Counted from the first letter of the stretch, positions 1-64,000 are shown. The stretch: 64,000 bases of DNA from Sulfurimonas sp. (GCA_030949825.1 JAUZSC010000002.1:1-64000); one strand, 5' to 3'. The notes: generated from the sequence alone by a model not told the origin. Program-made: numbers and translations.

Positions 1-19
1 AGGAGTTGGGAAAAAGTTT

Positions 20-673
20 TTATAATATATGCGTATAACCAGTTTCAGGTTCTATAGCGATAGTAATATTTCCTTCTGGACTTTCAAGAATGATATCACA
101 TCTTTGACTAATTATCCTATTGTAGGAATCGAAATAAGCACCATCAATAGTTTTTAAATCTCCTCTTAATGGTCGGCCTAGGTGATCAAAAGATATTCTA
201 GAATTATTATATATATTACAACCAGCAGTTAAGTCATAACTAGTTATTCCATACGTTTCCTTTAAATTTAATTTTGAATTTAAATCACTAGATGAAACAG
301 AATTTAAATTAGAATGCCCTCCACTTAAAATATCACCTATGCTTAATGTGTCATTGGCCATTTCTGATACATCCGGTTTACCAGATAAGCTTTCATCTGA
401 AAATATAGAATACGCTACTATATTTTTATTAGGATTAGCATGGGTATAATCAGCAAAAATAATCTGCCATCTTTTTTTATACCAGTTAGCATCATCTTTG
501 TTAAACTTATCATCAATCATAGCCAAATGCTGTGTATATCTAATGTGCGATACAACTTGGATTGCGGCTTCTTGAAGACTGTTTGAATTTGTTCTTGGAA
601 TAACTGTAGCTGCTATAATTCCGATTACAACAATAACAAAGACCAGTTCTAATAATGTAAATGCTTTTTTCAT
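20..673 (-). CDS. type II secretion / type IV pilin-like pseudopilin (prepilin N-terminal methylation motif)
   Basis: The N-terminus KAFTLLELVFVIVVIGII is a textbook prepilin signal: a short basic leader, the FTLLE peptidase cleavage/methylation site, and one hydrophobic helix at about residues 5-25. By family knowledge a prepilin peptidase cleaves and N-methylates such proteins, which are then built into a pseudopilus or pilus. The remaining 190 residues carry Cys at about 150 and 190, so a disulfide-stabilised head is possible. An AGGTAG ribosome site precedes the ATG. No other pilus genes are in view, so the type II versus type IV assignment is open. Confidence 0.8.
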   Translation of the reverse strand: MKKAFTLLELVFVIVVIGIIAATVIPRTNSNSLQEAAIQVVSHIRYTQHLAMIDDKFNKDDANWYKKRWQIIFADYTHANPNKNIVAYSIFSDESLSGKPDVSEMANDTLSIGDILSGGHSNLNSVSSSDLNSKLNLKETYGITSYDLTAGCNIYNNSRISFDHLGRPLRGDLKTIDGAYFDSYNRIISQRCDIILESPEGNITIAIEPETGYTHIL

Positions 674-760
674 ATTTTACTACCTATAAAAATAGTTATT
701 TTCTAAAGTATAGCGAAAAAGGTGTGAATTTAAAATGTAGAGGGATAGAGAAGTAAACTT

Positions 761-783
761 AACAAGGAGCTTATGTCCTTGCT
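761..783 (-). terminator. probable aclBA terminator hairpin
   Basis: Just past the aclA stop, the minus strand reads AGCAAGGA, a short loop, then TCCTTGTT. This is an 8-bp stem with one wobble, followed by a moderately T-rich stretch. Its position at the end of the operon supports termination; the U-tract is weak. Confidence 0.4.
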
Positions 784-793
784 AAAGAAGAGA

Positions 794-2599
794 TTATTTA
801 ATCTCCTCAGCCTCTGGAACATCATAAAGGATGTCATCCATAGGGTGTCTATACATTGGCATTGCAAGACGTTTTTCATCAAGTACATGACCAATGAAAC
901 CGATTGAACGACCAACTATAAAGAATGCGTTAAGTGTACCTGATTCAATAAATTCATTGATCTCAGATTCTTCGTAACCTAATGCTCTCCACATGTCTAC
1001 CATTAAGATACCAATAGTACCATCTACATTTAAAATAAGGTTCTCTTTTTTCGATGTAGTTAATGCTTCAACTGTTCTTGCATAATCAAGAAGTGGAGTT
1101 GCTGGAAAATTCTCTGCAGCGAAATCCATAAGACCAGTTACTCGTAAATCTGGATTTTTAAGAGATTTGATACGGTGACCGATTCCTGGAATTGGAACAC
1201 CCTCACCTTTCATATACTTCAAAAAGTCTTTAGGGTCAAGATTATTGTCGTTTGCATATTTGAAATACTTAGCAGCACCATCAATCGCACCACCAAATCT
1301 TGGACCAATTGTTAATAAACCAGTTACAAGAGACTCAACAACTGATTTACCAGCTCTTGCTGTTACTTTCGCATTGTGCGCACCTGAAACGGCAGGACCA
1401 TGATCAGCAACAGTTTTAAGTACAGTTTCAATAAAGTCTGTAGCCCATTTTGGATACTGTTTTTTGAACCATAAAAGTGAAATAACATCACCGATACCTT
1501 TACCCGTACCTGGAGTTGCAACTGAAGAAATTGGGAAACCAGCATATGTACACTCTTCACCACGATCATCAGAAATAGTACAGATAAACTCTTTACTTCT
1601 TCTAGTGCTTGGAACAGTACTCATCGAAGGCTCAGGAATCTCGTCCAAGTTCATACCTTCAAATACTTCTCTAATCATTGCAGGAATTTCATTAAATGAG
1701 TTTGGAACATGAATTCCTGCTTCTCGCATTGCATTGTTTTTATAATCAGCCGTTTCCATTTCGCCATTAGCACTTGCACCTGCATGACCAAATTGAACAC
1801 CAGAGTCATAATACTTAGCAATCGTGCCAATACACCATGCGATAACTGGTTTAGTAATAGCACCTGACTTGATAGCTTCGATTACTTTATACTCTTCAGT
1901 ACCACCAACTTCACCAAGAAGAATCATGTACTTAACAGCTGGATTTTTCTCCATTCTAAGCATATTATCAATAAAAACCGAACCAACAAATCTATCACCA
2001 CCAATAGCAACACCCTCAGCAATACCATCAGCATTGATAGAGATTATATTAGAAAGCTCATTAAATAAACCACCTGAACGAGTTACAAGTCCACATGAGC
2101 CTGCACGGTGAAGTTTAGATTGAACAATATTGGTGATAGTTCCACCAATATTTGCCACTTTAAATGCACCCGGAGTGATAGCACCAACAGTCGCAGGACC
2201 AATGATAGTAACATTCTTCTCACGAGCAGTTTGATTCATACCACGAGCTAAACGCTCAGGAATTCCCTCAGCAGTAATCATCATAGATGAAAAACCACCA
2301 ATTTCTAATGCTTCCATAGTTACATCGTAAGCAGTTCTAAACGATGCAAAGTTTAAAAGTACATCAGCTTGAGGCTGAGCAGCTTTAGCAAGTGCAGTCG
2401 TTTTAAAAAGAGGAATCATAATTTCATCTGGTCCAAAAAAGAACTTCTCAAATTTATTTCCACTTGTTGGTGCAACGATAGCTGCAACTGAAGGAGTCTT
2501 TCTTTGAATTGTGTAATCGTAGTCTAACATTCTTTGAATAGCAGTTTTATTGTTATTCCAAAAAATCGCTTGTGTGTCTTTTGTATATAATTGTTCCAT
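794..2599 (-). CDS. aclA: ATP citrate lyase, alpha (large) subunit AclA
   Basis: This 601-residue subunit works with AclB to cleave citrate to acetyl-CoA and oxaloacetate, the key step that lets the TCA cycle run in the reductive, CO2-fixing direction. Residues 1 to about 330 are a succinyl-CoA-synthetase-alpha-like module with the phospho-histidine in FGHAGAS (His272). Residues from about 345 are a citrate-synthase-like (citryl-CoA lyase) module with GIGHRIKS (His475). It starts 9 bp after aclB stops, so the two form one operon (aclB first). The length matches the two-subunit enzyme of autotrophic Campylobacterota and Chlorobi rather than the fused eukaryotic form. Confidence 0.95.
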   Translation of the reverse strand: MEQLYTKDTQAIFWNNNKTAIQRMLDYDYTIQRKTPSVAAIVAPTSGNKFEKFFFGPDEIMIPLFKTTALAKAAQPQADVLLNFASFRTAYDVTMEALEIGGFSSMMITAEGIPERLARGMNQTAREKNVTIIGPATVGAITPGAFKVANIGGTITNIVQSKLHRAGSCGLVTRSGGLFNELSNIISINADGIAEGVAIGGDRFVGSVFIDNMLRMEKNPAVKYMILLGEVGGTEEYKVIEAIKSGAITKPVIAWCIGTIAKYYDSGVQFGHAGASANGEMETADYKNNAMREAGIHVPNSFNEIPAMIREVFEGMNLDEIPEPSMSTVPSTRRSKEFICTISDDRGEECTYAGFPISSVATPGTGKGIGDVISLLWFKKQYPKWATDFIETVLKTVADHGPAVSGAHNAKVTARAGKSVVESLVTGLLTIGPRFGGAIDGAAKYFKYANDNNLDPKDFLKYMKGEGVPIPGIGHRIKSLKNPDLRVTGLMDFAAENFPATPLLDYARTVEALTTSKKENLILNVDGTIGILMVDMWRALGYEESEINEFIESGTLNAFFIVGRSIGFIGHVLDEKRLAMPMYRHPMDDILYDVPEAEEIK

Positions 2600-2608
2600 A
2601 TTTTCTCC

Positions 2609-3946
2609 TTACTTCTCTAGTGCCATACGAACGATGTCAGTAACATGTGTTTCTGGTCCGTAAACTTCAATATATAAACCTAATCTCTCAGCTGCTGCTT
2701 TCATATCTGCAAGACCTTTTTCATAGTTTGGCCCCCCGCGACGAACATAGATTTTAAGATCAATTGCTTTCATTTTGTCAGCATATACTTCAAATGCTTG
2801 AATAATACCTGTAAATGTTTTAGCAATATCAGTAAAGTTAGCAATAGCTCCACCGATAATCATCACTTTACCACGACCTTGAGAATCTTTTTCTCTCGTC
2901 ATTAAGTCAAGTAATGTTTCAGCGTAAAATTTAGTCTCACCGGTAGTTGGACCACCTGAGTACTCACCGTAGTTAGCTAAATCATCGATTCCAGCCATAT
3001 CAGCAATAGTATCAGCATAAACAACTGAAGCACCACCACCAGCAACCATAGTCCAGATTCTAGCTTCTGGTTTAAGTAGAGTAAGTTTTAATGAAGCCCC
3101 TGTTTTTGCATCAGCTTCTTCAATAGCTTCAACTTCTGGAGATTTAGCTTCCATACCAAATGCAGTAGGATATTCAACATCGCCCCACTCTTCTACCATC
3201 ATAAAACCAGCAGTATCATCAAGTTTTGCAACCATATCTAATAGTTCAATTTTACTTCCCTGCATAACAAAAGGATTGATTTCAAGGTATGCGAAATTTA
3301 ATTCACGGTATGCCTTAAAAAAACCGATACAGAATTCAGCGAAGTTAGCTTTATCTTTATCAGCAACATCTTTAGGAACATTTGCACGGATTGCAGTTGC
3401 GATTTCATCTTCAGTTGCAGTAATAGCAAAGGCCACTTCAGTAACTTTTGCATCCCAATTTTCTTCGATAGCGATACCACCCTCAGCAGACATATAGATA
3501 ATATCATCATCACCTACACATGTTGCAGAAACATAATACTCTTCAGATTGTTCATGCGGAGTAAATGGTTCCACAATAAAATTAGTTAATTTATCTACGC
3601 TTGGCTCACCGGTAGGAGTATCGCCATCAAATGAAAAATAAACGCTCTGATTACCTGTAGATTTTTCGCCAATCCATGAAGCAGCTTTAGCCAATGTAAC
3701 ATCACCTGGCTTAGCATCTTTAAAAAGAACTAAATCGTTCATACCACGCTTGCCAAATAACATATCTGGCTTTGCAACTAGTTTTTTTTCATTTAACCAA
3801 GTTTTTGTCTTTGCAGCTTCAGTTAATTCTGATCCATTTTGAACCATAACAGTCTCGTATGCATAAGTAAAGTCTGGAAAATATTTATCCCAATGTTTCG
3901 CTAAGATTGACTTAGCATCATATTCGCGTATCGCTTTTTGAGCCAT
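2609..3946 (-). CDS. aclB: ATP citrate lyase, beta (small) subunit AclB
   Basis: This 445-residue ATP-grasp subunit is related to succinyl-CoA synthetase beta. It binds ATP and passes phosphate through the AclA histidine to citrate. The C-terminal half carries the glycine-rich flavodoxin-like segment (VMIIGGAIANFTD) and VAGGGASVVYAD typical of the family. It is the first gene of the aclBA operon, with an AGGGAA ribosome site before the ATG. It acts in the cytoplasm; together with AclA it indicates an autotroph using the reductive TCA cycle. Confidence 0.94.
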   Translation of the reverse strand: MAQKAIREYDAKSILAKHWDKYFPDFTYAYETVMVQNGSELTEAAKTKTWLNEKKLVAKPDMLFGKRGMNDLVLFKDAKPGDVTLAKAASWIGEKSTGNQSVYFSFDGDTPTGEPSVDKLTNFIVEPFTPHEQSEEYYVSATCVGDDDIIYMSAEGGIAIEENWDAKVTEVAFAITATEDEIATAIRANVPKDVADKDKANFAEFCIGFFKAYRELNFAYLEINPFVMQGSKIELLDMVAKLDDTAGFMMVEEWGDVEYPTAFGMEAKSPEVEAIEEADAKTGASLKLTLLKPEARIWTMVAGGGASVVYADTIADMAGIDDLANYGEYSGGPTTGETKFYAETLLDLMTREKDSQGRGKVMIIGGAIANFTDIAKTFTGIIQAFEVYADKMKAIDLKIYVRRGGPNYEKGLADMKAAAERLGLYIEVYGPETHVTDIVRMALEK

Positions 3947-4034
3947 GTGAAATTCCCTATTATTATATTTAGCATGTATACTAGCATATTTATTTGAACA
4001 ACTTTCTTGTATTTATAATAAAAATTATATAGAT

Positions 4035-5231
4035 TTATTGTGTGTTTATATTTGTAACAATCGCTTTGTATATTGGCCTATATTTGTAACTTATCGTAAC
4101 AGTTTCTTTTGTATTTACAGCATCTAAGCTTACTTGATAAAGTAAAAATTTGTTACATGTATCGATTCCGTAAAAGTTTAACCTTTGTGACATACTTTTT
4201 TCTGTACTGATGCATGGAATATTTCTTCTCTTTAACTCTTGTGATAATTCTTTTGCTATATGCATCTTGCGAGCAAAATGTTTCTGTGGATTTTGAATAA
4301 AAATATATAATTCTCGGTTGAAGATTACAAGGAAAAAATTAACTAATAAAAATATAAATGAAGATATGAAAATAATTTTATATTTCTTCCTAAATATTGG
4401 AAGCCTTACTTTATATGAAGCTAAAAATGTTTGTGTCGCCAATGGTAATGCCATTATAAAGTAAGGTGCAAAATCGGCTATATATATGTTTTGCCTAAAC
4501 GACAATAAAATAGAAATCAATAAAGGTACAGCAGAAATAAACCATAAAATACTCATCTCTTTTGATAAAAATTTTCGATAAAGAATATAAAATATATATA
4601 TGAAAATTATTGGTGTAAAAATCGCAGAGTAAAGCCCTATTGTATCTAGTAAATGCCCCCGTGGTGATCCCTGCCTTTGAATACCATATATATAAATGGA
4701 TAAAATAAATAGACTTATATTAAGTATAAAGTATGTTTTATACTTTTTATAATAAGAAAAGAAAATTAAACTCATAAAAAGATATATAAAAGCACCATCA
4801 CTTATACTCAAAAGAAGTAATAAAGGATAAGTATATTTAATCGTAAAGTTTTCATATATATAGATGAATAACAATAAACTAAATATTACAAATCCCGCAC
4901 TATCAACCATCAAGGCTGAACTAACAATTCCAGGTAATAAAATAAATATAAGAATATTCCACAATCTATCTTTGTTGCTTGTAAGATATTTTTTTGAGAT
5001 GCCGTACAAAAGAAGGACGCTTAGTACATGAAAAAGAATCATGGGTGAACGAAGAGCTAAGTCATGATTTCCAAATAAACTGATTGATAATTTTTCAATC
5101 CATTGAATAAATGAAAAATCTCCATAAAGCAAAGAAGCCTCATGTGCAGATATAGATATTGTGCTTGTTTGAAATATTAATAACAATATATCTAAACTTA
5201 TAATTGCTAGTAATACAAGTCTATGCATCAT
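4035..5231 (-). CDS. polytopic membrane protein, GT-C glycosyltransferase-like (ArnT/PMT-type fold)
   Basis: This 398-residue protein has about nine to ten hydrophobic segments and a hydrophilic C-terminal domain of about 90 residues. The first periplasmic loop holds an acidic pair within HEASLLYGDF, in the place where GT-C enzymes that use polyprenyl-phosphate sugars carry their catalytic acids. I infer a lipid-linked sugar transferase or a close relative; substrate and target are unknown. Its ATGA start overlaps the pabA stop by 4 bp, so it is translationally coupled to pabA, although the functions look unrelated. Confidence 0.5.
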   Translation of the reverse strand: MMHRLVLLAIISLDILLLIFQTSTISISAHEASLLYGDFSFIQWIEKLSISLFGNHDLALRSPMILFHVLSVLLLYGISKKYLTSNKDRLWNILIFILLPGIVSSALMVDSAGFVIFSLLLFIYIYENFTIKYTYPLLLLLSISDGAFIYLFMSLIFFSYYKKYKTYFILNISLFILSIYIYGIQRQGSPRGHLLDTIGLYSAIFTPIIFIYIFYILYRKFLSKEMSILWFISAVPLLISILLSFRQNIYIADFAPYFIMALPLATQTFLASYKVRLPIFRKKYKIIFISSFIFLLVNFFLVIFNRELYIFIQNPQKHFARKMHIAKELSQELKRRNIPCISTEKSMSQRLNFYGIDTCNKFLLYQVSLDAVNTKETVTISYKYRPIYKAIVTNINTQ

Positions 5232-5797
5232 ATATTTAAGAAATTTCCTATAATCTTATGTCCATATTCACTCATAATTGATTCAGGATGAAATTGAACA
5301 CCATAGATATCTTTATCTTTAATTTTTAAGGCCATGATTTCATTATCATCGGCACTAAATACTGTGGCTTCTACAGATGCTGGTAATGTATTTTTATCTA
5401 CAATGAGTGAATGGTACCTTGTAGCTGTAAAACTTTTAGGTACATCATTAAATAAATCACAGTCAGTAACTTTAGTCATAGTCGATGTTTTCCCATGCAT
5501 CATGTTTTTTGCACGGATTACATCTGCTCCAAAAACTTGAGCAATACTCTGGTGACCTAAACAAATCCCTAATATTGGAACTTTATCACTAAAGTATTCA
5601 ATGACCTCTAATGTAATACCAGCATCATCAGGAGATGCTGGACCAGGAGAAATTATGATCTTCTGGGGATTAAGCCGTTGAATTTCTTGAACACTCATCT
5701 CATCATTTCTTACAATTTTTAAATCAGCACCTAATTCTCTACAGTATTGAACAATATTGTAAGTAAAACTATCGTAGTTGTCTATCATTAAAATCAT
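5228..5797 (-). CDS. pabA: glutamine amidotransferase component II (para-aminobenzoate or anthranilate synthase)
   Basis: This 189-residue class I glutamine amidotransferase supplies ammonia to chorismate-using synthases. The catalytic triad is visible: Cys in GICLGHQS, then His and Glu in FHPESIMSEYG. The N-terminal MILMIDNYDSFTYN is typical of TrpG/PabA. Neither a trpE nor a pabB neighbour is present, so folate versus tryptophan use cannot be decided. A single enzyme serving both, as in several bacteria, is possible. It is the upstream member of a two-gene overlap with the membrane protein that follows. Confidence 0.88.
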   Translation of the reverse strand: MILMIDNYDSFTYNIVQYCRELGADLKIVRNDEMSVQEIQRLNPQKIIISPGPASPDDAGITLEVIEYFSDKVPILGICLGHQSIAQVFGADVIRAKNMMHGKTSTMTKVTDCDLFNDVPKSFTATRYHSLIVDKNTLPASVEATVFSADDNEIMALKIKDKDIYGVQFHPESIMSEYGHKIIGNFLNI

Positions 5798-5887
5798 TTT
5801 TCTTCTTTTAATATTTATTTATACTTTTAAATAAAGTATATGTATAATGCATTTTGAGGATTTCTAGGTATGAAATAAGTCTAATTG

Positions 5888-5907
5888 CCTAGGAATAATT
5901 TCCTAGG
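5888..5907 (-). terminator. hairpin downstream of the secreted low-complexity gene
   Basis: A perfect 8-bp stem, CCTAGGAA / TTCCTAGG, with loop TAAT lies between the stop of the small secreted protein and the pabA promoter region. It sits where a terminator would be, but no clear U-run follows. Confidence 0.35.
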
Positions 5908-5931
5908 ACGCTATTTAGAAAAGATTTACTT

Positions 5932-6352
5932 TTAATCTTTTTTTTTATAGTACTTAGTAGCTTTAGTATATTTACTGTTATTGTATTTACTTTTACTAGC
6001 TTTGTTTACATACTGATTATTTTCAGCTTTATTCTTATATCTGCTATTTTCATGGTCTTTTTGATCTCCATTTCCGTAAGCATCATTCCTATGATGTTTC
6101 TTATAAGCAGAATCTTCATCATCCTCTCGTCCACCATATGTTTTTGGGTTTCTTCTTATCGTTTTTGTAAGACTCATATTTTTCATACTTATCATCGTCG
6201 CAGTTATCATACTTTATATCATCATATTTATTATCCTTACTATCATTCCAACTTTTATAATGATTATCCCAATTATTTTGGGTAGCACCAACATTCACTC
6301 CAAGTATACATAGCATGAAAACAAAAAATCTTAATTTATATACATACATCAT
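5932..6352 (-). CDS. small secreted Lys/Asn/Asp/Tyr-rich protein, frameshifted
   Basis: The frame opening at 6352 (AGAAGGA site, then ATGATG) encodes a signal peptide, KLRFFVFMLCILGVNVGATQ, followed by a highly charged DNKYDD/DKYEKYE stretch. It then runs out of frame near 6145. A second frame continues the same composition (KYNNSKYTKATKYYKKKD) to 5932. Removing one base in the CCC/AAA stretch near 6140-6150 joins them into about 139 residues. No family was recognised. The composition suggests a disordered exported protein that binds ions or a surface; that is inference only. Confidence 0.5.
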
Positions 6353-6405
6353 ATTTATCCTTCTAGTTTTAGGGTGAAAGTATACCATAACAAGAATTAT
6401 AGCTA

Positions 6406-6740
6406 CTAATCTTTTTTAATATTTTTCTTTTTCTTTTTTTCGCTTCTATAATTCATTCGAGGGTCAAAAAGTTTAAAAAATATTGTAAACAGTGCAAAGA
6501 AAAGAATAAGATTTATTAAATCTGGTTTATCATATATTTGTAGAAATATAAGCTCAAAAATAACTTGCCTGTTCCGGCTATCGCTATTTTCATTTTAGAC
6601 CTTTGATTTTTCAAGTAAAATTTTTATTTTATTTTTATTATAGCTAAAAAGCATATCATGACCTAACTGTAGTCCTAACTTCTTCTTATTTTGAAGTTCT
6701 CAATTCTCAAGTAGAATATTACTCTCGCCATTATAGTTCT
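6406..6740 (-). pseudogene. gene-fragment zone: sugar-pathway remnants
   Basis: No intact gene is seen. One frame ends KLGLQLGHDMLFSYNKNK...KSKV (stop at 6595-6597) with an internal TGA upstream, like the tail of a broken enzyme. A ribosome site (AAAGG) and an ATG at 6593 follow at once, and the new frame starts MKIAIAGTG, the Rossmann start of UDP-glucose/UDP-GlcNAc 6-dehydrogenases, but it loses similarity after nine residues. A third frame then carries a membrane segment (LINLILFFALFTIFF) and a lysine-rich end, stopping at 6406. I read this as the scar of a deleted polysaccharide locus; the evidence is short motifs only. Confidence 0.38.
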
Positions 6741-6749
6741 ACTTCTCCT

Positions 6750-7547
6750 CTAATTTTGAATCTGCTTTTTATTTGTCAATTGCTGTAAATAATTTGAAAT
6801 ATTTATAAGAGAAAAAGTAACTAAAAATATCATAAGTCCTGGGAAGAAGCTAACCCACCATGCAATTTCGACAACATCTTTTCCGCCACTTATAATCGTT
6901 CCCCAACTCATTTGTGGAGCAACGATGCCCAGACCTAAAAAACTTAGTCCTGATTCTGCTAGTATCGCACCTCCAACGCCAAATGTAAAACTAACAAAAT
7001 ATATAGGAGCTAAAATAGGAGCGTAGTACTTAAATAAAATCTTCATCTTTTTAACTCTAGCTATATTTAAAATCTTAATGTAGGGTTGCGAGGTGATTTT
7101 AAAACTCTCTGAACGGATGAGTCTTGCAGTTGTCATCCACCCTGTTATGGATATAATCACGATTAAAACCCATGCAGATGCATTTACATAACTTACAAGT
7201 GCTAAAAGCAAGAAGAAAGTAGGAAAGGTTAAAAATAAGTCTACAACAACTATAAAAGCCTTATCTACATTAGCTCTTAAATATCCAGCTAATGAACCTA
7301 AGAATAAACCCACTATAGATGCAATGAATGCACTACCCACACCTATGATTAAAGAAACTTGCCCACCTTGCATGAGTCGTGCTAAAATATCGCGTCCTAA
7401 TCTATCAGTACCTAAGAGATAATCACTTGATGGGCCAATAAGAATTACAGATGCATCTAGCTTATAAGCATCTACTTCATATATGTAAACACCAAAAAAA
7501 GAAAATAAAAAGATAAAAACTAAAATAAAAATACTAAATAGTGGCAT
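6750..7547 (-). CDS. dppC: ABC transporter permease, DppC/OppC type
   Basis: This 265-residue inner-membrane permease of the peptide/nickel uptake family has an N-terminal helix, the LLGTDRLGRDILARL motif that follows it in DppC-like proteins, five further helices, and the EAA-type loop near GGAILAESGLSFLGLG that contacts the ATPase. It begins 16 bp after flgK ends and is probably cotranscribed with it. Its partner permease, ATPase and binding protein are not in the window, so its substrate is unknown. Confidence 0.85.
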   Translation of the reverse strand: MPLFSIFILVFIFLFSFFGVYIYEVDAYKLDASVILIGPSSDYLLGTDRLGRDILARLMQGGQVSLIIGVGSAFIASIVGLFLGSLAGYLRANVDKAFIVVVDLFLTFPTFFLLLALVSYVNASAWVLIVIISITGWMTTARLIRSESFKITSQPYIKILNIARVKKMKILFKYYAPILAPIYFVSFTFGVGGAILAESGLSFLGLGIVAPQMSWGTIISGGKDVVEIAWWVSFFPGLMIFLVTFSLINISNYLQQLTNKKQIQN

Positions 7548-7562
7548 ATTAAACTCTATATA

Positions 7563-9443
7563 TTACTGTTTAATACCAAGTAATGTTTGCATCATTTGAT
7601 CTATTGTAGTGATTACCTTAGCTGCTGCTCCATATGAAGTTTGGTAGCGTATAAGATTGGTCATCTCTTCATCAATGCTTACTTTAGAAGTTGAAAAATA
7701 CTCAAGTTCTACTGCATTAAACTGTGCATTTAGAGTTTCACTTCTTATAATTGCACTATTCGTATTTACCCCAACTTCTGTTGCAATAACATCAAACATT
7801 CCATAACTTGTTGTGTTAAAAGTAGTGCCACCAACATCATGATCGTAACGCTCAAATTGATGTTGAATCATATTTAGAGCAAGTCTATTATCCCCTGCTG
7901 CATCACTGTATCCAGCTGACATTAAAGTAGGATTTTCCTTATACTCAAAAGTTAAATCAATATTACTTGCAGAATCTCCATCAAAAAACCTACTCATGCC
8001 TAAAGCACCTGCAAAGTTTGATCCAGATGCATAATCTTGTGTTGTTAATTTATCTTCTATTGCAAAAGTATAGCCTCTTGATTCAGACAATGTATCCATT
8101 GTGAATTCAACTTTACTAGTTCCATCAGCAAAACTCGCCCAATTGAAGTTTAAATAATCATCGATATCATTTCCAGCACTTCCATCACCGTTGTCATCTA
8201 TATTTGCATTCATCTGTGCCTCTATAGAGTTTGTTCCACTTGCACCTTGAATACTTGTAGCTACATCAATCTTCATTTCTCTAGATGCTACAATATTTCC
8301 ATCTATATCATAAACTACTAAATTAAAAGAGCCTTCGTTAACATTGAGGTCCGATGATAGTATTGCATTATTCCCATCAACATTAAGAGCGTTTGAGTCC
8401 ATTCGAGTTGTTGCACTTTGCGCATACAAGTTATTTGTAGATTCTATTAGGCCTTGAGCAAATGCATCAAGTTCGGCTATTGTGTTTTGTAAAACACCGT
8501 CTTTTGGGACTCCACTTGTTGTATCAATCACACCACCTCGTAAATTAAGTATAGAACCTATCTTACCACCATTAACATTTTCTTCCATAGGAATTAAAAC
8601 ACCATCTTCCCGCTCAAAAGAAAGTTCATAAAAACCTTTGGGATTGTCTGTATTTGATATATAAAGAGGGTGAAAGCTTGTTCCATCAACTAAATTAAAG
8701 CCATTTATACTAACTGTATAGCTTCCCGTTTTTGTATTTGAGTTACTTGCTATTTGAATATTTGCTTCAAGTTGTCCGGAAGAAGTCTCAGCACCAATCA
8801 AGCGCGCTAAGTCTCGCTCTATTACATTTCTTTTATCTCTTAAATCATTCGCCTCATATGCTGTTCCAGCTTCGGCTGTATCTATAGATCTATTTATCTC
8901 AGCTAACTCTTTAGCCAAGCCATTTACCTGATCTACATTCGACTTGAGTTGGTCGTTGAGTTCTGATTGCAATGTTGTTACTTGATTTTGTGTGAATGAT
9001 ATATGATCTGCTAAAACTTCTGTTTGTTTAGCTAGTGCTATTTTTATCGAGTCATTATCAGGATTGTCAGCAAATGTTTGCCACATATTATAGTACTCTT
9101 GTAAATCTGCCTTAATTCCAACATTATCTATCTCTGGAAAATATGTTGAGAGTTGTTCTAAAGTGGTTTTTTCAAATTCTGTATATTCTTTTTCGGCATA
9201 GGTCTTTGTATATCTATCAAAAACAAAATTATCAAACACTCTTTTAATAGTCTGAATTTCAACACCATTTCCAACATTACCTGCACCTGTAGTAATGGGG
9301 GTTGCAGCAGTAGCTATAACACGCTGGCGGTTATATCCATCAACTTCAGCATTTGCGATATTCTGTCCAGTTGTATTGATGCCAACTTGAGCAGCATTTA
9401 AACCAGAATAACCAATATTGAGTGCATTAAATATAGAAGCCAT
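7563..9443 (-). CDS. flgK: flagellar hook-associated protein 1
   Basis: This 626-residue protein forms the junction between hook and filament. The N-terminal region has the flagellar rod/hook signature (NALNIGYSGLNAAQVGINTTGQ, shown here in part as GYSGLNAAQVGINTTGQNIA). The C-terminus has the matching amphipathic helix (EEMTNLIRYQTSYGAAAKVI). The variable middle is Asp/Ser/Thr-rich. It lies one base downstream of the flgN-like gene, its expected export chaperone. Confidence 0.94.
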   Translation of the reverse strand: MASIFNALNIGYSGLNAAQVGINTTGQNIANAEVDGYNRQRVIATAATPITTGAGNVGNGVEIQTIKRVFDNFVFDRYTKTYAEKEYTEFEKTTLEQLSTYFPEIDNVGIKADLQEYYNMWQTFADNPDNDSIKIALAKQTEVLADHISFTQNQVTTLQSELNDQLKSNVDQVNGLAKELAEINRSIDTAEAGTAYEANDLRDKRNVIERDLARLIGAETSSGQLEANIQIASNSNTKTGSYTVSINGFNLVDGTSFHPLYISNTDNPKGFYELSFEREDGVLIPMEENVNGGKIGSILNLRGGVIDTTSGVPKDGVLQNTIAELDAFAQGLIESTNNLYAQSATTRMDSNALNVDGNNAILSSDLNVNEGSFNLVVYDIDGNIVASREMKIDVATSIQGASGTNSIEAQMNANIDDNGDGSAGNDIDDYLNFNWASFADGTSKVEFTMDTLSESRGYTFAIEDKLTTQDYASGSNFAGALGMSRFFDGDSASNIDLTFEYKENPTLMSAGYSDAAGDNRLALNMIQHQFERYDHDVGGTTFNTTSYGMFDVIATEVGVNTNSAIIRSETLNAQFNAVELEYFSTSKVSIDEEMTNLIRYQTSYGAAAKVITTIDQMMQTLLGIKQ

Positions 9444-9444
9444 C

Positions 9445-9873
9445 TTACACTCTCACTTCCAAAATAGCTGAATCTCTTGATGCTACTTTGTTATACCCTT
9501 GCATCTCGGTTGGTACAAGTCTTTCTAAAAATGTATTGTATAGATTACTAACTGTTAAAACAAATTTTGCATATCTTTTATTTACATCTCGAAGATTAGA
9601 TAATTCTACTTTAAGTTCATCTAAGGCTGCGTGTTGCTCTGCATTTAAAAGTTGGGGTAAATCTTTGTCTGGCTGTGCACTCATTAAAGTAGATATTGCA
9701 TGATCAATCATTGCTTTTTTATTTTCAAAACTTTTTAATTTTTCTTCTTTAATCGATAATCGTTCAAACTGTTGATCATTTTTCGCTTCTTGAATATCAG
9801 ATATATCTGACTCAGTAATCTGAATCAAATCTCTTAAGTCGTTTAAAGCACCCTGTAAATGATGAGACAACAT
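9445..9873 (-). CDS. flgN: FlgN-like flagellar export chaperone
   Basis: This 142-residue, almost entirely helical protein with coiled-coil heptads is positioned directly before flgK. FlgN-type chaperones bind FlgK and FlgL for export. Sequence identity in this family is low, so the assignment rests on size, helical character and gene order. The one-base gap to flgK supports cotranslation. Confidence 0.7.
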   Translation of the reverse strand: MLSHHLQGALNDLRDLIQITESDISDIQEAKNDQQFERLSIKEEKLKSFENKKAMIDHAISTLMSAQPDKDLPQLLNAEQHAALDELKVELSNLRDVNKRYAKFVLTVSNLYNTFLERLVPTEMQGYNKVASRDSAILEVRV

Positions 9874-9901
9874 AATAACCCCTTTTCTTTTTAACGCTTA
9901 C

Positions 9902-10108
9902 CTACAACAATTCATCAGCTATTTTTTCTGATAAAGCTTGTAAGTTAAGTTTATATTCTCCAGACTCAAGTGCAACTTTAATCTGGTCTACCTTACTTAA
10001 ATCACCTTGCGATGAAAGTGTCGTGGCTTTTTTTCCCACCTCTTTGGTATCAGAGGAATTATTTGTATAAGCAGCACGTACATTTGTGCTATTTAGCTGT
10101 GAAATCAT
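9902..10108 (-). CDS. flgM: anti-sigma-28 factor FlgM
   Basis: This 68-residue protein has a disordered N-terminal half and the conserved C-terminal sigma-binding helices (DLSKVDQIKVALESGEYKL and the following ALSEKIADELL). FlgM holds FliA (sigma-28) until the hook is finished. It lies between flgJ and flgN, and a sigma-28-type -10 box (CGATAT) lies about 45 bp upstream, which fits the usual feedback. Confidence 0.85.
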   Translation of the reverse strand: MISQLNSTNVRAAYTNNSSDTKEVGKKATTLSSQGDLSKVDQIKVALESGEYKLNLQALSEKIADELL

Positions 10109-10152
10109 AATTTATCCTTTAGTTTGTCATAATACTGTTTTTCTCTATAGCT

Positions 10153-10178
10153 ATATCGACAAATGTATAAATAAATTA
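10153..10178 (-). promoter_or_regulatory. candidate sigma-28 (FliA) promoter of flgM
   Basis: The minus strand reads TTAAT, about 15-16 bp, then CGATAT (10158-10153). The -10 box matches the Campylobacterota sigma-28 consensus CGATWT exactly; the -35 box is imperfect and overlaps the flgJ stop. The distance to the flgM ATG suits a promoter. Confidence 0.5.
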
Positions 10179-10460
10179 AGGTTTTTGGCTTAAATAATCG
10201 TACAACATCTCAGAAAATCCAAAGCTTCCTGCACTTGCTTTACTAAGCTCATCTCTGTACATTGATTTGTATATTTTATCTCCTGGATCATTTTGCTGTG
10301 AAAAAAGATTTTTCTCATCTTTCATCGCATTATCCATAAGCATTTTTACAATTACAGACTCAAAAGCATCTGTTTGTTTTCGTAGCTCAGCATCTTCAGC
10401 CTTTGGGTCAATCTTAGGAATTGTATGCTGTTGCGCTATCATATTTATGTTCATATTCAT
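10176..10460 (-). CDS. flgJ: FlgJ-like rod-binding protein (no muramidase domain)
   Basis: This 94-residue protein corresponds to the N-terminal rod-binding domain of FlgJ: FESVIVKMLMDNAMKD, then YRDELSKASAGSFGFSEMLYDYL. The peptidoglycan hydrolase half found in enterobacterial FlgJ is absent, as is usual in Campylobacterota. It begins one base after the flgI stop, so the two are coupled. It is thought to act as a scaffold for rod assembly in the periplasm. Confidence 0.82.
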   Translation of the reverse strand: MNMNINMIAQQHTIPKIDPKAEDAELRKQTDAFESVIVKMLMDNAMKDEKNLFSQQNDPGDKIYKSMYRDELSKASAGSFGFSEMLYDYLSQKP

Positions 10461-11508
10461 TTATATTACCTTTAACTCTGCAGAAATACTTCCTGCACTT
10501 TTCATAGCTGCTAAAATTGCTATGATATCCTTCGGTGTAGCACCCATTTTTTGTAAAGAACGGACAAGGTTTGCTACAGTCGTTGTACCCTTTTTCGTGT
10601 AGAGCTCATTTTGGTTAAGACCAATAACTAAAGCATCATCAACAACTATCGAACCATCAGGTTGCGCGGCTGTCTCTTGTTCCGTAATTTTGATTGTTAT
10701 ATCACCATGCGTTAATATTATTGGCTTAATCTCTATAGCAACACCAGCAATAATAGTTCCCGTTCGCTCATTAATGATAATTCTATTTTTTGTAGAGTAA
10801 TTTACATCGATATCTTGAACTTCTGCTAAAAACTCAATCATTGATTGTTCCTCAGGTTTTTTGAGTTTTATCGTTCGAGGATCCATTGCAACTGCAACTT
10901 GTGTGTTATAAACTGCATTAATTGCTTTTTGAATTGCAACAGAATTTTTAAAGTTAGATTCTCTTAAAGAAAGTGTTGCATATTGTTTATGATAGAGGTC
11001 AATGTTGATTTCTCGCTCAACTAAACCACCATCATAAACAAGAGCAACTGTAGGATGTGATTCACTCCCCGCACCTCTTTCATTTTTCCCACCAATACTT
11101 ACTGGACCTTGCGCTAGAGCATAGATCTTTCCATCAACCCCTTTTAAAGGTGTCATAAGAAGTGTTCCACCTTCTAAAGATTTTGCATCACCTATAGAAG
11201 AAACGGTAATATCAAACTTATCCCCATGTTTAGTAAATGGTTTCAAATTTGCAGTCACTACAACAGCTGCAACATTTTTTGACTTAATATCTACAGGATT
11301 CATGTCAATATTCATAGCTTTTAACATATTTGCAATCGATTGAAGTGTAAACTTTGAAGTTGTCCCATCACCCGTTTTTTTTAAGACCAACAACAAGAGA
11401 GTACCCGATAATCTGATTGTCCCGAACACCGACAATATTTGCTAGGTCACTTATCTTTGTTGCGTTAAGCGTAATGGTTAAAAGTAAAAAAAATATAATA
11501 GTTCGCAT
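10461..11508 (-). CDS. flgI: flagellar P-ring protein FlgI, frame broken at an 8-A tract
   Basis: The true start is taken as the ATG at 11508 with a GAGGA site. It gives the signal peptide MRTIIFFLLLTITLNA, then ISDLANIVGVRDNQIIGY, the conserved P-ring N-terminus. After GLKK the frame breaks in a run of eight As (11375-11382); seven would restore GLKKTGDGTTSKFT and an intact protein of about 348 residues, the normal family length. The rest is standard P-ring sequence (LEGGTLLMTPLKG; MDPRTIKLKKP). It forms the periplasmic bushing of the motor. A frameshift in a gene otherwise under clear constraint suggests assembly error or slippage rather than loss. Confidence 0.88.
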
Positions 11509-11533
11509 AATAATCCTCATATATAAAGGAAAA

Positions 11534-11550
11534 TAGCAATATTTATTCCT
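11534..11550 (-). promoter_or_regulatory. candidate sigma-54 promoter of flgI
   Basis: The minus strand carries GG (11549-11548), exactly 10 bases, then GC (11537-11536) within ATTGCTA, matching the invariant GG-N10-GC of RpoN promoters. The start site would fall near 11524, 16 bases before the flgI ATG. Rod and ring genes of Campylobacterota are commonly RpoN-controlled. Confidence 0.45.
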
Positions 11551-11594
11551 TTTTCTACACTTGAAGATAAGTTAGGCTTGTATTTCCGAATTTT

Positions 11595-12144
11595 TTAGTT
11601 TTTTTTAAGCGTATAGCTTCCTATTGCTTGAGGAATTTCTAAGCCTGTCATGTGTTCTATAATTATCATTTTAACAATCTCTACAGGAATGGAGCGAATC
11701 AAATCAATCATCTTCTCATAAATATCTTCCATCCCCTCACGAATACTAAAAGGTGGGTCAATGTAAAAATATACTTCGTTCTCTTTGTTTTTAAGTAATT
11801 TAATTACAGCTTGTATATTAGAAAAGCTATCTCCTGCATAAACTGAACAAGCTTGAGGATTTGTTTGTCCTATATTTTGCTTGAGTACTTTGATGGCTTC
11901 TTTGTCTCTTTCCATAAAAATAATCTTAGAAGCACCACGACTTAATGCTTCAAGCCCTATAGAACCACTTCCAGAGAAGACCTCAACAAAAGTTGCATCT
12001 ACTATATCAAACTGTATCGTGTTAAAAAAAGGACTCGAGTACAATATTTTTAGAGCTGCGCGTAGTATCCGATGAAGGAAGTTTTAAAGTTGTACCCTTG
12101 TACTTTCCCATTAGAATTTTTTTTATATTTTGTTTATTTTTCAT
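11595..12144 (-). CDS. rsmD: 16S rRNA (guanine966-N2)-methyltransferase RsmD, frame broken at a 7-A/T tract
   Basis: Reading from the ATG at 12144 gives MKNKQNIKKILMGKYKGTTL, then DTTRSSKNIVLESFFNTI, the usual RsmD opening. It holds only if one base is dropped from the 7-base T run (12024-12030 on the plus strand shows As). With that, the protein is about 182 residues, of normal length. The SAM motif (EVFSGSGSIGLEALSRGA) and catalytic DPPF tetrad are intact. The substrate is 16S rRNA in the assembling 30S subunit. The start overlaps the upstream gene's stop by 11 bp. Confidence 0.85.
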
Positions 12145-12482
12145 AAAATGCTTTAACTGCTTTAAGGATATTTTGTTGGTACTCTTTTGTTAAGTACTCA
12201 ATTCTATTTTCTAAAATTTCAAAATCCAAAGGTTCAACTGAGTCTTCTTTGTTTGAACATGAGTACCTTTGTTCTAAGGCTAAAATAAGTTCAGACTTTG
12301 AAAATGGTTTTTTTTAAGTCAGCATCTTCTGTCCCTGATATATAAAAACATCTTTCTTCGTTAAGACATTGTGTATCTCGAATCAAAATATCACAAAGCT
12401 TTCTTGAACTTAAGTATTTCACTAAAAACATCTCTAAAGATTTTTGTAACAATGGCGACTTACATTCTACTGCTATCTTCAA
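12134..12482 (-). CDS. conserved-looking protein of unknown function, frame broken at an 8-A tract
   Basis: The first 57 residues (starting MKIAVECKSPLLQKSLEMFL) end ADLKK and then go out of frame in an 8-base tract (12308-12315). One base fewer gives a continuous protein of about 115 residues ending ILKAVKAFYEK. No catalytic motif was recognised. The N-terminal half looks alpha/beta and the C-terminal half helical. Its stop overlaps the rsmD start and it sits 3 bp after the exonuclease gene, so it belongs to that operon. Confidence 0.55.
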
Positions 12483-12485
12483 AAG

Positions 12486-13172
12486 CTATCCTTGTATATA
12501 ATAATCGATACTATATCGTAAATCTTCATCTAAATCCATATTTGATAGCATCCACTCTAAATAATTTCTATCGTACATGCAGATTTCTTCTATATATCTA
12601 GCCTTGTATTTTCCAAACTCAAACTTTTCTATAAGTACATTTTTAAAACTCAACGAAGACATTTCATCTTGGGTAGCTATCTCTAATAAGTACTTATACA
12701 AAAATCTAACTACAAAGGCATCATCAAGTGCATGGTGAGCAAGAAGTTCTCTTTTCTCATTTTTATATAGCTTTAATTCGTATCGCAAAAACTGTAAAGA
12801 GTAACTTTCACATTCTTTAACGAGATGCTTACTCACACGCAAGGTATCTATAATCGCACCCTTAAAAACATAGCCCACTGCTAATAGCTTTTGCATTGTA
12901 TACTGTATATTGTGACCGACTATCGTGGTATCTTTATTATTGTGAATTTTTAAAAATTTATACACTTCAGTATTTGTTAGTATCGGCTTAGCATCTAGCA
13001 TCTCGTTTGTAATGTGATTTACACTCGATGCTTTTGGACTTACTTTTTTTCCATCGTTGATAAGTTCGTACTGCGATGCTAGTTCTTCATCTTTCGTATA
13101 TATAATTCCAAGGGAACATATTCTATCTTCATCCTCAAGTCCTGTCGTTTCTGCATCTAAAAATATCAACAT
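12486..13172 (-). CDS. DEDDh 3'-5' exonuclease (DnaQ/RNase T superfamily)
   Basis: This 228-residue protein opens with FLDAETTGLEDEDRI, the exo I motif (Asp and Glu metal ligands). Exo II is near VGHNIQYTMQ (Asn in place of the usual Asp) and exo III is LLAHHALDDAFVVRFL, with the catalytic His and Asp. Family members trim DNA or RNA 3' ends; the substrate is not predictable. It overlaps the upstream membrane-protein gene by 7 bp. The variant exo II residue may lower activity. Confidence 0.78.
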   Translation of the reverse strand: MLIFLDAETTGLEDEDRICSLGIIYTKDEELASQYELINDGKKVSPKASSVNHITNEMLDAKPILTNTEVYKFLKIHNNKDTTIVGHNIQYTMQKLLAVGYVFKGAIIDTLRVSKHLVKECESYSLQFLRYELKLYKNEKRELLAHHALDDAFVVRFLYKYLLEIATQDEMSSLSFKNVLIEKFEFGKYKARYIEEICMYDRNYLEWMLSNMDLDEDLRYSIDYYIQG

Positions 13173-13705
13173 TTAACTAACTTTACTTTCTTGCATCTAC
13201 CACCAAGTAATACAAATGAAAAGTATCCAGCGATAAGAATAAAGCCAAACAAAAAGTAAATGCTAAACCATTCAAATACTCCTGTATATGAAGTAAAAAG
13301 ATATGTAAAAAACAAACAAAGTAGCATCTGCGCACCAACTAGCCAAATCATCACCATAAACCATTTTCTCCAGACCTTAACTAAGTCACCGTATCCAATA
13401 TCTTGGAGTGCTTCTTTGCTTTGGCAATCAAGAAGCCTTAATTTATATCCAGATATTTCAATATTAAAAATATATTTTAAGGATCTAAAGAGTGCTATAA
13501 GAAGTGTAAAACTCCAAGTAAGAGGAAACCAAAACTTTACAATATCAAAAAGTGCAACATATATTTCTTGTGTTAAAGGTGCAAATCCCCCATTAGCGTA
13601 AATGTAAAAGGTTATAAACAGTGAAAGTAAAAGGGCAAGACCTAAACTACATAATGTCACTCGCGTAATCCATCGCAACCACAAAAAGAAGTAAAAAGCA
13701 CGCAT
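13166..13705 (-). CDS. membrane protein of unknown function (about four helices)
   Basis: The 179 residues include hydrophobic segments near 12-35, 53-72, 112-133 and 142-167, with a soluble loop at about 75-110 (SKEALQDIGYGDLVKVWRKW). No family was recognised. It lies inside a tight minus-strand string, touching the gene before it (1-bp gap) and overlapping the exonuclease after it. Confidence 0.55.
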   Translation of the reverse strand: MRAFYFFLWLRWITRVTLCSLGLALLLSLFITFYIYANGGFAPLTQEIYVALFDIVKFWFPLTWSFTLLIALFRSLKYIFNIEISGYKLRLLDCQSKEALQDIGYGDLVKVWRKWFMVMIWLVGAQMLLCLFFTYLFTSYTGVFEWFSIYFLFGFILIAGYFSFVLLGGRCKKVKLVKC

Positions 13706-14128
13706 TTATTTTTTTAAGTCGCCAAGTATGTCATTATAATGCTCTAAAGTCATAAAACTTTTCTCAAATCTATACCGTATAATAAATTCAATGATTTTAT
13801 CTTTTAACTCAACATCAACATTTTCTACTCTCCCAAAATAAGCAAGCGAAATATTTTTAGATTTTACAACTGCTTCTTTATCGTAAGATATTGCCAGTAC
13901 TTGCAGATATTTTCCTTCTTTAATTTCACCCAATGTTTCTTGGACTAAAGACGCTCCTGAAAGATTTATAGCTTTAAAATTAAACAAGTGAGAAAAAGTT
14001 TCTATCTTTTTATCTATACCCAATTCTAAAAATAATTCTTCTAAAATATTAAGGTTTTCTTTTCTAGCTAGTTCATAACTTGATATTTTACTGGTTAAGT
14101 TTTTTAATCTATCTAAGGCAGAACTCAT
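13706..14128 (-). CDS. soluble protein of unknown function
   Basis: This 140-residue protein has a helical N-terminus (MSSALDRLKNLTSKISSYE) and a mixed C-terminal half. No motif identifies it. It is the first gene of the minus-strand operon running to rsmD and is divergent from murA, so the 100-bp gap between them should carry both promoters. Confidence 0.5.
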   Translation of the reverse strand: MSSALDRLKNLTSKISSYELARKENLNILEELFLELGIDKKIETFSHLFNFKAINLSGASLVQETLGEIKEGKYLQVLAISYDKEAVVKSKNISLAYFGRVENVDVELKDKIIEFIIRYRFEKSFMTLEHYNDILGDLKK

Positions 14129-14228
14129 ATATTAATCCTCAATAATCTTTAATATGTAATTATATCAAAATTATAATTTACCAAGATTATAGTATACTCC
14201 TTTTACTTAACCGCAATAAAAGAGAGAC

Positions 14229-15491
14229 ATGGATTACTTAAAAATAGAGGGAATAAAATCCCTAAACGGAACTATAAAAATATCTGGCGCAAAGAATGCT
14301 TCTTTACCTTTAATAGCTATGACTATCTTAGCAAAGAACAGTGTTCACATAAAAAACCTACCCTCAGTTGTAGATATTAACACCCTCTTAAAACTTCTTA
14401 CAAATCTCGGTGCTTCATGTGATTTTTTAGACGATAGAGTTGTGGTAGACACATCTACAATAACCCAAACAAAAGCCACTTATGACATTGTAAAAACTAT
14501 GCGTGCTTCGATTTTAGTACTTGGTCCAATTTTGGCAAGATTTGGTCATTGTGAAGTATCTCTTCCTGGTGGCTGCGCTATTGGTCAGCGTCCTATTGAC
14601 TTGCACCTAAAAGCACTTGAACAAATGGGTGCAATTATAAATATAAAATCGGGCTACATTGAAGCATCTGCGCCAAATGGACTTAAAGCTTGTAACATCT
14701 CTTTTGATAAAATCACCGTAACAGGAACTGCAAACATAGTTATGGCAGCAGCACTTGCAGATGGCATTACTACACTTACAAATGCAGCAAGAGAACCCGA
14801 AGTTGTTCAACTTTGTGAGGTTTTAAATGCTAATGGTGTTAAAATAGAAGGAATCGGTACCGCTGTATTAACTATTCATGGAACAAATGGAAAATGTATA
14901 GACATTAAAGAATTCTCCGTAATTCCAGATAGAATCGAAGCAGGAACATATCTGTGTGCAGGGGCTATTACCCGCTCTGAATTAACGCTCTCTAATGTCC
15001 AAGCAAAGCATCTTGGTGCAGTTCTAGCAAAACTTGAAGAGATGGGAAGCACTTTTACTCTCACTGATGATACTGTTACTATTCATCCATCATGGGACAT
15101 TAAACCGGTAAAAATAGTAACACAAGAATACCCAGCTTTTCCAACGGATATGCAAGCACAATTTTTAGCACTTGCAACACAAGCAGATGGTGTTTCCATC
15201 ATAGAAGAGCGATTATTTGAAAATAGATTTATGCATGTTAGCGAATTACAACGAATGGGTGCAGATATTACACTCAATGGAAATATTGCAACTGTGAATG
15301 GGAAAAATCAACTCTCTGGTACAGATGTGATGGCCACAGACTTAAGAGCTTCAAGTGCACTAGTTTTAGCTGCTCTTGTTGCGAATGGAACAACGAACAT
15401 ACATAGAATCTACCACCTTGACCGTGGATACGATAGACTCAAAGAAAAATTAGAAATGGTTGGGGCAAAGATACAGAGGTTGAGTGAATAA
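14229..15491 (+). CDS. murA: UDP-N-acetylglucosamine 1-carboxyvinyltransferase
   Basis: This 420-residue enzyme of the EPSP-synthase fold catalyses the first committed step of peptidoglycan synthesis, transferring enolpyruvate from PEP to UDP-GlcNAc in the cytoplasm. Visible are [11 protein letters not shown] near the start and the active-site loop [16 protein letters not shown] with the Cys that fosfomycin alkylates. [13 protein letters not shown] lies near the end. The length is normal. An AGAGAG site precedes the ATG. Confidence 0.95.
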
Positions 15492-15506
15492 GAAATAGAA
15501 AATAAA

Positions 15507-15522
15507 GCCTTATATACAAGGC
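15507..15522 (-). terminator. weak terminator between convergent murA and hspR
   Basis: GCCTT-6 nt-AAGGC forms a 5-bp stem. On the minus strand it is followed by TTTATTTTCTATTT, which fits termination of hspR-cbpA. The stem is short. Confidence 0.35.
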
Positions 15523-15554
15523 AAAGCTTTAAAGGTGTACGGATGAGGTTTTAT

Positions 15555-15932
15555 TTATTTTTTAAAGATGATTATGTCGTAAATACTTCTTGTTGTAACC
15601 AATGCCTTGTCTGGAGACACCGCATGTGAATTCTTTGCTTTATCTACAGCATATCTGAGTTCTGCAATCTCAGTTTCCATAGCATCCACATTTTCTTTTA
15701 AACGCAATATAATATCTACACCAGCAAGATTTACGCCTAGTTCACGCGTAAGCCTCAAAATAAGTTTAATTCTATCAACATCGCGCTCTGAATAAAGCCG
15801 TATTCGTCCATTTGTCCGTGCTGGACAGACAAGATTTTCTCTCTCATATTGACGAAGTGTTTGAGGATGAATATCTAAAATTTTAGCAATAATACTAATT
15901 AAATAAACTGGCTCATCATATTTATGTACCAT
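15555..15932 (-). CDS. hspR: heat-shock repressor HspR (MerR family)
   Basis: This 125-residue regulator has a MerR-type winged helix (LDIHPQTLRQYEREN; the NGRIRLYSERDVDRI wing) and a short helical C-terminus. In Campylobacterota HspR represses chaperone genes by binding HAIR palindromes. It follows cbpA by 4 bp, and a near-perfect HAIR site lies before cbpA, so autoregulation is expected. Confidence 0.88.
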   Translation of the reverse strand: MVHKYDEPVYLISIIAKILDIHPQTLRQYERENLVCPARTNGRIRLYSERDVDRIKLILRLTRELGVNLAGVDIILRLKENVDAMETEIAELRYAVDKAKNSHAVSPDKALVTTRSIYDIIIFKK

Positions 15933-15936
15933 TAAG

Positions 15937-16824
15937 TCATTCCTTTGGAAGTTTCTCTTTCATCATCTCTACTAGTTCTTCATCGAGTTCATCAACCTTA
16001 GGTAAAACAATATTCGCTTTTAAATACAAATCGCCACGAGTCTTTGTTTTACGGTTCATAGCACCCATCTCTTTTACACGAAATCTTTGTCCATTTTTTG
16101 TATTTTGAGGAACTTTTAGTTTTATCTCTTTTTCTAGTGTTTCTATAGCGATTTTTTCACCAAAGAGTGCAGCAGATAAAGGGACATCAAAACTTTTCAC
16201 AAGGTCATCATCTTCTCGTACATACTCAGGGCTAAATGCGACTGTGATTTTTAAAAACAAATCTCCACTTCGTCCGCCTTGAGTATGCCCTTTTCCTTTT
16301 ACACGCATTTTCTCGCCACTCTTAACACCAGCAGGAATTTTGATGTCAAATCTATCTCCTTGAACTGATACAGAGTGAGAACCGCCAAGAATTGAAACAA
16401 CAAAAGGAATGGTTACCTTTGTTTCTATGTCTAAGTTTGGAGCTTGTTGCTGTCCCCCACCAAATGGGTTTCCTCCGCCCCCACCAAATGGATTACCGCC
16501 TCCACCGAAGCCTCCACCGCCAGAAAACATTTGTCTTAAAATATCATCTAAGTCGCCCTGCCCTTGACTTCCGTGTGAGCGAGAAAAATCACTAAAGTTT
16601 TGACCACCAAACATATTATCACCCATTTGGTCGTATTGTCTTTTTTTCTCTTTGTCACTTAGAATTTCATAAGCAGAATTTATTTCTTTGAACTTGTCTT
16701 CCGCCCCTGCATCTTTATTGACATCTGGATGGTACTGTCTTGCTAATTTTCTATATGCTTTTTTAATCTCTGATTCACTCGAAGTTTCTGATATTTCAAG
16801 TGTTTTATATAATGATTTTGGCAT
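15937..16824 (-). CDS. cbpA: DnaJ-like co-chaperone CbpA
   Basis: The protein has an N-terminal J domain (HPD present in RQYHPDVNKD), a Gly/Phe-rich linker (GGGGFGGGGNPFGGGGGNPF), and two C-terminal substrate-binding beta domains. There is no zinc finger, which separates it from DnaJ proper. I take the ATG at 16824 (295 residues), preceded by AGGGA, rather than one 18 bp upstream. It stimulates DnaK. It is the first gene of the cbpA-hspR operon and carries an HspR operator. Confidence 0.88.
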   Translation of the reverse strand: MPKSLYKTLEISETSSESEIKKAYRKLARQYHPDVNKDAGAEDKFKEINSAYEILSDKEKKRQYDQMGDNMFGGQNFSDFSRSHGSQGQGDLDDILRQMFSGGGGFGGGGNPFGGGGGNPFGGGQQQAPNLDIETKVTIPFVVSILGGSHSVSVQGDRFDIKIPAGVKSGEKMRVKGKGHTQGGRSGDLFLKITVAFSPEYVREDDDLVKSFDVPLSAALFGEKIAIETLEKEIKLKVPQNTKNGQRFRVKEMGAMNRKTKTRGDLYLKANIVLPKVDELDEELVEMMKEKLPKE

Positions 16825-16863
16825 TTTTTCCCTACGCTTCATATTGTTTTTTATCTAAGTGTG

Positions 16864-16898
16864 ATTATATCACAAGACTTGAGTCAAAGTCAATCAAG
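16864..16898 (-). promoter_or_regulatory. cbpA-hspR promoter with HspR (HAIR) operator
   Basis: On the minus strand TTGACT (16893-16888), 18 bp, then TATAAT (16869-16864). The plus strand reads CTTGAGT-N7-AATCAAG at 16878-16898, one mismatch from the HAIR consensus CTTGAGT-N7-ACTCAAG, covering the -35 box. HspR binding would block RNA polymerase. The clpB promoter 21 kb away has the same arrangement. Confidence 0.82.
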
Positions 16899-16908
16899 TT
16901 TGCTATTT

Positions 16909-17931
16909 TTAATCTTTAAAAGTACTTCTAATACGAAGGAATTCATCTAAGTTATTAAAAAATATATCGATTAGCCTAGGATCAAAATGTTTTGCTTTTT
17001 CAGTTCTAATCGGACTTGCCTGCTTTAACATTTCTGCATCTTTTTCACTCAAACCATAATGCAAGGCAAGTAATTTACTATATTCAGCTACTCTTTTTAC
17101 ATGATTTCCAGTTTCTTTTGACCTACTTTCACCAATCGCACCCATCGTAAATACAACTTCTTTTTGTGTTTCTTCTATCTCGTCTAGAAGTTCTTTAGAA
17201 CTGTCATTATGAATCTTTTCAAGTTTGTCTGAAAGCTTATTAAATAAATTAATTAATTTTTCTATTTCATCATCACTATCACTTGTATCTATCCTAACAG
17301 AGAAGTCAGGTTCTTCTTCTGTTAAATTTTGAATATATACTAAAATATTATCAAATCTAGACTTCGTTTTTTGTACATATAAAAAGCAAAAAAGATAAGG
17401 ACAAGGAATCCTATTAATGATATTGCAAATAAATAAATCAACAACCCCGAGGCAAGCCTTTTAGCTAAACGCTAAAACTTTTTTTCGTAAACTAAAAAGT
17501 AGTGGTATATCCAGAGGTTATTATCTTATATCACGACCCAAGGGTCGGGGAATTAAACCCTCCACTGATTAAAATAAGCATTGTTATCTTTAATTACTTT
17601 GGAGGTAAACATATATGCAAAATCAAAATACTTAGTAAATATTTTTAAAAGCTTACCCGTATCTAAGCCATGTTCTTCTAATAATTTTAAATTATGTACA
17701 ATCTCATTTTTTACTGTCAAGGTGTCTACTAATGTATCTCTTTCACTTGTAAGTGTAGCATCTATAACTAGGTCCCTTACCTTTTCTAATAAGTAAAGAT
17801 TTTTGATATTAATAGAGGTTTTTTAATTCTTGAAGTGTTATATTTTCTATCGGACTAGAATTAGATACATAAATTCGCATATCAGAGAGAGCAAGAGTAT
17901 ATAATAGAATCAATAGTATAAATAATTTCAT
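16909..17931 (-). pseudogene. wrecked membrane sensor with HD-GYP domain
   Basis: The pieces are in order from 17931. First comes a signal peptide and sensor segment, then INIKNLYLLEKVRDLVIDA after a homopolymer frame break at 17819-17824. A foreign-looking hairpin-rich stretch (about 17440-17570) interrupts next. A membrane helix (LIGFLVLIFFAFYMYKK) and a second frame break at 17367-17372 follow, then a helical linker and the HD-GYP start VVFTMGAIGESRSKETGNHV. It ends by jumping from LKQASP straight to EKAKHFDPRLIDIF, so about 100 residues including the HD metal site and GYP loop are deleted. It cannot act as a c-di-GMP phosphodiesterase. Confidence 0.8.
17440..17570. repeat. hairpin-rich insert, possible IS200/IS605-type end or MITE relic
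   Basis: About 130 bp carrying ACCCCGAGGCAAGCC, a 7-bp stem TTTTAGC-TAAAC-GCTAAAA, and a perfect CGACCC-AA-GGGTCG hairpin followed by GGGGAATTAAACCCT. It breaks the HD-GYP sensor gene between its periplasmic part and its membrane helix. Compact hairpins near both edges without long inverted repeats resemble the subterminal structures of IS200/IS605 elements; the identity is inference. Confidence 0.4.
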
Positions 17932-17976
17932 AGTACATAATTCCTTTTATATACATCAATTGCATCATAACTATTC

Positions 17977-19512
17977 TTAATGTAAAAAGTGTCTAACTTC
18001 TGAAAAATATAAGCTCATTCCAAATTCATTTGCCGCTTCTATAATCTCCTTATCTCGTATACTTCCACCAGGTTCAATTATGTTTTTAACACCTGCTGCA
18101 GCGGCTGCATCTATAGAATCTCTAAAAGGAAAGAATGCTTCAGATGCTAGAGCCGCACCGCTTACATCAAGACCCATATCTTTTGCTTTTTTCAAAGCAC
18201 ATTGAGCCGCATCTACTCGTGATGTCATACCCATACCAACTGCTACCATTGCAGAGTTTTTAACATACACTACACAGTTAGACTTTGTTAGAGATGCTAC
18301 TTTGTATGCTATCTCCATATCTTTCATATCAGATGCTGAGGCTGCATTTTCACTTACTAACTTTGCATTTTTCACTTCATCTGCGCCAACTTTATCTGCA
18401 TCTTGGAAAACAAATCCACCATCAACATGCTTAAAGTCTTTTTTATCGTTTGCTAAAATAAGTTTATCGCTACCCATTTCAAAGAGTTTGATTCTTTTCT
18501 TCTTTGCAAATACTTCTTGTGCTTCTGCTGTAATTCTACCTGCAATCACAACTTCAAGAAAAATCTCGTTCATTTTTTCTGCCATCTCTTTGTTTACGAT
18601 TCCGTTGACAGCAACAACACCACCAAATGCAGAAATCGAATCGCATTTAAGCGCTTCAGTGTAAGCTTCTAAAAGTGTATCTTTAATAGCAAAACCACAT
18701 GGGTTTCCATGCTTAGAAATACAAACAGCATTCTCATCGCCAAATGCACACGCTAGTTTAACAGCACCGTTAAGGTCATTCAAGTTGTTAAAACTCGCTT
18801 CTCCTTTGAGTGTTTTAAAGTTATCAGAAAAATGCGTATCAAACTCATATAAAGCACCTTTTTGATGTGGGTTTTCACCGTATCTAGTAGCCATTACTTT
18901 ATTTCCAACTACAAATTGTTTTTCACCAAAACCATCATTAAAACGCTCATTCATATAGTTTGCTATCATAGAGTCATACGCTGCTGTATGCTCATAGGCT
19001 TTTATCATATACCCACGGCGGAAATCTTTTGTATTTTTTTCATTTTCTATTGCATCTATCACTTCATCATAATCTTCCACATTTGTAACGATGATTACAG
19101 CATCAAAATTCTTTGCAGCTGAACGAACCATAGCAGGCCCACCAATGTCAATATTTTCTATAATATCATCAAAATCATCAGTACTCTCTATAGTCTCTTT
19201 AAATGGGTAAAGATTTACACACACTAAGTCGATAGACTCAACGCCTAAGTCTTTTGCTTGGTCAAGATGCGACTGTTTGTCACGACGATGAAGAATCCCA
19301 CCATGAACGAAAGGGTTTAAAGTTTTAACACGCCCCTCAAAACATTCAGGGAATTTTGTAACTTCATCAATCTCTATAGCTTTTATACTAGCTTCAACTA
19401 ACTTCTTATAGGTTCCACCCGTTGAAATGATTTCATAACCATTTTTTACTAAAGAGTTACAAAACTCAACTACGCCATTTTTATCACTTACGCTTACTAA
19501 TGCTCTTTTCAT
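17977..19512 (-). CDS. purH: bifunctional AICAR transformylase / IMP cyclohydrolase
   Basis: This 511-residue enzyme performs the last two steps of IMP synthesis. The N-terminal MGS-like cyclohydrolase domain ([25 protein letters not shown]) is followed by the transformylase domain with the catalytic [10 protein letters not shown] segment (Lys-His). [16 protein letters not shown] and [11 protein letters not shown] are near the end. The length is full. It is divergent from the phosphofructokinase gene; purL, acting earlier in the same pathway, lies 1.4 kb away. Confidence 0.95.
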
Positions 19513-19580
19513 TATAGACCTTGAAAAATAAATTATGAAATTTTATCTAAATTCACTTTAGAAAATGGTAAAATTATCGA

Positions 19581-20534
19581 ATGAAAAATATCGCAATATT
19601 ATGTTCAGGCGGAGATGTATCCGGTATGAACCCAGCACTTAAACATTTTGTCGAGTATTCTTTTGAGAAAGGACTTCGTCCTTATTTTATTTATGATGGG
19701 TATGAGGGCTTGATTGATAACACTATCAAGCAAGTTACATACTCTGATGTAGCTGGAATCATCACCCAAGGTGGCACAAAAATCGGGAGCTCTCGTAGTA
19801 AACGGTTTATGCAAAAAAACTACAGAACACAGGCTAAACAAAATCTAGATGATCTAGATATAGGAATGCTAGTAGTCTTAGGCGGTGATGGTTCATTTAG
19901 GGGTTTAGATATTTTTTACAAAGAGCACGGTGTAAAATTTTGTGGAATTCCTTCTACTATTGACAATGATATTAAGGGAACTGATTATTGTTTAGGTGTT
20001 GATACTGCTTTAAATACTATCAAAACTTCTATTGATGCCATTCGAGATACTGCATCTTCATTTAGGCGTGCTTTTATAATTGAGACGATGGGGAGAGACT
20101 GTGGTTATTTAGCACTCGTTTCGCATCTCACTTCAGGCTCAGAACTTTGTTTGGTTCCAGAAAAAAAATACGATTTAAAATCCTATGAAAAAAATTTCAA
20201 AGAACAAATAAAAAATGGAAGAAGATATTTTATTGCTATAGTGTCTGAGGGGATAAAGCAAGATGCTCAAGAGATTGCAGATTGGTTTGAAAAAGAGATA
20301 GGTATAGAATCTCGAGTCTGTGTCTTAGGGCATATTCAAAGAGGAGGTAATCCTAGCATCTATGATAGACTTATGGCATATAAGTTTGTCACACATGCTA
20401 TTGATGCCTTACTTGAAAATAAGAAAGAAAGTATTGTTTGTTATGACACAAGTGGTTTTTCTCTCAAAAGTATTCACTTGCTTGTTGATGGTAAAAAAGA
20501 GCTAGACAAAAAGCTTTTAGATTACTTAAAGTAA
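19581..20534 (+). CDS. pfkA: ATP-dependent 6-phosphofructokinase
   Basis: This 317-residue enzyme phosphorylates fructose 6-phosphate. GGDGSF (residues 101-106) has the Gly typical of ATP-using enzymes where PPi enzymes carry Asp. The catalytic TIDND is present (126-130) but preceded by Ser rather than Gly. METMGRDCGYLAL appears here as ETMGRDCGYLAL, and GHIQRGGNPS binds phosphate. The N-terminal loop is GGDVSGMNPAL instead of the usual GGDAPGMN. Many Campylobacterota lack this step, so its presence in a reductive-TCA organism deserves note. Confidence 0.85.
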   Translation: MKNIAILCSGGDVSGMNPALKHFVEYSFEKGLRPYFIYDGYEGLIDNTIKQVTYSDVAGIITQGGTKIGSSRSKRFMQKNYRTQAKQNLDDLDIGMLVVLGGDGSFRGLDIFYKEHGVKFCGIPSTIDNDIKGTDYCLGVDTALNTIKTSIDAIRDTASSFRRAFIIETMGRDCGYLALVSHLTSGSELCLVPEKKYDLKSYEKNFKEQIKNGRRYFIAIVSEGIKQDAQEIADWFEKEIGIESRVCVLGHIQRGGNPSIYDRLMAYKFVTHAIDALLENKKESIVCYDTSGFSLKSIHLLVDGKKELDKKLLDYLK

Positions 20535-20620
20535 TATAAAAAGTTAAGATTTACTCAAAGATGTAACCAAGCTAAAATAATCTTTCATTATAATTCCGAA
20601 AATATAAAAAAGGCTTTACC

Positions 20621-20854
20621 ATCAAAACGACATTATTTTTACTTATAGCAGCAACATCACTCTATTCATCAAGCATTGAAGACTTATCATCTAACATTAA
20701 AAAGATGGATGACACAAGAAAAAGTACACGAGCAGTTTTATCCATGGACATAGATATCAGAGAATATAGACGATCTCATATTACAGAGCAAAGAAAAATA
20801 CAGTCGGCTATAGTATCTAAGATGATACAAGAACGAGACCATAATAGAGGATAA
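20621..20854 (+). CDS. small exported protein with a non-canonical start
   Basis: A continuous frame of about 77 codons begins ATC AAA ACG ACA and encodes a signal-like segment (KTTLFLLIAATSLYSSS). A charged helical tail (SMDIDIREYRRSHITEQRK) ends at TAA 20852-20854. AGG sits 8 bases before the ATC, and no ATG is near. Either ATC initiates or ATG has been lost or miscalled. TATAAT at 20589-20594 could serve as promoter. The frame ends 10 bp before the convergent purL. Function unknown. Confidence 0.5.
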   Translation: MKTTLFLLIAATSLYSSSIEDLSSNIKKMDDTRKSTRAVLSMDIDIREYRRSHITEQRKIQSAIVSKMIQERDHNRG

Positions 20855-20863
20855 TATTTATAA

Positions 20864-23080
20864 CTAAATATCTCTCTCTATTACACGCTTGAAAGTCTCA
20901 AAATAGTTTTCTTTTAAAGCTTCCATAGACATTTTAATATCATTCACTTTGATAGAACCTCCACCAACTGTTCCAATTTTCTCAACACTCATACCCTCAT
21001 CAAGCATAGCTTCAAAAGCTTCACAATTTTCAGGTTTTACTTCTATGATTGCACGGCTCATTGATTCAGCAAAAATATCTCTAGCATCTACTACACTCAT
21101 CTCAACATCACAACCAAGACCAGATGTAGCAACCATTTTAGCAAGTGCTATCGCCACACCACCCGAACTTGCGTCTTTTGCACATTCAAGTAAATTTTTC
21201 TTATTAGCATCTATCACTAAGTCCCAAAGGGCAAGCTCATTTTTGTAGTTTATCTCAGGTAAAATTCCCCCAACAGTTCCACAAATCTCTTTCATGTATA
21301 AAGATCCACCAAACTCAGACATACTTTCACCTACTAAATAAAGTGAATTCCCAGCACCTTGGAATGAAGACATTAGAACATTGTTTTGATCATCATTTAA
21401 ACCAACGGTTGCAATCGAAGGAGTTGGGAAAACAGAAACACCATTCGTTTCATTATAAAGTGAGACATTTCCACCAATAACAGGAGTAGTAAGTTCTGCA
21501 CAGGCTTCTTTAATACCAAGACAACCTTGTCCAAACTGCCACATAACCTCAGGATTTTGAGGATTACCATAGTTAAGACAATCTGTAATCGCTAAAGGTC
21601 TTGCGCCACTCATAGCAACATTTCTACCCGACTCCATTACTGCAGCGGCTGCTCCACCTTTAGGGTCAATGTAGCAAAAACGAACATTACAATCAGCACT
21701 CATTGCAAGTGCTTTACCATTTTCTTTCACGCGAATAACAGATGCATCTAACATCCCACCTTTTTTAATCGTGTTTGTTTGTACCATAGAATCGTACTGC
21801 GTGTAAATCCATGATTTATCTACAACTTCCATCGACTTTGTAAGTGTCTCAAAGGCATCTTGATTTGAAACTTTATCAAAATCATCAATGCTTACGGATG
21901 CCAAAGGTTCTAAGTACTTTGGTTTGCTCATAGGACGATTAAGTTCAGGTGCTTCTTCACTTACAGGATCAACAGGAATCTCTCCACATTTTTCACCTTC
22001 CCAAAATAACTCCATATTTCCAGTTGCAGTCACTTCACCGATAACAGCAGCATCTAAGTCCCACTTTTCAAAAATATCGATAATCGCTTGTTCTGAACCT
22101 TTTTTAGCACATAAAAGCATGCGTTCTTGAGATTCACTTAACATAAAATCATAAGGAGTCATATTTTCTTCACGAGCAGGAACTTTGTCCAGATGCATAG
22201 TCATACCACTTCCTGTTCGTCCTGCCATTTCAAAAGATGATGATGTAAGACCAGCTGCACCCATATCTTGGATTCCAACTACATAATCAGTTTTGAAAAG
22301 TTCCATACAGGCTTCAAGTAATAGTTTTTCAGTAAATGGATCACCCACTTGAACAGTTGGACGAAGGGATTTTGATTCTTCTGTAAAACTATCAGACGAC
22401 ATTACTGCACCACCAAGACCATCACGACCTGTTTTTGCACCAACATACATTACAGGATTACCGATACCCTCAGCTCGACCTAAAAAGATTTCATCTGATT
22501 TAGCGATTCCAAGATTAAAAGCATTTACAAGGATATTCCCATTGTAACATTCATCAAAACTTACTTCACCACCAATAGTAGGAACACCCATACAGTTACC
22601 ATAACCACCGATTCCAGCACTTACACCACGCACTAAATAGCGTTGATGTGCAGAGGTTTTATCGTCGTTCATAACATTACCAAATCTAAGTGAGTTTAGA
22701 GATGCCACGGGGCGAGCACCCATAGTAAATACATCACGCATTATCCCACCAACACCCGTTGCTGCACCTTGATAGGGTTCAATAAAAGAAGGGTGATTAT
22801 GAGATTCCATCTTAAACACAGCCGCATATCCATCACCAATGTCTATAACACCAGCATTTTCACCAGGACCTTGAATAACCCAAGGAGCCTTAGTTGGAAA
22901 ACCTTTTAAATGAACTTTTGATGATTTATACGAACAATGTTCACTCCACATAGCAGAGAAAACTCCAAGCTCTACAAGGTTTGGCTCACGCTTTAAAATC
23001 TCTTTAATATGCGTATAATCTTCTTGACTTAACTTATGGTTTGATAACTGTTCTTCAATATTTTCTAATTGTTGGCTCAC
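20864..23080 (-). CDS. purL: phosphoribosylformylglycinamidine synthase subunit II
   Basis: This 738-residue large subunit of the three-part FGAM synthase (PurS/PurL/PurQ type) converts FGAR to FGAM with ATP and ammonia from PurQ. Visible are [12 protein letters not shown], the nucleotide-site [19 protein letters not shown], and the second AIR-synthase-type half ([23 protein letters not shown]). PurS and PurQ are not in the window. The length is normal for the small form. Confidence 0.95.
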
Positions 23081-23143
23081 AATGGAATCCTAAAAATTGG
23101 TTTTTAAAAATGGATTATAGCTTATATGTGGTAAAAGTTAGTT

Positions 23144-23656
23144 TTAATGAAAGCAAAAATCTTTTTGTGTACGAATATTTTGCTTTAAAGAAAAGATATT
23201 TATATATTTTATTTCTAAAATTTCATACTCTTTTACAATAAGTGGTAGTTGTATTTTAAACTCATCATCTACACCTTTCCCTATCATTCCTTTAGCAATT
23301 GGTGAGTGTACGGAGATAAGTCCATTTTCTGGTTCAGACTCTAAAACTCCACATAATGTATAGACTTCTTCTTCGTCTGTGTCAATGTTTGAGATTTTAA
23401 CTGTGCTTCCAAAACTTACTCTATCATGAGAGTGTAATGCAGGGTCTATGATTTGTGAATTTTGAATCATTGCGTTTAGATAATAAAGCCGCTTATCTAT
23501 AAAACGCAGTTTCTCTTTTGCCGCATGGTAGTCAGCGTTTTCGCTTCTGTCACCATGTGCGGCTGCTATAAGTTTTTCCTCTGCAGTTTTTGGTTTTTCA
23601 ACTTCGATTAAAAACTTAAACTCTTCTACTAAAAGGTCATAACCTTCTAGTGTCAT
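23144..23656 (-). CDS. transcription elongation factor of the GreA/GreB family
   Basis: An N-terminal coiled coil carries the acidic tip (HGDRSENADYHAAKEKLRFI) that lends Mg2+ to RNA polymerase for cleaving backtracked RNA. The C-terminal FKBP-like domain includes SPIAKGMIGKGVDDEF. I use the ATG at 23656 (170 residues); a TTG at 23692 would make it overlap the gene upstream. The last 17 or so residues (SLKQNIRTQKDFCFH) run past the usual family end. Confidence 0.85.
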   Translation of the reverse strand: MTLEGYDLLVEEFKFLIEVEKPKTAEEKLIAAAHGDRSENADYHAAKEKLRFIDKRLYYLNAMIQNSQIIDPALHSHDRVSFGSTVKISNIDTDEEEVYTLCGVLESEPENGLISVHSPIAKGMIGKGVDDEFKIQLPLIVKEYEILEIKYINIFSLKQNIRTQKDFCFH

Positions 23657-23675
23657 AGACTCTTTATTCGCATCT

Positions 23676-24002
23676 TTAATGGTCAAAACCAATTATATAG
23701 TATGTTTCTTTATTATCTAACTTATTAATTGTGATTTTAAACTTCTCAGCAAAATGCTGTACTTTTTCATGTGCTTCTTCTGAAGACTCAAGAGTTTTTC
23801 CTTCGATTTTTACCTTAAAGTAATCTTCTGAGTTAGAAAGTGCTACAAAAGAATTGTTAACCTTTAAGTGATCATTTAAATCCATAATATGTTTTCTTAT
23901 TTTGTCGTAACCAATTGTATTGTTTTCTATTTTCTGAAGTTGTGTCAGTAAAGCCTCGTTAGGTGCATAGCCTAATTGAGTTAGCATTGCGTCTCTTTGC
24001 AT
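23676..24002 (-). CDS. protein of unknown function, upstream partner of gre
   Basis: This 108-residue soluble protein starts MQRDAMLTQLGYAPNEALL, has a helical first half, and a second half that looks alpha/beta (VALSNSEDYFKVKIEGKTLE). No known motif was recognised. It ends 20 bp before the preferred start of the Gre factor and is divergent from the HDOD gene. Confidence 0.5.
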   Translation of the reverse strand: MQRDAMLTQLGYAPNEALLTQLQKIENNTIGYDKIRKHIMDLNDHLKVNNSFVALSNSEDYFKVKIEGKTLESSEEAHEKVQHFAEKFKITINKLDNKETYYIIGFDH

Positions 24003-24084
24003 TGTAAATATCCTTTATTTTGTAATTCTACAAAAATAATATCACTTTTTTGTAAACATTCAGTAGTTATTTACATTCGTGTAC

Positions 24085-24090
24085 TATAAT
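24085..24090 (+). promoter_or_regulatory. -10 box upstream of the HDOD-rnr-holA operon
   Basis: TATAAT preceded by GTAC, 38 bp before the HDOD start, with T-rich sequence upstream and no strong -35, as is usual for Campylobacterota sigma-70 promoters. Confidence 0.45.
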
Positions 24091-24128
24091 TGTAGTAACA
24101 ACTAAAAAATCTAATAAAGAGAGAAAAA

Positions 24129-24932
24129 ATGACTGAAGACATACTCAAGAAAATCAAGCAACTTCCACCACTTCCAGAATCTGCTATGCAGATAGAAGCT
24201 GTATATCAAGATCCAGATTCTAGTTTTAACGATATGGTAAAAATTTTAGAAAAGGATCCTCTTTTAACTGCAGATATTTTAAAAGCAGCGAATTCTCCAC
24301 TTTACGGTTTTTCTCGTGAAATCAATGCAATAAGTCAAGCAGTTGGCTTATTCGGTATGGGAACAGTTCGTGGATTTGCACTTGCATCTATTGTAAAAAA
24401 GAGTTTTTCTTTGGACCTAGCTCCATACGGGATTAATAACGATCAGTTCTCAGCATTATCTAAAAAACAGCATGGACTTGTAACAGCATGGTGTATTAGA
24501 AAAGAGAACAAACTTCTTGGTGTTTTATCTCCAGCTGCATTTCTTGTTGAGATAGGGAAAGTTCTTATTGCCCAACAAATCATCTCTGATGGAAAACAAG
24601 AAGAATTTAGAGATGCTCTTGCTGAGCTTGGTGATGTAGAGGCAGCGGAGAGACAAGTTATTGGAACAGATACTCCAGAAGTATCAGCGACAATCTTTAA
24701 ACAGTGGAAATTCGAGGAAGGTCTTGTTGATGTCTTAGGAAGCTGTATGAATCCTGAGCAAGCAGATTCACCTGATGATATACGACCAGCCGCTATTTTA
24801 AATGCTGTTCGCGTAGCTGTACCTATTAATGGTGTAGTAACAGATGCTAGCATTGAAGCAGCTAAAGAAATCATTGCAAAATATGACTTAAATCTCGAGG
24901 CCTTTGAAACTGCTGTAGAGAACGCTAGATAA
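24129..24932 (+). CDS. HDOD-domain signalling protein
   Basis: The 267 residues are mostly one HDOD domain: LPPLPESAMQIEAVYQDPDSS, then ILEKDPLLTADILKAANSPLYG. HDOD proteins are HD-like helical modules, usually without catalytic metal, used in signalling and stress control. A GAGAGA site precedes the ATG. Its stop codon overlaps the ribosome site of rnr, implying cotranscription; a link to RNA decay is inference. Confidence 0.82.
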   Translation: MTEDILKKIKQLPPLPESAMQIEAVYQDPDSSFNDMVKILEKDPLLTADILKAANSPLYGFSREINAISQAVGLFGMGTVRGFALASIVKKSFSLDLAPYGINNDQFSALSKKQHGLVTAWCIRKENKLLGVLSPAAFLVEIGKVLIAQQIISDGKQEEFRDALAELGDVEAAERQVIGTDTPEVSATIFKQWKFEEGLVDVLGSCMNPEQADSPDDIRPAAILNAVRVAVPINGVVTDASIEAAKEIIAKYDLNLEAFETAVENAR

Positions 24933-24936
24933 GGAC

Positions 24937-26877
24937 TTGAAGTCTCTTCTTATTAGACTCACTCTTGGTTTGAGTGAGCAAGATGTCACTCCCGAGCAAA
25001 GAGTGCATATTAACGACTTCTTAACAAAAAAATACCTCACACATAAAAACAATATCTATAAATTCAATTCTAAATACCGTGCTGGTACATTAGGTCTTGT
25101 GCAAAAAGGCACAGCCTACTTAAATGTCATAGGCGAATTAACGCGTGACTTATTTATAGGTGATGGTGATTTAGAAGAGGCTAAAGAGGGTGACCTTGTT
25201 ATTTCTCAAAGACTTCTAGGAAAACGTGGAGCACCCTCTGCAAAGATAGTTGAAATTGTTGGTCGTGCTATTAGCTATAGTATAGGCTATATTATTTTAA
25301 AAGATGCTCATGCATCTTTAGTTGATTTAAAAACAGACTACCCAACAGGTGTAGAGATTACAAAAGAAGAGCTCGATGCTTATGATGTAGGCGATGTTTT
25401 TAAAATAGACAATGCTTCTTATAAAATCATGGAAAAGCTCGGTAATATTAGTGACCCAAAAGTAGATGAAAAAATCGTTTTAGCACAGTACGATAAACAT
25501 GATGAATTTGAACCAGAAGTGCTTGAGATTGCCACTTCATTTGAAGCAGTAGATGCAAGTAAACATAAAAAAAGAAGAGACTTACGAGACTTAGCATTTT
25601 GTACGATAGATCCAGTTACGGCAAAAGATTATGATGATGCAATCTACTGGGATAATACCAATACAACTCTTTATGTAGCAATTGCCGATGTAAGTGAGTA
25701 TGTTAAACCTTTTGGCGCACTTGATAACGAGGCGATTTATAGAAGTTTTTCTATCTATCTTCCACATCGTTCTATTCCTATGCTTCCTCGCAAGCTCAGT
25801 GAAACACTTTGTTCTCTTCAACCGCATGTTGATAGATTGGCGTATGTGTTTCAAATGAAACTCGATATGAACTCTTTAGAAGTTATAGAATCTAAAGTCT
25901 ATGAAGCGATTATTCATTCAGACAGACGCTTTAACTATGAAGAAATTGATGATTTTTTTGACGGCAAACTAAAACCTGTAAACGATAAAGAAAAACAGAT
26001 TTTTAAAGACTTAACACATTTACGCAGCGTTACAAATGCTTTGAGAGAAAAAAGACTCAAACTAGGCTATGACTTCCGTTCAGATGAACTCCAAATGGAA
26101 ATTGATGAAGACTCAAACCTTAAAGAGACTACCATCGCAGAAGAGACTCCTTCGCATTCACTTGTTGAAGATTGTATGTTACTTGCAAATAAAGAAGCGG
26201 CTGCACAGTTTGACCGTGGTATCTTTAGAATTCACGAACCACCATCACAAACAAAACTCCAAATTCTCTACCAAGAACTCGCTGGAATTGGGATGTTTAT
26301 AGATATAAAAACTTCTATAAAAGAAACAATAACTGCTATTCAAAAACAAGCAGCAGATATGAATTTAGTATCAGAGGTAGATACACTCATCATCCGTTCA
26401 CAGATGCAAGCAAGATATGCACCGCTAAATTCTGGTCACTTTGGTTTAGGTTTTGAGCAGTATACGCATTTTACTTCACCTATTCGAAGATATTCTGACC
26501 TTATTGTACATAGATTACTCAAAGCGATTAATAACAATGACACAGAGGAAGGCTCTTATGTTCTTAGAAATATAGAAGCACTTAGTATGACTATAAGTGA
26601 AAAAGAAAGAGAATCTAGTTCCATAGAAGGCCAGTTTATGGACAGGAAATTTGCTCGTTGGGCAAATGAAAATATTGGCAAAGAGTTCAAAGCGAGAATC
26701 ACAGCAACTGAACCCGATTTTAAAGCACAAATCCATGATGAAATTATGGGTGCACGACTTAATATAACTTCTACTGGAGATATTGTACTTTTTGAAGATG
26801 TGATGGTCAAAATAGATAGAGTCGATATAGCTAAGGCTAAAATATTTGCAAGTGTCATGAGTAAGATAGATGTATAA
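24937..26877 (+). CDS. rnr: ribonuclease R (RNB family exoribonuclease)
   Basis: This 646-residue 3'-5' exoribonuclease starts with TTG behind AAGGA. A cold-shock-like region (LGLVQKGTAYLNV) is followed by the RNB catalytic domain, with the Asp cluster in CTIDPVTAKDYDDAIYWD and the HFTSPIRRYSDLIVH motif, and a short S1-like end. It is shorter than E. coli RNase R, as is common in this phylum. The 3' end overlaps holA by 8 bp. Confidence 0.9.
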   Translation: MKSLLIRLTLGLSEQDVTPEQRVHINDFLTKKYLTHKNNIYKFNSKYRAGTLGLVQKGTAYLNVIGELTRDLFIGDGDLEEAKEGDLVISQRLLGKRGAPSAKIVEIVGRAISYSIGYIILKDAHASLVDLKTDYPTGVEITKEELDAYDVGDVFKIDNASYKIMEKLGNISDPKVDEKIVLAQYDKHDEFEPEVLEIATSFEAVDASKHKKRRDLRDLAFCTIDPVTAKDYDDAIYWDNTNTTLYVAIADVSEYVKPFGALDNEAIYRSFSIYLPHRSIPMLPRKLSETLCSLQPHVDRLAYVFQMKLDMNSLEVIESKVYEAIIHSDRRFNYEEIDDFFDGKLKPVNDKEKQIFKDLTHLRSVTNALREKRLKLGYDFRSDELQMEIDEDSNLKETTIAEETPSHSLVEDCMLLANKEAAAQFDRGIFRIHEPPSQTKLQILYQELAGIGMFIDIKTSIKETITAIQKQAADMNLVSEVDTLIIRSQMQARYAPLNSGHFGLGFEQYTHFTSPIRRYSDLIVHRLLKAINNNDTEEGSYVLRNIEALSMTISEKERESSSIEGQFMDRKFARWANENIGKEFKARITATEPDFKAQIHDEIMGARLNITSTGDIVLFEDVMVKIDRVDIAKAKIFASVMSKIDV

Positions 26878-27838
26878 AAATGAGTTAGACAATGCTATAA
26901 AGAGTGGGAAAATCTCTAATAGTTTTGTTTTTTTTGGTGAGAGTAGCTTCTTAATCGATATGTATACAAAGATGCTCTCTAACATTGACGATGCATCTAC
27001 GCTTAACTTTTACCATGATGAATACCACTTTGCTTCTGCAAAAGCACATCTTTCACAAGCTTCTTTATTTGGAGATAGAAACATTCTCATCATAAAAAGT
27101 GAAAAAAAAGTTCCAAAAAAAGACTTAGATATTCTGATAGAACTTTGTGAGAAGAATGCTGACAATATATTTATTTATGATTACTACGGAAGTGACCATA
27201 AAACATATAACAATAAAAAAACTTTTGGAAAATTTTCAACGATGTGTGTGCGTTTTTTCAATCCAAAAGACTACGAAGCACAAAACATAGTTTTACAAGT
27301 AGCAAAAGAAAAACAAGTAAACATAGACAAATATTCTGTTTCGCAACTTTTAAATATTCATAACGGTGATGTAGCCCTTGCCTGCAATGAGATGGATAAA
27401 CTAAGAGTTTATGACAGAGAAATAACAAGTAAAGATATAGAAAACCTTGTATTTGGCTTAGCCGAAATCAGCATAGATACATTTATAAAAACAGTTTTAG
27501 GTAAAAAAGAATTTGAGAAGGAACTAGTCAACCTTTTAGAGCACGGTGAAGATGAAATAAGAATCATCACAGCCATCACTTCGTACATCACACAACTTTA
27601 TATGTTTAACATTTATATACGTGTAAATGGTGCACCAAATGCCTTAGAAATACTAGGTTACCCTGCCCCAAAATTTGTAGTAGATGAAAAAGCTGCAATG
27701 TCACTCAAGTTTAAACCAGCGACTTATTATAAACTAAGTGAATTGTTATTAGAGAGTGAGCTTAAAATGAAAAGTTCGAGTGTTGAGAAGTGTGCGATTT
27801 TGTTATCTACTTTAATACGAGTACAGAAATTATTATAA
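26870..27838 (+). CDS. holA: DNA polymerase III subunit delta
   Basis: This 322-residue clamp-loader subunit opens the beta sliding clamp. It has the expected layout: an N-terminal domain with FVFFGESSFLIDMY, a middle domain with LLNIHNGDVALACNEMDKL, and a helical collar (KCAILLSTLIRVQKLL). It is translationally coupled to rnr by an 8-bp overlap. Confidence 0.85.
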   Translation: MYKNELDNAIKSGKISNSFVFFGESSFLIDMYTKMLSNIDDASTLNFYHDEYHFASAKAHLSQASLFGDRNILIIKSEKKVPKKDLDILIELCEKNADNIFIYDYYGSDHKTYNNKKTFGKFSTMCVRFFNPKDYEAQNIVLQVAKEKQVNIDKYSVSQLLNIHNGDVALACNEMDKLRVYDREITSKDIENLVFGLAEISIDTFIKTVLGKKEFEKELVNLLEHGEDEIRIITAITSYITQLYMFNIYIRVNGAPNALEILGYPAPKFVVDEKAAMSLKFKPATYYKLSELLLESELKMKSSSVEKCAILLSTLIRVQKLL

Positions 27839-27840
27839 AA

Positions 27841-27980
27841 TACTAATACAGCAGGGTGATTAATCCCTACCTTTTACTAATAAAGACGAACTGCACAGCA
27901 GAACATCAAAATCAGTAGTATTAGTACTAATTTATTCGACAAAATAAATTCTTAGTCTTAAGATCCCACCCAGCACAACC
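27841..27980. other. structured intergenic element, possible non-coding RNA
   Basis: The gap after holA folds compactly. A 9-bp perfect stem pairs TACTAATAC (27841-27849) with GTATTAGTA (27918-27926). It encloses AGGG/CCCT and CTGC-ACA-GCAG hairpins. A second 8-bp hairpin AATTTATT/AATAAATT lies at 27929-27950. An alternative pairs GGGTG (27854-27858) with CACCC (27967-27971). No known RNA signature (SRP tetraloop, RNase P core, tmRNA) is present and the strand is unknown. Confidence 0.35.
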
Positions 27981-27995
27981 CACTAAAAATTTAGT

Positions 27996-28035
27996 AAAAA
28001 AAAAGGGTAGTTAGAAATAAATCTAACTACCCTTT
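27996..28035 (-). terminator. strong rho-independent terminator of the DUF350 gene
   Basis: A perfect 14-bp stem pairs AAAGGGTAGTTAGA (28002-28015) with its complement (28022-28035), with a 6-nt loop. On the minus strand a run of nine Ts follows. It lies 77 bp past the DUF350 stop. Confidence 0.88.
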
Positions 28036-28111
28036 ACATCTCAAGAATTATGGTAATCAATCATAACTTAAAGAACTTACCTTGTCTACGATAAAATTAT
28101 ACCATAAAAAA

Positions 28112-28516
28112 CTAATAACTCATTGAACCTGCGTTAATAAGACCTATTGAAATTGATAAAAATGCCATTAATATTCCGACTGAAACAACACCATCATTTA
28201 TCTTTTGCTCAAGTGCAAATTTTCCTTTAATACGAGTCATAACTAATGCCAAGATCAATTGAATCACAGTAGCAACAAGAGCCCATATTAAAAAATCGAT
28301 ATAAGAAACAGAGCTTATTAAAGCGCTATAAAGAGGAATAGAAAGGCCAAGTATAGCCCCACCAAATCCAACAGCTGCAGCAGTATTGTTTTCTTCAAAT
28401 ATAAGCTTATAATCATCATAGGGTGTTACTAAAGCATAAAGATATAAAAAGATAGCTACAACAGCTACAGCAGTTAAGAAAAAAAGTCCGAATGAGAGAA
28501 ATGAGTCAATAAACAT
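28112..28516 (-). CDS. DUF350-family inner-membrane protein
   Basis: This 134-residue protein has four hydrophobic helices (about 8-28, 48-70, 75-93 and 107-127) and the glycine-rich FGGAILGLSIPLYSAL segment seen in DUF350/YjfL proteins. The function of the family is not settled. It is monocistronic, with a strong terminator behind it and the structured element before ilvC in front. Confidence 0.75.
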   Translation of the reverse strand: MFIDSFLSFGLFFLTAVAVVAIFLYLYALVTPYDDYKLIFEENNTAAAVGFGGAILGLSIPLYSALISSVSYIDFLIWALVATVIQLILALVMTRIKGKFALEQKINDGVVSVGILMAFLSISIGLINAGSMSY

Positions 28517-28580
28517 AAAAATCCTTTGCAGAATTCTATCAATATTTTATAAACAAATGGAATAGAAATATAATTAGTCT

Positions 28581-29707
<1,127 letters not shown>

Positions 29708-29810
29708 TTAATTCATTTGAAAAATTTGTCGCATTATACTTAAATAAAGTAAAAACTTTTATAATGTCAGTAATAAAAAGGAAATTTAATGAAAAAGTTT
29801 AATTTAATTA

Positions 29811-30542
29811 ATGCATAAGCAAAAAGTAAGCATAGAACATAAGTACAGAGGTTCAGTAGAACTTCCTGATAACCGAGATGCAAAAGATGTTTTCTTTCGT
29901 ACAAAACAAGCTTATGCCAATCATGAAACGATGAGTGTAAAACTCGTTTTAAATGCATTTAAATTAAAAAAACTCCAAAGTTATCAAAAAGGTGGTGCGG
30001 AGGATGAGCTTCAAAACTTAGAACTTTACATCGAACTTGGAGAACTTTTACAGTTCAACACCGATGACGCAAAAAAAATAAAACAATCCATACAGCTAAC
30101 TAATGATTCTGCACACACACATTTCAACATCACTAAAAGATTAAAACTAATCAATAAAAAACACAAGTCAAAGGCTGATAAAAATTATCTTTTTTGGGAT
30201 ATAGAAAACTTTTCTGGTATAGCCTCAATCTTCTCACAAATCATAGAACCTTACGACATAGATGACGAGCATATTTTTATGGCAGCAAATCCAGACTCAC
30301 TGTATCTTAAACGCGCAGAATGGGAAGCAAATTTATACGACTATGGAAAAACTCTGAACTCTTTTAACTTTATAAAATGCGGACACGGAAAAGATGTTGC
30401 AGATACTTTACTTTTAGACAACTTTACAGACCTAAACCTTAAAAATGCAAATGTGTTTATGCTGACTTTTGATAGAGATTTAAAAGAAAGGTTTACGGCC
30501 AGTACTCATGAGAGTAATAACCTTTTTATAATGGCGAAGTAG
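29811..30542 (+). CDS. NYN/PIN-like putative RNase of unknown role
   Basis: This 243-residue protein has a helical, basic N-terminal half (FKLKKLQSYQKGG; KLINKKHKSKADK). The C-terminal half reads YLFWDIENFSGIASIF, then HGKDVADTLLLDNF and TFDRDLKERF, an order of acidic motifs like the D-N-D-D site of NYN/PIN ribonucleases. Catalysis is inferred from this spacing only. Its 3' end overlaps the convergent ruvX by 17 bp. Confidence 0.45.
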   Translation: MHKQKVSIEHKYRGSVELPDNRDAKDVFFRTKQAYANHETMSVKLVLNAFKLKKLQSYQKGGAEDELQNLELYIELGELLQFNTDDAKKIKQSIQLTNDSAHTHFNITKRLKLINKKHKSKADKNYLFWDIENFSGIASIFSQIIEPYDIDDEHIFMAANPDSLYLKRAEWEANLYDYGKTLNSFNFIKCGHGKDVADTLLLDNFTDLNLKNANVFMLTFDRDLKERFTASTHESNNLFIMAK

Positions 30543-30939
30543 TCTTATTTTTTATAGAGTACAAATATCTCTGTAAAATTATCATTGCAGAGATAGAGTC
30601 TATTCTTCCATCTCTTATCTGCTTTATTTCACCTTTTATAAGGGCTTCGGCTTCTTTAGAAGTTCCTGCTTCATCTTGGTAAATAACTTCACCATCAAAG
30701 TCAACAAGTCCCATAAAATGCGTGATACGACGGCGCATCTCATCTTCACTGCTTCCACCTACAGGAATCCCAATAACAACAGTCTGTATTTCCCATTCTT
30801 TAATGGCTCGTTTTACTTCATCTGAGGCTTGGTTTCTATTTTTACGGATGATTGCTTTAAGTGGAGTCACGAGGTCTTTGTGAGCAGAGTATGCAAGCCC
30901 TATTCTTTTAAGTCCTAAATCAATTGCTAAATATTTCAT
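30526..30939 (-). CDS. ruvX: RuvX/YqgF-type RNase H-fold nuclease
   Basis: This 137-residue member of the YqgF family is implicated in pre-16S rRNA 5' processing and proposed as a Holliday-junction resolvase. The N-terminal YLAIDLGLKRIGLAYS holds the first catalytic Asp. YQDEAGTSKEAE and DSISAMIILQRYL carry the later acids. It sits 4 bp after mnmE, ending the rpmH-mnmE string. Confidence 0.88.
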   Translation of the reverse strand: MKYLAIDLGLKRIGLAYSAHKDLVTPLKAIIRKNRNQASDEVKRAIKEWEIQTVVIGIPVGGSSEDEMRRRITHFMGLVDFDGEVIYQDEAGTSKEAEALIKGEIKQIRDGRIDSISAMIILQRYLYSIKNKTTSPL

Positions 30940-30942
30940 TTT

Positions 30943-32283
30943 TTACTTACCCAAACAAAAAGAGCCAAACATCTTGTCGAGCATCTCATCATTTTCAAAA
31001 GGTCTTGTAATACTTGCCATCTCTTTTACTGCTTCATTTAAATGAAAAGAAAATATCTCTAACTCTTGGTCATCCAATGCAAAGAATGATTCTTCTATGT
31101 TGCTCAAAGTATTTTCAACAGCACAAATTTGTCTTTGTGAGATAAGCATCACTTCATCAGAAGTATTTGTTATGTCCATAATATTTTTCAGCATTCCAAT
31201 AAGCGCGTCTACATTATCTTTTGAATTTACTTTTAAATCAAAAGATATTTTTTCATTTAAAAACCTAGTTGCTAAGTCTATTTTATTTTTAACATATATC
31301 ACTTTTTTATTTTCTGCATTTGATTTAATTAAAGATAATATTTGTTCATCTTCTTCATCACAAACTCTCGAATCATCAAAGAGTGCTACCACAATATCAC
31401 TCTGTTGTATTGCTTCTAAACTTCGCTCAATTCCAATCTTTTCGATTTCATCTTTGGCTTCACGGATTCCAGCTGTATCTACTATTCTAATTAAGTGCGT
31501 ACCGATTTTCACCTGTTCCTCGATGGTATCTCTCGTAGTTCCTGCTATATCGCTTACTATTGCACGGTTGAAATTAAGCAGTGCATTTAAGAGTGAGCTT
31601 TTGCCAACATTTGGTTTTCCAACTATAGCTACTCGAAAACCTTGCATTAAACCTTCTCGAGCCTTAGATGCAAGTAAGGTTGAGTTCAAAGATTTTTTCA
31701 ATGCTTCAAGTTGTTCTTTCATCTGTTCTATTAAGTTTTGAGGCAAGTCTTCTTCAGCATAATCAATACTTACTTCAGAATACGCCAAAACATGAATAAT
31801 TCCATCACGAATATTTTCAATATAATCTTTAAGCGAACCTTTCATTTGTAAGGCTAAAATCTTTGCTGCATCTTCGCTTTTTGCTTCTATGAGTTGTGCT
31901 ATTGCTTCTGCTTCACTTAAATCTATTCGACCATTAAAAAAAGCTCTTTTTGAAAACTCCCCTGCAGTTGCGAGTCGTGCGCCAGCATCTACAGTAGCTT
32001 TTAAAATACTTTGGGCAACTATAAAGCCACCATGGCATTGGATTTCAACGACATCTTCTGCCGTAAAAGAATGTGGACCCTTAAAATAAATCACTATAGC
32101 TTCATCAAGCAGGAGTTTGTCTTTGTTATAAATATTTGTTAATGTTGCGTATCTTGGGGAGTAGTTATCTTTAGATGAGAGTTGCTTAGCAATATCTAAG
32201 GCTTTATCCCCACTCAAGCGAATGATGGAAATAGAGCCTATGCCATTTGCCGTAGCAATGGCTGATATTGTATCTGTGTCCAT
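30943..32283 (-). CDS. mnmE: tRNA uridine-5-carboxymethylaminomethyl GTPase
   Basis: This 446-residue GTPase works with MnmG to modify the wobble U34 of tRNAs. It has an N-terminal folate-binding domain (CHGGFIVAQSIL; RAFFNGRIDLSEAEAIAQLI) and an inserted G domain (GKPNVGKSS, DIAGTTRDT, DTAGIRE, NKID). It ends FGSFCLGK, with the conserved C-terminal Cys. It is 2 bp after khpB. Confidence 0.95.
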   Translation of the reverse strand: MDTDTISAIATANGIGSISIIRLSGDKALDIAKQLSSKDNYSPRYATLTNIYNKDKLLLDEAIVIYFKGPHSFTAEDVVEIQCHGGFIVAQSILKATVDAGARLATAGEFSKRAFFNGRIDLSEAEAIAQLIEAKSEDAAKILALQMKGSLKDYIENIRDGIIHVLAYSEVSIDYAEEDLPQNLIEQMKEQLEALKKSLNSTLLASKAREGLMQGFRVAIVGKPNVGKSSLLNALLNFNRAIVSDIAGTTRDTIEEQVKIGTHLIRIVDTAGIREAKDEIEKIGIERSLEAIQQSDIVVALFDDSRVCDEEDEQILSLIKSNAENKKVIYVKNKIDLATRFLNEKISFDLKVNSKDNVDALIGMLKNIMDITNTSDEVMLISQRQICAVENTLSNIEESFFALDDQELEIFSFHLNEAVKEMASITRPFENDEMLDKMFGSFCLGK

Positions 32284-32284
32284 A

Positions 32285-33241
32285 TTAATTACTATGGTAG
32301 TCGTTAACGATAATATATTTTAAACCATCACGCGTTGAGCGAATTACTATATATTTATCTGGGTATCTATTGCGAAGTTCGCCCAGTGCAATTTGGATTA
32401 AAACACCATCAAGTATTTTAGTTTGAGCGCGTCCATCTTTTTCAATATTTGCACAAACACCTACAAGATATTTTTCAATGGCTGCTTCTTGGTTTCTTAA
32501 AAACTCTGCGATTTCTAAACGCAATTGAACTTGGTACTTTGTATTAATCCAATTAAATATCATATAAGAAAGTGCTTTATATCTATAACCTTCTTTACCA
32601 ATAAGAAGTGCAGCATCATCACCCTTAAACTCGATTAGAAGTGTGTTCTCATCATGGACTCTTACATCGATAGCTTCAATTTTAAAACATGTAAGAGTAA
32701 AAAGACTATTTATCTCTTGCTTAACCTGCTCAACAATTCCGCAGATACCCTCACCTTGTGCATCTTCACAAAAGTCAGGTTCTTCATCATAGTCTGCTAA
32801 ATAATTTGAGACATCATCATACTCATCTTCATCATCTTGGATACTTACAAATGAGGCAGGCATAATCGTATCGTTTAAAACAGTATGCTCTTTTTCTTTT
32901 TTGAAGTGTTTTTTAGGGTTAGCTTGTTCTTTTTTCTTTGTGTGTTTTACTTTATTTAGTTCTTGATTTTTTTTGTTTAGCTCGGGTGGTTTTACTTCAG
33001 TTGGAACATTTTGTTTTAAGGCTTCGCCTTTATTTTCGGCTTTTAACTCTTTTGCTTTGCTTGATGTACTTAACTTCGTTTCTTTTATAGCTACAATAAT
33101 CGCATTCTTTTTAAAAAGTCCTAAAAAACCTTTACTTGGAACTTGCGCCACTTCAATTTTAAGTTCCGTAACAGAGCACTTGAGTGAACAAGCAGCATTT
33201 TTGTATGCTTGTTCTAGCGTTGCTGCTTCTATCTTAACCAT
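32285..33241 (-). CDS. khpB: KhpB/Jag RNA-binding protein
   Basis: The 318 residues comprise a Jag_N domain at about 1-50 (AKNAA-type start; KGFLGLFKKNA), a lysine-rich then acidic linker (about 60-165), a KH domain (TLLIEFKGDDAALLIGKEGYRY, in part GKEGYRYKALSYMIF), and an R3H domain (NRYPDKYIVIRSTRDG). It binds RNA, commonly with KhpA. Its start touches the yidC stop, as in most bacteria. Confidence 0.9.
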   Translation of the reverse strand: MVKIEAATLEQAYKNAACSLKCSVTELKIEVAQVPSKGFLGLFKKNAIIVAIKETKLSTSSKAKELKAENKGEALKQNVPTEVKPPELNKKNQELNKVKHTKKKEQANPKKHFKKEKEHTVLNDTIMPASFVSIQDDEDEYDDVSNYLADYDEEPDFCEDAQGEGICGIVEQVKQEINSLFTLTCFKIEAIDVRVHDENTLLIEFKGDDAALLIGKEGYRYKALSYMIFNWINTKYQVQLRLEIAEFLRNQEAAIEKYLVGVCANIEKDGRAQTKILDGVLIQIALGELRNRYPDKYIVIRSTRDGLKYIIVNDYHSN

Positions 33242-34878
33242 TACTTTTCTCCATCTTTTTTAGCATTTTTTATAAGTTTCTTATCTTCATCTTTCTCTGA
33301 TTTTTTTGCATGCGCAAGAGCAGTTTCAGCATCGTTTGCATTTTTAAACTGTGCGTTTACAATGAATTGCTGACCTATTGAGAAAAGATTATTTACGAAC
33401 CAATAAAGCACTAAACCTGACGGGAATGTAATAAAGAAAAATGTAAAAATAACTGGTAAAAATTTAAATACTTTTTCTTGCATAGGATCGGTAAAGTTAC
33501 TTGGAGTAAGTTTTTGTTGGTAGTACATTGAAGCACCCATCAAAAGTGGTAAAACAAAGAAATTATCCATACGAGATAAATCATCTACCCATAAAATCCA
33601 CTCAGCACCTTGAAGTTCAACTGCATTTAAAAGAACACGGTAGATTGCGAAAAACACAGGAATCTGCATTAACATTGGTAGACACCCACCGAGTGGATTT
33701 GCATTATGTTTTTTGTACATGTCCATAACAGCCGCATTCATGCGTTGAGGATCGCCTTTGTATTTTGCTTGAAGTTCTTTGATTTGAGGAGATATCTTTT
33801 TGATTTTCTGCATAGACATCATACCCTTGTATGTCAAAGGGTAAAGAACGATTCGAATAGAAAATGTTAAAGCGATAATAGCCCAACCCCAGTTACCAAA
33901 AATTCCATGTAACCATGAAAGAAATGTAAACAATGGTTTAGCAGCAAAAGTAAACCAACCGTATTCGATAGCATTAGTCAGCACTGGATTGATCGATTCA
34001 AGTACTTTAAATTCTTTTTGACCTATGTAACCATTAAATCGCATTGTTTGTAAAGCATCGAAATATACAACAGGATTATCGTCTCTATCTCTTTCTATAA
34101 TGATTTGAGTATCTTTAGAAAAACCGTACATTATACTTGCGGAGTATTGATCAAAAGCAGAAATAAGTTCCACTCCAGAAAATGATTTTCTACCCTCTGC
34201 CTCACCATCTTCAATGATTGTAACAAGTTCATCATCTGTATAAACCATCGCGCCCGATACTGTCATCATTTGTTCAGTAATTTCAGGTCGTTGCCCTAAA
34301 TAAATAAAATATCTTTTATCTTTCGATAGAGAAACTACTGCGTCATAATGCCCATCCTCATAAAATGTTAATTCTTTTGTAACTGTCAAGTTAGATAAAT
34401 TCTGTGTTAATGTTACTTTTTGTGGTGTTCCATCTAAAGCAATCTCTTTAACAGATGCTACATATGCTACAGAAGTTGCTTCTTTGTTCAGGTCTTCGTC
34501 TAAAAATCTTAAAAAGAGTGGTTTTGTTGCAAAAGCTGGAATCAGTTGTGCATGATTTTCATTTTCATCACGAGCTTTTTCTTGTAAAAGTTCTTTTGAA
34601 CTTATACGCCCAAGAGTATCTATTTTTAAAATAAAGTTTTTATTTGTAACCGTAACTATATCGCTTGAAGCTGTTGCTGCGATTTTATCTTGATCTGAGA
34701 TAGTATGTCCAGATGCTGATTCAAGTCTTTCTTGGGTATTTACTACTACTTCTTGTTGATTAACTTCTGCATCTACTGGTGGAGCTGGTGGGAAAATTGC
34801 TGTATATCCTACGAAAAAAATTACTGACAATGCTACTGCTAACATTAATCTTTGGTTTGCTGACATGTTTTCTAACAC
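33241..34878 (-). CDS. yidC: membrane protein insertase YidC
   Basis: This 545-residue YidC/Oxa1 insertase of the Gram-negative type has an N-terminal anchor (LMLAVALSVIFFVGYTAIF), a large periplasmic beta domain (about 60-320), and the conserved insertase core (KGMMSMQKIKKISPQIKELQ cytoplasmic coiled coil; NPLGGCLPMLMQIPVFFAIY). A charged tail completes it. It sits between yidD (7-bp overlap) and khpB (1-bp overlap). Confidence 0.95.
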   Translation of the reverse strand: MLENMSANQRLMLAVALSVIFFVGYTAIFPPAPPVDAEVNQQEVVVNTQERLESASGHTISDQDKIAATASSDIVTVTNKNFILKIDTLGRISSKELLQEKARDENENHAQLIPAFATKPLFLRFLDEDLNKEATSVAYVASVKEIALDGTPQKVTLTQNLSNLTVTKELTFYEDGHYDAVVSLSKDKRYFIYLGQRPEITEQMMTVSGAMVYTDDELVTIIEDGEAEGRKSFSGVELISAFDQYSASIMYGFSKDTQIIIERDRDDNPVVYFDALQTMRFNGYIGQKEFKVLESINPVLTNAIEYGWFTFAAKPLFTFLSWLHGIFGNWGWAIIALTFSIRIVLYPLTYKGMMSMQKIKKISPQIKELQAKYKGDPQRMNAAVMDMYKKHNANPLGGCLPMLMQIPVFFAIYRVLLNAVELQGAEWILWVDDLSRMDNFFVLPLLMGASMYYQQKLTPSNFTDPMQEKVFKFLPVIFTFFFITFPSGLVLYWFVNNLFSIGQQFIVNAQFKNANDAETALAHAKKSEKDEDKKLIKNAKKDGEK

Positions 34879-35210
34879 GATGACCCTTTATATGAAAAAT
34901 TTTTTATAATGTAAAAACGGTCTTTTTTATTTGGAACCAACCAATATTGTATAGTATCAAGCTCAAGTTTTGCGGGCTTTGTTATTAGTTTATCTAGTAA
35001 TGGATATTCTATGCCACCATCGAACAATTGATTACATCGTAGTATTCTAGTCAAAGAGTGGTAAAAAGCACTTGAAATTGAGTTATTTACAAAATTTAAT
35101 CGTGCAAACTCGCTGCATGATGGATAATACCGACACGAACCAAAGCTAAAAAGCGTTAGAAACTTCTGATAAAACCATAATATTTTTAATAATATTTTTC
35201 TAATCATCAA
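34872..35210 (-). CDS. yidD: YidD membrane-insertion efficiency factor
   Basis: This 112-residue protein has the family core [13 protein letters not shown], an amphipathic N-terminal helix, and [12 protein letters not shown] in place of the usual CHP.GG.DPV. Family members assist YidC-dependent insertion at the inner membrane. It overlaps rnpA by 4 bp and yidC by 7 bp. Confidence 0.88.
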
Positions 35211-35518
35211 GAAATGCTTTTGAACGGGAGATAACTTTTTTTAAAGTCTTTTTCTAAGTTGGAGTGTTGGATATCTATAATAGATTGTTTAGCAACAAAA
35301 ATATAAGTACCATCTTTAAGGTTTGCTGAATGCTCACGAAATAAAGCTCGAAGTCTTCTTTTAGCTCTGTTTCTTTTTACCGCATTACCAATTTTCTTAG
35401 TTGCGGTAAAACCAATTTTGTGAACGCTATTTTGAGGAAGAAAAAAAAGTACAACACTATTGGAGTGTTGATTTTTTCCTTTTTTATAAATATACTGGAA
35501 CTCCTTATGAAGCTTCAG
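35207..35518 (-). CDS. rnpA: ribonuclease P protein component
   Basis: This is the protein subunit that helps RNase P RNA mature tRNA 5' ends. [14 protein letters not shown], the basic RNR helix ([19 protein letters not shown]) and the following beta strand ([10 protein letters not shown]) are all present. There is no ATG, GTG or TTG in frame. I place the start provisionally at CTG 35518, 10 bases after AGGTGG. As sequenced, the frame is continuous with rpmH from 35668, giving a 153-residue L34-RnpA fusion (see rpmH). Confidence 0.82.
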
Positions 35519-35532
35519 CGTATTAAATCCAC

Positions 35533-35668
35533 CTATACTGTCAATTTTTTTACGACCTTTTGCTCGTCTACGGTTTAAAACTCTGCGACCATTTTTTGTA
35601 GCCATTCTTGCACGGAAACCGTGCGTTCTTTTTCTAGGTGTATTATGGGGTTGGTATGTTCTTTTCAT
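35533..35668 (-). CDS. rpmH: 50S ribosomal protein L34, reading into rnpA through a 7-A tract
   Basis: [20 protein letters not shown] through RRRAKGRKK is unmistakable L34. The sequence has seven As at 35545-35551, which carry the frame past the L34 end into rnpA. With six As it would read KKLTV and stop at TAG 35533-35535, giving exactly 44 residues, the canonical length and a canonical tail. So either one A is extra, or polymerase or ribosome slippage yields both free L34 and a fusion. Confidence 0.9.
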
Positions 35669-35728
35669 TTGACATATCCTTATATAATTTTAGTTCGAAA
35701 TAATACATAAATATTACTTAAAGTGCGG

Positions 35729-38305
35729 TTAACTTACTCTAACTACTATATTTTCACCCTCTATTGCAAATGTAACCGTAGCCCCAACTTGTACTTTACC
35801 CTCTAAAATTAAATCAGCCAATCTGTCTTCTACTATCTCATACAAGGCACGCTTAAGTGGTCTTGCCCCATAAGTAGGATCAAATCCAGCTTCGGCTATG
35901 TATATTTTAGCTTCAGGTGTCAATATAAGTTTAATATCTCTTTGCTCTACTTTTTTACTAATACTTGCAAAGAAGATATCTACTATATCTACTATTTGTT
36001 CTTGTCCTAGAGCATTAAATATGACAATATCATCTAAACGATTTAAGAACTCTGGCTTAAATGATTGTTTAAGTTCAGCCATAACCATCTCTTGAAGCTT
36101 GTCAGAATCATTTGCATTTATGATTTTATCACTCGCGATATTTGATGTTAAAATAATAATTGTGTTTGTAAAGTCAACAGTAACACCTTTGTTATCAGTC
36201 AATCGTCCATCATCTAGAACTTGAAGAAGCATATTAAAAACATCAGGATGTGCTTTTTCTACTTCATCAAATAAAATCACACTGTATGGCTTTCTTCGCA
36301 CTGCTTCTGTAAGTTGTCCACCCTCTTCATAACCTACATAACCAGGTGCTGCACCAACAAGACGGGACACAGAATGTTTTTCCATGTACTCGCTCATATC
36401 TATTCGAATCATTGCATCTTCACTATCAAAAAGAAACTTTGCTAATGTTTTGGCTGTTTGTGTCTTTCCAACTCCAGTTGGTCCTAGAAATAAAAAACTT
36501 CCTATTGGCGAGTTTGTATCTGATAAACCTGCTTTATTTCTCTTAATAGCACGAGAAACCGCATGCGTAGCTTTTTCTTGACCTATTACATCTTTGTTTA
36601 ATTCTGCTTCAACATGAAGTATTTTATCTTTTTCACCCTGAAGCATTTTGTTTACTGGAATATGTGTCCATCTTGAAACTACAGATGCTATAGCATCTTC
36701 ATCAACATTATTTTTTAAAAGTGTTCCACTTTCTTGTAATTTAATCCAGTTTTCATTTATCGATTTTTCTTCTTCTAATAACTTTGGAATTTCTCCGTAT
36801 TCTATCTCAGCCGCACGGTTAAAATCAGATGTTGATTTTGCTACTTCTGCTTCTCGTCTTGAAGATTCGATTTGTGTTTTGATATTTGAAATTTTTTCAA
36901 ACACTGCTTTTTCACTTTGGAACTGAGATTCTAAGCGCCTCACTTCTTCTTCGACATCAGCTACTTCTTTTAAAATCTCTAAAAGTCTTTTTTCATTAGC
37001 TGGAGTTTTTTCCATTTTTAGCGCTTCTTGCTCAACATGAAGCTCCGAATTTTTTCTCTTTGCGGCACTTAAAACATTTGGCTCTGATTCTATCTGCATC
37101 TTTAACTCAGCTGCAGCTTCATCTATAAGGTCTATCGCTTTGTCTGGTAAAAATCTATCTGCGATATATCTGTCACTGAGTCGCGCTGCAGCAACTAAAG
37201 CACTGTCTGTAATCGTTACATTATGATGTGTTTCAAGTCTTTCTTTGATTCCTCTAAGGATTTGCAAAGTTTGATTTACACTTGGCTCATCAAGCGTAAT
37301 AGCTAAAAATCTTCTTTGAAGTGCCGTATCTTTTTCAAAGTACTTTCTATACTCTTTTAAAGTAGTCGCCCCTATAGTATGTAACTCACCACGAGCAAGG
37401 GCTGGTTTTAAAATATTTGCAGCATCCATACTCCCCTCGCTTGCTCCTGCTCCAACAATAGTATGAATTTCATCAATAAATAAAATAATGTTTCCATTTT
37501 CTTTTACTTCATCTATAACAGATTTTAATCTATCTTCAAATTCACCTCTGTACTTTGCTCCTGCAATAAGCGCAGACATGTCAAGTGCTACAACTCTTTT
37601 GTTTTTCAGTGAAGTTGGAACTTTACCATCAAAAATCCTTTGAGCTAAACCCTCAACAAGAGCAGTTTTACCAACTCCTGGTTCACCAAGTAACATAGGA
37701 TTATTTTTAGTTTTACGAATTAAAATCTGCATCAACCGAGTTATCTCTTCATCGCGTCCAATAACAGGCGATAATTTTCCTTCACCTGAGAGCGTCGTTA
37801 AATCTATTCCATACTTAGAAAGAGACTCTAATGTTTCATCCCCACTTTGAGAATCTATTTTAGCGCCACCACGAGCATTTTCTAAATTTTTTGCAAACTC
37901 TCCCATATCTATATATTTTGCTAAAATACTTCCCATAGGTTCAGTCTTTAAATTTGCTAATATATAGGTATCTACAGCTAAATAACTGTCACCATTTTGT
38001 GTCATCATTCCATGTGCTTTTTCTAATGTTTGCACGAAATCTTTGGATAATCGTATACTTTCTTTTGTAACACCCGAAGCTGTTGGAAGTTTACTTGAAA
38101 GGCTTTTTACATCAAGCTCTATTGCTATTTTATCAATATTCATTTTACTTAGCATCTGGTTTAAAACAGAATTACTATTTGTTAATAATGCCCATAAAAA
38201 ATGTATGAGCTGTACTTCTTGATTTTTATTATGTAAGGCTAAAGAGATTGAAGACTCAATAGACTCTGTCATATTATGTGTTAATTGTTCAAATATTTTA
38301 CTCAT
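35729..38305 (-). CDS. clpB: ATP-dependent disaggregase ClpB
   Basis: This 858-residue Hsp100 has an N domain (Clp repeat, about 1-150), AAA-1 ([18 protein letters not shown]), a middle coiled coil (about 400-530) and AAA-2 ([18 protein letters not shown]). Both Walker B motifs (FIDEIHT and [12 protein letters not shown]) are intact. It resolves protein aggregates with DnaK. An HspR operator overlaps its promoter. Confidence 0.96.
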
Positions 38306-38335
38306 TTTAGATTCCTTTAGTTGTATTAAGAAAGA

Positions 38336-38366
38336 ATTATATCACATTGAGTCATATAGTGTCAAG
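38336..38366 (-). promoter_or_regulatory. clpB promoter with HspR (HAIR-like) operator
   Basis: The minus strand reads TTGACA (38365-38360), 18 bp, then TATAAT (38341-38336). The plus strand reads ATTGAGT-N7-TGTCAAG at 38346-38366, two mismatches from HAIR. The spacer length and the TGTGATATAAT around the -10 are the same as at cbpA. Confidence 0.8.
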
Positions 38367-38468
38367 TTTGCTTAGTCTACTTAGCTAATATAATATTTAG
38401 TAATCATTACTTATCTATAAGTACTCTTATGATACAATCGTTAAAATAATATATTTAGGACTACATCA

Positions 38469-39149
38469 ATGCCTACAGTTATCCAAGCTATAGAACAACG
38501 CTCATCAAAAAGAGCATATCTTCCAAAACCAGTGCCACAAGATATACAAGAAAAAATCTTAAATGCCGCCGCAATGACACCAAGTGGAGCGAATATGCAA
38601 CCATGGAAAGTGATGGCTATTAGTAATGAAGAAGTTTTAAAAAATATTGGTGATGCAATTATTGCGAGAATGGATGAGGGATTAGAACATGATCAATTTA
38701 TTCAATACTATCCTGTTAACTGGGTAAATCCTTATAAAAAAAGACGAATAGTTACAGGTTCTGGACTTTATAAACTTCTTGAGGTTGATAGAAAAGACAA
38801 TGCGACTCGACTTAAAATGTGGCATGATAACTTTAGATGGTTTGGAGCACAAACAGTTTATTTTGTTTTTACCGACAAAGCAAATATCGATGGAGCACAA
38901 GGTGCTTTAATTGACTGCGGTGCATACATGCAAAGTATCATGTTAGCTGCTCAAGAATTTGGAATAGACAGTTGTCCTCAAGGTTCAACAACTGAATTTG
39001 GTAGAGTAGTTGCTAGGGTTTTAGATATGCCAGATAACTTAGCTCTTTTATATAGTGTAGTTCTTGGCTACGAAGAAAAAGATGCAAAAATCAATAGTTA
39101 CCAGCCTAAACGAGCTTCTTTAGAAGAGACTGTTACATTTATTAACTAA
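38469..39149 (+). CDS. nitroreductase-family flavoprotein
   Basis: The 226 residues hold the FMN-binding start (IEQRSSKRAYLPKPVP), TPSGANMQPWKV, and the late DCGAYMQSIMLAAQEFGIDS and GYEEKDAKIN segments of the NfsB/NfnB-like fold. It probably reduces quinones or nitro compounds with NAD(P)H; the substrate is unknown. It is divergent from clpB and convergent with the next gene. Confidence 0.85.
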   Translation: MPTVIQAIEQRSSKRAYLPKPVPQDIQEKILNAAAMTPSGANMQPWKVMAISNEEVLKNIGDAIIARMDEGLEHDQFIQYYPVNWVNPYKKRRIVTGSGLYKLLEVDRKDNATRLKMWHDNFRWFGAQTVYFVFTDKANIDGAQGALIDCGAYMQSIMLAAQEFGIDSCPQGSTTEFGRVVARVLDMPDNLALLYSVVLGYEEKDAKINSYQPKRASLEETVTFIN

Positions 39150-39152
39150 GGT

Positions 39153-40010
39153 CTAAAGGTCTAAGCCTTTAGTCTTATAGCGTTCTAGCATACTTTCGTT
39201 TCCACTCACTCCACCACTATGTATATACAAGATATTTTCAAGTCCCTCTTCTAAAAGAGTTTTCCACATTAAGGGCGCATAAAGTAAATCAAATTCTATA
39301 CCTGCATCTAAGAGTTTTTTATATATCTCAAAATATTCCTTATATGGCTTAGCAAAATGATACTTCTTACTTACTTCTAAAATGACTAAATTATCCGGTA
39401 TTTTATGAAGTGCTTGCATCTGTTGTTTAAGATACTCGCTGTCACCTATTAGAGCAACAGTATAGACTTTATACTCAGGTAAAGACAAGGCTAAAAAAAG
39501 TGCTGTAGTACCTGTTCCTGATGGAGTAGCAACTGCTTTTATATCTAAGTTGGCATCTCGTATTTCTTGGGCTAGAATAGCTATACCTTTTTGAGCAAGA
39601 CTATCAGCTCCACCTTGGTCAAGGAGAAAGGTTTTTTCATTTAGATTAAAGTTTAAGGAAGATACATAGTCTCTATATAAATCTTCTTCAAGCTCTATAT
39701 GCTCCATACCTAAAGTATTTGCTAGGTACAAATTGCCAAAGTTCTGCTCTTTTACTCTTTGACTAATCCTTTTCGTGTAATATTCAAAAATCCATTCTTT
39801 TTTCTTACACATTGCAGCAATCGCTAACATTGCATTAGATTGTGTTCCACCATAAGAAATTATTTTGTTATATTTTGAGTTTGGAGTTTGAAGAAGTGTA
39901 TAAAGTTTTCGGAATTTATTTCCAGCTAAAAAAGTGTCTACTAAATCATCTCTTTTAACATGAAAAGTTTTCCCATCTAAGTATATCTTAGATAGGGAAG
40001 AAGGAAGCAT
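39153..40010 (-). CDS. PLP enzyme of the ACC deaminase / D-cysteine desulfhydrase family
   Basis: The 285 residues carry the PLP-lysine region KRDDLVDTFLAGNKFRKL, YGGTQSNAMLAIAAM (the family usually has SNH; here SNA) and SGTGTTALFLAL for phosphate binding. It could degrade D-cysteine or ACC-like substrates. Loss of the His after SN may alter the substrate. It lies 5 bp after the PpiC gene. Confidence 0.75.
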   Translation of the reverse strand: MLPSSLSKIYLDGKTFHVKRDDLVDTFLAGNKFRKLYTLLQTPNSKYNKIISYGGTQSNAMLAIAAMCKKKEWIFEYYTKRISQRVKEQNFGNLYLANTLGMEHIELEEDLYRDYVSSLNFNLNEKTFLLDQGGADSLAQKGIAILAQEIRDANLDIKAVATPSGTGTTALFLALSLPEYKVYTVALIGDSEYLKQQMQALHKIPDNLVILEVSKKYHFAKPYKEYFEIYKKLLDAGIEFDLLYAPLMWKTLLEEGLENILYIHSGGVSGNESMLERYKTKGLDL

Positions 40011-40015
40011 AGCTA

Positions 40016-40843
40016 TTATTTAATAGTTGCTTTTTTCTGAAGTGAAGCCATTTTTGATTTCATAGAGCCTTTGAATTTTTCCATTTTAAGTCTTTGTTCT
40101 ATGAATGGTTTAACTTCTTTGTATGTCAGATTTTTAGCCTTGTTCTTTTCTTCTAAATAAATAATATGGTATCCAAACTGTGTTTTTACAGCTCCGGAGA
40201 TTGTTCCCACTTTCATATTAAAAACTTCCTTATTAAACTCTGGAACCATTTTACCCTTTGCAAATGTACCCAAGTCACCACCATTAACACTACTCGGCCC
40301 TGTTGATTTTGCTTTTGCTAATTCCATAAACTTCGTTTTAAGTTTTTCGCCCTTAAGTCCTTTTAAATCCTTGATAATAGCTTTCGCTTCTGACTTACCT
40401 GCAACAAGGATATGACGAGCATGAACACTTTGCTCTTCTTTATACTCACCTTTGTTTTTATTATAATAATCTCTTAATGTTTTGTTAGAAACACTTACTT
40501 TATCGAATTGTTTTTGCTGCCAAATTTGAATAGCAACTTCTTTTTTAACTTTTTCTTGAACTTTCGCATATTCTGCTTTAAACTCTTTTGATTTTAAAAT
40601 ACCAGTTTTTGTAGCATCATTATAAATGAGTACCTTTGCAACAAGTTGCTGTAAAACTTCTTTTCTAAATTTAATCTGCTTTGCAGGTTCGAGTTGATTC
40701 ATTCTTCCTTGCGTTGCATTCATAAGGATTGTATCTACATCATTTTTTGTAATTTTTGTACCATCTACAGTTACTAATGTCTGCGCTGATAGGCTTGAAG
40801 TTACCACGAAGAGGATTGATATGATTTTTTTATTTATTGTCAT
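40016..40843 (-). CDS. periplasmic PpiC/parvulin chaperone, PEB4-like
   Basis: This 275-residue protein has a signal peptide (KKIISILFVVTSSLSAQ), a SurA/PEB4-type helical chaperone domain, and a parvulin prolyl isomerase domain (about 140-235: HARHILVAGKSEA; GGDLGTFAKGKMVPEFN; FGYHIIYLEE). It likely assists outer-membrane protein folding. The lysine richness is typical of the Campylobacter homologue. Confidence 0.85.
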   Translation of the reverse strand: MTINKKIISILFVVTSSLSAQTLVTVDGTKITKNDVDTILMNATQGRMNQLEPAKQIKFRKEVLQQLVAKVLIYNDATKTGILKSKEFKAEYAKVQEKVKKEVAIQIWQQKQFDKVSVSNKTLRDYYNKNKGEYKEEQSVHARHILVAGKSEAKAIIKDLKGLKGEKLKTKFMELAKAKSTGPSSVNGGDLGTFAKGKMVPEFNKEVFNMKVGTISGAVKTQFGYHIIYLEEKNKAKNLTYKEVKPFIEQRLKMEKFKGSMKSKMASLQKKATIK

Positions 40844-41894
40844 TTTAAAGCTTCCCTTATCTTTTTATATTCACAGTATATTTCATTTATGCTAATAGTT
40901 GTTAAACAAATAATGCTTTTAAATACTTATTCAATATCTTCTATAGTTTTTCTTTTCTTATTGGCTTTGAAAGGTAATCGTCTAGCCCTTCTGCAAGTAA
41001 CTTTTCTCTATCCCCTTGCATTGCCATAGCAGTAAAAGCAACAATAGGTGTGTTAGCGTTTAAATCGACTTTTTCCTTGATTTCTTTGCTTGCAACGATT
41101 CCATTTTTCTCAGGCATATCAATATCCATAAACACTATATCAAACTTATTTTTTACACACATCGCAATAGCTTCATTTCCATTTACTGCAGTCATAACCG
41201 ATATATTATATCCCTTGAGCATAATTTGCATAAGTCTTTGGTTGATTAGATTGTCTTCGACTAAGAGTGCTCTTACCTCATCCTTAATAATTAACTTATT
41301 TTTTGTAGTGAGCTCAAGGTCTACACTGTGTATAAAATTTAAATGCTTGGATAATTCACTTGGAAACAAAGGAGCTTGCATTACTTCATCAATAACATGT
41401 GTTAATTTTGTTTGCAATTTTTCACCTTCATGCAAATACATAATAACTGGTGTTTTTTTACCTAATGTACCAAGTTTAAACATCCACGAAGAATCACTTT
41501 GGTTTGCAATTATATATAAACTATCTATACCTTTATAAATCTCTTCATCTAGAATATTTGACTTTATAACATCAATCCCAAAAGAGCGTAAGTATGCACA
41601 AAGAAAATTCGCTTCATCTATCTTGGTTTTATCAAGTAATAAAACCCGTACCTTTTTCTTTTGCATCATCTTATATGCTTGCCCTGTAGAATCATTAAAT
41701 TTAAGTACAAAATTAAAAGAGCTTCCACTTCCCTCTTCGCTTTTAATATTAAGTTCACTTTCAAAGAGTTTAACCAAACCATTACAAAGACTAAGCCCTA
41801 CTCCTAGCTTTTCATCTGCATGATTTCCAGAGTTAAATGGTTCAAGTATATACTTTAAGTCTTTTTTAGAGATGCCCTTTCCTGTGTCTTTAAT

Positions 41895-43423
41895 GAGACC
41901 ACAGCACAACCCCAAACACTACCCCAATCCTAATTTTAAAATATTTTTTTGAAATCTCTAAAATATATCTGCTTAATTTTCATCATAAATTGTTTCTCAC
42001 CCTTAAAGTTATCTAAATACCCTTTATTTCTTATCATATTTCCTAGCTATTTCTTACTTTTCGTAAGGCTATTTGTTTATGGGCAAATAGTTTTAGGTTT
42101 GAGGCTAAGCAAGCTATTGTAAAATTCATATTATTGCGGACTAATCCAGTATACCTATTGGTATGATATTTCATTTGGGCTTTTAGACGCGCAAAGCTAT
42201 GTTCAACCTTTGCCCTGATTTTATGTTTTGGTTTTTCTATCTCTCTTTGTGCTGCTCTCTCATCCTTAGTCATCTTCTGTGTCTCTTTGAGACAAATCTC
42301 ATTTTCTATTTCATTCTTCTCTAATAGTTCATCTACTTCTTTAGACTTGTATGCTTTATCTCCATAGAATGCTTCTATATCTTCCAGCTCTTCTACGATG
42401 GTTTGGACAACTGATATGTCAGATGTATTTGCAAATGTCATTATTGGTTTTAGTATTGCACCAGAGTCTGAGTCTGTTGCTATGTGTCCCTTGTATCCTG
42501 TTGCATATTGCTTTGTACCAGTTTGATATCCTGTTCTTACCTCTTTATCTACTTTGTCGGTTTGATCATAACTATCTTCGCTATTTTCTATAATATTTTT
42601 TGAGGTCTCGATATCTTTAGTATCTATGCCTTGTAGTTCATCTAGCTCTTGATTTTTAAATGTTCTTGAGTTATGTTCTTTCTTTCGTAATAATTTATCT
42701 ACTTTTTTTCTTGATGGTTTTGCTTTCTTGAGTTCTTCATTTATTTGTAAGTCAAGGGTTCTATTGGCTTCTTCTACTTTTACTCTATTGGCATTTCTTT
42801 GCTCTTTATCCTTATCTTTAACTCCATCATTCAAAGATTTAATTAAAGTTGCGTCTACTAAAATTGATTTACCACTTTTAGCTATTAAGCCTTTATCTTC
42901 TAGTTGTTTATTTACATGGTTAAATAGCTTATCATATATTTTAGTATCTATCAAAGAGTTCCTAAATCTACCTATGGTTGTACTATCAGGAGCTAAGTCC
43001 TCTAGGCTTAAACCTACGAATTTCATAAACAGTAAGTTTACATAAAGTGCTTCTTCAACCTTTTCGTCACTCAGGTCATAGAATTTTTGCAAGAGTAATA
43101 TTTTAAACATAAGGATATTGTCATAAGCTTTTACTCCACAAACATTCTTTGTACCGATACCATTCTTATTTAAAATAGGTTTTAACTTTCTAAAATCTAT
43201 TATACTATCTATCTCTTTTAGAAATGAATCTACATATTGAAGTCTATCGTTAACAGCATAATCTGTAAATGTTGGAGTATTCTCTTGAAATGCCAAATTA
43301 TTGCCTTTTAGCTTAAAATATCTTTAAATTCGTGGTGTAATTATAGCAAATAAATGGCTTTAAATAACTTAATATAAGGGGTTTTAAGAGATTTAGTTTG
43401 TTTTTTTACTGTGCAGTGGTCTC
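41895..43423 (-). mobile_element. IS5-family-like insertion sequence, 1529 bp, complete
   Basis: The imperfect terminal inverted repeats are GAGACCACAGCACAAC (left) and GAGACCACTGCACAGT (right, reverse complement). They are flanked by a 5-bp direct repeat TTAAT at 41890-41894 and 43424-43428, the target duplication. One transposase gene fills it. The host is a hybrid kinase gene whose sequence rejoins in frame when the element is removed. The family call rests on the transposase; the intact ORF suggests recent arrival. Confidence 0.92.
42043..43296 (-). CDS. IS5-like transposase
   Basis: The 417 residues have an N-terminal DUF772-like region (YDNILMFKILLLQKFYDLSD; PDSTTIGRFRNSL), a DDE domain with the first Asp in KSILVDATLIKS, a second in the GYKGHIATDSDSG region, and Glu in KHKIRAKVEHSFARLK. 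A lysine-rich insert (residues about 165-250) separates them. It is intact and in one frame, so it is probably active. The transposase cuts at the element ends given above. Confidence 0.88.
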   Translation of the reverse strand: MAFQENTPTFTDYAVNDRLQYVDSFLKEIDSIIDFRKLKPILNKNGIGTKNVCGVKAYDNILMFKILLLQKFYDLSDEKVEEALYVNLLFMKFVGLSLEDLAPDSTTIGRFRNSLIDTKIYDKLFNHVNKQLEDKGLIAKSGKSILVDATLIKSLNDGVKDKDKEQRNANRVKVEEANRTLDLQINEELKKAKPSRKKVDKLLRKKEHNSRTFKNQELDELQGIDTKDIETSKNIIENSEDSYDQTDKVDKEVRTGYQTGTKQYATGYKGHIATDSDSGAILKPIMTFANTSDISVVQTIVEELEDIEAFYGDKAYKSKEVDELLEKNEIENEICLKETQKMTKDERAAQREIEKPKHKIRAKVEHSFARLKAQMKYHTNRYTGLVRNNMNFTIACLASNLKLFAHKQIALRKVRNS

Positions 43424-44432
43424 TTAATACTAAATCTAATATTACATGCACCACTAACTTGTCTTTTTAAAAGCTTTATTTCAACAATTATTCTTCCACC
43501 TCTTGGTGTAAACTTAATTGCATTTTGGATTAAGGAGTTCATCATTTGTTTGATTTTTCTCAAATCAGAATTAATTTCTTGTGGTAATTTAGGATCAATA
43601 AAGCTCAAAACCTTTATACCTCTTTCTTTTGCAAGCGTCATATGACTGTATATAAGTTCTTCCATTTGAGGAATGATTTCAAAATTTGCATTATCTATGG
43701 TCAGTCTTCCACCTTGCAACTGTGAAAGATCTAAAAGTGTTTCAATATTTGACATCAAGCTACGAGAAGAGTCTTCAATCAGCTTTAAATATTCTGCTTG
43801 TGTTTTGTTAATATTTGTTTGTGAGAGTAAGTCTATAAAGCCTATAATCCCGTTCATAGGTGTACGGAACTCATGTCCAATATTTGAAAGAAACTTTATT
43901 TTTAATTTTTGCACTTCTTTTACTTCTTGTTTAGCTTGAAGTATTTTACTAATGTCTTGTATTTCTAAAATACAAATATCCTTCGTACTTTAAATACTTT
44001 TACATTTTACTAGAGCATCTATAATTTCACTTTTTTCATTATACAAGCGAAGTTCATAACCTTTCGTCTTATGTTTTTTAATATACTCTAACCAAGAGCT
44101 ATCATCTTCTGTGAAAATCTCTTCACTTTCACTCAAAAACATATCTCGAACGCTTATATGTTGTCTACGAAAATCATGAATATCTTTATATCCAAAGACA
44201 TCAAAAAAGCTTTTACTTCCTCCTATCCAGCCATTTTTTTTACTATAAACTAAAATCATACTAGTACTAATATTTAAAATATCTATAAGTAACTGATTGT
44301 TAAATAAATCGCTAAATTTTTCAATTCCATCTTTCGTTTGTTTTTTTTAGAAAAAAAAGAAAAAATACCCATAAACTTTCCTCTATATAATTTTTACTTA
44401 TTTGATTATAGCATAAAGTATAATCTGCTAGA

Positions 44433-45083
44433 ATGCTACTTATGAAAAAAGCTACAAAAAAAGAGATTTTAGAAATACATCAAAGATTTATAGATAGATA
44501 CAGTGATGCAGTTACTGAACTTAACTATTCAAACGCCTATGAGATAGTGATAGCTGTTGCCTTATCTGCACAATGCACAGATAAAAGAGTCAATGTCATC
44601 ACGCCTCCTTTGTTTAAAAAGTATCCTACCCCATACGATTTAGCAGATGCAGATATAAATGATGTTAAATCCTTACTTAATACCTGCTCATTTTTTAACA
44701 ACAAGGCTAAAAATATTATTGCTATGGCTCAAAGAGTTGTCGAGGTTTATGGAGGTGAGATTCCAATGAATGAAAAAGACTTACAAACACTTGCAGGAGT
44801 TGGTCAAAAAACAGCCAATGTTGTTATGATTGAGTTTACTGGAGCGAACCTTATGGCAGTGGATACGCATGTTTTTCGTGTCGCGCATAGACTTGGTCTG
44901 AGTGATGATAAAACAGCTATTAAAACAGAAGCTACACTTGTTAGAAAATTTAAAAATAATTTACATGCATTACATCAAGGCATGGTACTTTTTGGCCGTT
45001 ATATTTGTACAGCAAAAAATCCTAAATGTGAAGAGTGTTTTTTAACTGAGTTTTGTAAAACTAAAGTGACTTTTAAAGTTTAG
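44433..45083 (+). CDS. nth: endonuclease III
   Basis: This DNA glycosylase/AP lyase removes oxidised pyrimidines. The helix-hairpin-helix LAGVGQKTANVVM has the catalytic Lys, AVDTHVFRVAHRLG has the Asp, and the 4Fe-4S loop is C-x6-C-x2-C-x5-C at the end. Two starts are possible (44433 or 44442). A TATAAT at 44419-44424 lies so close that the transcript would begin almost at the first ATG, with little or no leader. Confidence 0.92.
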   Translation: MLLMKKATKKEILEIHQRFIDRYSDAVTELNYSNAYEIVIAVALSAQCTDKRVNVITPPLFKKYPTPYDLADADINDVKSLLNTCSFFNNKAKNIIAMAQRVVEVYGGEIPMNEKDLQTLAGVGQKTANVVMIEFTGANLMAVDTHVFRVAHRLGLSDDKTAIKTEATLVRKFKNNLHALHQGMVLFGRYICTAKNPKCEECFLTEFCKTKVTFKV

Positions 45084-45107
45084 GTACATTATATGCTTTG
45101 TTAAATT

Positions 45108-45374
45108 ATGATAAAAATAATTCTTCTCACTACTACGCTCTTTTTTACAGGATGCCTAAACAAACATGGAGTGTCAGCTCAGTACTATAGTGGCTGCAAA
45201 GAGTACTATGACTTACAAGGTTATTACCATAAGGAATGTGGAGAAGACGATATTATTACCTATGAAGAGGCTGAGACAAAGACAAAGCGTTCTATTGCAA
45301 AAATAAAAAATAAAATTAAAAAAACCTTTGGTCAAGAAGTATCCAAACCAAAGCCTATCCCAAATGTAGAGTAA
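45108..45374 (+). CDS. small lipoprotein of unknown function
   Basis: This 88-residue protein has a signal peptide ending in a lipobox, TLFFTGC (Cys16). Three more Cys follow near the start, with a Tyr-rich patch (CKEYYDLQGYYHKEC) and a basic C-terminal half. It is expected to be anchored to a membrane on the periplasmic side. It lies 24 bp after nth and converges on cmoA. Confidence 0.6.
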   Translation: MIKIILLTTTLFFTGCLNKHGVSAQYYSGCKEYYDLQGYYHKECGEDDIITYEEAETKTKRSIAKIKNKIKKTFGQEVSKPKPIPNVE

Positions 45375-45377
45375 AAC

Positions 45378-46085
45378 TTAACGAATTGCTATAAAAGTAG
45401 CAAAGTTTGCCCAACGAAAGACAACTTCACAATGTGAAAAACCATTATTTAAAGCCATTTTAATATTTTCTTCCTCACTGTAAGGCACTAAAACATTTTC
45501 AAGAGCTTCTCTTTTTTGCATAATCTCATACTCTGAATAACCCTGTTCTTTTTTAAAGTCATAATAACATTCTATTAAATCTTTATTAAGTTTAGAATGA
45601 TGTGAAATTACTTTTTCACTAAAGATAAATACACCCTCATCTTTTAAAGCATTCGCAATTTTTTTCACTAACTCTTCACGGACAAGAGGACGAATAAACT
45701 GTAAGGTATAGTTACTTATAAATACCTCAGCATCGAGGTAGTCATAGTCTAAGATGTCTGCATTATACACTTCTATATTTGCACCATAGGCTTCACATTT
45801 TTTTCTTGCTTGATCAAGCATTGCCTCTGAGTTGTCAAGTCCGATAAGTGTAGAACTTTTATTTATTTTTCTGTGTATATTTAGAAGTAGCGTTGCGGTT
45901 GAACATCCAAGATCATAAAGCAAGCCACCATTTTGAAGTTGCTTAAGTGCAAAAAATTCTGTAATCTTTTGACTCTCCTTATAAAAGGGAACACTTCTTT
46001 GTAGCATGTCATCAAAAACAGCTGCAACTTCTGCGTCAAATTCAAATTGTTTTTTTATTGGTTTTGTAAATACTTTATCATTCAT
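45378..46085 (-). CDS. cmoA: carboxy-S-adenosyl-L-methionine synthase
   Basis: This 235-residue enzyme converts SAM and prephenate to carboxy-SAM for the cmo5U34 tRNA wobble modification. The start ([20 protein letters not shown]), SAM motif [14 protein letters not shown] and [10 protein letters not shown] are diagnostic of CmoA over generic methyltransferases. The partner cmoB is not in the window. Confidence 0.9.
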
Positions 46086-46137
46086 TTATATTCCTAATAG
46101 CTTATTTTAACGAAATTCTTATGATATAATCAATGTT

Positions 46138-49088
46138 ATGAAATTAAGCATAACTAAAAAAATATCGTTGCTAGTCAGTGTTCCTCTCATTACCATCGTT
46201 CTTTTTTCCCTTAACCATATTTATGAGAAAAGGAATATCCTCGAGTTGTATAAAAAAGAACTTTCTAGCTTAAGCATTATGCGTAAGGGAAGTCAACTTT
46301 TACATGAGCTACAAATAGAAAGAGGTTTAAGTGCTGGTTATTTATATGAAGATGCTAATCCTGAACTCGCGCGTATGCTCTTAGAACAGTATAAAACTAC
46401 CGATAAAGAACTCTTAAAAGTCATCTCTTATATTCAGACAACAGATGAAACACTTCTCTCAGATACTAATTATAAATATCTACAGGCACTCAAAAATAAT
46501 ATTTCCAAACTATCCACTATTCGAGAAGAAGTTAAAACACATACTATACAACAAAAAGCTTCTTTTGATTACTATTCCCTCACAAACAAAAATATCATCG
46601 CCCTGTATAAAGGTCTCAACCTTCAAACCAATTCAAAAAAAATCAATGCAGATATACAGGTATTAAATATTTTAGTAAGCATGCAGGAAACTGCTGGGCA
46701 AGAAAGAGCCTTGTCTCTAAACTTACTTAATACAAAAAAAATATCCAACACAGATAAAATTCTTTACCATAAACTCATTGCCTTACAAGATGATCAATAC
46801 TTACAACTCAATATTTTACTCAGTGAACTTAAACAAGATACTGCCTTAAAAAAGATTCATACAAAATATGCCAATAACTTTTTTATGCACATTCGTAAAA
46901 GACTTATGGATACTACCCTGCAAAGCGATACAGCTATGTCAGAAGTTAAAGACCTAGCCCAAGTTAGAAGCCAATGGATTAAAGTAAGTACAAACAGGAT
47001 AAATGCAATCCATCGGATAGAAGGAAAAATATTTTCTCGTATTCACCAATATATACAAAAGGATATTGAAGCTAATTTCAATGCACTGATGCTACAAGTT
47101 TCCATCACTATCCTTACCATTATTTTACTTCTTTTAAGCACGCGGTATATTACTAAAAAAATTAGATATTCAATCGCCCAACTTGAACTAGGCTTAGATG
47201 ACTTTTTTAATTTTTTAAATAGTAAAAGTGAAAAATCAAAAGATATACAAACAAACTCAGATGATGAAATAAACGATATGGCGCAAAGGATTAATGCGCA
47301 GAGAAAAAGAATTGAGCAGCATCTTGAAGAAGATATTGATTTTATTCATGAAATTACGCATATCGTTACATTAATGAAAGATGGTGATTTTTCTGAACGA
47401 CCTTATTTTGAGCCTTACAATCCTCACCTCAGAGAACTTAAAGATGTGTTTAATCAACTTACAGACCTTATCTCACAAAAGATAAAAGAACAAACAGATT
47501 CTCTTGAAGATTTAAATAATTCTCTTGAAGAACGCGTGCATTTTCAAACACTTGAACTCGAAAAACAGATTCAGGAGATTACCATTGCTATGGAAAAAGC
47601 TGTTCAAGCTGAGATAGCAAAAGATGAATTTCTTGCAAATATGTCCCATGAAATCAGAACACCACTCAATGCTATCTTAGGCTTTGTAACTATCTTGAAA
47701 AAAATAACCAAAGAAGAAAAGCCATTACATTATTTAAATATAATCGATACGAGTGGAAAATCTCTTTTAAGCATCATCAATGATATTTTAGATTTTTCTA
47801 AAATTCAAAGTGGAAAGTTCACCATTGCTCCACATCCCGTTAACCTCGTTGAGTCTATGAGTAATGCTTCTTTATTGTTTGCATCTAAAGCATATGAAAA
47901 ATATATTGTACTCGCAGTTTACATTGATCCACATATGCCACAAAAGATAAATATCGATTCAGTCCGACTTATACAGATTTTTTCAAACCTTTTGAGTAAT
48001 GCCATTAAATTCACTCCTAATGATGGAAGTATCGAAGTTGATGTCACATGTTCAGATGCTGTCGTCACCCTTAGGGTTAAAGATACTGGAATCGGTATTG
48101 CAGAGGACAATATTTCTAAGGTTTTTTCCGCCTTTGAACAAGCCGATGGTTCTACCACTAGAAAGTACGGGGGAACAGGGCTCGGTCTATCAATATCCTA
48201 TAAACTTGCTAAGCTTATGGGTGGAGACATCACACTTAGTTCAGAGCTTGGAGTTGGTTCAACATTTACAGTAACATTACCAGTAGAGATTCTTGATAAA
48301 AAAGCTGAAGTTTTTATAGAAAAAGAGAAAATAGAAGACTACACCGTAGCAATTCTTGATAACGCTAAGAAAAAAAAATAGAAGAGGGCTGATAGAGAAG
48401 TATCTCAATGATTTTGGAATACATAAAATTTTACAACTCAGTGCATTTCAAACTGAGGGCTATGATTTATTATTTTTTACGCCTGATGATGAATACAATG
48501 AAGATATCGTTTATTCTAAAATACCTGCTATTGCCCTTTTGAGAAGCTCTTCTATAAAATTAGCCGATCTTTCACACGTAAACCCGCTTTATCTACCCTA
48601 CACTCCAATCAGTATAATCAAGGCTATCAAAGATTCTATGCATGCTCAAATACTCGAGCGAAAAGAAAAAATAATTCTAGAAGAAGAAGAAAATCAGATA
48701 GAATTTATTGGCTCTATCTTAGTAGCAGAAGACAACAAAACGAACCAGATGCTGATCTCTTTGATTTTAGATGACTATGGACTTGATTTCACTATGGCTA
48801 ACGATGGTGTCCAAGCAGTAGACTTGTTTAAAAAAAGGCGGATTCGACCTTGTTCTTATGGATGAAAATATGCCTGAGCTTAATGGTATTGGGGCGATGC
48901 AACTCATAAAAGCTTATGAAAAAGAAAATGATTTAAACATGACCCCAATCATTGCACTCACGGCTAGTGTACTAGAAGCAGACAAGAAAAAGTTTACAGA
49001 TGCTGGTATGGATGGCTTTGTAGCAAAACCTATTGACACAAAAGAACTAGAATCCGAACTTGGACGATTTTTAAAACAAAAGGACTAA
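46138..49088 (+). CDS. NIT-domain hybrid histidine kinase, frame broken at two poly-A tracts
   Basis: The order is an N-terminal helix, a periplasmic NIT (nitrate/nitrite sensor-like) domain (LQIERGLSAGYL; QETAGQERALSLN), a second helix near 320-340, a HAMP region, a coiled coil, HisKA (MSHEIRTPLNAILGF), HATPase (VKDTGIGI; KYGGTGLGLSI), a degenerate receiver, then a receiver with LMDENMPELNG. Frames break at nine As (48370-48378) and seven As (48830-48836). One base fewer in each gives about 982 residues. As sequenced, the kinase part is whole but its receiver output is separated, so activity could switch with tract length. Confidence 0.85.
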
Positions 49089-49089
49089 C

Positions 49090-49383
49090 ATGGAAAATAT
49101 GCAACTCGACACTTCAACAATCATGATGATAGTATTTGTCTTTTCTTTTGTTATAAGTATGTGGAAAGTTTACGCTTTTTTACCAAACAAAGAGTTAGCG
49201 GATGACGATACAACGCCAGCATCTCAAGAAGAACTTATAAAAATTGTTAAAAAACATTTAACACAGGACATCAGTTCAAAAGAACTCTTAGAACTCGTTA
49301 AAAATGATGCTTTATTTGATAAAAAGCATTTTTGGAGATTTAATGAAAATAAACTAAACCAACTCCTTATCAAAATAAAATAA
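49090..49383 (+). CDS. small single-pass membrane protein of unknown function
   Basis: This 97-residue protein has one N-terminal helix (STIMMIVFVFSFVISMWKVY), then an acidic linker and a helical C-terminus ending LNQLLIKIK. It begins 2 bp after the hybrid kinase stop, so it is probably in the same operon and may be an accessory to it. Confidence 0.5.
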   Translation: MENMQLDTSTIMMIVFVFSFVISMWKVYAFLPNKELADDDTTPASQEELIKIVKKHLTQDISSKELLELVKNDALFDKKHFWRFNENKLNQLLIKIK

Positions 49384-49396
49384 TACAAAGAGACAT

Positions 49397-50773
49397 ATGA
49401 AACAAAAAAATGAACTCCTCACAAAAGATATAAAAAAACTCATCATCCAAATAGCAATTCCTTCAAGTATTGGGATGTTTTTTAACACTATGTATAATGT
49501 TGTTGATACATTTTATATAGGTCAAATTTCCACTGCCGCCATTTCTGCACTCTCTTATAGTTTTATGGTATTTTTCTTACTGCTTTCGATTAGTTTTGGT
49601 TTATCTTCGGCAATAACTGCTTATGTTGGTGGAGCTCTTGGTAAACATAAAAAGCTCATGGCGCGCATCTATGTATCCAACGGAATAAGTTTATTTATTT
49701 TTATCTCCTTTTTTCTAAGCCTTGTAAGTTTTATTCTTTTAGAAAAAGTATTTATGCTTATGGGTGCAAAAGCGGAGGTGTTGCAATACGCACTCGACTA
49801 TACATATATTATCATTATCGGAATATTTCCAATGCTTTTAGGACTTGGAGCCAATGCGGTTTTAATAGCCCTAGGAGATACTAAAAGTTATAGAAATATT
49901 CTCATAATTGGATTTTTCTTAAATCTAATCCTCGACCCTCTATTTATATATGGCTATAGTTTTATACCTGCATTTGGTGTACAAGGCGTTGCTATTGCTA
50001 CTGTTTTGATTCAGTTTATAACTTTTGTATATATACTTCAGAAGCTTTATCAAACAGGACTTTTTAACCTAAGCTTATTTTTAAAAAAACTACCCAATTT
50101 TAAAGCCTATAAACACTTAGCAGTCCAAGCAATACCTTCAAGTTTAAATATGTTTTTGATGTCCTTTGGAAGTATTATCACCATTTATTTTGTATCGTTT
50201 TACGGTGTTAACGCAGTAGCAGCTTTTGGTATAGGCTATAGAGTCGAACAAATCATCTTGCTCCCGATGCTAGGATTAAATACCGCTGTTATGACGATAG
50301 TATCCAATAACTTCGGTGCAAAAAACTTTTCTAGAATACAAGAAGTAATCAGCAGATCTTTAAAGTACGGTTATATTATGAGTGCTATAGGAGTATTACT
50401 TATCGCTGTATTTGGAAAATATCTTATAATGATTTTTGACACTAATCCAGAGGTAGTCGATACTGCGTATATCTATATAATATTTGAGAGTTTTATCTTT
50501 TTTGCATTTATAACTCTTTTTATATCAAACTCAACACTTCAAGGGATTAAAGAACCATTTATATTACCTTATATAAGTTTTTATAGGCAGATATTTATGC
50601 CATTGATTTTCTTTTATCTTGTTGTTCATGTTTATGATTTAGACATCATTTATTTATGGGTGAGCATGCTAGTTATTATTTCGAGTGCGGCTCTTTATGT
50701 AAAAATATATACGAATAGAAGAGTTATTCTCTTAAGTGAGAATCGCTTTAAAGATCAGAGCAAAAGCCTTTGA
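49397..50773 (+). CDS. MATE-family multidrug/cation antiporter
   Basis: This 458-residue protein has twelve hydrophobic segments and the MATE start (IAIPSSIGMFFNTMYNVVDTFYIGQ) split over helix 1. The internal repeat carries a related AIPSSLNMFLMSFG segment at the start of the second half. Such proteins export cationic compounds using a Na+ or H+ gradient; the substrate is unknown. It follows the small membrane protein by 14 bp. Confidence 0.85.
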   Translation: MKQKNELLTKDIKKLIIQIAIPSSIGMFFNTMYNVVDTFYIGQISTAAISALSYSFMVFFLLLSISFGLSSAITAYVGGALGKHKKLMARIYVSNGISLFIFISFFLSLVSFILLEKVFMLMGAKAEVLQYALDYTYIIIIGIFPMLLGLGANAVLIALGDTKSYRNILIIGFFLNLILDPLFIYGYSFIPAFGVQGVAIATVLIQFITFVYILQKLYQTGLFNLSLFLKKLPNFKAYKHLAVQAIPSSLNMFLMSFGSIITIYFVSFYGVNAVAAFGIGYRVEQIILLPMLGLNTAVMTIVSNNFGAKNFSRIQEVISRSLKYGYIMSAIGVLLIAVFGKYLIMIFDTNPEVVDTAYIYIIFESFIFFAFITLFISNSTLQGIKEPFILPYISFYRQIFMPLIFFYLVVHVYDLDIIYLWVSMLVIISSAALYVKIYTNRRVILLSENRFKDQSKSL

Positions 50774-50988
50774 AAGAGCCATGAAAGTAATTTGATACCA
50801 AAATCCCGATATGTGAAAAGTATTTTTTTCAAAAAAGTAAAGACTAATACACTAAAAAATATAAATATCAATTGTCCAATTTCAATACCTATGTTAAAAT
50901 TGAATAAAGCTAATGGCAGTGGATATAATTTAGTTACAAATGTGTACTTCATTTGGACAACTAGCCTGACATCTACCGGTTTTGACAC
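50755..50988 (-). pseudogene. C-terminal remnant of a HupE/UreJ-like membrane protein
   Basis: A 77-codon frame (GTG start) contains YPLPLALFNFNIGIEIGQLI, closely resembling the final helices of HupE/UreJ-type proteins, where FNxGxExGQL is a hallmark. The usual first 100 or so residues are missing. It overlaps the end of the MATE gene by 19 bp and lies downstream of thioredoxin. I read it as a truncated leftover. Confidence 0.5.
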
Positions 50989-51003
50989 CTAAATTTATTT
51001 CTC

Positions 51004-51366
51004 TCATTCTTCATTGTTATTTAAAGCTTCACGCTCCTTATCCATATCAAGACACCTAACATGTGTAATAAGTTCATAAATCGCGGCATCTGTCAAAGTT
51101 CCTTCATGATTAATAACAATAATACCATCTCTCATAATCATTACAGTAGGAACTGAGATAACCCCATAATGTTTGGCGATAACAGACTGATCCTCTGTAT
51201 CAATTTTAGCAAAAACTACATCCGAGTAATACTCTGATGACTTTTCAAATATTGGGGCAAACTTTTGACAAGGTCCACACCATTGGGCCCAAAAGTTTAT
51301 TATCACGATTTCGTTATTATCCAGAACTTCATTAAAATTTTTAGTTGTTAAATCTATATAAGCCAT
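51004..51366 (-). CDS. thioredoxin-like protein
   Basis: The 120 residues form one thioredoxin fold with active site WAQWCGPCQKFAP and the cis-Pro loop VISVPTVMIM. The last 15 residues are acidic and helical (MDKEREALNNNEE), longer than classical TrxA. It is a cytoplasmic disulfide reductase. It follows the VWA gene by 51 bp on the same strand and may be read through from that cassette. Confidence 0.85.
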   Translation of the reverse strand: MAYIDLTTKNFNEVLDNNEIVIINFWAQWCGPCQKFAPIFEKSSEYYSDVVFAKIDTEDQSVIAKHYGVISVPTVMIMRDGIIVINHEGTLTDAAIYELITHVRCLDMDKEREALNNNEE

Positions 51367-51417
51367 AGTCTATCCTTTATTTTTAATCAGCGTATTATTT
51401 TACGCATTGTTTTCGTT

Positions 51418-52869
51418 TTACACACAAAACTTAATAACATGCATTTGCTGTTTTGGATATTGACTTACATCAAACAACAATCTACCTTTTTCCTCTACAA
51501 GCCAAATAACCTGTACTTTATTTGGAATTTTAACTTCTTTAAATTTTTTTTCTATATCTCCATCTGTAGCACATATTATCATATCAGGTATCTCGCGATT
51601 TGATTGCTCTAATAAGGCCTTAAAACCTGGTTCCATGATGGTTCCGCCACTACCTTGTCTCTTTATGAACTTATCTCGAACTCCAAATTTTTGTATATCT
51701 TTTATCTCAGCATCAACTTGCACGAGAGTAAGACTTTTAATAGAATATCTTCTCTGGATGGCTTGGATTTCAGACATCAAAAAGCTAAGAAGTCTGTCAT
51801 CAACAGAACCTGACACATCAAGTACGACGGCTAGTTTAGGTTGCTTTGTGTGGCTGTATCCATACAAGTCTAAATCATCTTGGAAAATGGGATGTTGTCT
51901 TGACTTATTTACTTCTCTGTAGCGTGTAGAATTATTGAAGGAGTTTCGCATCTTTTTGTTAAGTATCTTTTTCCAATCTTTGTGTGCGTTCTTTTTTTCA
52001 ATGTTACTGAGTACCCCAGTTGCAAGACCAGGTGTAAAACCTCTTGCAAAGTCTGTAGAATCATGTATCATTTCATTTAATGTGCTATCCATGAAAGAGT
52101 TAAATACATCATCATTAAGTTCCACGGCTTCTTGAAGCTGTTGACCATACTCATGGTTATCCATCTTACACTCACCATTTATTAAGGCTTCTAAGGTTTT
52201 ATCAGATAAAGATTTTGGCTCTGCATCTATCTCAGCATCAGAGCTATTATCTAAGTCATCGTTAGATGATTCATTATTGTCTTGTGCTTCTTCAAAAGAA
52301 CCTTCTTTTAAAGCTTCTTGTATTAGCTCTACATAATATTCAAACTCTCTCCCAACCTCATAAGTTTCGATTTGGTACTTTTGAAAAAGGGACTGATAAA
52401 AAAGTACTGCAATAGGCGAATCTTTATAGCTACCAGTACGAGGTAAGTCCTTAATATAAGGAACCTTTTTACATCCATTGATCACTATATCTTTTGCTGT
52501 TTGAATCACTTCTTTATTTATGCTCTTGTCGTAGTTTCCTCGAGCGAAGTGATGGTTAATTATATGTCCCGCACTATGTTTAAGTATGGCAATAATTTGG
52601 TCTTTATGGATGACTCCAAGTATCACTGGATTTACGACAATAACAAAATTTTTCCCATTAAAATAAACAGATGAAACAAATGATTCATCAAAGTGAAATT
52701 CATATTCACACCTGCTTAGAAAATTTGCATACCAAAGCAACTCATTTGTGTTAGTTGCTATCATAGAAATAATCATCTCTTTAAATACTGTTCTCCAACT
52801 TCTATCAGGGTTAGCAATGATAGACTCAATCGTTTTCATACTGTAGAGGTAGTCTTGATTACTGTTCAC
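51418..52869 (-). CDS. VWA / DUF2201-type protein, third gene of the MoxR cassette
   Basis: The 483 residues open with a metallopeptidase-like region at about 25-130 whose zinc motif has changed: ILKHSAGHIINHH (His98, Ser99, His102), where active relatives have HExxH. An acidic linker (195-220) follows, then a VWA-like domain with the MIDAS-type LDVSGSVDD (Asp351, Ser353, Ser355). MoxR ATPases typically remodel such VWA partners. It overlaps the ankyrin gene by 11 bp. Protease activity is unlikely as the Glu is missing. Confidence 0.78.
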   Translation of the reverse strand: MNSNQDYLYSMKTIESIIANPDRSWRTVFKEMIISMIATNTNELLWYANFLSRCEYEFHFDESFVSSVYFNGKNFVIVVNPVILGVIHKDQIIAILKHSAGHIINHHFARGNYDKSINKEVIQTAKDIVINGCKKVPYIKDLPRTGSYKDSPIAVLFYQSLFQKYQIETYEVGREFEYYVELIQEALKEGSFEEAQDNNESSNDDLDNSSDAEIDAEPKSLSDKTLEALINGECKMDNHEYGQQLQEAVELNDDVFNSFMDSTLNEMIHDSTDFARGFTPGLATGVLSNIEKKNAHKDWKKILNKKMRNSFNNSTRYREVNKSRQHPIFQDDLDLYGYSHTKQPKLAVVLDVSGSVDDRLLSFLMSEIQAIQRRYSIKSLTLVQVDAEIKDIQKFGVRDKFIKRQGSGGTIMEPGFKALLEQSNREIPDMIICATDGDIEKKFKEVKIPNKVQVIWLVEEKGRLLFDVSQYPKQQMHVIKFCV

Positions 52870-54325
52870 GGGATGCAGCCTCAGACATTTTTATAACATA
52901 AGGCAGTGTTGAAAACTCTGCAATTTTTTCTAAGACCTTTTCTTTTTCCTTACCTTCTCGCCTTGGGTAAACTTGCGTTGCTAAATAAATAGTATAGTTA
53001 AAGATATTTCTAATTTTTCTTCCCCACATATCAGAAAAGGAGGGATATTTTACCCTGTAGTCTAGTGGTAAGTTTCTTATACTGGTTATATCAAGACCTA
53101 ATTCTATAAGGTAGCTTATGCTTTCATAGGCATGGTGAGCATTCATTGCCTTATTTAGGTGCTCATTATACAAGCTGCTAAACTCTGTACCTGAAGCATG
53201 AAGATATTTTAGTATTTCTACATGATTTTCATTTATGATTTGAACAATAACATCAGTACCCAATAGGTCTAGATTAGCACCATTATTAACGGCTTGTCGT
53301 AAGTCTTTAAGATTGCCTTTAGTGGCAGAAACTTTCATTTTAGTAAAGTGTTGTGCTTGTATAGAAACACCTTTGTTGATAAAATGCTTTTGTAAGGATT
53401 CATTTTCATAGCTATAGGCTATTTCATAGGCATATTCTAAATCATCCATAGTCTTTAGTGCACTCAACACTTTAGTATAGTTAAAACATACTGCGTTTGC
53501 AATGATTAGCTTATTAAATATTATATTTGAATTTAAAATATATTCGATTATCTCGGAGTCAACATTTACATTTTTATAGTCTTGTGTTTTTGCGTAATAT
53601 CGACTGAGTACAGAATTAAGCGATTCATTTTTGTTTACCCCAATTAAAACCGAAAACTTCATCATGTTCAAATTATTAGTGTCTAATCCCATTCTAAACA
53701 AACGTGATTTGTCAGATTGATTCCAAGATTTAAATCCTTCTATAGCCTTGGGTCTTTCTAAATAATACTCAATGATAAATTGTAATAGATCATCTCTTTT
53801 ACTCTTTTTCTCCCCATGCGAGTTTATTGGAGATGAACCCATCCATTTACTTAAAATTTTGTTTGTATCCGCATGTATATTAAAACCATTTTCAATTAAC
53901 AATTGTAATATTTCTACACTAGCAATTGTTAAAATAGAATATACAAACAATGAAGCTGGTTTTACACCTTGCTTGATTGCTTGCTTTGCGAGGTCTAAAT
54001 CACCTATATTAATGGCGGCTAGAAGCATCCCTCTGAGAAGTTTTTCATCCTTACACGCTTCAAGGTTTGGAATTAAAATATGCAAATATTTTTTGTCTTT
54101 TTCTATGGCTTTTTGAAGCACATACTCTTTTATTGTAGCGTCAGACTCTAAGAGTAGATTAATAATTTGATGATTGCCTGAATGCACCGCTTTATCTAAG
54201 GCATTCTTAGGAAGGTGTATATTTAAGTTTACGTCAGCACCAAGAGCTAGCCACCGTTTGACCTCGTCAAAATTTCCATGCTCACACGCTTGCATGAGAT
54301 TTTCATGAAGGTAAGATGGTGTCAT
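52859..54325 (-). CDS. ankyrin-repeat protein, second gene of the MoxR cassette
   Basis: This 488-residue, almost wholly helical protein has recognisable ankyrin units, clearest near the start (ACEHGNFDEVKRWLALGADV; ALDKAVHSGNHQIINLLLES). More appear at about 330-400 (TKGNLKDLRQAVNNGANLDL; NHVEILKYLHASG). No enzyme domain is seen. It probably binds a partner or target for the MoxR/VWA pair. It starts one base after the MoxR gene and overlaps the VWA gene. Confidence 0.75.
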   Translation of the reverse strand: MTPSYLHENLMQACEHGNFDEVKRWLALGADVNLNIHLPKNALDKAVHSGNHQIINLLLESDATIKEYVLQKAIEKDKKYLHILIPNLEACKDEKLLRGMLLAAINIGDLDLAKQAIKQGVKPASLFVYSILTIASVEILQLLIENGFNIHADTNKILSKWMGSSPINSHGEKKSKRDDLLQFIIEYYLERPKAIEGFKSWNQSDKSRLFRMGLDTNNLNMMKFSVLIGVNKNESLNSVLSRYYAKTQDYKNVNVDSEIIEYILNSNIIFNKLIIANAVCFNYTKVLSALKTMDDLEYAYEIAYSYENESLQKHFINKGVSIQAQHFTKMKVSATKGNLKDLRQAVNNGANLDLLGTDVIVQIINENHVEILKYLHASGTEFSSLYNEHLNKAMNAHHAYESISYLIELGLDITSIRNLPLDYRVKYPSFSDMWGRKIRNIFNYTIYLATQVYPRREGKEKEKVLEKIAEFSTLPYVIKMSEAASREQ

Positions 54326-54326
54326 A

Positions 54327-55559
54327 TTATTGCCCTCGAAGGAGGTCTGCTACATAGGGGTTGGTTTTATTTATATGTTTCACTAAACCATTAGATAGTT
54401 TCTCATTGACACCTAAGCTATATTTTTCATCTACCTTATCTATAGAGGTTGAAGCCTGATTAATACCAATTTTTATTGACATAATGTGTTCCGCAGAACT
54501 TACATTAAGCATAATTGCAAATACATCATCGCTTACACTTTTAGCTTCAAGGGCGAAAAAGCAAGAGCTAAGAATATTCATCTGAGTTACGGGTTGAGCA
54601 CGATCCAATTGGGATTGTATTGATTCTATAAGTTCATTGTAATGAGAAGTATCATTCATTTGGTCTACTAAATATGCCTTGAAGTCTTTTTCTTTATGTA
54701 AGTGTAAAAAATCTGCAAGTTGCTTTTGAATTTTGCTGAAAACCAAAACTTTAGAGCTCTTAAGATAGTTAACAAGTTTAGGTGTAATGTCTCTACTAGA
54801 GAGGGTAGATAAAAGGCTTAGTAAGTTAGTATCACTTGTAGTATTTTTTTCATAAGAATACAGTAATCTAGAAATCATATCCCATCTTCTTGGATCCATT
54901 CCTGGATCACTCATATCATCTTCATTGCCTGCAAGTAAAAAGTCAGAACGATTATTATCAAGGTAGCTAATGATTAAGGGGTGAACCCTTTGTCTATTGT
55001 TTTTCTTATCGTGTATTAGAGCATAACTTTTTTTCCATGACTCAAGCGTAGCTGTAACCTTTACTATAGCCATGCGACTCAGCATTGCCTTATCAAGTGA
55101 TTCAACAAGGTAATTACCGTTATCTATGGGATTGCCAGCACAGACAATAAATAAAGACTCTGGTAATTTAATGCTATCGGAACCAAACTCTTTTTTAAGT
55201 ATTAGGTTCATTAAACTTTGAAGATTTTGTGGCTCAGCACGATTGAGCTCATCTATAAAAAGAAGCGTTTCTTTATTGTTTTTATCATTTTGAAGTATTG
55301 TTGATACCCAGTTAGGTATAGACTTCTTAAATACAGTAAATTTTTGATCATTAAAGCCTGCTACAATATCTGTTGAAACTGTCCTACCATAAAACTCTAT
55401 ATGATCTAAAGAAGCCACTCCCATAATGATACAATCCATTTCTTTTGACGCAGCATACTGCTCTATAATCGATGTCTTACCCATCCCAGACTCACCCTCT
55501 AAATAGGGGACAATTTGGGATTCTTTGTATATATCTAAATGTGAAAAATTAATGTTCAT
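54327..55559 (-). CDS. MoxR-type AAA+ ATPase, first gene of the cassette
   Basis: The 410 residues include Walker A EGESGMGKTS (about 21-30), Walker B LLFIDELNRAEP (99-110), sensor-1 Asn in CAGNP (143) and the arginine finger near MLSRMA (162). A helical lid and C-terminal region (to 410) follow. MoxR ATPases act as chaperone-like remodelers with VWA proteins. Its ATG is the very next base after the fba stop, so its ribosome site lies inside fba. Confidence 0.82.
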   Translation of the reverse strand: MNINFSHLDIYKESQIVPYLEGESGMGKTSIIEQYAASKEMDCIIMGVASLDHIEFYGRTVSTDIVAGFNDQKFTVFKKSIPNWVSTILQNDKNNKETLLFIDELNRAEPQNLQSLMNLILKKEFGSDSIKLPESLFIVCAGNPIDNGNYLVESLDKAMLSRMAIVKVTATLESWKKSYALIHDKKNNRQRVHPLIISYLDNNRSDFLLAGNEDDMSDPGMDPRRWDMISRLLYSYEKNTTSDTNLLSLLSTLSSRDITPKLVNYLKSSKVLVFSKIQKQLADFLHLHKEKDFKAYLVDQMNDTSHYNELIESIQSQLDRAQPVTQMNILSSCFFALEAKSVSDDVFAIMLNVSSAEHIMSIKIGINQASTSIDKVDEKYSLGVNEKLSNGLVKHINKTNPYVADLLRGQ

Positions 55560-56639
55560 CTAGTTTCTATCAAGCCCATTTAAATTCTGATACGCAACTT
55601 CCACACGAGAAACAAGTGTTTGCTGTCCAGCTCGTAACCATTTTCTAGGATCATAATATTTCTTATTTGGCTTTTCTTCACCATCAGGATTTCCTATTTG
55701 TGCTTGCATATAGTCTTTGTTTTTCTCATAGTAATCCTTTACACCTTCCCATGTAGCCCATTGTGTATCTGTGTCTATATTCATTTTGATAACACCATAA
55801 CCTATAGCTTCAGTTATCTCGCAGGGTTTAGAACCTGAACCACCGTGGAAAACAAAGTTTACTGGGTTTGGAAGTGTTTTAAATTTTTCTTCTATGTATT
55901 TTTGAGAATTATCTAAGATTTTTGGAGTTAGAGAAACATTCCCTGGTTTGTACACACCATGAACATTTCCAAATGAAGCAGCGATTGTAAAATGAGGAGA
56001 CACTGACATAAGTTCTTCATAAGCATATGCCACATCTTCAGGTTGTGTATAAAGAAGTGAATTATCCATATCTGTGTTGTCAACACCATCCTCTTCTCCG
56101 CCTGTACAACCGAGTTCTATTTCTATGCTCATGCCTATTTTTGCCATTCTTTTAAAGTAGGACTTACATGTAGCAATATTTTCTAAAAGCGATTCTTCTG
56201 AAAGGTCTAACATATGAGAAGAATAAAGAGGTTTCCCTTGTGACTCAAAATACGCTTCACCTGATTCTAAAAGTGCGTCGATCCAAGGAAGTAATTTTTT
56301 TGCTGCATGGTCCGTATGTAAAATAACAACTACACCGTAAGCTTCAGCCATCATATGTGTATGAATTGCACCTGAAACTGCCCCAATTATTGCTGCTTGC
56401 TCATTTTCATTTGACAAACCTTTACCCGCATAGTACGATGCTCCACCATTACTAAACTGGATAATTATCGGTGAGTTTACCTTCGCTGCTGCTTCTAAGA
56501 TAGCATTTACCGAATCTGTTCCAACAACATTTACAGCTGGAATTGCAAAACCTTCTTTTTTTGCATAATCATAAACCTTTTGAACATCATCTCCAAAAAT
56601 CACACCGGGGTTCACTATGTCTAAAATACCTTTGCTCAT
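55560..56639 (-). CDS. fbaA: class II fructose-bisphosphate aldolase
   Basis: This 359-residue zinc aldolase (class IIA) has its metal ligands in VILHTDHAAKK, the SHMLDLSEE loop, GCTGGEEDGVDNT, and the phosphate-binding HGGSGSKP and NIDTDTQWA. It makes or splits fructose 1,6-bisphosphate and is used in gluconeogenesis in autotrophs; the phosphofructokinase of this window acts at the next step. It is the leading gene of the string running into the MoxR cassette. Confidence 0.94.
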   Translation of the reverse strand: MSKGILDIVNPGVIFGDDVQKVYDYAKKEGFAIPAVNVVGTDSVNAILEAAAKVNSPIIIQFSNGGASYYAGKGLSNENEQAAIIGAVSGAIHTHMMAEAYGVVVILHTDHAAKKLLPWIDALLESGEAYFESQGKPLYSSHMLDLSEESLLENIATCKSYFKRMAKIGMSIEIELGCTGGEEDGVDNTDMDNSLLYTQPEDVAYAYEELMSVSPHFTIAASFGNVHGVYKPGNVSLTPKILDNSQKYIEEKFKTLPNPVNFVFHGGSGSKPCEITEAIGYGVIKMNIDTDTQWATWEGVKDYYEKNKDYMQAQIGNPDGEEKPNKKYYDPRKWLRAGQQTLVSRVEVAYQNLNGLDRN

Positions 56640-56737
56640 ATTACTTCCTAAAATATTAATTATGACATTATATTATAGGATTTATTTAAAAGAACTTTTT
56701 ATTATGATAAAATGTCTAAAAACATTGTGAAGAGAAA

Positions 56738-57391
56738 ATGAGCAAACAGATGAAAGCTGCACTTACTACAGATATAGTTCTTATAGATATTATTGGTTTT
56801 TCAAAACTAGCTTCGTATAAGCAACTAGAAATCATAAAATTCGTAACCGCCTCGTACAAAAGAATGATACAAAGTATGTTGCGCAATTCAAATACAACTA
56901 TAGATAAAATCATATTAGGTTTGGTTCCAACTGGTGATGGTTTTTTTTGTATTCTTAATCCAAGACTTCAAGGTTATGGTGCTATTTTAGGGCTTAGTTT
57001 CAAACACTTATCCCTAGAGATACTCGGAAAATTTAGCTACTTTGAAGGAATGAGAATCGCTGTTCATAATGGAGAAATATATAAGTTTAAAGACATATTA
57101 GGTCACAGTAACTTTATAGGAGATGGGCTTAATGATTGTGCTCGCTATTTAGAATTTAAAGACTACTCTCTTTCAACCGTGATGGTTTCAAATACAGCGT
57201 ATGATACTTTAAAGAATTTTTTGACAATTTACAAAGACTACAATACGCTCCTAAGTGAGCAAGGTTTTAAACACTCAGAACAATATATTTTTTACGATAA
57301 ACATGGTGGAGAAAAAAAAGGTACACTTATTTGGTTAAGAAAACCTGGAATAATTAATCCACCAAATATTAATTTTAATTCAATGTTATAA
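56738..57391 (+). CDS. class III nucleotide cyclase-like protein
   Basis: The 217 residues form a single cyclase homology domain. VLIDIIGFSKL holds the first metal Asp (17), LVPTGDGFFCI the second (67), and IGDGLNDCARYL the Asn132-x3-Arg136 pair that stabilises the transition state in class III cyclases. The base-selecting residues are not obvious, so the product (cAMP, cGMP or another cNMP) is unknown. It has no sensor or membrane domain. It is divergent from fba and first of three plus-strand genes with small gaps. Confidence 0.65.
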   Translation: MSKQMKAALTTDIVLIDIIGFSKLASYKQLEIIKFVTASYKRMIQSMLRNSNTTIDKIILGLVPTGDGFFCILNPRLQGYGAILGLSFKHLSLEILGKFSYFEGMRIAVHNGEIYKFKDILGHSNFIGDGLNDCARYLEFKDYSLSTVMVSNTAYDTLKNFLTIYKDYNTLLSEQGFKHSEQYIFYDKHGGEKKGTLIWLRKPGIINPPNINFNSML

Positions 57392-57407
57392 AAGCTAAGG
57401 AGACTCA

Positions 57408-58079
57408 ATGAGACTAAAAATAGATGAATACTGTAAAAATTTTAAGATGTCACGAGAAATGATCAACTCAAAATTACGCGCTAAAAAGTTGAACTATATT
57501 ATTGAGGATGGTATAACATACATAATAGTTACAAACAAGTCTTTAAGTACACCTAAAATAGAAGCAACACAAACAAAAGAAACTGCAAGTCCTGTAACTA
57601 CGCTCATAAAACCAAAAACAACGGTTGCAACAGTACTGGCACTCTACCAAAGAGAAAACCAACAACTCAAAGAAAAGATTATTCAACTCGAATCAAAAGT
57701 AGATAAACTCATCGATGATAAAGAGCAGATGCTTCGTGATGAGATGCAAAAGATTGAACAGGTTTACAGTGCAAAAGACGAGCAACTTAAAACAATTCTT
57801 GAACTTCTCAATACTAAATTAATGATGGACAACAACGCAGCACAAATTCATGAAACTCAAGCAATAAATAACAAAGAAATAGAAGAAGAACAGGCAGACC
57901 ATCAAGTTGTTGAACTCCGTACATATATAAAAACACTTGATTTAAAATCCTATCAAAGAAAAATAATTAAAAAACGCTTCTTGGCATCTTTTAAAAATGA
58001 TGTACGCATTATTCAGCAAAATGGCTTACTGTATCTTGATTTTTCTAAATACGATTACAGTGACTTACTGGAGTATTAA
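57408..58079 (+). CDS. HTH and coiled-coil protein, second gene of the cyclase trio
   Basis: The 223 residues start with a likely excisionase/MerR-like HTH (LKIDEYCKNFKMSREMINSK; then KKLNYIIEDGITYIIV, the kind of wing seen there). A long coiled coil (about 85-150) and a basic C-terminal module (KSYQRKIIKKRFLASFKND) follow. I infer DNA binding and self-association. The family was not recognised. It lies 17 bp after the cyclase-like gene and abuts the next start. Confidence 0.5.
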   Translation: MRLKIDEYCKNFKMSREMINSKLRAKKLNYIIEDGITYIIVTNKSLSTPKIEATQTKETASPVTTLIKPKTTVATVLALYQRENQQLKEKIIQLESKVDKLIDDKEQMLRDEMQKIEQVYSAKDEQLKTILELLNTKLMMDNNAAQIHETQAINNKEIEEEQADHQVVELRTYIKTLDLKSYQRKIIKKRFLASFKNDVRIIQQNGLLYLDFSKYDYSDLLEY

Positions 58080-58802
58080 ATGAGTAATATACAAAGCTTT
58101 CAAAGTGTCGCTAAAAAAGAAGAGCTCATTTATGAAGACCTTATTATTCTTGGTGATATTTATGAAGATAGCATTGTTGATTCGAATAAACTTACTGTGG
58201 GAGGTAAAACTTTTAAAGGCTCTACTCAGTTTTCTAAGTATGCGACTATTAATATTCATCAAGGTAATCTTCGATGCCATGAAGCAAAAATTGCCTTACT
58301 TGATTGCGGAGAAATTCATGCAACCACAGTAGATATAGGTACAGTTAGTTCTGGTTTAGTCCGAGCGCAAGATATCACCATAGAACATTTAAAAGGAGAT
58401 TCTAGCATCTACGCTTCTTCATCTATTCGTATTGGTAAAATAAGTGGAGAAAATAATAAGCTATTTATTAATTATAAAGAAGTTCCTATTTTAACTAGTA
58501 AAATTACTCTCATTGAAGATGACATAGAAGAATTGACTATCGCTTTAGGCAAGGTACAAGAAAACTACTCTTCTTTAGAGTCTGAGATAGCTTCAGAAAT
58601 CACACGCTTAAATGAAGAAATACGAAATATACAAAACTCCACTAAAAATGCAAAAATTACCATAAAAGAAGAAGTCAAAACAAAAAATACAATTTCATTT
58701 GTAATAGATGATGCAAATACACTCACTTTTGAAACCAAACAAGCTACTTATGCACCCTTCTACTTATCTTTTTCTGAAAATACAATCACCCTTAACTCTT
58801 AA
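58080..58802 (+). CDS. FapA/DUF342-like beta-helix protein, third gene of the cyclase trio
   Basis: The 240 residues include a middle part (about 20-135) that is repetitive beta structure of the right-handed helix type (LIILGDIYEDSIVDSNKLTV; INIHQGNLRCHEAKIALLDC; DIGTVSSGLVRAQD). This is followed by a coiled coil (about 145-190) and a small beta end. It recalls FapA/DUF342 and bactofilin-like polymers. Its start directly follows the previous stop. A hairpin terminator lies 11 bp behind it. Confidence 0.5.
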   Translation: MSNIQSFQSVAKKEELIYEDLIILGDIYEDSIVDSNKLTVGGKTFKGSTQFSKYATINIHQGNLRCHEAKIALLDCGEIHATTVDIGTVSSGLVRAQDITIEHLKGDSSIYASSSIRIGKISGENNKLFINYKEVPILTSKITLIEDDIEELTIALGKVQENYSSLESEIASEITRLNEEIRNIQNSTKNAKITIKEEVKTKNTISFVIDDANTLTFETKQATYAPFYLSFSENTITLNS

Positions 58803-58812
58803 TTTTTCATAT

Positions 58813-58836
58813 TGATAATAGGCTTGCCTATTATCA
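58813..58836 (+). terminator. hairpin terminator of the cyclase trio
   Basis: An 11-bp perfect stem, with arms TGATAATAGGC and GCCTATTATCA and a TT loop, lies 11 bp after the stop. It lacks a U-run on the plus strand, so it may also act as a protein site. Confidence 0.45.
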
Positions 58837-58843
58837 CCTCAAC

Positions 58844-58865
58844 AATACACGGTATACCGTGTATT
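58844..58865. promoter_or_regulatory. 22-bp perfect palindrome, probable operator
   Basis: The half-site AATACACGGTA is followed immediately by its exact complement. It lies in a 170-bp, otherwise extremely AT-rich gap, 112 bp before the HTH gene and past the terminator of the trio. A dimeric regulator, perhaps the adjacent HTH protein, is the natural binder; this is inference. From 58866 to 58960 the gap is nearly pure A/T with no gene. Confidence 0.5.
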
Positions 58866-58976
58866 ATATATTATATATATATTATTATATTCATAAAATA
58901 TATTAATATACACATATTAGTTTATATAATATAAAATAAAATGTATATTTAAGTATTTTATCCGTATAATTCTTCA

Positions 58977-59222
58977 ATGCAAATCGATGACTTATTTAAT
59001 ATACTTCACAACTCATTGGAGTCTCAAAAAAATGGAAAAAAAATATCATTAAAAGATATGGCTCTTTCACTTGGGATTTCAATGAGAACCTATCAAGACT
59101 GGAAGTTAGGCAGAGCTAAGCCTCAAGCTGCTTCGACAGTGATGAAAATGTTAGGTAAACTTGATGACGATGAAATTATTAGAGCAGTTCGAAAGATAAA
59201 TAAACTAGAGGACAATGTATGA
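58977..59222 (+). CDS. small XRE-like helix-turn-helix protein
   Basis: This 81-residue protein has a helix-turn-helix at about 22-50: SLKDMALSLGISMRTYQDWK then GRAKPQAAS. TATAAT at 58965-58970 ends only 6 bases before the ATG and no ribosome site is present, so the mRNA is probably leaderless. It overlaps the next gene by 4 bp (ATGA). The palindrome upstream is its likely operator. Confidence 0.65.
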   Translation: MQIDDLFNILHNSLESQKNGKKISLKDMALSLGISMRTYQDWKLGRAKPQAASTVMKMLGKLDDDEIIRAVRKINKLEDNV

Positions 59223-59419
59223 GTGCACTTAGTAAAGCTGAGAGAGATGGACTGGACGATGTATTTTTATCTATACATACAAATCATGATAAATTTTTAA
59301 AATTCAAAGACTTTTCATTTATAGATATGATCAAACTAGCTAAATATGGGACAAAAGAGACAAGACTTACACATTTTATGAAACTTTTCAGTAAAAAGAA
59401 GAAAAATTTAAGCAAATAA
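59219..59419 (+). CDS. small protein partnered with the HTH gene
   Basis: The 66 residues are mostly helical and basic at the end (HFMKLFSKKKKNLSK), with no motif recognised. It is translationally coupled to the HTH gene by ATGA. The pair resembles a regulator with a small partner, as in toxin-antitoxin or phage control pairs, but nothing in the sequence proves that. Confidence 0.5.
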   Translation: MSALSKAERDGLDDVFLSIHTNHDKFLKFKDFSFIDMIKLAKYGTKETRLTHFMKLFSKKKKNLSK

Positions 59420-59516
59420 ATTATAAAGTGTCTCTAGCTGAATTATTTAAAACTTCCTTTATGCATGATTGTTTATAAATAATTTCGGAAATTTAAAAAA
59501 CTCCAAGGGTATATTT

Positions 59517-59801
59517 ATGAATAAAGCACAATTCGTTGAGTTAGTACAAGCAAGTGGTGAATACAAAACTAAAGTTGAAGCTGAAGCTGCAATCAAAGCA
59601 TTTACAGATGCTGTAACTTCTGCATTAGTTAAAAAAGAAGATGTTTCTTTAGTTGGTTTTGGTAGTTTTACTGCTGCATTACAAAAAGGTAAAAGTGGAA
59701 AAGTTCCTGGAACTGATAAAACTTATACTACACAAGATAAAATGGTTCCTAAATTCAAAGCTGGTAAAGGTCTTAAAGACCGTGTTGCGGCTGGTAAATA
59801 G
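59517..59801 (+). CDS. hup: HU-family DNA-binding protein
   Basis: The 94 residues start at ATG 59517 (MNKAQFVELVQASGEYKTKV) behind AAGGG. The core VSLVGFGSFTAALQKGKSGK and arm region GTDKTYTTQDKMVPKFKAGK match HU. It bends and compacts DNA. The arm differs from the usual RNPxT (here PGTDKTY), which may change DNA bending. A terminator follows it. Confidence 0.88.
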   Translation: MNKAQFVELVQASGEYKTKVEAEAAIKAFTDAVTSALVKKEDVSLVGFGSFTAALQKGKSGKVPGTDKTYTTQDKMVPKFKAGKGLKDRVAAGK

Positions 59802-59808
59802 TCCATTT

Positions 59809-59836
59809 AATACTATCCGCGTTTGCGGTAGTATTT
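59809..59836 (+). terminator. terminator of hup
   Basis: Stem AATACTATCCGC / GCGGTAGTATT with one bulge, loop GTTT, followed by TTATAAAG; 8 bp after the hup stop. Confidence 0.6.
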
Positions 59837-59847
59837 TATAAAGCCTC

Positions 59848-61290
59848 ATGAACCTTCCTTTCTTTGACGCGATTTTTAATCCTAACAAAAACAAAACATT
59901 ATCACTTCCTCAATCTTTACTTGTTAAAGAATTAAAAAAAACCTCTGACAATAATAATTTTTCTATTTTTGAGAACATCACACTCTACCACCATGAAAAG
60001 AATTTTTTCATTCCTCTTCTTATAGTAGATGCATCGCGAGGAATCTTTCTTTTTGAATATAAAGACTGGTCCTATGATGAACTAAAAAATGCAAAAATCG
60101 AAAAAGCCTCAAAGCAAAATGCTTCTACAAATACGCTTGCTTTTGAAAAGTCACATGATTTTATAAAAAGAAAGTTCAATGAATTAACACATAATGATGG
60201 TGTCCCCATCTATAACTATCTACTCATGGAAAATCTAAACCACGATGAATACCAGCATCTAGATGATTCATTTAAAACACTTTTGCCAGAAGAAAGAATA
60301 ATGTTTAATGACTCATCTGAAACAGACATCTTAAACAAAATGGTAGAAAGAGTGACTTATAATCTTCCAGATGTATCAAGTATAATGTCAACGCTGCTTA
60401 TTCAATACGCTATTATAGACCATAAAAAAAATATCTTTTTAGCAAGCCCCGAACAGATGCAATTTATTAATTCTGAGCTTGTTGCATCCATGACACTCAA
60501 AGCTCCATCAGGAAGTGGAAAAACAAGTTCTGTTCTTTTAAAAGCGATACTCGAAAAACTAAAAAACCCAAACATCAATATAGTTATTATTAAGCCCAAT
60601 AATCTTGCTTGTGATATTTTAAAGAAAAAGTTACTTGACACTATAGAACACGCGATAATAGAGATAGACCCAACATCTATAAATATTTTAACATCTCAGT
60701 ACTTCTTAGAAAATACGCCCAAAGCCATTGACTTATTAATTTGCGATGATATAGAATCGTATTCTTCAGACTTTATCTTGGATATAAAAAATATTAGAAA
60801 TAAAAAGCATCTAATTCTCGTTGAAAATTCAAATGCCCAAGATGAGATTAAATATTTTAATACAAGCTTTAGAGGTTACCACAAAGAAATTATTTTCCAT
60901 CGTACAAATGAGCATGCTAAAACATTACAAATAGTCTCAAATCTGCTTCTAACTTGCCAAGCACGAGATATACTTATTGTCTCAAATAATTTAACCAGAA
61001 GAACAATAAAAGATGATTTAGAAGATTTTACCGCTGAGAAGACTAGTTTACTCGATTACTCACAGAACTTAATGAACCAAAATATGGCAAATATTTTACT
61101 CGCTAGCTATGATGACATCAACTCTCTTGAAGCAAAATATGTTATTCTCATGGATATATGTTCCGCCGATAGACAAAAACTTGAATACGCATACCATTTA
61201 TGCTCAAAAAGTATCTATGTTTTATACAACAATGAATCAAAAAATCTAAATTTACTAAGGAATAATTTTGAAAGTAACAAAAACAGCTAA
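59848..61290 (+). CDS. compact NERD nuclease-like / SF1 helicase-like protein
   Basis: The 480 residues have an N-terminal region with D61 and E70-Y-K72 ([15 protein letters not shown]), the PD-(D/E)xK pattern of NERD domains. A P-loop at 219-226 (APSGSGKT), Walker-B-like [11 protein letters not shown] (294-304) and a late [11 protein letters not shown] resemble motif V of UvrD-like helicases with the usual Gly changed to Ser. It is about half the size of true UvrD helicases, so unwinding is doubtful. Its 3' end overlaps msrB by 23 bp. Confidence 0.6.
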
Positions 61291-61654
61291 AGAGTGGCAA
61301 GAACAACTGAGTGAAGAAGAGTTCCATGTATGCAGACAAAGTGGAACTGAAGCACCTTTTTCTGGAACATACAATGACAATAAAGAAGAAGGAATATACG
61401 ATTGCACATGTTGTGGAAGTCCTCTTTTCACCTCAGATACAAAGTTTGATTCTGGAACGGGTTGGCCTAGTTATTACGAAGGTGTTGAAGATGCCATCAA
61501 AGAAATTAGAGATGTAGCGCATGGAATGGTACGCGTAGAAGTTCGTTGTGCAAACTGTGACTCACATCTTGGACATGTATTTCCTGATGGACCAGAACCA
61601 ACTGGACAAAGATATTGTATCAACTCAGTATCACTCAAATTTAAAGGAAACTAA
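61268..61654 (+). CDS. msrB: peptide-methionine (R)-S-oxide reductase
   Basis: This 128-residue enzyme reduces methionine-R-sulfoxide in proteins. It has zinc Cys pairs (CTCCGSPLF and [12 protein letters not shown]), substrate site SGTGWPSYY and catalytic Cys in [11 protein letters not shown]. It starts with TTG behind AAGGA inside the end of the preceding gene. No signal peptide is present, so it is cytoplasmic. Confidence 0.95.
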
Positions 61655-62184
61655 TGAAAACACTTTTACTAACGCTACTTATATTTTTTTCACTCAACTT
61701 AAATGCACAAGATGCTAATCCTCGTGCAATTCTTGTAACAACACAAGGTGTAATCGAATTAGAACTTTTTCCTGATGTTGCACCCTTAGCTGTAGAAAAT
61801 TTTATGACACATATAAAAAATGGATACTACGATGGCATCGCTTTTCATAGAATTATTAAAAACTTTATGATTCAAGGTGGAGATCCAACTGAGTCAGGAC
61901 GCGGTGGCGAAAGTATTTGGAAAAAACCTTTTAAAGATGAATACAAAGGTAAAACTTTTAATAAACCCGGAATCCTTGCTATGGCTAACTCTGGTAGAAA
62001 CACAAATGGAAGCCAATTTTTCATAACAACTGCACAAACAGCTTGGTTAAATGGAAGACATACTATTTTTGGACAAGCAACATCTGCATCATTTGGAGCA
62101 ATCCAAAAGTTAAACAACATCCAAACTATGCGTGGTGACAGACCATTAGAACGCCAAGAGATAGTAAAAGCCTATATCAAATAA
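61654..62184 (+). CDS. periplasmic cyclophilin-type peptidyl-prolyl isomerase
   Basis: This 176-residue protein has a signal peptide (LLLTLLIFFSLNLNAQ) then a cyclophilin domain: FHRIIKNFMIQGGDPT, GSQFFITTAQTAWLNGRHTIFG. The usual catalytic Arg is in FHRII. Its ATG shares one base with the msrB stop and its stop shares one with the next start, so the three genes are coupled. Confidence 0.92.
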   Translation: MKTLLLTLLIFFSLNLNAQDANPRAILVTTQGVIELELFPDVAPLAVENFMTHIKNGYYDGIAFHRIIKNFMIQGGDPTESGRGGESIWKKPFKDEYKGKTFNKPGILAMANSGRNTNGSQFFITTAQTAWLNGRHTIFGQATSASFGAIQKLNNIQTMRGDRPLERQEIVKAYIK

Positions 62185-63839
62185 TGATGGAAATTCAAAC
62201 AATTTCCAAACTTGAAAAAGAAGCCCTCAAAGAAAGTAGTACAGACTTTGCACGACTAGGATTTGCTCTCTTTTTTATGATAGCGGTGCTTACCTATACT
62301 TTTTTAAGTAATGGTGGCATCTCTAACAATATGTTCTTAGCAGTAGCCGCTCTTATAGGCGCTTATATGGCTATGAATATTGGTGCTAATGATGTAGCTA
62401 ACAATGTTGGTCCAGCCGTTGGTTCTAAAGCTATGACGATGACAACCGCAATTATTATTGCTGCAATTTTTGAGGGTGCTGGTGCGCTTATCGCAGGTGG
62501 CGAGGTTGTTAAGACTATCAAAAAAGGAATCATTGATATTTCTGCCTTTGGCGGGAATCCTGATCCTTTTATCTGGGCTATGATGGCGGCACTTTTAGCA
62601 GCCGCACTTTGGCTTAACTTTGCAACGATGATGAAAGCTCCTGTTTCAACAACACACTCCATAGTTGGTGGTGTTATGGGTGCAGGAATTGCAGCAGCTG
62701 GCTTTTCAATAGTAGACTGGGGGACAATGCTTAAAATCGCAGCATCTTGGGTTATATCTCCTGTTCTGGGTGGTGTCATTGCCGCAGGTTTTCTTTTAGC
62801 CATTAAAAAATCCATTGTTTTTAAAGAAGATAAAGTTGAAGCAGCAAAAAAGTATGTTCCTATTTTTGTTGCTATTATGTCATTGGCTTTTGTTACTTAC
62901 TTGACACTCAAAGGTCTTAAAAAAATCTGGCCACATATTCTTGAAACTATAAATATGCTTCCACTTGTTTCTTTTGAAATTGTAAAAAAACCAAGCCTAC
63001 TTACAGCGCTTATTTTAGGTACTTTTGTTGCGATTATTGTTTATGTTTTATTAGGCAAAAAACTTCAAAACTCGACAACAGAACTTGAAAATACTAAAGA
63101 TGCTGTAAATACATTGTTTACAGTCCCTCTTATTTTTGCAGCAGCCCTACTTTCATTTGCGCATGGTGCGAATGATGTAGCAAATGCTATTGGACCCTTA
63201 GCTGCAATTAACGACGCGGTTATTAACGGTGGAATCTCTTCTAAAGCAGAAATTCCCTTGTGGGTTATGGGTGTTGGAGCACTTGGTATTGCCTTAGGAT
63301 TAGGACTTTATGGACCTAAACTTATTCGTACAGTTGGTAGCGAGATTACAGAACTTGACCAAATTCGAGCCTTTTCTATTGCGATGGCAGCACTATCACA
63401 GTTATCATCGCTTCACAACTTGGTCTTCCAGTTAGTTCTACACATATTGCTATTGGTGGTGTTTTTGGTGTTGGATTTTTAAGAGAGTACTTACACCTTT
63501 CTGAGCCTAGTCGTTCAGTTACAGAAGATGAATTAGCTATTGCAGATGAACAAGAAACTTTAAGTAAGTATAAACAAGAAATAAAATCTATTGAATCTAA
63601 AAAAGAAAAAGAAGAAAATGATTATGAAAGAATCGTAGCACTCTATAAACTTATTAAAGATGAAAATAAAATCATTAAATCAACGAAAAAAACATATCAA
63701 ACAAACAAAAAAAGTTGAGTATGTAAAACGGGATGCAATGAAAAAGATTTTTGCCGCATGGCTCATTACAGTTCCGGCTGCTGCAACACTTGCCGCATTA
63801 TTGTTTTTTACAATAAAAGGGATTATGATTGGAGTTTAA
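62184..63839 (+). CDS. pit: inorganic phosphate permease (PiT family), two frame breaks
   Basis: This is a polytopic PiT transporter with both family repeats, NIGANDVANNVGPAVGS and FAHGANDVANAIGPLAA. After FSIAMAA the frame is lost at 63388-63396; adding one base (as GCAGCAGCT) restores ITVIIASQLGLPVSSTHIAI. A charged coiled-coil tail then breaks again at seven As (63707-63713), and one base fewer lets it finish with a last helix (WLITVPAAATLAALLFFTI) at 63839. Repaired length is about 551. The shift in a non-homopolymer makes true damage possible here. Confidence 0.82.
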
Positions 63840-64000
63840 ACCTTCAATGCCTCAAAAACTCTCACTGCTTGAACATGTTCTTTTACATCATGTACTCGCA
63901 GTATAGATGCACCATTTCTAAGAGACTCTAGATGCAAGGCTAATGTCCCTGCCAATCTTTCTTCAACCCTAGATACTACTATAGAATCAATCATTGATTT
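63836..64000 (-). CDS. folP: dihydropteroate synthase, C-terminal part (runs off the window)
   Basis: The last 54 codons of FolP: RVEERLAGTLALHLESLRNG, then ASILRVHDVKEHVQAVRVF, the family's C-terminal signature with the pterin-site RVHD. It joins pABA to the dihydropterin in folate synthesis. It is convergent with the phosphate permease; their stop codons overlap. Confidence 0.92.
   Translation of the reverse strand, partial: KSMIDSIVVSRVEERLAGTLALHLESLRNGASILRVHDVKEHVQAVRVFEALKV

Follow-up and report, generated by a model that had tools for sequence, protein, structure and literature searches.

The RavA-ViaA and CoxD-CoxE systems, in which a MoxR ATPase works with a VWA partner, are binary and mostly core or linked to an enzyme. 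To our knowledge, neither contains a zincin domain or an ankyrin partner. RavA-ViaA, a characterised MoxR-VWA pair, functions together with membranes and respiratory complexes (PMC9489729), as is also described in PMC10585395 and PMC3893208. The MoxR-vWA ternary conflict systems (Kaur et al. 2020, PMC7159879) combine linked genes for a MoxR AAA+ ATPase and a MIDAS-containing VWA protein with an obligate third protein of the VMAP, iSTAND, FtsH, or beta-propeller type that is thought to sense and coordinate; their distribution is accessory, and a variable effector fused to the C-terminus of the VWA protein is one of their traits. Jumbo phages encode pairs of a MoxR ATPase and a metallopeptidase-vWA protein (PHROG 1297/1314), for which a role in virion assembly has been proposed (PMC7824862).

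The locus described here was found in a 64,000-nucleotide stretch of Sulfurimonas sp. DNA (GCA_030949825.1, JAUZSC010000002.1:1-64000), referred to as the window. Its three genes encode a MoxR ATPase, an ankyrin protein, and a VWA protein, and the triplet appears to resemble the ternary systems at the level of the plan (PMC7159879, PMC12839542): a MoxR AAA+ ATPase and a MIDAS VWA protein are joined by an obligate third gene, the genes are linked, and the distribution is accessory. It differs from them in that the third protein is a free, predicted ankyrin solenoid and in that the VWA protein has an apparently dead zincin-like domain at the N-terminus and no effector at the C-terminus. A third component of the VMAP, iSTAND, FtsH, or beta-propeller type was not found by Pfam, NCBIfam, or PADLOC, nor was a variable effector fused C-terminally to the VWA domain found by Pfam. 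Because the triplet departs from two defining features of the ternary systems, the type of third protein and the C-terminal effector, we do not file it as a member. The word 'ankyrin' is absent from the text of PMC7159879, and openly licensed papers yielded nothing relevant on MoxR with an ankyrin partner or with DUF2201. The ankyrin-type MoxR-VWA set thus seems to be a novel form of an already known type of module for remodelling or defence.

Three genes inherited as one unit

A preliminary description of this DNA had proposed an unusual three-part set of MoxR, ankyrin, and VWA genes, and the arrangement was reproduced on the minus strand (Table 1), with a 1-bp gap between the MoxR and ankyrin genes and an 11-bp overlap between the ankyrin and VWA genes. 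Pfam places AAA_5 in MoxR (9e-7, above cut-off), Ank_4 at the N-terminus of the middle protein (8e-11), and DUF2201 (VWA) in the VWA protein (1.7e-13). Against PHROGs, MoxR matches phrog_1297 (2.8e-42) and the VWA protein matches phrog_1314 (4.8e-39), both over the full length or nearly so. PADLOC and NCBIfam called no known system for any of the three proteins and returned only weak or partial matches, for example of ankyrin type.

Table 1. Genes and boundaries of the triplet locus, in window coordinates
Feature	Coordinates	Strand	Product	Remark
MATE transporter gene	49397-50773			inside segment 49384..55559
Thioredoxin gene	51004..51366	-	120 aa	
VWA protein gene	51418..52869	-	483 aa	GTG start
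Ankyrin solenoid (predicted) protein gene	52859..54325	-	488 aa	middle of triplet
MoxR-type AAA+ ATPase gene	54327..55559	-	410 aa	
Segment (triplet, thioredoxin, MATE)	49384..55559	.		most relatives lack it at this site
Class II fructose-bisphosphate aldolase (FBA) gene	55560..56639	-		core gene, flank

The three genes form a single obligate unit that is co-inherited, translationally linked, and co-diverging. First, the ankyrin family is present in 6 of 60 related genomes, and MoxR and VWA profile searches at stringent cut-offs recovered the identical six and nothing in the other 54; identical presence sets would arise by chance with a probability of 2e-8 per pair, phylogeny being ignored. 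Second, a scan of 84,980 species, represented by one genome each, returned 11 loci, all in Sulfurimonas, Sulfurovum, or unclassified Campylobacterales; the scan looked for the ankyrin family with a pair of short peptide patterns and may therefore have overlooked distant members. Four of these loci are contigs already in the 60-genome set, which brings the collection to 13 distinct genomes with the window included, and the triplet is complete at all 13 loci where contig ends permit. The exceptions are one locus truncated within MoxR by the contig end and one genome (G028) with a frameshifted MoxR gene. Third, the 1-bp gap and the 11-bp overlap are exact in the Sulfurimonas homologues measured and near-exact in Sulfurovum, and the pairwise protein distances of MoxR, ankyrin, and VWA are correlated with one another (r 0.95-0.99).

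Ankyrin genes are common in Campylobacterota, and one could by accident have ended up flanked by a MoxR and a VWA gene; the shared presence sets, the constant spacing, and the correlated divergence of the three genes already refute this explanation and leave it practically no probability. The set that had been called unusual is thus one obligate unit of fixed order and spacing. It is not a universally conserved core triplet, being absent from 54 of the 60 relatives, and the ankyrin gene is kept at close homologous loci.

Other ankyrin matches in the phylum, checked in the genomes G373, G328, and G163, did not adjoin MoxR-VWA genes. A second ankyrin linkage, at three chromosomal VWA genes (L059, L065, and L068), was rejected: the ankyrins there are short and lie 2.5-4 kb away, with genes in between.

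Motifs and folds of the three proteins

On its motifs, the triplet MoxR is an intact AAA+ ATPase. Walker A (GESGMGKT), Walker B (LLFIDEL), the sensor-1 Asn, the Arg finger, and the Arg of PRRW are invariant across the triplet, plasmid, and phage rows of a 12-row alignment, and the C-terminal region is long. With these motifs, and with a VWA gene linked wherever contig ends permit, the protein has the features of the MoxR class of AAA+ ATPases. A sequence search of solved structures with the MoxR and VWA profiles gave no match.

The VWA protein consists of an N-terminal DUF2201_N zincin-like domain followed by a C-terminal DUF2201 VWA domain. The MIDAS motif is kept (DVSGS...GGT...TDGD, with DVSGS, GGT, and TDG conserved), and the site is intact as far as its residues tell. 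The Pfam VWA match covers residues 346-460 of 483 with no recognisable domain beyond it, and no effector domain or toxin was recognisable in the triplet proteins. The N-terminus had been called metallopeptidase-like, a description that needs correcting as to catalysis. The window protein reads HSAGH at the zincin-like motif and has lost the catalytic Glu; among 12 distinct triplet VWA proteins, 11 have HSAGH and one has HNAGH, whereas HExxH is retained in 11 of 11 relatives (8 phage, 3 plasmid). Both zinc-ligand histidines are still present in the triplet proteins. Since the catalytic glutamate, which serves as the base, is absent, peptidase activity is not expected, and the zincin-like domain is predicted to be a dead enzyme. 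The DUF2201_N match itself ('putative metallopeptidase', 6e-4) falls under the Pfam cut-off, and an AF2 model of the VWA protein built from 12 close sequences was discarded, its quality (pLDDT 46) being insufficient for confirmation of the zincin fold.

The AF2 model of the ankyrin protein has a mean pLDDT of 89.4 and displays an all-helical repeat along the whole length, from which the middle protein is predicted to be one continuous ankyrin solenoid. Foldseek matched this model to ankyrins and DARPins (E 2e-6) with low TM-scores, probably because curvature differs among long solenoids. The ankyrin protein is the fastest-evolving of the three, with a mean entropy of 0.34 versus 0.19 and 0.21 for its partners, and the variation is evenly spread, no block of the surface being hypervariable. 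Of the earlier proposal that it is a dedicated target-recognition arm, the dedicated component stands; target recognition gains nothing from a protein that evolves faster overall but lacks such a block. A second ankyrin gene is present at two loci: at L009 it stands in tandem with the first, and at L023 it lies upstream of MoxR. Each of these extra copies is without the first ~95 residues, an indication that the part the machine needs is within the C-terminal ~390 residues.

Mobility and relatives of the triplet

The genes adjoining the triplet change from genome to genome (the aldolase gene in the window, serS in G009, purL in SI060, and others elsewhere), and the flanks are different in almost every triplet genome. 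In most relatives the site is empty, and the FBA gene directly abuts a 97-aa gene; in the window, these two genes are separated by the segment that carries the triplet together with the thioredoxin and MATE genes. At four-fold degenerate sites, the triplet of the window genome diverges from that of five other Sulfurimonas genomes by 0.10-0.25. The corresponding divergence is 0.51-0.56 for FBA in four of these genome pairs and 0.40-0.41 for purL/purH in the fifth, a small sample of core genes (FBA, purL, and purH; pfk gave 0.70 on few sites) that is the main caveat of the comparison. The silent-site divergence of the triplet is so far below that of the core genes that vertical inheritance alone cannot explain the similarity. 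By its changing flanks, the empty site, and these silent sites, the triplet is horizontally mobile between sulfur-oxidising bacteria.

After the VWA gene, SI060 has the degraded pseudogene of a tyrosine integrase together with two tRNA genes, and G009 has a thioredoxin gene, a second VWA 3' fragment, and an IS256/Mutator transposase. The thioredoxin gene and the right boundary (GAGAGAAATAAATTTA) are common to three Sulfurimonas genomes, with unrelated sequence beyond; the thioredoxin gene is missing from the remaining triplet loci and is therefore an optional part. A patchy, horizontally mobile accessory distribution, as seen for the triplet, is a trait of anti-phage defence systems. It had been suggested to look for the same triplet in other genomes and in defence islands; the search extended the set to the 13 genomes, and two of the eight Sulfurimonas loci, G010 and SI060, proved to have restriction-modification genes or fragments in the vicinity, a raw, uncorrected count.

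The variable neighbourhoods bear on whether the triplet is a maturation or stress chaperone of the CoxD-CoxE or RavA-ViaA kind, in which the ankyrin protein would serve as the substrate adaptor for activating an enzyme or membrane complex of the host. No enzyme gene is common to all loci, the triplet is missing from 54 of the 60 relatives, and the low silent-site divergence indicates recent transfer. We consider this account somewhat unlikely, although RavA-ViaA, with its link to membranes and respiratory complexes (PMC9489729), sets a precedent, the window copy comes immediately after the FBA gene, and three triplet copies are accompanied by a thioredoxin gene.

Other Campylobacterota have binary MoxR-VWA pairs. 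In the VWA tree, most of these chromosomal pairs form one clade apart from the triplet (split support 100), and two chromosomal VWA proteins (L060 and L061) are placed elsewhere on long branches. The triplet falls among phage (AR9/BpSp, KT1024/AD45) and Arcobacter plasmid proteins, with a support of only 42 for the exact sister. Its affinity with the phage pairs is weak (22-26% identity), but the zincin-then-VWA order and the full-length profile match are shared, and the genes are adjacent in Bacillus phage AR9 (gp028/gp029) and several other phage pairs. The phage pairs differ in having HExxH and no intervening ankyrin gene. The 83-kb Arcobacter plasmid p82 (CP134857), which carries type I R-M genes and III-B CRISPR-Cas, encodes an AAA protein, an unrelated protein of 330 aa, and a VWA protein; gene order, compact operon, and VWA architecture are those of the triplet, whereas the middle protein is non-ankyrin by Pfam, the HEAMH motif is intact, and a WYL-domain regulator lies upstream. 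On a Sphaerotilus plasmid, next to a GmrSD gene, a 592-aa protein of no assigned family is encoded in series with MoxR and VWA. These three cases suggest a recurrent plan in which MoxR and zincin-VWA are combined with a third protein that varies, and the ankyrin set would be one instance of it. Neither the horizontal mobility of the cassette nor the phage- and plasmid-borne location of its nearest MoxR-VWA relatives found had been recognised in the preliminary description.

An alternative is that the triplet is cargo of a mobile element and serves the element itself, helping a phage satellite or integrative element to assemble, transfer, or replicate, and that it persists as chromosomal remnants. 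This is unlikely: its phage relatives have a proposed virion-assembly role (PMC7824862), and an integrase remnant with tRNA genes lies by one copy and an IS by another, but phage or conjugation genes adjoin no copy, the ankyrin and VWA families were not found in viral contigs (IMG/VR), and the ankyrin protein has no relatives in the plasmid collection. Nearly every copy also has intact genes under constraint, and the ATPase motifs do not vary, which argues that the cassette is maintained on its own. In a further scenario that we find improbable, a phage-type virion-assembly MoxR and zincin-VWA pair was captured by bacteria, lost the peptidase activity, gained an ankyrin solenoid to adapt clients, and is now spreading as a nuclease- and toxin-free anti-phage module that uses ATP-driven remodelling to dismantle or sequester phage proteins.

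Candidate function and expression

The interpretation we favor, with confidence just short of even, is that the triplet is a mobile three-component protein-remodelling module, targeted by the ankyrin protein and driven by ATP, and as an accessory cassette most likely conflict-related. The MoxR ring would hydrolyse ATP to remodel the client, and the VWA protein would dock client or adaptor onto this ring via its MIDAS, while the dead zincin domain may only bind metal or peptide. The ankyrin solenoid would select and deliver a specific protein client. With less assurance, the triplet may act against phages or mobile elements and not in conserved metabolic maturation; it might, for instance, trap a protein of the invader or take it apart. 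A conflict role is proposed because of the mobility, the patchy presence, the plan-level likeness to MoxR-vWA ternary systems, and the plasmid relative; defence in particular is suggested by the mobility and the defence-rich plasmid relative. Observations that speak against the conflict reading are that no effector is visible, that most copies seem to lie outside defence islands, that the window copy lies among core genes, and that the ankyrin protein is without the hypervariable block expected of an arms-race sensor.

Should defence prove to be its role, the triplet would add a fifth kind to the MoxR-vWA ternary systems, and would do so outside the multicellular bacterial groups in which the known ones concentrate. 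MoxR-VWA modules are widespread, and a compact mobile version, with a dedicated putative solenoid adaptor and a peptidase domain that is naturally dead by prediction, isolates the question of how clients are found. The ankyrin protein lends itself to exchange, truncation, or use as bait, and the small size of the three genes would allow their transfer into a laboratory strain.

A scan for promoters and terminators gave signals not above chance. In the window, where the triplet sits in core-gene surroundings, the MoxR ATG follows immediately 3' of the FBA stop codon, and the ~95-bp leader of several other triplet copies is missing upstream of MoxR. Triplet expression is, for these two reasons, probably dependent on the FBA transcript, and the FBA gene and the triplet are now probably co-transcribed.

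Plasmid and phage relatives of the VWA gene

On the Arcobacter plasmid CP134857 (L075/L080), the gene order is AAA, a 330-residue protein and VWA, with a WYL regulator upstream, and the VWA protein carries HEAMH, by its sequence a putative active-type motif. The same plasmid encodes a type I R-M system, a III-B CRISPR-Cas system and a CARF protein. This triplet is a candidate defence system in its own right. The compact Sphaerotilus plasmid row is flanked by Sir2/DUF4804 genes on one side and a GmrSD restriction gene on the other; a Pfam search with its 592-residue protein gave no match.

The phage zincin-VWA family PHROG 1314 is described as 'HNH endonuclease', a label that recurs in RefSeq-style phage records such as NC_031039.1 gp029. 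This name is an apparent misannotation, because Pfam assigns these proteins to DUF2201_N/DUF2201 (metallopeptidase plus VWA).

Neighbours in other genomes

The piece of a second VWA gene in G009 is a trace of another cassette copy. The caspase-domain gene lies beside MoxR in one genome, G006. In G373, a 503-residue ankyrin protein gene follows the gene for a 914-residue protein that combines an M41 (FtsH) peptidase with a pair of AAA domains; upstream lies a probable WYL/HTH-type regulator.

Other genes in the window

The 480-residue protein has a GajB-like PADLOC match (5e-5). A transposase gene appears to interrupt one hybrid histidine kinase gene, and the NIT-domain kinase gene appears divided between two frames.

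Features discussed, with their coordinates
Feature	Coordinates	Source	Remarks
AAA+ machine gene adjoining ankyrin gene	L159:3398-7679	G373	
Thioredoxin gene, then 3' fragment of second VWA gene	L011:6556-7205	G009	fragment of 93 residues
Caspase-domain (Peptidase_C14) protein gene	L012:6695-7714	G006	divergent, just upstream of MoxR
592-aa protein, MoxR, zincin-VWA	L079:2379-6534	Sphaerotilus plasmid NZ_CP035707	
gp029	L076:5824-7248	NC_031039.1	
480-aa protein	59848-61290	window	+ strand; weak NERD and UvrD-like helicase matches
Hybrid histidine kinase gene	40941-43914	window	transposase gene at 42043-43296
Hybrid sensor kinase with NIT domain	46138-48865	window	46138-48381 and 48356-48865
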